DNA of 41,976 nt from Flavobacteriales bacterium. GTDB taxonomy: Bacteria > Bacteroidota > Bacteroidia > Flavobacteriales > Flavobacteriaceae. The stretch covers positions 1 through 41,976 of the forward strand of contig SGZG01000009.1 of NCBI GenBank assembly GCA_004214185.1, in the 5' to 3' direction. A program made the position numbers and the translations under genes. Position 1 is the stretch's first letter. Each line of letters starts with the position of its first letter. The notes under the pieces were generated by a model. It was not told where the DNA came from, did not search any database, and saw nothing but the letters and a program-made list of their open reading frames with translations. Shown here in pieces: positions 1-41,976 of the stretch.

Positions 1-1
1 T

Positions 2-3000
2 ACTAATAATAGATTAAATTTTGCTTCTGCAACTGATATTCCTGATTATCCAGATTTTTTGGATATTCAAATTAAATCCTTTAGTGACTTTTTTCAACTA
101 GAGACTAAGTCTGATGAGAGAACTGATGAAGGATTATTTAACACCTTCATGGAAAACTTCCCAATATCAGATTCAAGAAATCAGTTTGTTCTTGAATTTC
201 TTGATTATTTTGTTGATCCCCCAAGGTACTCGATTCAAGAATGTATTGAACGAGGATTAACTTATAGTGTTCCGTTGAAAGCTAGGCTTAAACTTTACTG
301 TACTGATGAGGAACATGAAGATTTTGAAACAATTGTTCAGGATGTTTATTTAGGAGTTATTCCTTATATGACACCAAGTGGTACTTTTATAATAAACGGT
401 GCTGAAAGAGTTGTTGTTTCTCAATTACATAGATCTCCAGGTGTTTTCTTTGGCCAATCATTTCATGCAAATGGAACTAAGTTATATTCAGCAAGAGTAA
501 TTCCTTTTAAAGGATCATGGATTGAGTTTGCAACTGATATTAACAGTGTTATGTACGCTTACATTGATAGAAAGAAGAAATTACCTGTTACAACTCTTCT
601 AAGAGCAATTGGTTTTGAAAGAGACAAGGATATTCTTGAAATTTTTGATTTAGCTGAAGAAGTTAAGGTTTCAAAGTCTGGATTAAAAAAATGTATTGGA
701 AGAAAATTAGCTGCTAGAGTTTTAAATTCATGGTTCGAGGATTTTGTTGATGAGGATACGGGTGAAGTTGTTTCTATCGAAAGAAACGAAATTGTGTTAG
801 ATCGAGATATTATCATAGACAAGGATAATATTGATGAAATATTAGAAACTAATACTAAGACAATCCTTTTACACAAGTTGGATGGACAACTTTCTGAGTA
901 TGCTATTATTCACAATACTTTACAGAAAGATCCAACAAATTCAGAAAAAGAAGCTGTTGAACACATTTACAGACAATTAAGAAATGCTGAACCGCCAGAT
1001 GAAGAAACTGCAAGAGGGATTATTGATAAGTTGTTTTTCTCTGATCAAAGATATAACCTTGGAGAAGTTGGTAGGTACAGGATGAATAAGAAATTAGGGC
1101 TTGACATTGATATGGAAATGTTGGTCTTAACAAAAGAAGACATTATTACTATAATTAAATATTTAATTGAACTAATTAACTCTAAAGCTGAAATTGATGA
1201 TATTGATCACCTTTCCAACAGAAGAGTAAGAACAGTTGGCGAACAATTATCTTCTCAATTTGGTGTTGGTCTTTCTAGAATGGCTAGAACCATCCGTGAA
1301 AGAATGAATGTTAGGGACAATGAGGTATTTACACCTATTGACTTGATTAATGCTAAAACTTTATCATCTGTAATTAATTCATTTTTCGGGACAAATCAAC
1401 TTTCTCAATTTATGGATCAAACAAATCCATTGGCTGAAATTACTCATAAAAGAAGACTTTCGGCACTGGGACCTGGTGGTTTGTCAAGAGAAAGGGCTGG
1501 TTTTGAAGTTAGGGATGTTCATTATACACATTATGGAAGGTTATGTCCTATCGAAACACCTGAGGGTCCAAATATTGGATTAATTTCTTCATTAGGAGTT
1601 TTTGCAAAAGTAAATAACTTAGGTTTTATTGAAACTCCTTACAGAAAAGTTGATAATGGAGTTATAGATCTGAAAAATCACAAATTTTTGTCTGCTGAAG
1701 AAGAAGAAGGAATGCTAATAGCTCAGGCAAATATTCCAAAAGACAAGAATGGAAAAATTCTGTCTGATAAAGTTATTGCTAGACAAGAAGCAGATTATCC
1801 AGTTGTTGACCCTGGTATGGTCAATTACACTGACGTTGCTCCCAATCAAATAGCCTCAATTTCTGCTTCATTAATTCCATTTTTAGAACATGATGATGCC
1901 AATAGGGCACTTATGGGATCGAATATGATGAGACAATCAGTTCCGTTATTAAGACCAGAATCTCCAATTGTAGGAACTGGGCTTGAAAGACAAGTTGCAT
2001 CTGATTCAAGGGTTTTAATTAATGCTGACTTTGATGGAAAAGTTATCTATGTCGATTCTCAAAAAATTACCATAAAATACAGCTTAACTGAAGATCAAAA
2101 ATTAACAAGTTTTGACAGCGACGAAAAGACGTATTCTCTAGTTAAGTTTAGAAAAACAAATCAAGGAACTTGTATTAACTTAAAGCCTATAGTTGTTAAA
2201 GGTGATAAAGTAAAAAAAGGTCAAGTTTTATGTGAAGGGTATGCTACTCAACAAGGTGAATTAGCTCTTGGAAGAAATTTAAAGGTTGCGTTTATGCCTT
2301 GGAAAGGATATAATTTCGAGGATGCAATTGTTATTTCAGAAAAAGTCGTCCGAGATGATGTTTTTACTTCTCTTCATATTGATGAATACTCGATTGATGT
2401 TAGAGATACGAAACTTGGAATGGAAGAGCTTACTAACGATATTCCTAATGTTAGTGAAGAAGCTACATCAAATCTTGACGAAAATGGTATGATAAGAGTA
2501 GGTGCTGAAGTTAAACCAGGGGATATATTAATTGGAAAAATCACACCAAAAGGTGAATCAGATCCAACACCTGAAGAAAAGCTTTTGAGAGCCATCTTCG
2601 GGGATAAGGCTGGTGATGTTAAAGATGCCTCTTTGAAAGCTCCACCATCTTTAAACGGTATTGTAGTCGATAAAAAATTGTTTACAAGACCAATTAAAGA
2701 TAAAAGAAAGAGGTCTGAAGATAAGGAATTGTTAGCTGAGCTAGCAAAAACGTATGATGTTAAGTTCGATGAGTTAAAGAAAATTTTAGTTGAAAAATTA
2801 TACAATATACTTTCAGGTAAAACATGTCAAGGTGTATTTAATGATTTAGAGGAGGAAGTATTACCTAAAGGAAAAAAATACTCTTTGAAAATGTTAAATC
2901 AAGTAGAAGAATATACTCACTTGGTTGGAGGTCAATGGACAGTCGATAAAAAAGTAAATGCATTAGTGATATCCCTTCTTCATAATTATAAGATCAAAGA

Positions 3001-3799
3001 AAATGATCTTCAAGGAATGTTAAGAAGAGAAAAGTTTACTATCTCAGTTGGAGATGAATTACCTCCAGGCATTTTAAAATTGGCAAAAGTTTATGTTGCT
3101 AAAAAGAGAAAACTTAAGGTTGGTGATAAAATGGCTGGTCGTCATGGAAATAAGGGTATCGTTGCTAGAATAGTACGTCAAGAAGATATGCCTTTCCTTG
3201 AAGATGGAACTCCGGTTGATATTGTGTTAAATCCTCTTGGTGTTCCTTCAAGAATGAACATTGGTCAAATATATGAAACTGTATTAGGATGGGCTGGTCA
3301 AAAGCTAGGTAGAAAATTTTCTACTCCAATTTTTGATGGAGCTACCATTGATCAGATAAACGAATTAACAGACGAAGCTGGTGTGCCTAAATTTGGTCAT
3401 ACCCATTTATATGATGGCGGTACTGGTAAAAGATTTGATCAAGCAGCCACAGTCGGAGTAATCTATATGCTCAAACTGGGGCATATGGTTGATGATAAAA
3501 TGCATTCTAGATCAATAGGTCCATATTCACTAATAACTCAGCAACCCCTTGGAGGAAAAGCTCAATTTGGTGGTCAAAGATTTGGTGAGATGGAAGTATG
3601 GGCTTTAGAAGCTTATGGTGCATCAAGTACTTTACAGGAAATATTAACCATTAAGTCTGATGACGTTCAAGGTAGAGCAAAAGCTTATGAAGCTATCGTC
3701 AAAGGGGAAACTATGCCTGATCCTGGTCTTCCAGAATCTTTTAACGTATTAATGCATGAATTAAAAGGTCTTGGTTTGGATATCAGATTAGAAGAATAA
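2..3799 (+). CDS. rpoB: DNA-directed RNA polymerase subunit beta (5' end outside window)
   Basis: This is the beta subunit of RNA polymerase, which forms the catalytic cleft together with beta'. The frame is open from base 2 and reads [19 protein letters not shown] before the TTG at 59. This matches the usual flavobacterial N-terminus, so the TTG is an internal Leu codon and the true start lies just upstream of the window. About 1265 residues are visible, close to full length. The rifampicin-pocket region (about 1381-1500, [19 protein letters not shown]) looks wild type. The nucleotide-site motif [14 protein letters not shown] (about 3115-3156) and the C-terminal [18 protein letters not shown] (about 3570-3623) are intact. 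rpoC follows after 17 bp, so the two are co-transcribed. Identification is secure. Confidence 0.98.
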
Positions 3800-3816
3800 T
3801 AAAATAAAAACTCATT

Positions 3817-6800
3817 ATGTCTAGAAAAATTGAAATTAATAAATCTAAAAAATTTTCAAAAATATCAATAGGATTAGCATCACCAGAAACTATTTTAGGA
3901 TCTTCTAGAGGTGAAATTCTTAAACCAGAAACAATTAATTATAGAACTCATAAACCTGAGAGGGATGGTTTGTTTTGTGAAAGAATTTTTGGACCCGTAA
4001 AGGATTATGAATGTGCTTGTGGTAAATATAAAAGAATTAGATACAAAGGAATAATATGTGACAGATGTGGAGTTGAAGTAACTGAGAAAAAAGTTCGAAG
4101 AGATAGGGTAGGTCATATTGATTTAGTTGTCCCTGTTGCTCACATTTGGTATTTTAGATCTCTTCCTAACAAAATCGGTTATTTATTAGGTCTCCCTTCC
4201 AAGAAGCTTGATATGATAATTTATTACGAGAGATATGTTGTCATTCAACCAGGTCTAGCAGTTAATGCAGAAGGTGAGCCTGTTAATAAGATGGATTTTT
4301 TAACTGAAGAGGAATATATTTCTATCACAGACAATTTGCCTTCAGAAAATCAGTTTTTAGATGATGAAGATCCAAACAAGTTTATCGCTAAAATGGGTGC
4401 CGAATGTTTAATTGAACTTCTTTCAAGAATCGATCTAAATGAACTTTCCTACGAGCTAAGGCATAAAGCTAATACTGAAACTTCAAAGCAAAGGAAAATG
4501 GAAGCTTTAAAGAGACTACAAGTAGTTGAATCCTTCAAAGAATCCAATATCAATAGAGAAAATAAACCTGAATGGATGGTTTTAAAGGTAATACCTGTGA
4601 TTCCACCAGAACTAAGACCTCTCGTTCCACTAGATGGAGGAAGATTTGCAACTTCAGATCTAAATGATTTGTATAGAAGAGTTATTATTAGAAATAATAG
4701 ATTAAAAAGGTTAGTTGAAATTAAGGCGCCTGAGGTTATTTTAAGAAATGAGAAGAGAATGCTTCAAGAATCTGTAGATTCACTTTTTGATAACACTCGA
4801 AAATCCTCAGCAGTTAAAACAGATGCAAACAGACCTCTTAAATCTCTTTCTGATTCACTAAAGGGGAAACAAGGTAGGTTTCGTCAAAATCTTTTAGGTA
4901 AGAGGGTTGATTATTCCGCTAGATCCGTGATTGTTGGTGGACCAGAGCTTAAACTATTTGAGTGCGGTTTACCTAAAAACATGGCTGCAGAATTATACAA
5001 ACCTTTTATAATTAGAAAGTTAATAGAAAGAGGAATAGTAAAAACAGTTAAGTCTGCAAAGAAAATTATTGATCGAAGAGAGCCTATAGTGTGGGATATA
5101 TTAGAAAATGTTTTGAAAGGGCATCCAGTTCTATTAAACAGAGCTCCAACTTTGCACAGACTTGGTATTCAGGCATTTCAACCAATTTTAATTGAAGGAA
5201 AAGCTATCCAAGTACATCCTTTAGTTTGTACTGCATTTAATGCTGATTTTGACGGTGATCAAATGGCAGTTCATCTACCGCTCGGTCCTGAAGCTATTTT
5301 AGAAGCTCAGCTTTTAATGTTAGCATCACACAATATACTAAACCCAGCTAATGGTTCTCCAATTACAGTTCCATCTCAGGATATGGTTTTGGGTCTTTAC
5401 TACATGACTAAATTACTTAAGTCAACTAAAGACCAGAAAGTTAAGGGAGAGGGATTAACCTTTTACTCATCTGAAGAAGTTAATATTGCTTACAATGAGG
5501 AAAGAGTTGATCTTAATGCTATGATAAAAATTAGAGCTAAAGACTTTGATGAATCAGGAAATTTAGTTTATAAAATTATTGAAACTACTGTTGGGAGAGT
5601 ATTATTTAACCAGGTTGTTCCTGAAAAGGCAGGATTTATAAACGAAGTCTTAACTAAAAAATCTCTTCGTGATATTATCGGTAATATTTTAAAATTAACA
5701 AGTGTTCCTGAAACAGCAGAGTTTTTAGATAAAATAAAATCAATGGGATTCTCGTTTGCATTTGAAGGCGGATTATCCTTTAGTTTGGGGGATATTATGA
5801 TCCCACCAGAGAAACATGAAATGATTGCTAAGGCTAATGGAGAAGTTGATGGCATTATGGCTAATTACAATATGGGATTAATAACTAATAATGAACGTTA
5901 TAATCAGGTGATTGATGTATGGACATCTGCTAATGCTACATTGACTGAATTAGCAATGAAGAGGATTAGTGAAGATAAACAAGGTTTTAATTCTGTATTC
6001 ATGATGTTAGATTCTGGTGCAAGAGGTTCGAAAGAACAAATACGTCAGTTGACTGGGATGAGAGGATTAATGGCAAAACCTAAAAAGGCAAGTGCTAGTG
6101 GTGGTGAAATTATTGAAAATCCAATTCTATCTAATTTTAAAGAAGGACTATCAATTTTAGAATATTTTATTTCTACCCACGGTGCTAGAAAAGGTCTTGC
6201 AGATACTGCATTAAAAACTGCTGATGCTGGATATTTAACCAGAAGGTTAGTTGATGTAGCTCAAGATGTTATCATCTATGACAAAGACTGTAACACTTTG
6301 AGGGGAATTACTGTTGAAGCTTTAAAGAAAAATGAAGAAATAGTTGAAACTTTAGGAGAAAGAATTTTAGGAAGAGTTTCTCTTCATGATGTATATAATC
6401 CATTAAATGATGAGTTAATTGTCAAAGCAGGTGAAGAAATATCCAATGAAATAGTTAAACTGATTGAGTTAACTCCAATAGAGAAGGTTGAGGTTAGGTC
6501 TCCATTAACTTGTGAATCTCCCAGAGGAGTTTGTGCTAAATGTTATGGAAGAAATTTAGCTACTGGAAAAATGGTTCAAAATGGAGAGGCTGTTGGTGTT
6601 GTAGCTGCTCAATCCATTGGTGAACCTGGAACTCAGCTTACACTTAGAACTTTTCATGTTGGTGGAATTGCAGGAAATATTTCAGAAGAAAATAGTCTTT
6701 CAGTTAGATTTGATGGTTTAGCTGAAATTGAAGACCTTAAAGTTGTAAAATCTAAAGATTCTGAAGGTAAAAATGTAAATATTGTAATTTCTAGAACTTG

Positions 6801-8124
6801 CGAATTAAAAGTTCTTGATAAAAAATCTGGTATTGTTCTAAGTACAAATATAATTCCTTACGGCTCAACCATCTTGATTAAGGATGGCCAAGAGTTAAAA
6901 AAGGGTGATATTGTTTGTCAATGGGATCCATACAACGGAGTAATTATTTCAGAATTTGGAGGTAAAATTGAATATGAAAATATTGAACAGGGTGTCACTT
7001 ATCAAGTCGAAATTGATGAACAAACTGGATTCAAAGAAAAGGTAATTTCCGAATCTAGAAATAAAAAAGTTGTTCCGACTTTATTAATCAATGATGTAAA
7101 AGGAAAAAATGTAAGAACCTACAATTTACCTGTTGGAGCTCACATTATGGTTGAGGATGGTGATAAGGTTGAGGCAGGAAAAATTTTAGTTAAGATTCCA
7201 AGAAAATCAGCTAAATCTGGTGATATTACTGGAGGTTTACCAAGAGTTACAGAACTTTTTGAGGCAAGAAATCCATCTAACCCTGCTGTTGTAAGTGAAA
7301 TTGATGGTGTCGTAAGTTTCGGTAAAATAAAAAGAGGAAACAGAGAAATTATAATAGAATCTAAAACAGGAGAGATTAAGAAATATTTAGTTAAACTTTC
7401 TAACCAAATTTTGGTTCAAGAAAATGATTTTGTCAAAGCTGGAATGCCTCTATCTGATGGATCTATAACTCCGAATGATATATTGAATATTAAAGGACCC
7501 TCTGCTGTTCAACAATATTTAGTTAATGAGGTACAAGAAGTCTATAGATTACAAGGTGTTAAAATTAATGATAAGCACTTTGAAGTTTTAATTAGACAAA
7601 TGATGCAGAAAGTTAAAATTCAAGATTCTGGAGATACTACCTTCCTTGAGGGTCAATTAATTCATAAAAATGAATTTATTTCTGAAAATGATAATCTATT
7701 CAATAAAAAAATTGTTGAATCTGTTGGAGCCTCTGAAAATTTAAAAGAAGGTCAAGTAATAACGGCAAGAGACTTAAGGGATGAAAATTCACTACTTAAA
7801 AGAGAAGATAAGGAGCTTGTTATTGCTCGAGATGCAGTTAATGCAACTGCAACTCCAATATTACAAGGTATAACTAGAGCCTCACTTCAAACTAAATCTT
7901 TTATATCGGCTGCATCTTTCCAAGAAACAACTAAAGTTCTTAATGAAGCGGCTGTTAATGCAAAAGTTGATAATTTAAGAGGCTTAAAAGAAAATGTAAT
8001 AGTTGGTCATAAGATCCCGGCAGGAACAGGAAATAGAAACTTTAATGACATCATTGTTGGTTATGTTGATGAATATGAAGAGCTTTTAGCAAAAAAGAAC
8101 TTAACTTTTAATGAAGAAATCTAA
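3817..8124 (+). CDS. rpoC: DNA-directed RNA polymerase subunit beta'
   Basis: This is the beta' subunit, carrying the Mg-binding catalytic loop of RNA polymerase. The 1435-residue length is normal for Flavobacteriia. The N-terminal zinc ribbon has cysteines at about 66, 68, 81 and 84 (CACGKY...CDRC). The catalytic NADFDGDQ is at about 475-482. A second cysteine cluster ([15 protein letters not shown]) lies near nt 6510-6555, followed by the trigger-loop/bridge region [16 protein letters not shown]. The start is ATG 17 bp after the rpoB stop, with an A/T-rich leader and no Shine-Dalgarno sequence. The last 14 bases overlap the downstream DUF3467 gene, which suggests translational coupling. Confidence 0.98.
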
Positions 8125-8425
8125 TACTAAACAAAATGGATTAAACCTTGAGCTAGATGAAAATTTAGCTCAAGGGATATATTCCAATTTAGCTTTGATA
8201 AACCACTCCATTTCTGAGTTTGTTGTTGATTTTGTAAATGTAATGCCAGGGGTTCCCAAGGCTAAAGTTAGATCTCGAATTATACTTACTCCTCAACATG
8301 CCAAAAGATTTTCAAAAGTTCTTCAAGAAAATATTTCAAAGTTTGAGAGATCAAATGGAGAGATTAAAGAATATGAAAATCAAAAACCTATTCAATTAAA
8401 TTTTGGCCCAACTGGTGAGGCATAA
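8111..8425 (+). CDS. DUF3467 family small protein downstream of rpoC
   Basis: This 104-residue protein starts inside the end of rpoC (14-base overlap in another frame), so its translation is probably coupled to that of beta'. The sequence ([51 protein letters not shown]) matches my recollection of DUF3467, a family of unknown function commonly found after rpoBC in Bacteroidota. I see no signal peptide or membrane segment, so it is likely cytosolic. Its position suggests a role linked to transcription, but this is inference from context only. It is the last gene of the rpoBC operon; a hairpin starts immediately after the stop codon. Confidence 0.85.
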
Positions 8426-8455
8426 TTAAAATTCCGATTTATTATGGAATTTTAA
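8426..8455. terminator. Perfect hairpin between convergent DUF3467 gene and prfC
   Basis: Arms TTAAAATTCC (8426-8435) and GGAATTTTAA (8446-8455) are perfect reverse complements separated by a 10-base loop. The hairpin begins on the base after the DUF3467 stop and includes the prfC stop codon and its last codons. There is no long T tract on either side, so it is either a weak bidirectional terminator or an mRNA 3'-end stabilising stem. Only two G/C pairs per arm are present, so folding strength is modest. Confidence 0.5.
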
Positions 8456-10012
8456 AGAAGGGTATTTTTGTTTGGTCATTTCTAATGTAAATGATGAATC
8501 AGCCAAGAATACAAGTTCCCCACTTTTGTCTTTAGCTAAAAACTTATATTTTAATTTTTTAAAATCTAAAAACTCTACACTTTTATTACTTTCTGTTTCA
8601 ATCCAACAAGCTTTGTGAATATTAAGATTTTCATAAGAACATTTTGCACCATATTCATGTTCTAATCTATATTGTATGACTTCAAACTGCAATGCTCCTA
8701 CTGTTCCAATAATTTTCCTTCCGTTCATTTCCAAAATAAATAGTTGAGCTACTCCCTCATCCATTAATTGATCAATTCCTTTAGCGAGCTGTTTGGATTT
8801 CATTGGATCTAAATTATTTATATATCTAAAATGTTCGGGAGAAAAACTGGGAATTCCTTTAAAAATTATTTTTTCACCCTCGGAAAAAGAGTCACCAATC
8901 TTAAAATTTCCAGAATCATGAACACCAACTATGTCTCCAGGAAATGATTCATTTACAATTTCTTTTTTTTCAGCAAAAAATGCATTTGGACTACTAAATT
9001 TAAATTTTTTGTTTGACCTTACATGTAAGTAAGGTGTATTTCTTTTAAATCTTCCGGAAACAATTTTTATAAATGCTAATCTATCTCTGTGTTTTGGATC
9101 CATATTGGCATGAATTTTAAATATAAAGCCTGTAAATTTATTTTCATTGGGTTCAACAATTCGCTCATCACTATTTTTCCTCGTTGGAGGTGGTGCAACT
9201 GAAATGAAACAATCTAATAGTTCTTTAACACCAAAATTGTTTAAAGCTGATCCAAAAAAAACAGGTTGCTGCTTACAGTTTAAATAGTCTTCTTCAGAAA
9301 AGTTAGGGTATACCTCATTAATAATCTCAATTTCTTCAACCAGTTTATTAGCAGCATTTTCACCAACTAACTCCTTTACTATAGGGTCATCAATGTTGTT
9401 TATTTTAATTGATTCAGAGATTTTTTGTTTATTTTCTTCTTTAAACAACATTATATTTTTTTCCCAGAGATTATATACCCCTTGGAAATCATAACCCATT
9501 CCTATTGGAAAACTTAAAGGGCATACTTTGAAATTTAATTTTTTTTCTACTTCATCTAAAAGATCAAAACCATCCTTTCCTTCTCGATCAAGTTTATTAA
9601 TAAATACAATAATTGGTATTTTTCTCATCTTGCAAACTTCTACTAGTTTTTCAGTTTGTTCCTCAACTCCCTTAGCAACATCAATAACAACAATTACACT
9701 ATCTACAGCAGTTAAGGTTCTATAAGTATCTTCTGCAAAATCTTTATGTCCTGGTGTATCTAAAATATTGATTTTAATATCTCTGTAATTGAAAGCTAAA
9801 ACTGATGTAGAAACAGAAATTCCTCTTTGTTTTTCAATTTCCATAAAATCACTAGTAGCTGATTTTTTTATCTTTTGTGACTTTACAGCGCCCGCTTCTT
9901 GAATAGCTCCACCAAATAGAAGAAGTTTTTCAGTAAGTGTAGTTTTTCCAGCATCAGGATGTGATACGATCCCAAAAGTTCTCCTTCTATTAATTTCTTC
10001 TAAAAAATTCAT
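8426..10012 (-). CDS. prfC: Peptide chain release factor 3
   Basis: This is a translational GTPase that removes RF1/RF2 from the ribosome after peptide release. Its motifs are G1 SHPDAGKTT (residues 17-25), DTPGHKDF, and NKLDREGKDG (G4), followed by the RF3-type C-terminal domains. I place the start at ATG 10012. This gives MNFLEEINRRRTFGIVSHPD and 528 residues, almost exactly the length of E. coli RF3 (529). The frame stays open to an upstream ATG at 10048, but a perfect TAnnTTTG box (10034-10027) lies between the two, so the longer form would begin upstream of the likely transcription start. The gene is convergent with the rpoBC operon and divergent from idi. Confidence 0.95.
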   Translation of the reverse strand: MNFLEEINRRRTFGIVSHPDAGKTTLTEKLLLFGGAIQEAGAVKSQKIKKSATSDFMEIEKQRGISVSTSVLAFNYRDIKINILDTPGHKDFAEDTYRTLTAVDSVIVVIDVAKGVEEQTEKLVEVCKMRKIPIIVFINKLDREGKDGFDLLDEVEKKLNFKVCPLSFPIGMGYDFQGVYNLWEKNIMLFKEENKQKISESIKINNIDDPIVKELVGENAANKLVEEIEIINEVYPNFSEEDYLNCKQQPVFFGSALNNFGVKELLDCFISVAPPPTRKNSDERIVEPNENKFTGFIFKIHANMDPKHRDRLAFIKIVSGRFKRNTPYLHVRSNKKFKFSSPNAFFAEKKEIVNESFPGDIVGVHDSGNFKIGDSFSEGEKIIFKGIPSFSPEHFRYINNLDPMKSKQLAKGIDQLMDEGVAQLFILEMNGRKIIGTVGALQFEVIQYRLEHEYGAKCSYENLNIHKACWIETESNKSVEFLDFKKLKYKFLAKDKSGELVFLADSSFTLEMTKQKYPSLKFHNKSEF

Positions 10013-10026
10013 AATTACATTTGTTT

Positions 10027-10034
10027 CAAAAATA
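10027..10034 (-). promoter_or_regulatory. Candidate -7 box of prfC
   Basis: On the minus strand this reads TATTTTTG, an exact match to the Bacteroidota -7 consensus TAnnTTTG. It ends 14 bases before ATG 10012. No convincing -33 TTTG lies at the expected 17-23 base distance. The box supports the shorter prfC start. Confidence 0.5.
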
Positions 10035-10089
10035 CCATTGTTTTTCAAATAATATGTTTCTATTTTTTTAAAATGTGTAACTTTAAAAT

Positions 10090-10620
10090 GTGAATAAAGA
10101 GATGGTTATTCTTGTTGATGAATATGATAATCCCTTAGGTCTAATGGAAAAAATTAGAGCTCATGAGAAGGGTTTTTTACATAGAGCCTTTTCAGTTTTT
10201 TTGATTAATGATTCAAATCAACTATTAATTCAGAGAAGAGCATTAAATAAATATCATTCACCAGGTCTTTGGACCAATACTTGCTGTAGTCATCCTAGAG
10301 ACCGTGAATCAATAATGGAAGCAGCTAATAGACGTCTTTATGAAGAAATGGGAATAAAAGCAAAATTAAAACCATTATTATCATTTATTTATAAAGCAAA
10401 ATTTGATAATGGCTTAACTGAACATGAATTTGATCACGTTGTTTATGGAAAATTTGATGGAGAACCAAATATAAATCATGATGAAGTTTCAGATTGGAAT
10501 TGGCAAGATATTGATTTTTTAAAAAGTGATTTGGTTAATAATCCAATAAATTACACTGCTTGGTTTAAAATAATTTTTGAAGAATTTTATAATAAAATTA
10601 AAAATGAAAGTAACAGTTAG
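10090..10620 (+). CDS. idi: Isopentenyl-diphosphate delta-isomerase, type 1 (Nudix fold)
   Basis: This enzyme interconverts isopentenyl and dimethylallyl diphosphate in isoprenoid synthesis. The 176 residues contain the type-1 signature: the catalytic-cysteine region NTCCSHPRDR (Cys65/66, His68), RRALNKYHSPGLWTN, and the Nudix-like helix AANRRLYEEMG. The listed start is GTG (MNKEMVILVDEYD). ATG 10102 would give MVILVDEYD and cannot be excluded; relatives usually have a few residues before VILV, which favours the GTG. The 3' end overlaps the following pterin synthase by 17 bases, indicating one transcript. A TAACTTTA sequence at 10078-10085 resembles a -7 box with one mismatch. Confidence 0.93.
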   Translation: MNKEMVILVDEYDNPLGLMEKIRAHEKGFLHRAFSVFLINDSNQLLIQRRALNKYHSPGLWTNTCCSHPRDRESIMEAANRRLYEEMGIKAKLKPLLSFIYKAKFDNGLTEHEFDHVVYGKFDGEPNINHDEVSDWNWQDIDFLKSDLVNNPINYTAWFKIIFEEFYNKIKNESNS

Positions 10621-11014
10621 TAGAAAAGCCCATTTTAATGCGGCTCATCGTCTTTATGTCGAAGATTGGTCTGAAGAAAAAAACAATAAAGTTTTTGGAA
10701 AATGTTGTAATGAAAATTACCATGGTCATAATTATGAGTTAGTGGTTGATGTTATTGGAGATATTGATAAGACAACAGGAATTGTAATAGATCTTAAAGT
10801 TTTAAAAGATATTATTAAAGAAGAAATTGAAGAAGTCCTTGATCATAAAAATTTAAATCTTGATGTGCCATATTTCAAAAAAGTCATTCCTACTGCTGAA
10901 AATATATGTATTTTTATTTGGGATATCATGAGAAAAAAAATTTCAAAAGACAAGGACATAGCAGTTACACTTTATGAAACTCCCAGAAATTTTGTTAAAT
11001 ATTCTGGAAATTAA
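10604..11014 (+). CDS. 6-pyruvoyl-tetrahydropterin synthase / 6-carboxytetrahydropterin synthase family protein
   Basis: This enzyme converts dihydroneopterin triphosphate to 6-pyruvoyl- or 6-carboxy-tetrahydropterin. From ATG 10604 (MKVTVSRKAHFNAAHRL) it is 136 residues; an upstream in-frame ATG at 10577 lies inside idi and adds residues untypical of the family. Zinc ligands are His15, His40 and His42, the catalytic Cys is in FGKCCNENYHGHNY (34/35), the catalytic His is in LDHKNLNLDVPYF (His81), and the substrate motifs are PTAEN and YETPRNFVKY. These blocks resemble animal-type 6-pyruvoyl-tetrahydropterin synthase more than short QueD enzymes. I therefore leave the gene symbol open. It overlaps idi by 17 bases. 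Confidence 0.88.
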   Translation: MKVTVSRKAHFNAAHRLYVEDWSEEKNNKVFGKCCNENYHGHNYELVVDVIGDIDKTTGIVIDLKVLKDIIKEEIEEVLDHKNLNLDVPYFKKVIPTAENICIFIWDIMRKKISKDKDIAVTLYETPRNFVKYSGN

Positions 11015-11023
11015 ATTAATATT

Positions 11024-11290
11024 ATGGCTAGTATAAAAAATTTAAAAAAGGATTTAAATAATATAATTGGAGAAATTATTCAAAATATCAATCTTTGGCA
11101 ATTAGAAAATTCTGATGTAGACTTAAAAAAAAGTGAAAAATTAATTGATGAATGTTTTCACACATTTGATGATTTCATAAAAAAAATTCACAAAAAGGAC
11201 ATAGAAAATAAGAATAAATATTTTAAGGCTTTGAGCTTTGAGCTAACTGAAGCAACGGTCAAACTCGTTAAAAAATTTAATTCACTCTAG
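11024..11290 (+). CDS. Small helical protein of unknown function
   Basis: An 88-residue, lysine- and glutamate-rich protein starting MASIKNLKKDLNNIIGEII, nine bases after the pterin synthase stop. It looks entirely helical (hydrophobic residues recur every 3-4 positions) and has no signal peptide or membrane segment. I recall similar short proteins in the same place in other flavobacterial genomes but know no function. The last 14 bases overlap the end of the convergent lipoprotein gene. It is probably the third gene of the idi operon. Confidence 0.72.
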   Translation: MASIKNLKKDLNNIIGEIIQNINLWQLENSDVDLKKSEKLIDECFHTFDDFIKKIHKKDIENKNKYFKALSFELTEATVKLVKKFNSL

Positions 11291-11969
11291 TTTTTTCGAC
11301 TAATTTTTCAAAAATCTTTCCGTACTTAGATTCTTGAACTTCCTTGGACATGGATTTTCGAATAGTATCTTTTATAACTTTGCTAGCTTGTGAAAATTCA
11401 TTAATTGCTATTAGTGGAGAAATAAATCTGTCTCCGTTAGAAACTACATAATTCAAATTATATAGATACTGGCTTTTGTTTAAAGTTTCAAGATTTTTTT
11501 GAACTTTTACCAAGCTGTCAACTTGATTAGCTTTTGATAGGTTAAACGAAAGTTCTATAAGGTCAAGTTTTTTATTATTGAATTGTTTGATGAATTTTAA
11601 ATATTCCCTGTAAATAGAATCATTATATGATCCATTTATTTTAAAATCTGAATTAAACTTTTCCAAGGAAGTGTCGATAGTTATATTACCTTTTTCTCCA
11701 AAAAACTCAATTCTGTTGTCTAATTTTGATATGTCAAGGTTAACGTAAAAAAGCTCAGGAGAGTCAATATCATATTCAAAAATTATTGGCTCTTCGTTTT
11801 TTACAAAAATAGAATCAATATTTACTATGGCTGAATCAGTAACTTTCTGTAAGTAAACATGACCTTTTTTAAAGTTTTTAATATTAATGTTAACATTCAT
11901 GTTTTTATTGATGTTGTTTTTGCATCCCAACAACAAAAAAAAGGTCACAACAAAGATTATTTTTTTCAA
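11277..11969 (-). CDS. DUF4369-type lipoprotein without a thioredoxin domain
   Basis: The 230-residue protein begins MKKIIFVVTFFLLLGCKNN, a lipoprotein signal with lipobox LLGC (lipidated Cys at about 16). It is therefore probably anchored in a membrane facing the periplasm. The region of about residues 25-125 (VNINIKNFKKGHVYLQKVTDSAIVNIDSIFV) resembles DUF4369, the domain that normally precedes an AhpC/TSA-type thioredoxin domain in Bacteroidota. Here the rest is helical (about 125-230) with no CxxC, so the redox domain is absent. The start is TTG at 11969; no ATG gives a complete signal peptide. It is downstream of htpG and the DoxX-like gene. Function unknown. Confidence 0.75.
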   Translation of the reverse strand: MKKIIFVVTFFLLLGCKNNINKNMNVNINIKNFKKGHVYLQKVTDSAIVNIDSIFVKNEEPIIFEYDIDSPELFYVNLDISKLDNRIEFFGEKGNITIDTSLEKFNSDFKINGSYNDSIYREYLKFIKQFNNKKLDLIELSFNLSKANQVDSLVKVQKNLETLNKSQYLYNLNYVVSNGDRFISPLIAINEFSQASKVIKDTIRKSMSKEVQESKYGKIFEKLVEKTRVN

Positions 11970-12003
11970 AAAATTTTATTTAATAAACAAGTTTACAAAA
12001 AAT

Positions 12004-12369
12004 TTAAATAGCAGTAGTTTTTAACCTATTCATCCATGCCCAATAAATCAGTACAAATTGGAATAAAGCTCTAATTATCAAAAGTGAATAACTGTAGCCT
12101 AAACTATTTTCAGGAACAAGCATATTGAGATGAACAGACATAAATAATATTAGAATAATAATTATTCCGCTCAGAGCAATATTTCTGTATTTTTCGAAAA
12201 TGACACCAATTCCAAATAAAAATTCTAAAACACCTGAAATCAAAATTAATTCCCAATGAAAAGGTAGGAAATCTGGCATAATAGGTAGATAAGATTCAGT
12301 AAACATAAAATGAAAAATACCATTTAAAATGTAAAAGAAACTAATAAGGAATAAGTTTAATTTTTTCAT
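12004..12369 (-). CDS. DoxX-like four-helix membrane protein
   Basis: A 121-residue, very hydrophobic protein with four predicted membrane spans (about residues 3-20, 42-59, 65-84, 95-113). The PDFLPFHWELILISGVLEFLFGIGVI segment is typical of DoxX/DoxX-like proteins, small integral membrane proteins of mostly unclear role. The ATG directly follows the htpG stop codon with no spacer, so it is co-transcribed and possibly translationally coupled with htpG. This would place it in the stress response driven by the htpG promoter. The family name is assigned by pattern and is less certain than the topology. Confidence 0.75.
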   Translation of the reverse strand: MKKLNLFLISFFYILNGIFHFMFTESYLPIMPDFLPFHWELILISGVLEFLFGIGVIFEKYRNIALSGIIIILILFMSVHLNMLVPENSLGYSYSLLIIRALFQFVLIYWAWMNRLKTTAI

Positions 12370-14244
12370 TTATTTAATCAGATCTAAACTTCTTTTAATA
12401 AAAGATGTTAATTCTTCTCCTTTGAGAAGGTTTTGAGAAAGTTTTGCTAAATCTAGCGACTGATTAATTAGTCTCTCTTTTTTAGCTTTACTTTTAGAAT
12501 TTAATATTTCAGAGCAAATTGGATTATTTACATTAACAATTAGGTTGTAAATTTCAGGCATATTTCCAAACATTCCATTTCCTCCACTTTGTTGCATCTC
12601 TTTCATTCTTCTCATAAACTCAGGAAGAGTTATAACAAATGGAGCTGAATCACTATCTATAGCTTCTAATTGAACTGTATATTTTTCTTTTGGTACAACT
12701 TCTTCAACGATTGATTTTAGTTTTTCTTTTTCCTTTTCATTTAATTTTGATACCTCTTTTTCATCTTTTTGAATAAGTTTATCTATTACATCAGCATCAA
12801 CTCTTGTAAATTTAATTTTTTCATTAGAGGTTTCTAGTTTTTGAATTAAATGACTTATAATTGGTGAATCTAGAAGGAGAACTTCATAACCTTTTTCTTT
12901 CGCTGCTTGAATATACGAATGTTGATCGTTAACATTCGAAGCGTACAGCACTATTAAATTTTCATCTTTGTCTGTCTGTGTTTTTGAAATCTTTTCTTTC
13001 AGCTCTTCGAAAGTAAAAAAGGTACTATCAACATTTGGATATAAAGCAAAATTTTGTGCCTTGTCAAAAAACTTATCTTCACTAAGCATTCCATATTCAA
13101 TGACAACTTTTATATCATTCCATTTTTCTTCAAAGCCTTTTCGATCTTTTTTAAATAATGAGTTTAGTTTATCAGCAACTTTTCTGGTTATGTAATTACT
13201 GATCTTCTTGACAGCCCCGTCAGCCTGAAGATAACTTCTAGATACGTTGAGTGGAATATCAGGGGAATCTATTACACCTCTGAGAAGTGTTAAAAATTCT
13301 GGGACAATGCCTTCAACATTATCAGTTACAAAAACTTGATTTTGATACAATTGAATCCTATCTTTTTGCATGTTAATATCATTTGATATTTTTGGAAAAT
13401 ATAGAATTCCAGTCAAGTTAAAAGGGTAATCAACATTCAAGTGTATGTTAAACAATGGCTCTTCAAACTGCATTGGATACAACTCTCTGTAAAATTCTTT
13501 GTAGTCTTGATCTTTTAAATCACTTGGTGTTTTAGTCCATGCTGGATTAGGATTATTTACTATGTCATCAACTGTTTCTTTAATTTCTTTTTCTTCTTTT
13601 CCTTCTCCAACTTTTTTAGAGATTTCTTTTGTTCCAAATTTGATCGGAACCGGCATGAACTTATTGTATTTTGTTAAAAGAGTTCTAATTCTGGTTTCTT
13701 CTAAAAATTCCTTTGAATCTTTACTAATGTGAAGAATTATTTCAGTCCCTCTATTTTCTTTGTCGCATTTTTTAAGGGTATATTCAGGTGATCCATCGCA
13801 GGTCCAATGTGCAGCAGGATCATTTTTGTATGATTTTGTGATGATTTCTACTTTGTCAGAAACCATAAAAGCAGAGTAAAATCCTAACCCAAAATGTCCG
13901 ATAATTCCACTGTCTTTTGCAGTGTCTTTATATTTTTCCAAAAACTCTTCAGCTCCAGAAAAAGCAACTTGATTAATATATTTTTTTACTTCATCAGAAG
14001 TCATACCAATTCCTTGATCAGTTATGTGTATTTTTTTTCCTTTTTTGTCAACTTTAATTTCAATTAGTGGATTACCAATTTCAACTTTATTTTCTCCAAT
14101 ACTACTTAAATGCTTTAGTTTTAAAGTTGCATCCGTAGCGTTTGAAATTAATTCCCTTAAAAAAATTTCGTGATCACTATATAAAAACTTTTTAATTAGT
14201 GGAAATATATTTTCTACTGAAACGTTAATTTTACCCTTGGCCAT
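12370..14244 (-). CDS. htpG: Chaperone protein HtpG (Hsp90 family)
   Basis: A cytosolic ATP-dependent chaperone of the GHKL/Hsp90 family, 624 residues, the same length as E. coli HtpG. The N-terminal ATPase shows FLRELISNATDA (Asn/Asp binding ATP-Mg), ITDQGIGMTSDE and IGHFGLGFYSAFMVSD. The middle domain has NVSRSYLQAD. A charged linker (KEISKKVGEGKEEKEIKE) at about 205-222 separates the first two domains. The start ATG 14244 gives MAKGKINVSVENIFPLIKKFLYS, typical of the family. The upstream region holds a motif set shared with hsp20 (14274-14313), which points to joint stress control. Confidence 0.97.
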   Translation of the reverse strand: MAKGKINVSVENIFPLIKKFLYSDHEIFLRELISNATDATLKLKHLSSIGENKVEIGNPLIEIKVDKKGKKIHITDQGIGMTSDEVKKYINQVAFSGAEEFLEKYKDTAKDSGIIGHFGLGFYSAFMVSDKVEIITKSYKNDPAAHWTCDGSPEYTLKKCDKENRGTEIILHISKDSKEFLEETRIRTLLTKYNKFMPVPIKFGTKEISKKVGEGKEEKEIKETVDDIVNNPNPAWTKTPSDLKDQDYKEFYRELYPMQFEEPLFNIHLNVDYPFNLTGILYFPKISNDINMQKDRIQLYQNQVFVTDNVEGIVPEFLTLLRGVIDSPDIPLNVSRSYLQADGAVKKISNYITRKVADKLNSLFKKDRKGFEEKWNDIKVVIEYGMLSEDKFFDKAQNFALYPNVDSTFFTFEELKEKISKTQTDKDENLIVLYASNVNDQHSYIQAAKEKGYEVLLLDSPIISHLIQKLETSNEKIKFTRVDADVIDKLIQKDEKEVSKLNEKEKEKLKSIVEEVVPKEKYTVQLEAIDSDSAPFVITLPEFMRRMKEMQQSGGNGMFGNMPEIYNLIVNVNNPICSEILNSKSKAKKERLINQSLDLAKLSQNLLKGEELTSFIKRSLDLIK

Positions 14245-14273
14245 ATTAATTTATTTTTTTTGATGTCAAAGAA

Positions 14274-14313
14274 TCAAATCCTATACCAAAATAAAGCTAA
14301 TGACAAAATGACA
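14274..14313 (-). promoter_or_regulatory. htpG stress-promoter module (TGWCA pair + TTGG...TTTGA)
   Basis: Read on the minus strand toward htpG: TGTCATTTTGTCA (14313-14301), 11 bases, then TTGGTATAGGATTTGAT starting at 14289, in which GG and GA are separated by 10 bases. The hsp20 promoter has the same elements with the same 11-base spacer. GG-N10-GA resembles a sigma-54 -24/-12 element (normally GG-N10-GC). Alternatively TTTG (14278-14275) could be a -33 box, with a weak TAAATTAA (14253-14246) as -7. Transcription from the -24/-12 reading would start near 14262, about 18 bases before the ATG. Confidence 0.55.
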
Positions 14314-14329
14314 TTATATTCAAAAATAA

Positions 14330-14358
14330 TTAATACAATTACATATATTTAGTATTAA
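14330..14358 (+). promoter_or_regulatory. Weak candidate fabH promoter with flanking inverted repeat
   Basis: TATATTTA at 14344-14351 matches the -7 consensus TAnnTTTG except for the last base, 20 bases before the fabH ATG. It is flanked by TTAATAC (14330-14336) and GTATTAA (14352-14358), a perfect 7-bp inverted repeat with 15 bases between. The region is extremely AT-rich, so both could be chance. Confidence 0.25.
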
Positions 14359-14371
14359 ATAATTCATAGAC

Positions 14372-15379
14372 ATGTATAATTCTAAAATTACAGGGTTAGG
14401 TTATTATCTTCCAGAAAATGTAGTAACAAATGATGATTTATCAAGATTCATGGACACGACTGATGAATGGATTCAAGAGAGAACAGGAATTAAGGAAAGA
14501 CGATGGATTGATCCGAAAACTGATGACACAACTTCAACTATGGGAGTTAAAGCCTCAAAAATTGCCATTGAAAGAGCTGGTTTGAAAAAAGATGATATTG
14601 ATTTCATAATTTTTGCGACTTTGAGTCCTGATATGTATTTTCCTGGAGGTGGAGTTCGTGTTCAAGATATGCTTGGAATTCCAACTGTAGGGGCCTTGGA
14701 TGTCAGGAATCAGTGCTCTGGATTTATCTATTCCATTTCAGTAGCTGATCAATTTATCAAAACAGGAATGTATAAAAATATACTAGTTATTGGATCAGAA
14801 AATCATTCTGGTGGATTGGAAAAATCAACACGTGGAAGAGGAGTTACGGTTATCTTTGGTGATGGGGCAGGTGCTGCTATAGTTTCCAGATCTAATGTAA
14901 ATGGAAAAGGAATTTTATCATCACACTTGCACTCTGAAGGAAAGCATGCTAGAGAATTGATGTTGGATGGACCAAATACTGGTCGATGGGTTCCTGAAAT
15001 CATAGCTGCTAATGATCCTGATGATGAATCTTATTATCCATATATGAATGGTCAATTTGTTTTTAAAAATGCGGTAACTAGATTTTCAGAAGTGATAAAT
15101 GAAGGCTTAAATGCAAATAATTTGACAAAACAAGACATAGATATGTTAATACCTCATCAGGCAAATTTAAGAATTGCACAATTTATTCAAAGAAAGTTTC
15201 AACTTTCTGACGATAAAGTTTATAACAACATAATGAGTTATGGAAATACAACTGCAGCATCTATTATAATCGCACTTACTGAGGCCTGGGAAAAAGGAAA
15301 AATAAAAGAAAATGATTTAGTAGTATTGGCTGCTTTTGGTGCAGGCTTTACTTGGGGATCTGTTATAATTAGATGGTAA
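14372..15379 (+). CDS. fabH: 3-oxoacyl-[acyl-carrier-protein] synthase III family protein
   Basis: This thiolase-fold condensing enzyme joins acyl-CoA with malonyl-ACP to start fatty-acid chains. The catalytic triad is visible: Cys115 in VRNQCSGFIY, His262 in LIPHQANLRIAQ and Asn292 in MSYGNTTAAS. The N-terminal TTDEWIQERTGIKERRW and FGDGAGAAIV are family signatures. At 335 residues it is normal length. The QCSGF around the active cysteine differs from the ACAGF of classical FabH. Bacteroidota often have more than one FabH-like protein, so this may be a paralogue with another acyl preference. It overlaps the next gene by 7 bases. The start ATG gives MYNSKITGLGYYLPENVV, as expected. Confidence 0.88.
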   Translation: MYNSKITGLGYYLPENVVTNDDLSRFMDTTDEWIQERTGIKERRWIDPKTDDTTSTMGVKASKIAIERAGLKKDDIDFIIFATLSPDMYFPGGGVRVQDMLGIPTVGALDVRNQCSGFIYSISVADQFIKTGMYKNILVIGSENHSGGLEKSTRGRGVTVIFGDGAGAAIVSRSNVNGKGILSSHLHSEGKHARELMLDGPNTGRWVPEIIAANDPDDESYYPYMNGQFVFKNAVTRFSEVINEGLNANNLTKQDIDMLIPHQANLRIAQFIQRKFQLSDDKVYNNIMSYGNTTAASIIIALTEAWEKGKIKENDLVVLAAFGAGFTWGSVIIRW

Positions 15380-15735
15380 AAAAAACATTAGTTATTGGAG
15401 CATCATTAAAGACTGATCGATATTCGAACATTGCTATTAAAAAATTACTAAAATTTGATTATAATGTTGAAGCTATTGGTAACAAAAATGGTAAAGTCGG
15501 TAACGTTGTAATTACAAATAGATTAATAAATTTTAATAACATTCATACTGTAACTTTGTATTTAAATAAATCGAAACAGCAGGAATATTATGACTATATT
15601 ATTTCTTTAAATCCAAAGAGAGTTATTTTTAACCCAGGAACCGAAAATGAAGAATTTTGTAAAATTTTAAATAATAATTCCATCAAATATTTAGATGCCT
15701 GTACATTAGTTTTACTTTCTACGAATCAGTATTAA
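15373..15735 (+). CDS. CoA-binding domain protein (CoA_binding_2 / YccU-like)
   Basis: A 120-residue single-domain Rossmann-like protein: [24 protein letters not shown] at the N-terminus, then [13 protein letters not shown] and [10 protein letters not shown] near the C-terminus. This is the pattern of the stand-alone CoA-binding proteins related to the N-terminus of acyl-CoA synthetases. Biochemical function is unknown. It overlaps fabH by 7 bases, so a link to acyl-CoA metabolism is a reasonable inference. Its last 24 bases overlap the end of the convergent symporter gene. Confidence 0.85.
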
Positions 15736-17169
15736 ACCACAAAAAGTTATTAATCCATTAATTGGTAATAATTCGTATCCAATTTTGTAACCTCCTAATA
15801 AACCAGGATCTAAATTCGCTAATAATGCAACGCTTATAACTGATAATACTGTAACTATCCATACATACTTATCATGAACCTTATATTTAGTAAATATTCC
15901 AAAAGCAAATAAACCAAGCAGAGGACCATATGTATAACCAGCCAGTACAAGAAGCCCGTCAATTACACTTCTATCCATGAATTTTTCAAAAATTATGATA
16001 ACCAACACTAGGACTAAACTCATATAAACATGTACTCTTTTTCTTATTTTAATTTGATATTCCTTGGTTTTGTTACTAATATCAATAAAATCAACACAAT
16101 ATGAAGTTGTAAGAGATGTTAATGCACTGTCTGCACTACTGTAAGCTGCAGCAATCAGTCCAAGTAAAAATGTGATTCCAATTAAGCTTCCTAAATTACT
16201 ATTTAGGGCAATCTCTGGGAATAATAAATCTGTATTAGTAGAACCGTTAAGTTCCGGAATCGCAATATTAAATTCATTTGCATAAATAAATAGTAAAGAA
16301 CCTAGTAATAAAAAAATGAAAGTTACAAACACCAAAACAACACTAAAAACTATCATATTTTTTTGAGCCTCTTTCAAAGATTTACAGGTTAAGTTTTTTT
16401 GCATCATATCTTGGTCTAATCCAGTCATACAAATTGTTATAAACATTCCTCCAATGAAAGATTTAATAAAATGATTTTTTTCAAGAATACTTTCGGTCAC
16501 TATAAAATCAGAGTAATTTTTTAGTTCGTTTGAAAAAATAAAATCTGAAAACGACCAATTTAGGCTATCGTTTATTAGATAGATTGATAATAAAACTGAA
16601 ATAAGCATAAAAGTAGTTTGTAATGTATCAGTCCATACAATTGTTTTTATACCTCCTCTAAATGTGTAAATCCATATTAAAACAACTGAGATTACAACAG
16701 TTATTTCAAATGGAATACTTAAATCGTTAAAAACAAATTGTTGGAGCACAATAGCTACTAAATAAAGCCTAAATGAGGCACCAGTAATTCTTGAAATAAA
16801 AAAGAAAAAAGCTCCGGTTTTGTGACTAATATTTCCGAAACGAACTTTTAAATACTCATAAATTGAAGTAAGATTAAGTTTGTAGTAAATTGGCAACAAA
16901 ACTAATGCAACAATAAAATACCCAAATAAATATCCAAGAACTACCTGAAAGTAAGTAAATTGGGTTGTTCCAACATCACCTGGAACAGAAATAAAAGTTA
17001 TTCCAGACAGAGAAGCTCCAACCATTCCAAAAGCAACCAAGTACCACGGAGATTCTTTGTTTGCTGAAAAAAATGTTTGATTATCGTTAGATCCAGTTGT
17101 TAAATTTGAAATAAAAAATAGTCCAAAAAAATATAAAATAATTACAAGAAGTATAATTGTTGAACTCAT
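15712..17169 (-). CDS. Sodium:solute symporter family transporter
   Basis: An inner-membrane transporter of the SSS family with about 13 membrane spans over 485 residues; substrate unknown. Family features include an N-terminal span, [44 protein letters not shown], the [16 protein letters not shown] segment, [21 protein letters not shown], and [21 protein letters not shown], which carries the second sodium-site serines. The ATG start at 17169 gives [21 protein letters not shown]. The gene is divergent from recR and convergent with the CoA-binding gene, so it is probably monocistronic. Confidence 0.9.
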
Positions 17170-17185
17170 ATTTTTTGAACTTATC

Positions 17186-17193
17186 CAAATATA
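17186..17193 (-). promoter_or_regulatory. Candidate -7 box of the symporter gene
   Basis: The minus strand reads TATATTTG, an exact TAnnTTTG match, ending 16 bases before the symporter ATG. No clear -33 TTTG is seen. On the other strand, TATATTTA at 17224-17231 may serve recR but misses the final G. Confidence 0.45.
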
Positions 17194-17235
17194 CTAATTT
17201 ATGGTTCTTATAAAATGTAGTAGTATATTTAACAA

Positions 17236-17853
17236 ATGAATTTTTCTTCAAAATTACTACAGAACGCTGTTGATGAAATGTCTCAACTTCCAGGAATAGG
17301 AAAAAGGACTGCGCTAAGATTAGTTTTATTTTTGTTAAATCAACCAAATTTGCAAACTGTTAAATTATCTAAATCACTAGTTGATTTGGTTGAGGGGATA
17401 AACTTGTGTAAAAATTGTCACAATATTTCTGATTTAGAATTGTGTGAAATATGTTCTAACACTAAAAGAGATAGTAATATTATATGTGTTGTTGAAGATG
17501 TAAGAGACGTTATGGCTATCGAAAGTACAGGTCAATTTAATGGAGTTTATCATGTTCTTGGAGGAAAAATATCTCCAATCGATGGAATAGGCCCAAATCA
17601 ATTAAACATTAGCTCACTAATAGAAAAAGTTAAATCTGAAAACATTTCTGAACTTATTTTTGCTTTGAGTGCAACAATGGAGGGAGATACAACCAATTTT
17701 TATATTTTCAGACAAATTCAAGATATTAAAATTAAAATAACAACCATCGCACGTGGTGTTTCTGTAGGTAATGAGCTTGAGTTTACAGATGAAGTTACTT
17801 TAGGAAGAAGTATTATTAAAAGGATACCATTTGAGAATTCTTTAAATACCTAG
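17236..17853 (+). CDS. recR: Recombination mediator protein RecR
   Basis: RecR works with RecO and RecF to load RecA on gapped DNA. The 205 residues show the helix-hairpin-helix [20 protein letters not shown] (about 15-34), the zinc finger with Cys58, Cys61, Cys70 and Cys73 ([17 protein letters not shown]), and the Toprim domain ([36 protein letters not shown]). The ATG start gives the expected [20 protein letters not shown]. It is the first gene of the long plus-strand run, but a separate promoter appears to precede the next gene. Confidence 0.96.
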
Positions 17854-17863
17854 CTTAATCAAG

Positions 17864-17904
17864 TTGTTAATTTTCTGTTATCAAATTATATTTTGATATT
17901 TTTG
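17864..17904 (+). promoter_or_regulatory. Candidate promoter of the E2 gene
   Basis: TATTTTTG at 17897-17904 is an exact -7 box, ending 19 bases before the ATG. A TTCTG at 17873-17877 lies 19 bases upstream as a poor -33 candidate. Alternatively TTG at 17864-17866 pairs with the looser TATATTTTG (17887-17895) at 20 bases. Two overlapping starts are possible. Confidence 0.45.
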
Positions 17905-17923
17905 CCTAATCAATAAGATAGAC

Positions 17924-19201
17924 ATGTCTAATAAAATTGAAATTTTATTACCTAAGATGGGTGAAAGTGTTGATGAAGCTACTATAACAGGTTGGTTAAA
18001 AAATGAAGGTGATATAATTAAAGAAGATGATTTAATTGTTGAAATAGCAACTGATAAAGTTGACTCAGAAGTGCCTAGTGAAGTCTCAGGTGTATTAATA
18101 AAAAAGCTATGTAAAATTAATGATGTGGTTAGAGTAGGTCAACCAATAGCATTAATTGAAACAAGCTCAGAGACTAAATCTATTTCAGTTTCTGAAAAAC
18201 CAGATATTGAGATAAAAGATACCAATGAGGAAACCAAACCGATTGATTTCATTAAAAATGCTGAAATTTTAATTGATAAAAATGAATTTAAATCTTCAGA
18301 AAAATTTTATTCTCCACTAGTTAAAAATATTTCAAAAAAAGAGGGTGTTTCCATTCAAGAACTAAATTCTATCTCTGGAACTGGAAAAAATGGAAGGGTT
18401 ACTAAAAATGATCTTTTAAATTATATTTCTTCAAAGTCAAAACCCTCTAATTATTTAAAGGATACAACTGAACACTCAGGTTTAGATAATCATTCGGATG
18501 AAATCATTGAAATGAGTAGAATGGAAAAACTAATTTCTGATCACATGCTGATGAGCAAGCAAAAATCTGCGCATGTTCAAGCGTTTATTGAAGTTGATAT
18601 TAGTGAGTTATGGAACTGGAGAGAAAAAATCAAAGATTCTTTTTTTCAAAGAGAGAATCAGAAAATTACTTTCACTCCAATATTTATAAATATAGTAGCT
18701 CAAGTCTTGAGAGAATTTCCAATGCTTAATATTAGTGTTGAGGATCATAAAATCATAAAAAAGAAATCCATTAATATAGGCATGGCTACAGCCCTAAACG
18801 ATGGTAATTTAATTGTTCCAGTAATAAAAAATGCTGATCAATTAAGCTTAATTGGATTGGTAAGAAAAGTTAATGATTTGGCATCACGTGGAAGAAATGG
18901 ACAGCTTATTCCCGATGAAGTTCAAGATGGAACTTATACGATTAGTAATGTTGGGGTTTTTGATACCCTAATGGGAACACCAATAATTAATCAACCTCAA
19001 GTAGCTATCTTGGCCTTTGGAGCTATTAATAAAAAACCGTCTGTTATAGAAACTGACAAAGGAGATTTTATTGGGATAAGGCATAAAATTATATTATCTC
19101 ACAGTTTTGATCATAGAGTTGTAAATGGTGCACTTGGTGGACTTTTTATCAAAAGAGTAAAGGAACTTATTGAAAACTGGGATTCTTCTACATCAATTTG
19201 A
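17924..19201 (+). CDS. 2-oxoacid dehydrogenase complex E2 component (dihydrolipoyl acyltransferase)
   Basis: The E2 core of a 2-oxoacid dehydrogenase complex, carrying acyl groups on a lipoyl arm. Domains: one lipoyl domain (1-80) with the lipoylated Lys45 in ATDKVDSEVP, a peripheral-subunit-binding domain (about 130-167, SPLVKNISKKEGVSIQEL), and the catalytic core (about 190-425). The core ends in SHSFDHRVVNGALGG, where the usual HxxxDG catalytic motif reads His397-RVV-Asn401-Gly: the Asp is replaced by Asn. The sequence alone does not say which 2-oxoacid is used; branched-chain-type E2 is likely. No E1 or E3 gene is adjacent. The exonuclease gene follows after 12 bp. Confidence 0.9.
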   Translation: MSNKIEILLPKMGESVDEATITGWLKNEGDIIKEDDLIVEIATDKVDSEVPSEVSGVLIKKLCKINDVVRVGQPIALIETSSETKSISVSEKPDIEIKDTNEETKPIDFIKNAEILIDKNEFKSSEKFYSPLVKNISKKEGVSIQELNSISGTGKNGRVTKNDLLNYISSKSKPSNYLKDTTEHSGLDNHSDEIIEMSRMEKLISDHMLMSKQKSAHVQAFIEVDISELWNWREKIKDSFFQRENQKITFTPIFINIVAQVLREFPMLNISVEDHKIIKKKSINIGMATALNDGNLIVPVIKNADQLSLIGLVRKVNDLASRGRNGQLIPDEVQDGTYTISNVGVFDTLMGTPIINQPQVAILAFGAINKKPSVIETDKGDFIGIRHKIILSHSFDHRVVNGALGGLFIKRVKELIENWDSSTSI

Positions 19202-19213
19202 TTTATATTTTAG

Positions 19214-19987
19214 ATGAAAATTAAACTTACAAAACCAATTTGTTTCTTTGACCTAGAAACGACTGGAATTAATATTTCAAAGGATAGAATTGTAGAAATT
19301 TCTATACTAAAAGTTTTTCCTAATGGGAACAAAGAATCTAGAACATGGCTTGTCAATCCTGATGTTCCTATCCCAAAAGAGGTTTCAGATATACATGGAA
19401 TTACCAACGAAATGGTAATTAATGAACCTAAATTTATAACCATAGCCCCTAAGATTAAAGAAATGATATCTAATACTGATCTTGGTGGTTTTAATTCAAA
19501 TAAATTTGACATCCCACTTTTAGCCGAAGAGTTTCTAAGATGCAATATTGATTTTGACTTAGAAAATGTCCATTGCATTGATGTTCAAAATATTTTTCAT
19601 AAGAAGGAAAAAAGAACTTTAGGAGCAGCCTATAAATTTTATTGTGACAAAGATTTAATTGATGCACATTCCTCCAAAGCTGACACTCTTGCAACTTTTG
19701 AAGTCTTAGAAGCTCAAATTGAAAAATATAATGATATAGAAAATAGTGTTAGTTTTCTTTCTGAATTTTCAACAAGAAAAAAATCTGTTGATTTAGCTGG
19801 CTTTATCATTTATGATCAAAATAATATTCCATGTTTTTCTTTTGGAAAACATAAAGGTAAGTCTGTAGATTTTATTATAGAAAATGAACCTGGATATTTG
19901 GGTTGGATTTTAAATTCAGATTTTCCAATGTATACCAAGAAAATTTTAACTAAATTAAGATTGAATAAGCTTAACAATAAATTTTAA
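19214..19987 (+). CDS. DnaQ-like 3'-5' exonuclease with ExoX-like C-terminal domain
   Basis: A DEDDh exonuclease. Active-site residues can be placed: Asp13 and Glu15 (FFDLETTG), Asp99 (GGFNSNKFDIPLL), His152 and Asp157 (AHSSKADTLATFEVL). This resembles the proofreading epsilon subunit but is a stand-alone protein of 257 residues. The C-terminal portion (about 207-250: PCFSFGKHKGKSVDFI, GYLGWILNSDFP) matches the small domain at the end of exonuclease X. It probably trims DNA in repair or editing. It starts 12 bp after the E2 gene and lies 1 bp before the FAH gene, so it is within an operon. Confidence 0.9.
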   Translation: MKIKLTKPICFFDLETTGINISKDRIVEISILKVFPNGNKESRTWLVNPDVPIPKEVSDIHGITNEMVINEPKFITIAPKIKEMISNTDLGGFNSNKFDIPLLAEEFLRCNIDFDLENVHCIDVQNIFHKKEKRTLGAAYKFYCDKDLIDAHSSKADTLATFEVLEAQIEKYNDIENSVSFLSEFSTRKKSVDLAGFIIYDQNNIPCFSFGKHKGKSVDFIIENEPGYLGWILNSDFPMYTKKILTKLRLNKLNNKF

Positions 19988-19988
19988 T

Positions 19989-20600
19989 ATGAAAATTATT
20001 TGTATTGGTAGAAATTATGCTGAGCATGTAAAGGAATTAAATAATAATAGGCCAGATTCACCTGTAATATTTTTAAAGCCTGATACTTCAATTATTCTAA
20101 AAAATCAACCATTTTTTATTCCCGATTTCTCTAGCGAAATAAATTATGAAGTTGAAATTATTCTTAAGATTTGTAAGCTTGGAAAACATATTGAAAATAA
20201 ATATGCTCACAAATATTTTAACCATATAGGGCTTGGAATTGACTTTACAGCAAGAGACACGCAAAACGAATTAAAATCTAATGGATTACCCTGGGAAAAA
20301 GCAAAAGCTTTTGATGGTTCTGCTCTTGTTGGATCTTGGGTTGATAAAACTAAATTCCAAGACCTTAGAAATTTGAACTTTTCATTATTTAAAAATGGTA
20401 AATCTGTTCAAATTGGAAATACCTCTCAAATGATGTGGAATTTTGATGAGTTAATTTCTGAAATTTCAAAGTATTTTACTTTAAAAATTGGTGATATTAT
20501 TTTTACAGGTACTCCTTCTGGCGTTGGTAAAGTGAATAAAGGAGATAATTTGGAAGGATTCATTGAAGGAAAAAGCTCTTTTGTTATTAATGTTAAGTAA
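19989..20600 (+). CDS. Fumarylacetoacetate hydrolase (FAH) family protein
   Basis: A 203-residue metal-dependent enzyme of the FAH family. Metal and substrate motifs: MKIICIGRNYAEHVKEL, FLKPDTSII, NYEVEIILKI (metal-binding Glu residues), GIDFTARDTQ, PWEKAKAFDGSALVG and TGTPSGVG. Short family members include acylpyruvases and oxaloacetate decarboxylases; the sequence does not decide between these. The gene starts 1 bp after the exonuclease and its stop overlaps the cinA start (TAATG), so it is tightly coupled in the operon. Confidence 0.88.
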   Translation: MKIICIGRNYAEHVKELNNNRPDSPVIFLKPDTSIILKNQPFFIPDFSSEINYEVEIILKICKLGKHIENKYAHKYFNHIGLGIDFTARDTQNELKSNGLPWEKAKAFDGSALVGSWVDKTKFQDLRNLNFSLFKNGKSVQIGNTSQMMWNFDELISEISKYFTLKIGDIIFTGTPSGVGKVNKGDNLEGFIEGKSSFVINVK

Positions 20601-21853
20601 TGATTAGTGCTAAAATAATAACAATTGGAGATGAAATTTTGATTGGTCAAATCATAGATACAAATTCAACTTTTATTTCAAAGCAACTAATAAGTATAGG
20701 CGTTGAAGTTCAAGAAATTCTTACAATTAGTGATAATAAAGAAGATATATTAAATGCATTTACTGATTCAGTTAATAAATTTGATGTAATCATTACAACT
20801 GGAGGATTAGGGCCAACAAACGATGATATAACAAAAGAAGTTTTTTGTGAGTTTTTTAATGATAAATTAGTACACAACTCAGATCTTTTGGTTCATATTG
20901 AAACTTTGTTTAAAAATTTTGTTGATAATCCAATCAATGAATTAAATCGAGCCCAAGCTTTTGTTCCATCCAAGGCTAATTTAATTGAAAATAAGTTTGG
21001 TACTGCAGCTGGAATGATTTTAAAAAAAAATAATTCATTTTTCATTTCTCTTCCAGGCGTTCCATATGAAATGAAATCAATGATTAAAAATTCAGTCATT
21101 CCCTTCATAAAAAAAGAATTTAATTGTCCTGTAATAATTAAAGAAACTTTATTGACCTATGGAGTTGGTGAAAGTACAATCGCAAAAAAATTAAAAGATT
21201 TTGAACAAAACTTACCGCAAAATTTTAAACTAGCTTATTTACCGAATTTGGGAAGAGTAAGATTGAGGTTGATTTGTAAAGGTTCAGACCGTAAACATTT
21301 AGAAAATGAAATGGACTTTTACATTTCACAACTTTTTGAAATTTTAGGAAAAATTGTAATTGGATTTGAATCAATTAATAGTATTGAGTCTGAAATAGGT
21401 AAAATTTTAAAAAAAAGTGGAAAAACACTTTCAACTGCAGAAAGTTTTACAGGTGGATTAATTTCTTCAAGAATATCCTCAATTCCTGGTGCCTCAACTT
21501 ATTTTAAGGGATCTATTGTCGCATACAATACCAAAATAAAAAAAGAAATATTAAATGTAGCTGAAAAAGAAATTTTAGATTATTCTGTTGTCAGTTCTGA
21601 AGTTGCAAATAGTATGGCACTTAATGTAAAAAAAATATTAAAATCTGATTTTGCTATTGCAACAACTGGAAATGCAGGCCCTGAAAAGGGTGATTCAGAT
21701 AAAGATATTGGCTTAATATATATATCTATTGCTACCTTGAACGAAGTAAAGTCGTTTGAATTTAATTTTGGAAAGAACAGAGAAAAAAATATTAAAAAAT
21801 CAGTTAATAAGGCTCTTGAGCTTTTATTTTCAGAATTATCAACTGAAAGGTAA
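20600..21853 (+). CDS. cinA: CinA family protein (nicotinamide-nucleotide amidase / COG1058)
   Basis: The 417 residues contain an N-terminal molybdopterin-binding-like domain (about 1-170: ITIGDEILIGQIIDTNS, TTGGLGPTNDDITKE) and a C-terminal CinA domain (about 260-415: TAESFTGGLISSRISSIPG, FKGSIVAYN, TTGNAGPEKGD). The C-terminal domain deamidates NMN in pyridine-nucleotide recycling; the N-terminal domain has ADP-ribose pyrophosphatase activity in characterised members. The competence label is historical. The start ATG overlaps the FAH stop. Confidence 0.93.
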   Translation: MISAKIITIGDEILIGQIIDTNSTFISKQLISIGVEVQEILTISDNKEDILNAFTDSVNKFDVIITTGGLGPTNDDITKEVFCEFFNDKLVHNSDLLVHIETLFKNFVDNPINELNRAQAFVPSKANLIENKFGTAAGMILKKNNSFFISLPGVPYEMKSMIKNSVIPFIKKEFNCPVIIKETLLTYGVGESTIAKKLKDFEQNLPQNFKLAYLPNLGRVRLRLICKGSDRKHLENEMDFYISQLFEILGKIVIGFESINSIESEIGKILKKSGKTLSTAESFTGGLISSRISSIPGASTYFKGSIVAYNTKIKKEILNVAEKEILDYSVVSSEVANSMALNVKKILKSDFAIATTGNAGPEKGDSDKDIGLIYISIATLNEVKSFEFNFGKNREKNIKKSVNKALELLFSELSTER

Positions 21854-21857
21854 AAAA

Positions 21858-21889
21858 TTTGGCATTACTGTAAAAATGTTGTTAATTTG
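21858..21889 (+). promoter_or_regulatory. Possible rpmB-rpmG-DUF4295 promoter
   Basis: TTTG (21858-21861) and TAATTTG (21883-21889) are separated by 21 bases, a good -33/-7 spacing. The -7 element is one base shorter than TAnnTTTG. It would give a leader of about 20-25 bases before the L28 ATG. Confidence 0.35.
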
Positions 21890-21915
21890 CAGCCTGTTTT
21901 AAAAATAAGATAGTT

Positions 21916-22146
21916 ATGTCTAAAGTTTGTGAAATATCTGGAAAAAAAGTTTTAGTTGGAAATAATGTTTCTAAAGCTATGAACAAAACTAAAAGGAGAT
22001 TTGAACCCAACTTGATAAAAAAACGTTTTTTTATCCCTGAAGAAGATAAATGGATAACTCTTAAAGTTTCAACTTCTGTTTTAAAAACAATCAATAAGAA
22101 AGGCATTTCTGCTGTTCTTAAGGAATCTAATATTAATAAAGCTTAA
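21916..22146 (+). CDS. rpmB: 50S ribosomal protein L28 (bL28)
   Basis: A 76-residue ribosomal protein with the L28 signature [39 protein letters not shown], and [18 protein letters not shown]. It has a single cysteine, so it is the zinc-free form. It heads a three-gene set with L33 (13 bp on) and the DUF4295 mini-gene, the standard order in Bacteroidota. Confidence 0.97.
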
Positions 22147-22159
22147 AATTTTTAATATC

Positions 22160-22342
22160 ATGGCCAAAAAAGGTAACAGAGTACAAGTAATATTGGAATG
22201 TACAGAGCATAAAAACTCAGGTTTGCCAGGTACTTCAAGATATGTAACAACAAAAAATAAAAAAAATACACCTGATAGGTTAGAAATCAAAAAATTCAAT
22301 CCTATTTTGAAAAAAAATACACTTCACAAAGAAATAAAATAA
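22160..22342 (+). CDS. rpmG: 50S ribosomal protein L33 (bL33)
   Basis: A 60-residue ribosomal protein: [46 protein letters not shown]. Only Cys14 is present, so it is a zinc-independent L33. It lies between L28 and the DUF4295 gene with gaps of 13 and 6 bases. Confidence 0.97.
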
Positions 22343-22348
22343 AATAAA

Positions 22349-22498
22349 ATGGCAAAAAAGACTGTTGCATCATTACAAACTTCTTCAAAGAGATTAACAA
22401 AAGCTATTAAAATGGTAAAGAGCCCAAAAACAGGAGCTTACACCTTTGTTGAGTCAATTATGGACCCATCACTTGTAAATGAGTGGTTAGCCAAATAA
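22349..22498 (+). CDS. DUF4295 family small ribosome-associated protein
   Basis: A 49-residue gene found by reading the sequence 6 bases after rpmG. It begins MAKKTVASLQTSSKRLTKAI and ends ESIMDPSLVNEWLAK, followed by TAA. The basic first half and the conserved tail match DUF4295, a Bacteroidota-specific family. From memory, such a protein was seen in the Flavobacterium johnsoniae ribosome structure and named bL38; I cannot verify that here. Its place after L28 and L33 supports a ribosomal role. A hairpin terminator follows 21 bases after the stop. Confidence 0.9.
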   Translation: MAKKTVASLQTSSKRLTKAIKMVKSPKTGAYTFVESIMDPSLVNEWLAK

Positions 22499-22519
22499 TA
22501 ACTTTTATAAAGTAATAAC

Positions 22520-22545
22520 AAAGTCACTTTTCAGTGGCTTTTTTT
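22520..22545 (+). terminator. Rho-independent terminator after rpmB-rpmG-DUF4295
   Basis: Stem AAAGTCACT / AGTGGCTTT (22520-22528 and 22533-22541, one T-G wobble) with loop TTTC, running into a T tract ending at 22545. It separates the ribosomal-protein genes from ftsY, which has its own -7 box immediately downstream. Confidence 0.8.
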
Positions 22546-22553
22546 GTTTTACA

Positions 22554-22561
22554 TATATTTG
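22554..22561 (+). promoter_or_regulatory. Candidate -7 box of ftsY, predicted leaderless
   Basis: TATATTTG is an exact TAnnTTTG match placed only 4 bases before the ftsY ATG at 22566. Transcription from it would begin at or next to the start codon. No clear -33 is visible because the region upstream is the terminator. Confidence 0.5.
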
Positions 22562-22565
22562 ATTA

Positions 22566-23519
22566 ATGAATTTCTTTAAAAAACTGTTTACAAAAGAGAA
22601 AAAAGAATCTTTAGATAAGGGTTTGAAAAAATCTAAAGACTCCTTTTTTAATAAAATTTCTAAAGTAATCGTTGGAAAAAGTAGGGTTGACGACGAGGTT
22701 TTAGATGATTTAGAAGAAATATTAATTAGTTCTGACGTTGGGGTAAAAACAACACTGAAAATTATTGATCATATTGAAGAAAGAGTTAAAAAAGATAAAT
22801 TTTTAAATTCTGACGAGTTAGATTTAATATTAAAAGAAGAAATTACAAGAATAATATGTGATTCTGAGGATGAAAATGAATTTTTATCTATAAGTAACGA
22901 CAAGCCACACGTTATTTTGGTTGTTGGAGTTAATGGAGTTGGAAAAACTACTTCTATTGGTAAAATGGCAAATCATTATAAGTCATTAGGTCACAAGGTT
23001 ATGATTGGTGCAGCTGATACATTTAGAGCTGCTGCTATAGATCAATTACAAGTTTGGTCTGAAAGAGTTGGAGTAGACCTAGTAAAACAAGAGATGGGAA
23101 GTGACCCTGCTTCAGTTTCCTTTGATACCTTAGAATCAGCCATAAATAAAAACATCGATATTGTTTTAATTGATACAGCAGGAAGGTTACATAACAAAAC
23201 AAATCTTATGAACGAGCTTGGTAAAATCAAAAGGGTTTTAAAGAAAAAAAATGTCAATGCTCCACATGAAGTTTTATTAGTCATTGATGGGTCCACTGGA
23301 CAAAACGCCTTTGAACAAGCTAAACAGTTTACTAATGTTACCGAAATCACTTCCCTGGCTGTCACAAAATTAGATGGTACTGCTAAAGGTGGAGTAGTTT
23401 TGGGTATTTCAGATCAATTTAAAATTCCTATCAAGTTTATTGGAGTTGGCGAAGGAATTGATGATTTACAAATATTCAACAAAAAAGAATTTGTAGATTC
23501 TTTTTTTAAAAAATCATAA
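22566..23519 (+). CDS. ftsY: Signal recognition particle receptor FtsY
   Basis: The membrane-associated SRP GTPase that docks ribosome-SRP complexes. The NG domain carries G1 GVNGVGKTT (121-129), ADTFRAAAIDQLQVW, DTAGRLHNK and TKLDGTAKGG. The 317 residues lack the long acidic A domain of E. coli FtsY and begin with a short basic amphipathic segment, MNFFKKLFTKEKKESLDKGL, which probably contacts the membrane. rimO follows after 10 bp. Confidence 0.97.
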   Translation: MNFFKKLFTKEKKESLDKGLKKSKDSFFNKISKVIVGKSRVDDEVLDDLEEILISSDVGVKTTLKIIDHIEERVKKDKFLNSDELDLILKEEITRIICDSEDENEFLSISNDKPHVILVVGVNGVGKTTSIGKMANHYKSLGHKVMIGAADTFRAAAIDQLQVWSERVGVDLVKQEMGSDPASVSFDTLESAINKNIDIVLIDTAGRLHNKTNLMNELGKIKRVLKKKNVNAPHEVLLVIDGSTGQNAFEQAKQFTNVTEITSLAVTKLDGTAKGGVVLGISDQFKIPIKFIGVGEGIDDLQIFNKKEFVDSFFKKS

Positions 23520-23529
23520 ACTAAAATTA

Positions 23530-24846
23530 TTGAGAGCAAAATATTCAAAAAAAAATACAATTAATGTAGTCACACTAGGCTGTTCGAAAAACATTTATGA
23601 CTCTGAAGTTCTGATGGGGCAGTTGAGAGCAAACAATAAAAATGTTGTTCATGAAAAAGAAGGTAACATAGTTGTTGTTAATACGTGTGGATTCATTGAT
23701 AATGCTAAAGAGGAATCAATTAATACTATACTTGAATATTCAAACAAAAAGGATAAAGGTGAAATTGATAAATTATTTGTTACAGGATGTCTGAGTGAAA
23801 GGTATATGCCAGACTTAAAAAAAGAAATCCCTAATGTGGATCAATATTTTGGAACAACTGATTTGCCAAAACTATTAAAGGCTCTAAAAGCTGATTACAA
23901 ACACGAACTTGTTGGCGAAAGACTAACAACAACTCCAAAAAACTATGCTTACCTAAAAATATCTGAAGGATGTGATCGTCCTTGTTCATTTTGTGCAATT
24001 CCTTTAATGAGAGGAAAGCATAAATCAAAACCTATTCAAGAACTAGTAAAAGAAGCTAGTACTTTGGCAAAAGATGGAGTTAAAGAACTTATTTTAATTG
24101 CACAAGACTTAACATACTATGGGTTGGATTTGTATAAAAAAAGAGAATTATCATCACTCCTAAGAGAACTAGTTAAAGTAGAGGGTATTGAATGGATCAG
24201 ATTACATTACGCATTTCCAAATGGCTTTCCACTTGATGTTTTGGATGTTATTAAAAATGAAAAAAAAGTTTGTAATTATATTGATATTCCACTTCAACAC
24301 ATTTCATCAAAAATCTTGAAATCGATGAGAAGAGGATCTAAAAAAGAAAACATAATTGAGTTAATAAAAAAAATAAGAGAAGTAAACCCTGAAATCGCAA
24401 TTAGAACGACATTAATTGTAGGTTATCCAGGTGAAAATGAGAATGATTTTGAGGAACTCAAACAATGGATAATTCAAACTAAATTTGATAGACTTGGATG
24501 CTTCACATATAGTCATGAAGAAAATACTCATGCTTACAATTTAATTGATGATGTACCAGAGTCAGTTAAGAAAAAAAGGATGAATGAGATTATGAAAATT
24601 CAATCAAAAATTTCATATGAACTTAATCAAAACAAGATAAATAAGACTTACATGTGCATCATCGATAGAAAAGAAGGAAATAACTATGTGGGTAGAACTG
24701 AGTTCGATTCACCTGATGTTGATAATGAGGTTTTAGTTGATGCAAGGAAACATTATTTAAAAATTGGAGATTTTGTAAATTTAAAGATAGTTGATAGTAC
24801 AGAATTTGACTTATATGCTGTTCCAGTAATTGAAAATAATATTTAA
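23530..24846 (+). CDS. rimO: Ribosomal protein S12 methylthiotransferase RimO
   Basis: A radical-SAM enzyme that methylthiolates an aspartate of ribosomal protein S12. The N-terminal MTTase domain has the [4Fe-4S] cysteines Cys18, Cys53 and Cys87. The radical-SAM motif is CDRPCSFC (Cys148, Cys152, Cys155), and a TRAM domain ends the protein (about 375-438). Start: TTG 23530 gives MRAKYSKKNTINVVTLGCSK, with the normal family N-terminus. No in-frame ATG is available upstream or before the first conserved cysteine. Length 438 is typical. Confidence 0.95.
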   Translation: MRAKYSKKNTINVVTLGCSKNIYDSEVLMGQLRANNKNVVHEKEGNIVVVNTCGFIDNAKEESINTILEYSNKKDKGEIDKLFVTGCLSERYMPDLKKEIPNVDQYFGTTDLPKLLKALKADYKHELVGERLTTTPKNYAYLKISEGCDRPCSFCAIPLMRGKHKSKPIQELVKEASTLAKDGVKELILIAQDLTYYGLDLYKKRELSSLLRELVKVEGIEWIRLHYAFPNGFPLDVLDVIKNEKKVCNYIDIPLQHISSKILKSMRRGSKKENIIELIKKIREVNPEIAIRTTLIVGYPGENENDFEELKQWIIQTKFDRLGCFTYSHEENTHAYNLIDDVPESVKKKRMNEIMKIQSKISYELNQNKINKTYMCIIDRKEGNNYVGRTEFDSPDVDNEVLVDARKHYLKIGDFVNLKIVDSTEFDLYAVPVIENNI

Positions 24847-24852
24847 AATAAA

Positions 24853-26448
24853 TTGACTTACATTAATAGTAATATATCTAATCATTTACCCAAAATAACT
24901 CTTGATTATATAAATGCAGAAAAGAGTATAAAGTCTTTTTATTATAAAAAAAATGACATTGAAAACTATCTAGATCAAATAAAAGAGAAAAACAAACTTT
25001 ATAATCATAGTTTTAGAGAGGTTTTGAAGAAAGAGCTTCTTAATCAGTATCGTAATTTATCAAATAATAAAAAACAATTAGATCAAATAAATAGGTTGTC
25101 AGACAAGAATACTTTTACAGTTACAACTGGTCATCAATTAAATTTATTCTCTGGTCCTTTATATTTTTTTTATAAAATAATAGATACAATTAAAATATGT
25201 AATCAACTAAAAATTAAATATCCTAAGTATAATTTTATTCCAATCTATTGGATGGCATCAGAGGATCATGATTTTAAAGAAATAAATTTTTTTAATTCAA
25301 ATAACAATAAATTTGAGTGGAGAACTAATTCTAGTGGACCTGTTGGAAGACTTAGCACTAAAGGACTTGAATTGGTATTTGAAAAAATGAAATTGATTTT
25401 TAAAAATTCCAATGAAAAGAAAATTTTATCATTTTTTCAATCATCATATTTAAAAAATAAAAATTTTTCAGATGCTTCATTATCACTTATTCATAATTTA
25501 TTTTCTAATTATGGACTTGTTATTATACAACCTGATAATAGAAATTTAAAAAGTTTATTTAAAGAAATTATTAAGGATGAGGTTTTAAATAAAAACTCTT
25601 TTAATTTAATTTCAAAGACTAATACAAAGATTAAAAATTCTTTAAATTATAAGTTTGATCCACAGGTTCATTCAAGAAATATAAACATGTTTTATATTCT
25701 CGATGGAGTAAGAGAACGTATTGAATATAAGAATAAAGTTTATAATGTTTTAAATACCGAAATTTCATTTTCTGAAAGTGAAATAATTAATGAAATAAAT
25801 AACCATACAGAAAGATTTTCACCAAATGCTTTATTAAGACCAGTTTATCAAGAATATTTATTGCCAAATTTGTCCTATGTTGGTGGAGGAAGTGAAATTG
25901 CTTATTGGCTTCAACTTAAGGATTACTTTGATTATTTGAATATTCCTTTTCCTATTTTAACCCTTAGATCCTCAGTACTTTTAATTTCTTCAAAACAGTA
26001 TAATAAATGTAAAAAGTTAAATCTTTCTATTGATGACCTATTTAAAGATTTAAATGAGTTAAAATTAGAGTATTTAAAATCAAATTCTAATATTTTGACT
26101 GATCTTAGTCCCCAAAAAAACAGTTTGAAAAAGAATTTTAAAGATTTATATAAACTTGCTAAGCATACTGATAAATCGTTTTTAGGAGCAGTTAAAGCTC
26201 AAGAAATAAAACAATTAAAGGGGCTTAGTAATTTAGAAAAGCGTTTAATAAGAGCAGAAAAAAGAAAATATAAAGATTCTATTAACAGAATAGAGATTTT
26301 AAAAAATGAATTATTTCCAAACAATTCATTTCAAGAAAGACACATTAATTTTTCTCAATTTTTTTCAATAGAGGAAGATAATTTTTTAAAAATATTATTC
26401 AAAAATATTGATCCTTTTAAACAAGGTTTTAAGGTTATAAAATATTAG
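24853..26448 (+). CDS. bshC: Bacillithiol biosynthesis cysteine-adding enzyme BshC
   Basis: BshC adds cysteine to glucosaminyl-malate to finish bacillithiol, the low-molecular-weight thiol used by Firmicutes and many Bacteroidota. Family blocks in the 531 residues are FTVTTGHQLNLFSGPLYFFYK, PIYWMASEDHDFKEI, ALLRPVYQEYLLPNLSYVGG and EIAYWLQLKDYF, followed by a C-terminal coiled coil (about 395-490). Its start is TTG, 6 bases after the rimO stop; no nearby ATG exists. The first residues fit the family only loosely, so the exact start is uncertain. Confidence 0.93.
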   Translation: MTYINSNISNHLPKITLDYINAEKSIKSFYYKKNDIENYLDQIKEKNKLYNHSFREVLKKELLNQYRNLSNNKKQLDQINRLSDKNTFTVTTGHQLNLFSGPLYFFYKIIDTIKICNQLKIKYPKYNFIPIYWMASEDHDFKEINFFNSNNNKFEWRTNSSGPVGRLSTKGLELVFEKMKLIFKNSNEKKILSFFQSSYLKNKNFSDASLSLIHNLFSNYGLVIIQPDNRNLKSLFKEIIKDEVLNKNSFNLISKTNTKIKNSLNYKFDPQVHSRNINMFYILDGVRERIEYKNKVYNVLNTEISFSESEIINEINNHTERFSPNALLRPVYQEYLLPNLSYVGGGSEIAYWLQLKDYFDYLNIPFPILTLRSSVLLISSKQYNKCKKLNLSIDDLFKDLNELKLEYLKSNSNILTDLSPQKNSLKKNFKDLYKLAKHTDKSFLGAVKAQEIKQLKGLSNLEKRLIRAEKRKYKDSINRIEILKNELFPNNSFQERHINFSQFFSIEEDNFLKILFKNIDPFKQGFKVIKY

Positions 26449-26456
26449 CTAATTTA

Positions 26457-26490
26457 TTTTGATTTTGTCTGTCATTTAGTAGTATTTTTG
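26457..26490 (+). promoter_or_regulatory. guaA promoter, predicted leaderless
   Basis: TTTTG (26457-26461), 21 bases, then TATTTTTG (26483-26490): both elements of the Bacteroidota housekeeping promoter at a proper spacing. The -7 box ends 3 bases before ATG 26494, so the transcript should start at or beside the start codon. Confidence 0.6.
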
Positions 26491-26493
26491 AAT

Positions 26494-28023
26494 ATGGAAG
26501 AAAAAGTGTTAATAATTGATTTTGGTTCACAATACACTCAGTTAATTGCTAGAAGAGTAAGAGAATTATTTGTTTATTGTGAAATCCATCCATATAATAA
26601 TCTAAAGATAGATTTAAGTTCATTTAAAGCAGTTATATTATCTGGTTCTCCATTCTCTGTTAGGTCTGAAGATGCGCTTCACATTGATTTAAGTGAGATT
26701 AAAAGTAAGATACCTTTATTGGGAGTTTGTTACGGAGCTCAGTACATTGCTCATTTTTTTGGCGGAAAAGTTATTCCATCAAATAAAAGAGAATATGGAA
26801 GAGCTAAACTAATTAATATTGATTTTAAATCTTTATTGTTTAAAGGAGTTAATAAAGGTTCTCAAGTTTGGATGAGTCACAGTGATACAATTGAAATACT
26901 TCCTACAAATTCAAAGTGCGTTGCAAGCACCGAGGATGTTAAAAATGCATCTTTCTCAATTGAAAGTGAAAATCTATACGGAATTCAATTTCATCCTGAG
27001 GTATATCACTCAGTAGATGGTAAAAAAATATTAGAAAATTTTTTAATTAAAATTGCTAAAGTAAAACCAAATTGGACACCAGATTTATTTTCAGAAAAAA
27101 CAATCTTAGAATTAAAGTCAAAAATTGGGAATGATAAGGTGATTTTAGGATTGTCTGGAGGAGTTGATTCAACTGTTGCAGCTGTGTTAATTCATAAAGC
27201 AATTAAGGACAATTTACAATGTGTTTTTGTAAATAATGGCCTTTTAAGAAAAAATGAATTTGATAATGTTTTAGACCAATACAAAGGTATGGGTTTAAAC
27301 GTAAAAGGAGTTGATGCTTCTGATTTTTTCATCTCTAAATTGAAGGGAGTTGATGATCCTGAGCTCAAAAGAAAAATTATTGGAAAAGCATTTGTAGATG
27401 TTTTTGATAAAGAGTCAAAATTAATTCAAGGTGCAAAATGGTTGGCTCAAGGCACAATATATCCTGATGTAATAGAATCAATTTCTGTAAAAGGTCCATC
27501 AGCTACAATAAAATCTCATCATAATGTGGGTGGATTACCAGATTTCATGAAACTTTCTGTAGTTGAGCCACTCAAAATGCTTTTTAAAGATGAGGTAAGG
27601 AGAGTTGGAAGAAGTTTAGGTATAGATTCAAAACTATTAAAAAGACATCCATTTCCTGGTCCAGGTTTGGCGATTAGAATTTTGGGAGATATAACTCACG
27701 AAAAAGTTAAAATTTTACAGGATGTGGATCATATATTTATTTCAGGATTAATTGATCATAATCTCTATGATAAAGTGTGGCAAGCTGGCGCTATCCTTCT
27801 TCCTGTTAAGAGTGTGGGTGTTATGGGTGATGAAAGGACATATGAACAATGTGTAGCCCTAAGGGCTGTTGAGTCAACTGATGGAATGACTGCTGACTGG
27901 GTAAATCTTCCTTATGAATTTTTACAAGAAGTATCAAATAAAATAATTAATAACGTAAAAGGTGTTAATAGAGTTGTGTATGATATAAGTTCTAAACCAC
28001 CAGCCACTATTGAATGGGAATAA
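26494..28023 (+). CDS. guaA: GMP synthase (glutamine-hydrolysing)
   Basis: Converts XMP to GMP with glutamine as nitrogen donor. The class-I glutaminase domain comes first, with nucleophile Cys79 in [15 protein letters not shown] and the His-Glu pair in [12 protein letters not shown]. It is followed by the ATP-pyrophosphatase P-loop ([14 protein letters not shown]) and the C-terminal dimerisation domain ending KPPATIEWE. The start is ATG 26494 ([20 protein letters not shown], 509 residues). A TTG two codons upstream overlaps the -7 box and is not needed. The stop overlaps the next ATG (TAATG). Confidence 0.97.
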
Positions 28024-29447
28024 TGAGGTCTAAAAGGTTTTTACTGCTATTTATTTTAATTCCAATTTTTGGATTGTCTCAAAATCCTGATGTCGAAATT
28101 GAATCCGATATTAATATTAAATTTATTGAGCATAATGTAAAAAGAAAGCAAACTTTATTTACCATTTCTAATTTATACAACGTACCAATTGATCTTATAA
28201 AAAAATACAATCCACAAATAAAAGGGGACAAGATTTCAAAAAGAATGGTACTTAAAATTCCCTTTATTACTAGATCAGATACCGAGAAAGTAATTAAAGA
28301 AACTTTAGCGAAGCAAGTTTCTAAATCAAAAAATAAAAAACTTAACCTGTTTGATAGCGTACCAAATAAAAAAAATATTTCTTTAGCTTTTATAGCTCCT
28401 TTTAATTTGGATAAGATTGATGTTGACTCTATTGAGAATGCTAAAAAATATTTAGAAAAATTAAATTTATCTACACTTTCTTTAGATTTTTACAGCGGAA
28501 CTTTATCAGCACTTGAAACTGCAAAAAAATTAGGAATAAAAATAAAGCTAGATACCTATGATAATAAAAATAGTTTTGAAGAAATCGACAGAATTTCAAA
28601 TATTAAAAAAATAAAAAATTATGATTTTATTATTGGTCCATTCATTCCAAGAAATATTAACAAACTTTCTTCAAATCTTCAAGGATTGGATGTTCCGATA
28701 ATATCTCCCCTAACTTCAAATGAAATAGAATTAAATGAAAATGTATTTCAATCTATACCAAGTAAGAGATTACAAAAAGAATTAATGTTTTCATATGTTG
28801 ATAGTTTAATAGTAAAAGATCCTGATCCTTGTGTTATGATTATTTACGATTCATCCTCAGAAAAACAAAAAGTAAAGCTCCTAGAACGTTTTCCTTATGC
28901 TGAATTGATTGACACTGATTTATCAGAGGGTCTAGTGGATCCTGAAATAACTGATTCTCTTCTTGTTACTAAAAAAAATAATTTAGTTTTTTTAGAATCT
29001 CAAAACCTAAATGTTATTACTAGTGTAAGTTCGATGTTGAATTCACAAATCTCAAACGAAAGAAATATTAAAATGTTGACCTCTTACAGATCTGAAATTT
29101 ATGAAAATGAAAATATTTCATTACAACACTTAGGAAATTTAAAATTTACATATCCAACATATTTTCTTCCGAAATTTGGTGAGGAATTAAGTGAATTAAA
29201 TAATGAGTTTTTGGCTAATTTTGGAAAACTTCCAAATAAAACAGCCATAAGAGCGTACGAAATTACTTTAGATTTAATTTTAAGAACATCATATCGAAGA
29301 AAATTAATAAAGTCAATTGATTTACCTGAAACTAAGTATTATCAAAACAGGTTTAAATATCAAACTTTTGAAAATGGTTTTATAAATAATTCTGTATTGC
29401 TCATTCAACATGATGACCTTGATGTCTTTGAAATAGATTTGAAATAA
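28023..29447 (+). CDS. Secreted LysM protein with periplasmic-binding-like domain
   Basis: The 474-residue product starts [20 protein letters not shown], a signal peptide with likely cleavage near residue 19. A LysM domain follows (about 35-78: HNVKRKQTLFTISNLYNVPI, LIKKYNPQIKGDKISKRMVL), expected to bind peptidoglycan. From about 105 the sequence (KKNISLAFIAPFNL, FYSGTLSALETAKKLGIKIK, FIIGPFIPRNINKL, PIISPLTSN) resembles the type-1 periplasmic-binding fold of amino-acid ABC substrate-binding proteins. The start ATG overlaps the guaA stop. Similar proteins follow guaA in other flavobacteria as I recall. Ligand unknown. Confidence 0.85.
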   Translation: MRSKRFLLLFILIPIFGLSQNPDVEIESDINIKFIEHNVKRKQTLFTISNLYNVPIDLIKKYNPQIKGDKISKRMVLKIPFITRSDTEKVIKETLAKQVSKSKNKKLNLFDSVPNKKNISLAFIAPFNLDKIDVDSIENAKKYLEKLNLSTLSLDFYSGTLSALETAKKLGIKIKLDTYDNKNSFEEIDRISNIKKIKNYDFIIGPFIPRNINKLSSNLQGLDVPIISPLTSNEIELNENVFQSIPSKRLQKELMFSYVDSLIVKDPDPCVMIIYDSSSEKQKVKLLERFPYAELIDTDLSEGLVDPEITDSLLVTKKNNLVFLESQNLNVITSVSSMLNSQISNERNIKMLTSYRSEIYENENISLQHLGNLKFTYPTYFLPKFGEELSELNNEFLANFGKLPNKTAIRAYEITLDLILRTSYRRKLIKSIDLPETKYYQNRFKYQTFENGFINNSVLLIQHDDLDVFEIDLK

Positions 29448-29493
29448 TAACTTTCTTCTCAATTGAAATACTTAGATAGTCACATTCTTTTTG

Positions 29494-29501
29494 TATTTTT
29501 G
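29494..29501 (+). promoter_or_regulatory. Candidate -7 box of pyrG
   Basis: TATTTTTG matches TAnnTTTG exactly and ends 17 bases before the pyrG ATG. The nearest TTG upstream (29463-29465) is 28 bases away, too far for a standard -33, so this rests on the -7 box alone. Confidence 0.4.
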
Positions 29502-29515
29502 ATCGCTTAAAATGA

Positions 29516-31135
<1,620 letters not shown>

Positions 31136-31136
31136 T

Positions 31137-32960
31137 ATGGAGGAAAACAAAATTGATGTATATCAAATAATAGGTTTTTTATTATTAATAGCTGCTATTT
31201 TTTGGTGGTTTAACGTAACTATTCCAGATCTAGAAAAATCTGCTAATGCCGAAAATCAAACTAATGTCCGAGAAAATCAATCGGAAATTATGATTGAAAA
31301 AGATATCTTGGATCTATCTGACATTTCTAGTGCATCTAATAATGAGGTTTCTAATACTATTGGTTTAATGGATAATCAAGAAATTAGTGTAGAGAATAAA
31401 GACGTTGTTTTTAAATTCAATTCAAAAGGTGGTGGCTTAACTCAAGTTCAGCTTAAAGGCTATTCTAACTACAAGGAGGAACCTTTGTTCATTGTTAATG
31501 ATAATCAAAAAATTAATTTAAATTTTCAAACTAAAAATGGGTATGAGATAAATACCTCTGATTATAATTTCGAAATCGAACAGTTTGAAAGAGGGAATGT
31601 AAAAATTGTAATTATGAAATTACTAATTTCTGAATTCCAGTCGATTGCTTTTGAATACAAAATACCTGAAAACGGTTACATGATTGATTTTAATATTATT
31701 TCAAAAGGACTCTCCTCGTTTATAAATTATGATAAAAAAATTAATTTTAATTGGACTTTAAATGCTTTTAGACAAGCTAAAAGTGTTGATTATGAAAATA
31801 GATATAGTCAACTCTTATTTCAATATGATGGTGATGATACCGATTATCTTAGTTCTTATTCAGATTCTGATGATTCTGAAGATTCTGTAAATTGGATTTC
31901 TTATGGTCAACATTTTTTTAATTCAATTTTGGTATTTGATTCACCTATTGACAATGTTGAGTTTACTTCAACAAAACTTTTTGAAGATCAAGGCAAAGAT
32001 GTTGCATTTACAAAAAAATATTCATCAGTTATTCCTTTAGCTTTGAAAAATTCTGAGATTAATAGTAATATGAAATGGTATATTGGTCCAAACGATTATG
32101 ATATTTTAAAAAATTATGATAATAAGATTTATGATTCAATTTATTTTGGATGGGGTATTTTTGGATGGATCAACAGGTTTATCTATTTTCCTTTCTTTGG
32201 ATTTTTAGTTAAATATTTTTCAGCTGGTATAGCGGTAATTTTGATGACAATTGTAACTAGAATAGTTATGTCTCCAGTTACTTATAAGACCTATGTTTCT
32301 CAAGCTAGAATGAAAGTAATTAAGCCTGAAATTACTGAGTTGAATGAAAAATATAAGAATGATGCTGTTAAAAGACAACAAGAGACTATGAAGTTATATA
32401 ATAAAGCAGGTGCAAATCCATTATTAGGCTGTGTACCTGCGCTGTTACAGCTCCCTGTTTTTTATGCTTTGTTTTGTTTTTTTCCTATTGCTTTTCAGTT
32501 AAGAGGAAAATCTTTTTTATGGGCTGAAGATCTTTCATCATATGACACAATTGCTGAGCTTCCTTTTAGTATACCTTTTTATGGGGATCATATTAGTCTG
32601 TTGCCAATTTTAGCTTCTATTGCGATTTTTTTCTACACTAAGATGTCATCAGGGGCGCAAATGCAACCTACTCAGCCAGGAGTGCCAAATATGAAGTTTA
32701 TAATGTACTTGATGCCTGTAATGATGCTTTTCTTTTTTAATAATTATGCAAGTGCATTTAGTTTATATTATTTCATTTCTAATATTTTGACAATTCTCAT
32801 TATGATTTCTATTAAATATTTTATAATTGATGAGGACAAAATTAGGCTTCAGGTTCAGGAAAATAAAAATCGACCAAAAAAACAGAACAGATTTCAAAGA
32901 AAAATGCAAGAGATGATGGATGAAGCTGAAAGACAAAGAAAGCTACAAGGTAAAAGATAA
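31137..32960 (+). CDS. yidC: Membrane protein insertase YidC
   Basis: An Oxa1-family insertase that helps proteins enter the inner membrane with or without SecYEG. The first transmembrane segment is [16 protein letters not shown] (about 9-24). A large periplasmic domain spans about 70-340, including the acidic run [18 protein letters not shown] (about 237-254). The conserved five-span core follows (about 355-570), with [20 protein letters not shown] and [19 protein letters not shown]. The C-terminus is basic ([20 protein letters not shown]), suited to ribosome contact. 607 residues; start ATG 1 bp after pyrG. Confidence 0.97.
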
Positions 32961-32970
32961 TTTCATTTTA

Positions 32971-34164
32971 ATGTCTAATAAAAACACAAGAGTTGTTGTT
33001 GCTCTTTCAGGAGGAGTTGATTCTAGTGTAGCAGCCTATCTGTTGGTTAAGCAAGGATATGACGTGATTGGTATTTTTATGAAAAACTGGCATGATGAGT
33101 CTGTGACTATTTCAAACGAATGTCCTTGGGTTGAGGACAGTTATGACGCTATGATGGTCGCAGAAAAGTTATCAATCCCCTTCCAAACAGTTGATCTAAG
33201 TAAAGAGTATCAAGAAAGAATAATTGACTATATGTTTAGTGAGTATAGAAACGGAAATACTCCAAATCCTGATATTTTGTGTAATCGAGAAATCAAGTTT
33301 GATGTTTTTTTAAAAATAGCTGAATCTTTGGAAGCTGATTATGTAGCAACTGGACATTATTGTAGAGTTACTAAACAAAAATTTAACAACGAAACTATAT
33401 TTAGCCTAAAATCTGGCAAAGATTCTAATAAAGATCAATCTTATTTTTTGTGTCAGTTAAATCAAATACAGTTGTCAAAGGTAATGTTTCCAATCGGAGA
33501 TCTAAATAAAACAGAGGTAAGAGAAATAGCAAGGAAACAAAACTTAATAACAGCAGAAAAAAAAGACTCACAAGGATTGTGTTTTGTCGGAAAGGTTAAA
33601 TTACCAGATTTTTTACAACAAAAATTGAAAGTAAAAAAAGGAAAAGTTGTTTTGATTTCTAAAACCGATAAAATTTATAAAAACTTAAATGATTACAACG
33701 ATTTATCATTTGACAATCTTAATTTTTTGTCTGATCCTTATAATTACTCAAATGTAAATGGTTCTGTTGTTGGAGAACATCAAGGTGCTCATTTTTACAC
33801 TACAGGACAAAGGAAAGGTCTTGCGATTGGTGGAACTAAAGAACCATTATTTGTAATAGGTACTGACGTGATTAATAATATTGTATATGTCGGAGAGGGG
33901 AAAAGTCATCCAGGTCTTTACAGGAAAGTCTTAAGAGTATCAAATTCAAACTTTCACCAAATAAGAGAAGATTATAATTATAAAAATGATTCATTTTTCG
34001 ATACAAGAATAAGATATCGTCAGCCTTTTCAAAAATCAAAAATTATTTTTGCTGAAAATAATGTTTATTTTGTTTTTGAAAATCCTCAGTCTGCTATTAC
34101 TAAGGGTCAGTTTGTAGCTTGGTACAAAAATGAAGAACTATTGGGTTCTGGAGTTATTGATTAG
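32971..34164 (+). CDS. mnmA: tRNA-specific 2-thiouridylase MnmA
   Basis: Adds the 2-thio group to wobble uridine-34 of Lys, Glu and Gln tRNAs. Motifs: the PP-loop [18 protein letters not shown] (8-25), nucleophile Cys104 in [23 protein letters not shown], and persulfide-bearing Cys204 in [10 protein letters not shown], with the C-terminal beta-barrel domain [13 protein letters not shown] onward. The start is ATG 32971 ([10 protein letters not shown], 397 residues), 10 bases after yidC; a more upstream in-frame ATG lies inside yidC and adds an unrelated lysine-rich stretch. The stop lies one base from that of convergent lysA. Confidence 0.96.
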
Positions 34165-34165
34165 A

Positions 34166-35371
34166 TTAAATATCAATTTCAACTTGATTTTTTAAAATAT
34201 CATCTATGGTTTCTCGTTTTCTTATTTCTATGGCTTTATTGTTTAAAAATAAAATTTCAGAGGGTTTGTACCTAGAATTATAATTGCTAGCCATTGTGAA
34301 ACAATATGCGCCTGCATTTTTGAAGCATAATACATCGTTTTCACTTATTTTAGAAATTCTTTTATTATTTGCAAATGTGTCAGTTTCACATATATACCCA
34401 ACAACTGAGTAAAATCTTTCATTATCATTTGGATTTGAAATATTAATTATATCATGATTTGATCCGTACATCATTGGTCTTACAAAATGATTAAATCCTG
34501 AGTCAACTTGAGCAAATACTGTTGATGTTGTTTGTTTTATAGAATTTACAGAACACAAAAAATTTCCAGCTTCGCTGACTAGAAATTTTCCAGGTTCAAA
34601 AGCTAGGGTTAATTCTTTTCCATAATCTTTGCAGAAATTATTAAATCTTTTAGACAACTTACTTCCTAATTCTTCAATATTAGTTTCGTTGTCCCCTGGA
34701 TAATATGGAACTTTGAATCCACTACCAAAATCAATAAAATCCAAGTTTTCAAATTTCGACGCGGCTTCAAAAAGAATCTCAGCTGCATGAATAAAAACTT
34801 CAATATCAAGTATGTCGCTTCCAGTGTGCATATGGATTCCGTTTACTTTGATATTTGTGTTTTTTACTATTCTTAAAAGCAGTGGAATTTGATGTATGCT
34901 TATTCCAAATTTTGAGTCGATATGACCAACGGAGATTTTGTTATTGCCTCCTGCCATAACATGAGGGTTAATTCGAATACAAATTGGGATATTTGGATTT
35001 AAGCTCCCAAATTGCTCTAGAACATTCAAATTGTCAATGTTTATATTTACACCCATCTCAGATACTTTTTGAATTTCATCAATTGAAACTCCGTTGGGAG
35101 TATATATTATTTTTTCTGGACTGAAACCTGCTTTTATTCCTAAAAGAACTTCTTGGACCGATACTGTATCAATGCCAGCTCCTAAATTTTTTATAAATTT
35201 TAATATTGATATGTTGGAAAGAGCTTTAACGGCATAGTTGATTCTTAAATTGTTTACGCTTTTAAAAGAATTTGTTAGTCTCTTATATTGAAATTCAATT
35301 TTGGAGGCGTCATAAACATATGTTGGAGTACCAAATTCTTTGGCGATTTTTAATAAATTTTCATTTTTCAT
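34166..35371 (-). CDS. lysA: Diaminopimelate decarboxylase
   Basis: PLP-dependent enzyme giving lysine from meso-diaminopimelate. The PLP lysine is Lys49 in NYAVKALSN. Other active-site blocks are GIHMHTGSDI, FIDFGSGFKVPYYPGD, LAFEPGKFLVSEAG, and the C-terminal CETDTFA and KNAGAYCFTMASNYNSR. The 401 residues are full length. The ATG start at 35371 lies just 4 bases after an exact -7 box. It is transcribed away from sucC. Confidence 0.95.
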   Translation of the reverse strand: MKNENLLKIAKEFGTPTYVYDASKIEFQYKRLTNSFKSVNNLRINYAVKALSNISILKFIKNLGAGIDTVSVQEVLLGIKAGFSPEKIIYTPNGVSIDEIQKVSEMGVNINIDNLNVLEQFGSLNPNIPICIRINPHVMAGGNNKISVGHIDSKFGISIHQIPLLLRIVKNTNIKVNGIHMHTGSDILDIEVFIHAAEILFEAASKFENLDFIDFGSGFKVPYYPGDNETNIEELGSKLSKRFNNFCKDYGKELTLAFEPGKFLVSEAGNFLCSVNSIKQTTSTVFAQVDSGFNHFVRPMMYGSNHDIINISNPNDNERFYSVVGYICETDTFANNKRISKISENDVLCFKNAGAYCFTMASNYNSRYKPSEILFLNNKAIEIRKRETIDDILKNQVEIDI

Positions 35372-35375
35372 TTTG

Positions 35376-35383
35376 CAAATCTA
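35376..35383 (-). promoter_or_regulatory. Candidate -7 box of lysA, predicted leaderless
   Basis: The minus strand reads TAGATTTG, an exact TAnnTTTG match, followed by four bases and the lysA ATG. The -33 region is A/T-only with no clear TTTG. Confidence 0.5.
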
Positions 35384-35481
35384 TGTCAAGATTTATTTTT
35401 TGAATAAAAAAAATATTAATATTATAAAAATAAAACAAAATGTTATATATATAACTTTATTAAATCATTGTTAATCTATTT

Positions 35482-35502
35482 TATAAGTGATATTCACTTA
35501 TA
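35482..35502. promoter_or_regulatory. Palindromic operator candidate in the sucC promoter
   Basis: Perfect 9-bp arms TATAAGTGA (35482-35490) and TCACTTATA (35494-35502) around TAT. The right arm overlaps the first half of the sucC -7 box (35499-35506), so a protein bound here would block RNA polymerase. The low G/C content makes an RNA hairpin function less likely than DNA binding. Confidence 0.45.
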
Positions 35503-35506
35503 TTTG
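35499..35506 (+). promoter_or_regulatory. Candidate -7 box of sucC
   Basis: TATATTTG, an exact TAnnTTTG match, ending 15 bases before the true sucC ATG at 35522. No TTTG lies at the proper -33 distance, which is compatible with an activator- or repressor-controlled promoter. Confidence 0.5.
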
Positions 35507-35521
35507 TTTCAAATTTTAAGT

Positions 35522-36712
35522 ATGAATCTTCACGAATATCAGGGGAAAAATATTCTCAATCAACACGGGGTTAGAATACAAAGAGGCGTAGTTCTTGACA
35601 ATATTGATCAAATTGAAAAATTGTCAAAAGAACTCATTGATGAAACTGGCACAAATTGGTTTGTTGTTAAAGCTCAAATTCATGCTGGTGGTCGAGGTAA
35701 AGGTGGAGGAGTTAAGCTTGCAAAAAACATGGCTGAACTCAAAGAAGTAGCCTCTAGTATTTTAGGTATGAATTTAGTAACCCCGCAGACTTCAAAAGAA
35801 GGTAAGCTAGTTAGTAAGGTTTTAGTTTGCGAAGATGTTTATTATCCAGGAGAATTTGAAACAGAAGAATTTTATGTTTCTATTTTGCTAAACAGAAATA
35901 CTGGAAATAATATGATTATGTATTCAACTGAGGGAGGAATGGATATTGAAACTGTTGCTGAAAATACACCAGATTTAATTTTTTATGAGGATATTGATCC
36001 AAGTTTAGGGATACAACCTTTCCAAGCTAGAAAAGTGGCTTTTAATTTAGGTCTCGGCGGTGAAGCCTTTAAAGAAATGGTTAAGTTCATAACTCTTTTG
36101 TATAAATCCTATGTTTCATCTGACTCATCATTATTTGAAATTAATCCTGTTTTAAAAACATCTGACAATAAAATTATGGCTGTTGATGCCAAAGTTACTT
36201 TAGATGACAATTCATTATTCAGACATAAAGAATATCTGAGTTGGAGAGATTTGAAAGAAGAAAACCCTGTTGAAACTGAGGCAAGAGAAGTGGGATTAAA
36301 CTATGTGGATTTAGACGGAAATGTTGGTTGTATGGTTAATGGTGCTGGTTTAGCAATGGCTACTATGGACTTAATTAAACAATCTGGAGGAGAGCCTGCA
36401 AACTTCTTAGACGTTGGTGGAACTGCTGACGCTAAAAGAGTTGAGATTGCATTCAGATTAATTTTAAGAGACCCAAACGTTAAAGCTATTTTAGTTAACA
36501 TTTTTGGAGGAATAGTTAGGTGTGATCGTGTTGCTCAAGGTATTGTCGATGCCTACAATAATTTAAAAGATATTGATGTACCTATTATAGTTAGATTACA
36601 AGGAACAAACTCAGAACTCGCCAAAGAAATAATAGATAATTGTGATTTTAAAGTTTATAGCGCCGTGGAATTTCAAGAAGCTGCTGATAAAATTCAAGAG
36701 GTACTTTCTTAA
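35522..36712 (+). CDS. sucC: Succinyl-CoA synthetase beta subunit (ADP/GDP-forming)
   Basis: The nucleotide-binding subunit of the TCA-cycle enzyme that couples succinyl-CoA cleavage to ATP or GDP synthesis. The ATP-grasp domain includes MNLHEYQGKNILNQHGV and KAQIHAGGRGKGGGVKLA. The CoA-ligase part has NGAGLAMATMDLIKQSGGEP, NFLDVGGTADAKRV and LVNIFGGIVRCD. The start is ATG 35522 (396 residues). The frame extends upstream to a TTG at 35468, but that would place the -7 box inside the gene and gives a non-family N-terminus. The alpha subunit (sucD) is not adjacent; hsp20 follows. Confidence 0.96.
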   Translation: MNLHEYQGKNILNQHGVRIQRGVVLDNIDQIEKLSKELIDETGTNWFVVKAQIHAGGRGKGGGVKLAKNMAELKEVASSILGMNLVTPQTSKEGKLVSKVLVCEDVYYPGEFETEEFYVSILLNRNTGNNMIMYSTEGGMDIETVAENTPDLIFYEDIDPSLGIQPFQARKVAFNLGLGGEAFKEMVKFITLLYKSYVSSDSSLFEINPVLKTSDNKIMAVDAKVTLDDNSLFRHKEYLSWRDLKEENPVETEAREVGLNYVDLDGNVGCMVNGAGLAMATMDLIKQSGGEPANFLDVGGTADAKRVEIAFRLILRDPNVKAILVNIFGGIVRCDRVAQGIVDAYNNLKDIDVPIIVRLQGTNSELAKEIIDNCDFKVYSAVEFQEAADKIQEVLS

Positions 36713-36716
36713 TTAA

Positions 36717-36788
36717 CGACAAAATGTCACTATTTTTCTATATTTTAATGACATAATGACACTAATTTTAAGTTGGCATTTCATTTGA
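36717..36788 (+). promoter_or_regulatory. hsp20 stress-promoter module (two TGWCA pairs + TTGG...TTTGA)
   Basis: Two 13-bp boxes, CGACAAAATGTCA (36717-36729) and TGACATAATGACA (36749-36761), lie 32 bp apart centre to centre, about three helical turns. Eleven bases after the second begins TTGGCATTTCATTTGACT (36773-36790), with GG and GA 10 bases apart. The htpG promoter has the same box, spacer length and core. The core resembles a sigma-54 -24/-12 element. Alternatively TTTG (36784-36787), 19 bases, TATGTTTA (36807-36814) reads as a housekeeping promoter with one mismatch. Confidence 0.6.
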
Positions 36789-36831
36789 CTATTATGAAAT
36801 GTAAAATATGTTTAACTTAAAATAATACATT

Positions 36832-37251
36832 ATGAATTTAATTAGAAAACAACAAAATTTTTTACCATTTGTCTTTGATAACTTTTTTAGAGATACTTGG
36901 GACATTATGCCGGCAATTAATAATAATCATCCTGCAACCAATATAAAAGAAAGTGATAAAGATTTTATTATTGAATTTGCTATTCCTGGAAAGTCAAACG
37001 ATGATTTTGAAGTTGAATTAGATAAAAACTTATTAACTATAAAATCTAATGGAAGTGTTTCAGAAAATGATTATAACTATATGCAACAACAATTTAACTT
37101 TTCAACTTTTAGTAAATCATATGAACTTCCTGATTCAGTTGACTTAAATAAAATTGATTCTCATTATCGAAACGGGATGCTTACAATATTTCTTCCAAAA
37201 AGAAAAGAGTTTCATGCTCAACCAAAAAGATTAATTTCGGTAAAAAAATAA
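36832..37251 (+). CDS. Small heat shock protein, Hsp20/alpha-crystallin family
   Basis: A 139-residue holdase that binds unfolding proteins. The alpha-crystallin domain spans about 35-130 (NIKESDKDFIIEFAIPGKSN, NLLTIKSNG, the oligomer-forming loop YRNGMLTIFLPK), after an N-terminal segment rich in Phe and Asn (RKQQNFLPFVFDNFFRDTW). It ends PKRLISVKK, matching the usual I-x-V tail. It sits alone between a complex promoter region and a terminator, so it is a single-gene unit. The ATG start follows an AT-rich leader with no Shine-Dalgarno sequence. Confidence 0.95.
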   Translation: MNLIRKQQNFLPFVFDNFFRDTWDIMPAINNNHPATNIKESDKDFIIEFAIPGKSNDDFEVELDKNLLTIKSNGSVSENDYNYMQQQFNFSTFSKSYELPDSVDLNKIDSHYRNGMLTIFLPKRKEFHAQPKRLISVKK

Positions 37252-37256
37252 TTAAT

Positions 37257-37293
37257 AAAAAAAGAGGGTAAATTTAAATTATCCTCTTTTTTT
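37257..37293. terminator. Bidirectional terminator between hsp20 and uvrB
   Basis: An A-rich tract, stem GAGGGTAA pairing with TTATCCTC (one G-T wobble) around a 7-base loop, then a long T tract. By symmetry it can stop transcripts from both sides. The T tract overlaps the uvrB stop codon (37292-37294). Confidence 0.85.
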
Positions 37294-39271
37294 ATTTTTT
37301 TAATTCTTTTATAATATCTCTTAATCTTGCTGCTTCTATAAAGTCAAGAGATTTAGCAGCAGCTTCCATTTTTTTTCTATATATATTAATTGATTTAACT
37401 TTTTCTTCATTTGACAGTTTTTTTAAATCAATTTGTTCATTTTTAATATTTTTTGATTCAGTATTTTTATTTTCAAAATCTTCTTTATCAAAAACTTCTT
37501 TTATTTTAGTTTTTAGTGGAGTTGGAATAATATTGTTTTTTAAATTAAATTCTTTTTGTTTTTTACGCCTATAATTTGTCTCATCAATAGTTTTTTTCAT
37601 GCTTTTAGTCAATTTATCAGCATAAAAAATTGCTTTTCCATTTACATTTCTAGCTGCCCTTCCTATTGTTTGTGTCAAAGACCGGTGACTTCTTAAAAAC
37701 CCTTCTTTATCCGCATCAATTATAGCCACAAGTGAAACTTCTGGAAGATCTAGCCCTTCTCTTAATAAATTAACTCCTACTAAAACATCAAAAAGTCCCT
37801 TCCTCAATCCTTGCATAATTTCAACTCTTTCAATTGTGTCGATATCACTGTGTATATACCTTGTCCTAATATCTATCTTACTTAAAAATTTTGTTAATTC
37901 TTCAGCCATTCTTTTGGTTAATGTAGTAACTAAAATTCTTTCATCTTTTTCAACTCTTAGCTGAATTTCATTTATCAAGTCATCTATTTGGTTTTTACTT
38001 TGTCTAATTTCAATAATTGGATCTAACAAACCTGTTGGTCTTATAATTTGTTCAGTAAAAATTCCTTCGGTTTTTTCTAATTCATAATCAGAAGGAGTTG
38101 CACTAACATATATAACTTGATTTTGAATTGACTCGAACTCATCATACTTTAACGGTCTATTATCCATTGCCGCAGGAAGTCTAAAACCGTATTCAACTAA
38201 ATTTTCTTTTCTGCTTCTATCACCTCCATACATTGCATGAACTTGTGAAAGTGTTACATGGCTTTCATCCACAATCATTAAATAATCTTCTGGAAAATAA
38301 TCAAGTAAACAAAATGGTCTTGTTCCAGCTGATCTTCCGTCAATATATCTAGAATAATTTTCAATTCCGGAACAATAACCTAATTCTTGAATCATTTCTA
38401 AATCGAAATTTGTTCTTTCTTCCAATCTTTTTGCTTCCAAGAATTTACCAATTTCTTTGAAGTAATCAATTTGATTTTTCAAGTCAAAACGAATTTCATC
38501 AATCGCATTTTGTAATACGTCAGGAGAGGTTGCAAACATATTTGCTGGATATATATTTAATTTTTCAACGGATTCAGTTATTTGTTTAGAGATGGGGTCA
38601 AAAATTTCAATCATTTCAATTTCGTCTCCAAAAAAATGAATTTTAAATGCATGATCTGCATAACTTGGAAAAATATCAACAATGTCTCCAGAAACTTTAA
38701 AAGTACCACTTATAAGTTGACTTGTAGTTCTTGAATATAGACTTTGAACCAAATTGTGAAGAAATTTAGTTCTTGAAATAATTTGATTTTTTTCAATTAG
38801 GATTATGTTTTTTTTAAACTCAACTGGATTACCAATTCCATATAAACAAGAAACAGAAGCAACAACAATAACATCTCTTTTTCCTGAAAGTAAAGATGAA
38901 GTTGTGCTTAATCTTAATTTTTCTATATTATCATTTATTGACAAATCTTTTTCAATATAAGTACCCGTAACAGGAAGGTATGCTTCAGGTTGGTAGTAAT
39001 CATAATATGAAACAAAATATTCAACTGAATTGGAAGGAAAATATTCTTTGAATTCTGAATATAGCTGAGCTGCTAATGTTTTGTTATGAGCTAAAACTAG
39101 AGTAGGTTTGTTTACCTTTTCAATTACATTAGCAATGGTAAAAGTTTTTCCTGAACCTGTTACGCCTTTCAGGGTTTGAAATTTGGAATTACTCATTAAA
39201 CCGTCAACTAATTGACTAATTGCTTCAGGCTGATCACCAGTTGGGCTATATTCAGATCTTAATTTAAACAA
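37292..39271 (-). CDS. uvrB: Excinuclease ABC subunit B
   Basis: The damage-verifying helicase-like subunit of nucleotide excision repair. The Walker A motif is GVTGSGKTFT (36-45). The beta-hairpin inserted into DNA lies in SYYDYYQPEAYLPVTGTYIE, the DEAD-like box is MIVDESHVTLSQ, and helicase motifs VGVNLLREGLDLPEVSLVAI and QTIGRAARN follow. The UVR domain that contacts UvrC closes the protein (about 622-657). The 659 residues are typical. The ATG start at 39271 gives MFKLRSEYSPTGDQPEAISQ, the expected N-terminus. Confidence 0.97.
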   Translation of the reverse strand: MFKLRSEYSPTGDQPEAISQLVDGLMSNSKFQTLKGVTGSGKTFTIANVIEKVNKPTLVLAHNKTLAAQLYSEFKEYFPSNSVEYFVSYYDYYQPEAYLPVTGTYIEKDLSINDNIEKLRLSTTSSLLSGKRDVIVVASVSCLYGIGNPVEFKKNIILIEKNQIISRTKFLHNLVQSLYSRTTSQLISGTFKVSGDIVDIFPSYADHAFKIHFFGDEIEMIEIFDPISKQITESVEKLNIYPANMFATSPDVLQNAIDEIRFDLKNQIDYFKEIGKFLEAKRLEERTNFDLEMIQELGYCSGIENYSRYIDGRSAGTRPFCLLDYFPEDYLMIVDESHVTLSQVHAMYGGDRSRKENLVEYGFRLPAAMDNRPLKYDEFESIQNQVIYVSATPSDYELEKTEGIFTEQIIRPTGLLDPIIEIRQSKNQIDDLINEIQLRVEKDERILVTTLTKRMAEELTKFLSKIDIRTRYIHSDIDTIERVEIMQGLRKGLFDVLVGVNLLREGLDLPEVSLVAIIDADKEGFLRSHRSLTQTIGRAARNVNGKAIFYADKLTKSMKKTIDETNYRRKKQKEFNLKNNIIPTPLKTKIKEVFDKEDFENKNTESKNIKNEQIDLKKLSNEEKVKSINIYRKKMEAAAKSLDFIEAARLRDIIKELKK

Positions 39272-39284
39272 AATTATAAAATCT

Positions 39285-39292
39285 CAAATTTA
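39285..39292 (-). promoter_or_regulatory. Candidate -7 box of uvrB
   Basis: The minus strand reads TAAATTTG, an exact TAnnTTTG match, ending 13 bases before the uvrB ATG. No good -33 is seen. For the divergent gene, TATTTTTA (39322-39329) is one mismatch from consensus. Confidence 0.4.
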
Positions 39293-39345
39293 CAACAATT
39301 ACCATCTAACTAGATAATTCTTATTTTTATAATTTAAATTAGCAT

Positions 39346-40407
39346 ATGACTGAAAAGTTAATGTCCAAAAAAAAACCATTTTTTCCTATAACCAAGGAAC
39401 TTAATGATTATTTGACATTTTATAAAAGAAATCTTGAAATACCGATTTTTTATGAAGATTTAAAAAGATTTTCTGGTTCTGTCGTAGTTTATAATAAAAA
39501 TGACAAAGATACATTATGGGTAAGAGTTTTCTATTCAGAACACGAAAGAAATGACATTGACTTATCTCTAAAGAAGGTATACAACTTATTACATTCAGAT
39601 GGAAATGAATCTAATATTGATTTTTTAAACATTGATGCAATTGACTACTGTACTTTTGGAAATTCTAAACCATTCAGAATAAAAATTAGAAATAAATTAA
39701 ATGATAATTTTACTTATTTCTACGTAAAAAAAGCTGATTCATCAAGAGTATATGGTTTAGAGCTTGAAAATTTATTGTCGCCATACAACTTAAATTTTTT
39801 AATAAATAAAGACACTTTGATTGAAGAACATGTGGTCGGTATTCCAGGTGATGAATTTTTTGAAGACCACCTTAAAAATTGCAATAGTTCGGAAAAATCT
39901 CAAATAGCTAAAGAATTTGTAAAATTTAACGAAAGATGTATGATAAGATTGTTAGGAGATATGAGATCTTACAATTACGTTATAATTCCAACCCACGATT
40001 TTGATCAAGTTGTTTATAAAATAAGAGCTATTGATTTTGATCAACAGTGTTTTGAAGGAAATTTAAAAGTATACAGGCCACAATTTTTTACAGAAAATAA
40101 ACCTGTTATGAGATTAATAAAGGAAAAGCTCGATCCAAAATCTGTGGACCAGTACAAAATTGAAGAAAGATCAATTATTGCAAAGCGTATTTTAAGCTCT
40201 GAAGCTCGAACTAAAAAAATTTTAAAATGTATGATTTCTGATAACATTTCATCAAAAGAAAATATAAAAATATTATCAAAACAAATTTACAGTTTAACAA
40301 GGGATAGTAACTTTAAAAACGTAATTAAAATGGGAGAAATTTTAAAAGCTTCTTTTAATTATGTTTTAAGAAATTATGAAAATCATGAAATGTTGAGCGT
40401 AAATTAA
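39346..40407 (+). CDS. Conserved hypothetical protein, possible kinase-like fold
   Basis: A 353-residue soluble protein with no signal peptide; I recall close relatives only as hypothetical proteins of flavobacteria. Reading it for motifs gives a plausible protein-kinase/aminoglycoside-phosphotransferase order: FYVKKAD (Lys128/129, the ATP lysine position), GLELENLLSP (Glu139/141), a hinge-like IEEHVVGIPGDEF (159-171), RLLGDMRSYN (Asp205 and Asn210, spaced as in the phosphotransferase HGDxxxxN loop), and IRAIDFDQQ (Asp230, like the metal-binding D of IDF/DFG). The fold and any substrate are inference. ATG 39346 is the first start; ATG 39361 is an alternative. Its end overlaps the convergent gene by 4 bases. 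Confidence 0.8.
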   Translation: MTEKLMSKKKPFFPITKELNDYLTFYKRNLEIPIFYEDLKRFSGSVVVYNKNDKDTLWVRVFYSEHERNDIDLSLKKVYNLLHSDGNESNIDFLNIDAIDYCTFGNSKPFRIKIRNKLNDNFTYFYVKKADSSRVYGLELENLLSPYNLNFLINKDTLIEEHVVGIPGDEFFEDHLKNCNSSEKSQIAKEFVKFNERCMIRLLGDMRSYNYVIIPTHDFDQVVYKIRAIDFDQQCFEGNLKVYRPQFFTENKPVMRLIKEKLDPKSVDQYKIEERSIIAKRILSSEARTKKILKCMISDNISSKENIKILSKQIYSLTRDSNFKNVIKMGEILKASFNYVLRNYENHEMLSVN

Positions 40408-40877
40408 TAGTAGTTATTTAAATCTTCATCTTCACAATAATCTATATTATCACTTTCTACTTTATCTTCCTCAAATCTCTTTTCAGGTGCATTTTTAGGA
40501 ATCATTCCAATAGAAAAAATTGTTTGAGGATAAATAGAATTTTTGTTATCATCACAAGTTTCAACAACTTCAATAAAAAACGTCCAAAGTTTTAGAAAGT
40601 CATAAACATAAATGAAATTTAATTGAGTATCGCTTATAATTGAGTCAAGATTAGTATTCTTCATTATTTTTTCATCTGTAAAAGATTCTAAAGTTATTTC
40701 TTCACCTTGACTCCAATTTATATCACTCAAATAAAACGATGCCATTTCATTTCCAATAAAATTAAATGAGTTTATAATTGCAAAATGTAAATCCTCGAAA
40801 CTAGAATCAGATTTTATTTCAATATCTCTAATTACATCTTCTTCGCTATCCAAAATAATTCTTAATCTATATATCAT
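40404..40877 (-). CDS. pRiA4b ORF-3-like family protein
   Basis: A 157-residue acidic protein. The N-terminal MIYRLRIILDSEEDVIRDIE, the FEDLHFAIINSFNF segment and the YVYDFLKLWTFFIEVVE block match the pRiA4b ORF-3-like family (also called IS1096 passenger TnpR-like). It is found widely as a chromosomal gene, so the name does not imply a mobile element, and I see no transposase or terminal repeats here. The C-terminus is a strongly acidic tail (EKRFEEDKVESDNIDYCEDE). The start overlaps the ctaA stop by 4 bases (ATGA), so it is translated from the ctaA transcript. Function unknown. Confidence 0.82.
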   Translation of the reverse strand: MIYRLRIILDSEEDVIRDIEIKSDSSFEDLHFAIINSFNFIGNEMASFYLSDINWSQGEEITLESFTDEKIMKNTNLDSIISDTQLNFIYVYDFLKLWTFFIEVVETCDDNKNSIYPQTIFSIGMIPKNAPEKRFEEDKVESDNIDYCEDEDLNNYY

Positions 40878-41884
40878 TTCTGAAATTTGTATTTAAAAAA
40901 TAAAAACCAGTAAAACTGAATTCCAAATAATATAGTTGCTAGAAATAAGTGTGATGGTTGACTAAAAATTGGAAAATCACCATAATACATTATTATTCCT
41001 AACAATATTTCTAAAAAAATTATAGACATTACCCATAAAATAGGTTTTAGCGAATATTTTCTTTTAAAAGTTAAATACAAAAGATAAGCATTTAAGCTAA
41101 ATACAGTAAGTGAAAATGTTCGATGAAAATAAAAGTTTAAATCAGGTTTATTTAACCATAATTCTTTGTTTTGAGTTAGAACATATTGAGTATCAACAAA
41201 TTCTCTAACTTGTGTGCCTGAAATAATTTGAATTAAAGTTAAAATCAGTGAAAGTGATATTAAAATCTTTAACTTATTATCTAAATATGTTTTTTTTGCA
41301 CTATTGGAAATAAAAATTAAGTAGATTATTAAACCAACTATAACCAACGCCATAAGCATGTGAACTGTAATTTTGTATGGTGCCAGGTTTGAATCAACCA
41401 CTAATTTTCCTAGCCAAGCTTGAAATCCCATACCTAATACAATTAGTATAGATATTAAACTGTAGTTTTTATTTTTTTTCCAAAATTTAAGAGATAATAA
41501 TAACATTAAAACTGTAAATAAACCAGCAATAGCACCAATTAGTCTATTCAAAAATTCTATCCAGGTTTTAGTAGCATTAAAATCTGAATAGTCGTGTTTA
41601 GTATATGGATACCAGTTAGATGAATCAAACTTTTCTCCTGAAACAAAATCCTTGTTTGCAACTATTAATCCATTATCTTTTCTTAAAATAGTACCCTCGG
41701 AGTAATTATAATTGGGTGTCCATTTAACTTGATCTTCACTTGTTGGAGGAATATATAACCCAAAACATTTTGGCCAATCTGGGCAACCCATTCCACTTCC
41801 AGTCATTCTAACAAGTGATCCAGCTAAAATCACAAGATATACTAAAACAAGACTTATTTTTGATATTATAATAAACCTATTCAA
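40874..41884 (-). CDS. ctaA: COX15/CtaA family heme A synthase
   Basis: An integral membrane enzyme that oxidises heme O to heme A for aa3-type cytochrome oxidases. The 336 residues have about eight spans. The N-terminal VRMTGSGMGCPDWPKCFG holds a cysteine pair (Cys34, Cys40), followed by a 60-residue outer loop normal for Bacteroidota. Heme-ligand histidines appear as His175 (KITVHMLMAL), His254 (FYFHRTFSLT) and His312 (QPSHLFLAT). The first one, normally in an ExxHR motif, reads Glu110-FL-Asn113-Arg. The start is TTG 41884, since a stop lies five codons upstream, and it overlaps the preceding gene by 8 bases. Confidence 0.93.
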   Translation of the reverse strand: MNRFIIISKISLVLVYLVILAGSLVRMTGSGMGCPDWPKCFGLYIPPTSEDQVKWTPNYNYSEGTILRKDNGLIVANKDFVSGEKFDSSNWYPYTKHDYSDFNATKTWIEFLNRLIGAIAGLFTVLMLLLSLKFWKKNKNYSLISILIVLGMGFQAWLGKLVVDSNLAPYKITVHMLMALVIVGLIIYLIFISNSAKKTYLDNKLKILISLSLILTLIQIISGTQVREFVDTQYVLTQNKELWLNKPDLNFYFHRTFSLTVFSLNAYLLYLTFKRKYSLKPILWVMSIIFLEILLGIIMYYGDFPIFSQPSHLFLATILFGIQFYWFLFFKYKFQK

Positions 41885-41976
41885 CTGAGCTTTTATTTAA
41901 TCCAAGTACTTTACCTTTTTCAATCATCAATAACTTTGCCGATTCGTAATTATTTTTAATTTTTCCATCAAGAATT
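41877..41976 (-). CDS. 3' end of an unidentified gene (cut by window edge)
   Basis: The minus strand is open from the window edge and reads ILDGKIKNNYESAKLLMIEK, then GKVLGLNKSSVE and a TAG stop at 41879-41877. The stop lies within ctaA by 8 bases, the kind of overlap seen between other co-directional genes here, so it is very probably the upstream gene of the ctaA operon. About 32 residues are too few to name it; the helix vaguely resembles the C-terminus of Nudix ADP-ribose pyrophosphatases, but this is not reliable. Confidence 0.6.
   Translation of the reverse strand, partial: ILDGKIKNNYESAKLLMIEKGKVLGLNKSSVE

Follow-up and report, generated by a model that had tools for sequence, protein, structure and literature searches.

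The window, i.e. the whole stretch of 41,976 nucleotides that was analysed (G+C content 29%), contains two chaperone genes, each preceded by a copy of the same promoter module. The htpG ORF (Hsp90 chaperone; 12370..14244, minus strand) encodes 624 aa and matches Pfam HSP90 with 158.3 bits (cut-off 24.4), while the hsp20 ORF (small heat-shock protein; 36832..37251, plus strand) encodes 139 aa and matches Pfam HSP20 with 65.9 bits (cut-off 20.8). The module is 40 bp long and consists of a 13-bp sequence, TGWCA-N3-TGWCA, proposed to be an activator site (hereafter the operator), and, 11 bp further on, a sigma-54-type -24/-12 element that begins with a TTGG box. At htpG it runs on the minus strand from 14313 down to 14274 and reads TGTCATTTTGTCA-N11-TTGGTATAGGATTTGA (operator 14301..14313, -24/-12 element 14274..14289); at hsp20 it covers 36749-36788 of the plus strand and reads TGACATAATGACA-N11-TTGGCATTTCATTTGA (proximal operator 36749..36761, -24/-12 element 36773..36788). 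Both operators are exact matches, and both elements match the pattern and carry GG-N10-GA, as sigma-54-type promoters do. Genes and sites are as the first-pass annotation had them, the latter letter for letter. In addition, hsp20 has a distal operator, CGACAAAATGTCA (36717..36729, plus strand; one mismatch), 32 bp upstream of the proximal one and 43 bp before the TTGG box. From the spacing rule, transcription would be predicted to start near 14262 (minus strand) for htpG and near 36800 (plus strand) for hsp20.

With up to three mismatches allowed, the composite pattern matched twice in the window, compared with a mean of 0.03 in dinucleotide shuffles (two matches were reached in 0/100); the 13-bp operator alone gave two exact matches (shuffle mean 0.18; 1/100 shuffles reached two). 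The earlier remark that there is no third copy holds for the composite within the window, and has to be amended for the distal hsp20 operator and for variants elsewhere in the genome (see below). The spacer agreement TAnnTTTA, which had been noted between the two sites, was rejected as a component of the module: in a set of 174 matches, in which some loci count twice, the sequence between operator and -24 box is not conserved and only A/T-rich, and the agreement looks accidental.

Chaperone promoters in the genome and its relatives

The genome to which the window belongs is a draft (1.38 Mb, 60 contigs, 82.77% complete), and further copies of the module may therefore be missing from it. The strict pattern occurs at htpG and hsp20 only; with up to three mismatches one extra match appears, at dnaK (one mismatch), against none for the reversed control pattern. 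Variants of the module precede dnaK, grpE-dnaJ and groES. The TTGG box of the dnaK module lies 46 bp before the gene, with an exact operator 11 bp and a second one (one mismatch) 63 bp from the box. The grpE-dnaJ promoter has TGACATTTTGGCA (one mismatch) 12 bp before TTGGCAGTACTTTTGC, and the groES promoter has the exact operator TGTCAGACTGTCA 43 bp before TTGGCATAGAAACTGTT together with a weak proximal site (two mismatches) at 11 bp.

Among 119 relatives, a relaxed composite pattern was present in only 28 (reversed control, 0), and the 30 loci fetched from them precede htpG (21; 20 by BLASTP and L017 by its first codons), grpE (5), dnaK (2), hsp20 (1) and a thioredoxin gene (1). Conservation upstream of orthologous htpG, on which the first-pass annotation had made its reading depend, is thus found. 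In a draw of 395 genomes from the phylum, 37 had the composite (reversed control, 0): 29/41 in the window's own family, 0/8 in the rest of the order, 7/49 in the rest of the class and 1/297 in other classes. All 30 loci fetched from this draw are chaperone genes, one being the htpG of the window. Since the composite was found in only 28/119 relatives and 37/395 members of the phylum, many promoters have diverged from it.

A scan of 84,980 species returned at least 120 stretches with the composite and at least 121 matches. Bacteroidota titles are borne by 119 of the at least 120 stretches listed, some of these titles being genera that we take to be Bacteroidota; one title among the stretches listed, Scybalousia, belongs to Bacteroidales. 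The exception, L144, is titled Candidatus Saccharibacteria; no chaperone gene was found behind its composite, which might be a chance match or lie on a mis-binned contig. Among the matches listed, 116/121 precede grpE, htpG, dnaK, groES, hsp20 or clpB-like genes, genes being named after their best BLASTP hit in a small set of references that had been named by eye, eight of which were confirmed by Pfam. BLASTP assigned 109 of the 121 matches listed (grpE 45, htpG 43, dnaJ 9, dnaK 7, hsp20 3 and groEL 2); a grpE-sized ORF comes first in the nine dnaJ cases and a groES-like ORF in the two groEL cases. L119 is grpE, and for six further matches listed ClpB was the best NCBIfam match (two are fragments, and only L067 is over the ClpB cut-off). 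Not counted as chaperone were L144, L090, where a trigger factor gene lies 178 bp away, and L060, L074 and L103, where the stretch ends too soon.

Two A/T-rich intergenic regions might resemble each other by chance, and the low G+C content of the window and the seemingly accidental agreement of the spacers would fit this. We regard chance as refuted here: the shuffles of the window did not reproduce the pair; the reversed pattern gave nothing in the own genome, the 119 relatives and the phylum draw, and five matches against 23 true ones in eight genomes with three mismatches; and the distant matches listed stand before the same kind of genes, rather than at the random positions that the first-pass annotation had named as a ground for dropping its proposal.

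Sigma-54 identity of the promoters

The sequence TTGG.A-N5-TTTGA corresponds to a -24/-12 element in which GA replaces GC, and the general form of the element is TTGG.A-N5-TTTG followed by A, C or T. A set of groES promoters from 92 genomes (80 stretches and 12 loci), chosen by the gene and without using the motif, provided an independent sample; groES was found in 115/119 relatives. TGGCA is present within 220 bp upstream of groES in 88/92 promoters, and all 88 have GG-N10-G (GC 40, GA 30, GT 17 and GG 1). RpoN is encoded in the own genome (L045, with all three RpoN domains) and was detected in 117/119 relatives. In the other two, G108 (L368; 83% complete) and G018 (L018; 62% complete), RpoN was not detected, yet the module is present at groES and grpE, and the rpoN gene is therefore probably missing from their assemblies. 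Taken together, these data strongly support that the module is a sigma-54 -24/-12 promoter with a predicted 13-bp operator upstream.

For Flavobacterium psychrophilum, where sigma-A, sigma-54 and seven ECF factors are reported, sigma-54-type 5' ends have been mapped before groESL, lon, dnaK, grpE-dnaJ and htpG, all in one co-expression cluster, and clpB has a sigma-54 start and falls in another cluster (PMC9723704). The strongest induction of the sigma-54 promoter class is reported there for blood agar, heat not being named in that context (PMC9723704). Together with the target genes and their conservation, these mapped starts strongly support the idea, raised in the first-pass annotation, of a chaperone stress regulon with a sigma-54-like promoter.

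The other suggestion made there, an activator site above a promoter with a -33 TTTG box, finds no such support. As an alternative, a sigma-A promoter (-33 TTTG, -7 TAnnTTTG) under an activator or repressor site could draw on the TTTG that belongs to the element, since sigma-A boxes of the phylum contain TTTG (PMC9723704). The GG-N10-G in every TGGCA-bearing groES promoter argues against it, and so does a published motif finder that places the same genes in a sigma-54 class apart from sigma-A (PMC9723704); we consider this alternative very improbable. Control by HrcA/CIRCE, whose operator had been noted to look different from the present one, was also rejected: HrcA was over the cut-off in 0/119 relatives (one weak match, in G035), and CIRCE had no match in the window with three mismatches allowed.

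Operator phasing and the candidate activator

The operator was found within one mismatch in 76/92 groES promoters; 20 mononucleotide shuffles averaged 2.1 and never exceeded 4. At 31-33 bp, many groES sites coincide in part with the terminator hairpin that follows secG, and when sites with TGGCA or TGCCA were dropped, 58/92 promoters kept a site upstream of TGGCA and 34/92 did not. Within the hairpin, TGACAAGCTGGCA resembles the operator and lies 31-33 bp before the TTGG box (e.g. L305, L327 and L344), and terminator and activator site may therefore overlap.

With hairpin-type sites removed, 64 operator-to-TTGG distances remained for the 92 genomes, and these cluster around 11, 22, 32, 43 and 53 bp from the -24 box: 36 distances are of 10-12 bp, 3 of 21-22, 3 of 32-33, 18 of 41-44 and 2 of 52-54 bp, and 2 are of 3 bp. 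Among periods from 8 to 14 bp the best was 10.5 bp (R = 0.91 for the 64 distances and 0.86 for the 26 above 14 bp); because the genomes are related, shared ancestry inflates significance and the Rayleigh values are descriptive only. Different lineages use different helical turns, e.g. distances are 22, 31-34 and 41-45 bp in the symbiont family f16 (see below). The operators would accordingly lie on one face of the helix, a spacing that an activator fixed on one DNA face would give, and a palindromic upstream site in helical phase is what characterises an enhancer site.

Two strong enhancer-binding proteins, EBP1 and EBP2, are encoded in the own genome. EBP1 (L043:3380-4543, minus strand) has a receiver and an AAA+ domain and no HTH match. 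Its gene lies directly downstream of grpE-dnaJ and has dnaJ as a neighbour in G015 (L208) as well; through EBP1, the chaperone operon may be linked to a two-component signal. EBP2 has an AAA+ domain and a Fis-type HTH, without a receiver domain match, and is encoded in the cluster miaB-EBP2-lptE-TPR-secG-groES-groEL. Sigma-54 promoters require an enhancer-binding protein of the GAFTGA type; among 17 EBP2 orthologues the loop reads GAFTGA or GSFTGA, and the HTH residues SERTLYRK are invariant. A structure model of EBP2 (mean pLDDT 55.8) was too poor to use.

In 76/92 genomes the EBP2 gene is located upstream of groES, no more than about 4 kb away; in the 16 genomes with no EBP2 near groES (one stretch is short), nine still have the operator. 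A scan of 20 genomes for PF00158 (E 1e-30) found the EBP2 type in all 20. Eight of them, including genomes of 0.34 and 0.6 Mb, have no other match at that threshold, and each of these eight has at least one chaperone promoter site, some with one to three mismatches. Each of the 98 genomes in the phylum draw that belong to the window's class matched EBP2 with an E value of 5e-115 or lower; EBP2-like matches from other classes are for the most part weaker, the two ranges overlapping somewhat.

From these observations we consider it likely that the chaperone genes are driven by sigma-54 promoters with EBP2 as the activator at the 13-bp operator. Assigning EBP2 to the operator is a sequence-based prediction, and the operator might instead be bound by another enhancer-binding protein, by a mixed EBP1/EBP2 oligomer or by a regulator of another family. 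The position of the EBP1 gene next to grpE-dnaJ would suit such a reading, as would the three to six PF00158 proteins of larger genomes. The missing HTH match in EBP1 speaks against it, as do the eight genomes in which EBP2 is the sole strong PF00158 match and a chaperone-gene site is present, and the 11 genomes (described below) in which operator and slot-encoded EBP2 are missing together; on this evidence we rate it as unlikely.

EBP2 as activator would imply the following course of events. RNA polymerase with sigma-54 would sit waiting at the -24/-12 element, and an EBP2 dimer would bind TGWCA-N3-TGWCA, always on the same DNA face and between one and five helical turns upstream; several promoters have two operators. 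EBP2 oligomers would then spend ATP to open the promoter, and htpG, hsp20, dnaK, grpE-dnaJ and groESL (and clpB in some relatives) would rise jointly. The signal would presumably be damaged or unfolded protein. Since EBP2 lacks a receiver domain, the simplest idea is a partner that holds it inactive; this partner could be a chaperone of the regulon itself, from which EBP2 is freed under stress, although we put this forward tentatively and the last step is a guess. A helix-like stretch, EREILYKVLFDMKKDLNDLK, lies between the AAA+ lid and the HTH (residues about 278-308). Most EBP2 orthologues conserve it, unlike the remainder of the linker, and it is a candidate contact for such a holding partner.

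PspF-type proteins likewise combine AAA+ with a Fis-type HTH without a receiver domain, and the activity of PspF is restrained by a partner protein. EBP2 differs from PspF in its longer linker, in its neighbours (lptE, secG and groESL) and in its score against the PspF model (270.6 bits; cut-off 443.55). It also stays below the cut-off of the NtrC model (321.8 bits; cut-off 558.6), in line with the missing receiver match.

Small symbiont genomes and related systems

The 68 genomes of family f16 range in size from 0.2 to 1.3 Mb, and 66 have a groES match; the sequence upstream of groES was compared for 48 genomes, with one region each (the duplicate loci L403 and L408 were dropped). Where EBP2 is present in its slot, the operator was found within one mismatch in 31/37 genomes; where it is not, the operator was found in 0/11 and the full sigma-54 element within 180 bp in 0/11. 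These 11 genomes represent three genera (2, 2 and 7 genomes) and hence few independent events. In 10/11, miaB is still in place and followed by secG-groES or groES, and the EBP2 gene is therefore gone from its slot; in L439 miaB was not recognised, and an EBP2 label at 24.5% identity was set aside as spurious.

Several members of f16 depart from the general picture. In G554 and G519 groES has no operator, the groES operator of G550 and G512 was found only with two mismatches, and G567 is degenerate. G568 (309,299 bp) has EBP2 beside groESL, yet no recognisable groES operator or -24 box. Four very small genomes (0.34 and 0.6 Mb) have no strong enhancer-binding protein match besides EBP2, and the operator precedes groES in all four and grpE in three; in three 0.6-Mb genomes grpE has TGTCATNATGACA and TTGGCAAATCTTTTGC.

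Retention of RpoN in Walczuchella, Uzinura and Blattabacterium has been called unusual in print, Sulcia being listed without RpoN, and RpoN in Walczuchella has been tied tentatively to nitrogen (PMC3971599). Our data bear on this remark, in that the chaperone regulon may account for the retention of sigma-54 in some insect symbionts of tiny genome size. On balance we favour a broader reading in which EBP2, lacking a receiver, would serve the whole class Bacteroidia as master heat-shock activator, respond to the availability of chaperones and do the work that falls to sigma-32 or HrcA in other bacteria; the regulon would then be the reason why flavobacterial insect symbionts of about 0.26-0.6 Mb keep sigma-54, and EBP2 and the operators would have been lost together in the lineages without EBP2. 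Control by HrcA/CIRCE and sigma-32 acts coordinately on the same chaperone genes; unlike in those systems, the sequence here points to positive control through sigma-54 and an enhancer-binding protein.

The SM4 promoters of F. psychrophilum resemble those described here in having -24/-12 elements at chaperone genes and a sigma-54-dependent regulator beside lptE, and the activator was left open among three PF00158 proteins (PMC9723704, ISME Commun 2021). The operator was not found in the main text of that report, and the present analysis adds the operator, the phasing and a candidate activator. A survey of Bacteroidota predicted sigma-54 promoters for GroEL/ES, IbpA, GrpE, DnaJ, DnaK, HSP90 and proteases, above all in Flavobacteriia, and deals with the promoter element alone, an upstream activator site not being found in its main text (PMC12316311, PLoS One 2025). 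Neither the operator nor its phasing nor its activator turned up in a literature search that left aside supplements and most subscription journals. Within the literature searched, these three are new; earlier work had mapped (2021) and predicted (2025) sigma-54 promoters of chaperone genes. With a 13-bp site, a rule for its phasing and a single candidate activator, the circuit becomes open to testing.

Finally, genome G019 has, besides the copy at htpG, a full module before a thioredoxin gene (L030:1162-1563, minus strand), and a thioredoxin-family gene is also listed with a sigma-54 promoter in F. psychrophilum (PMC9723704).
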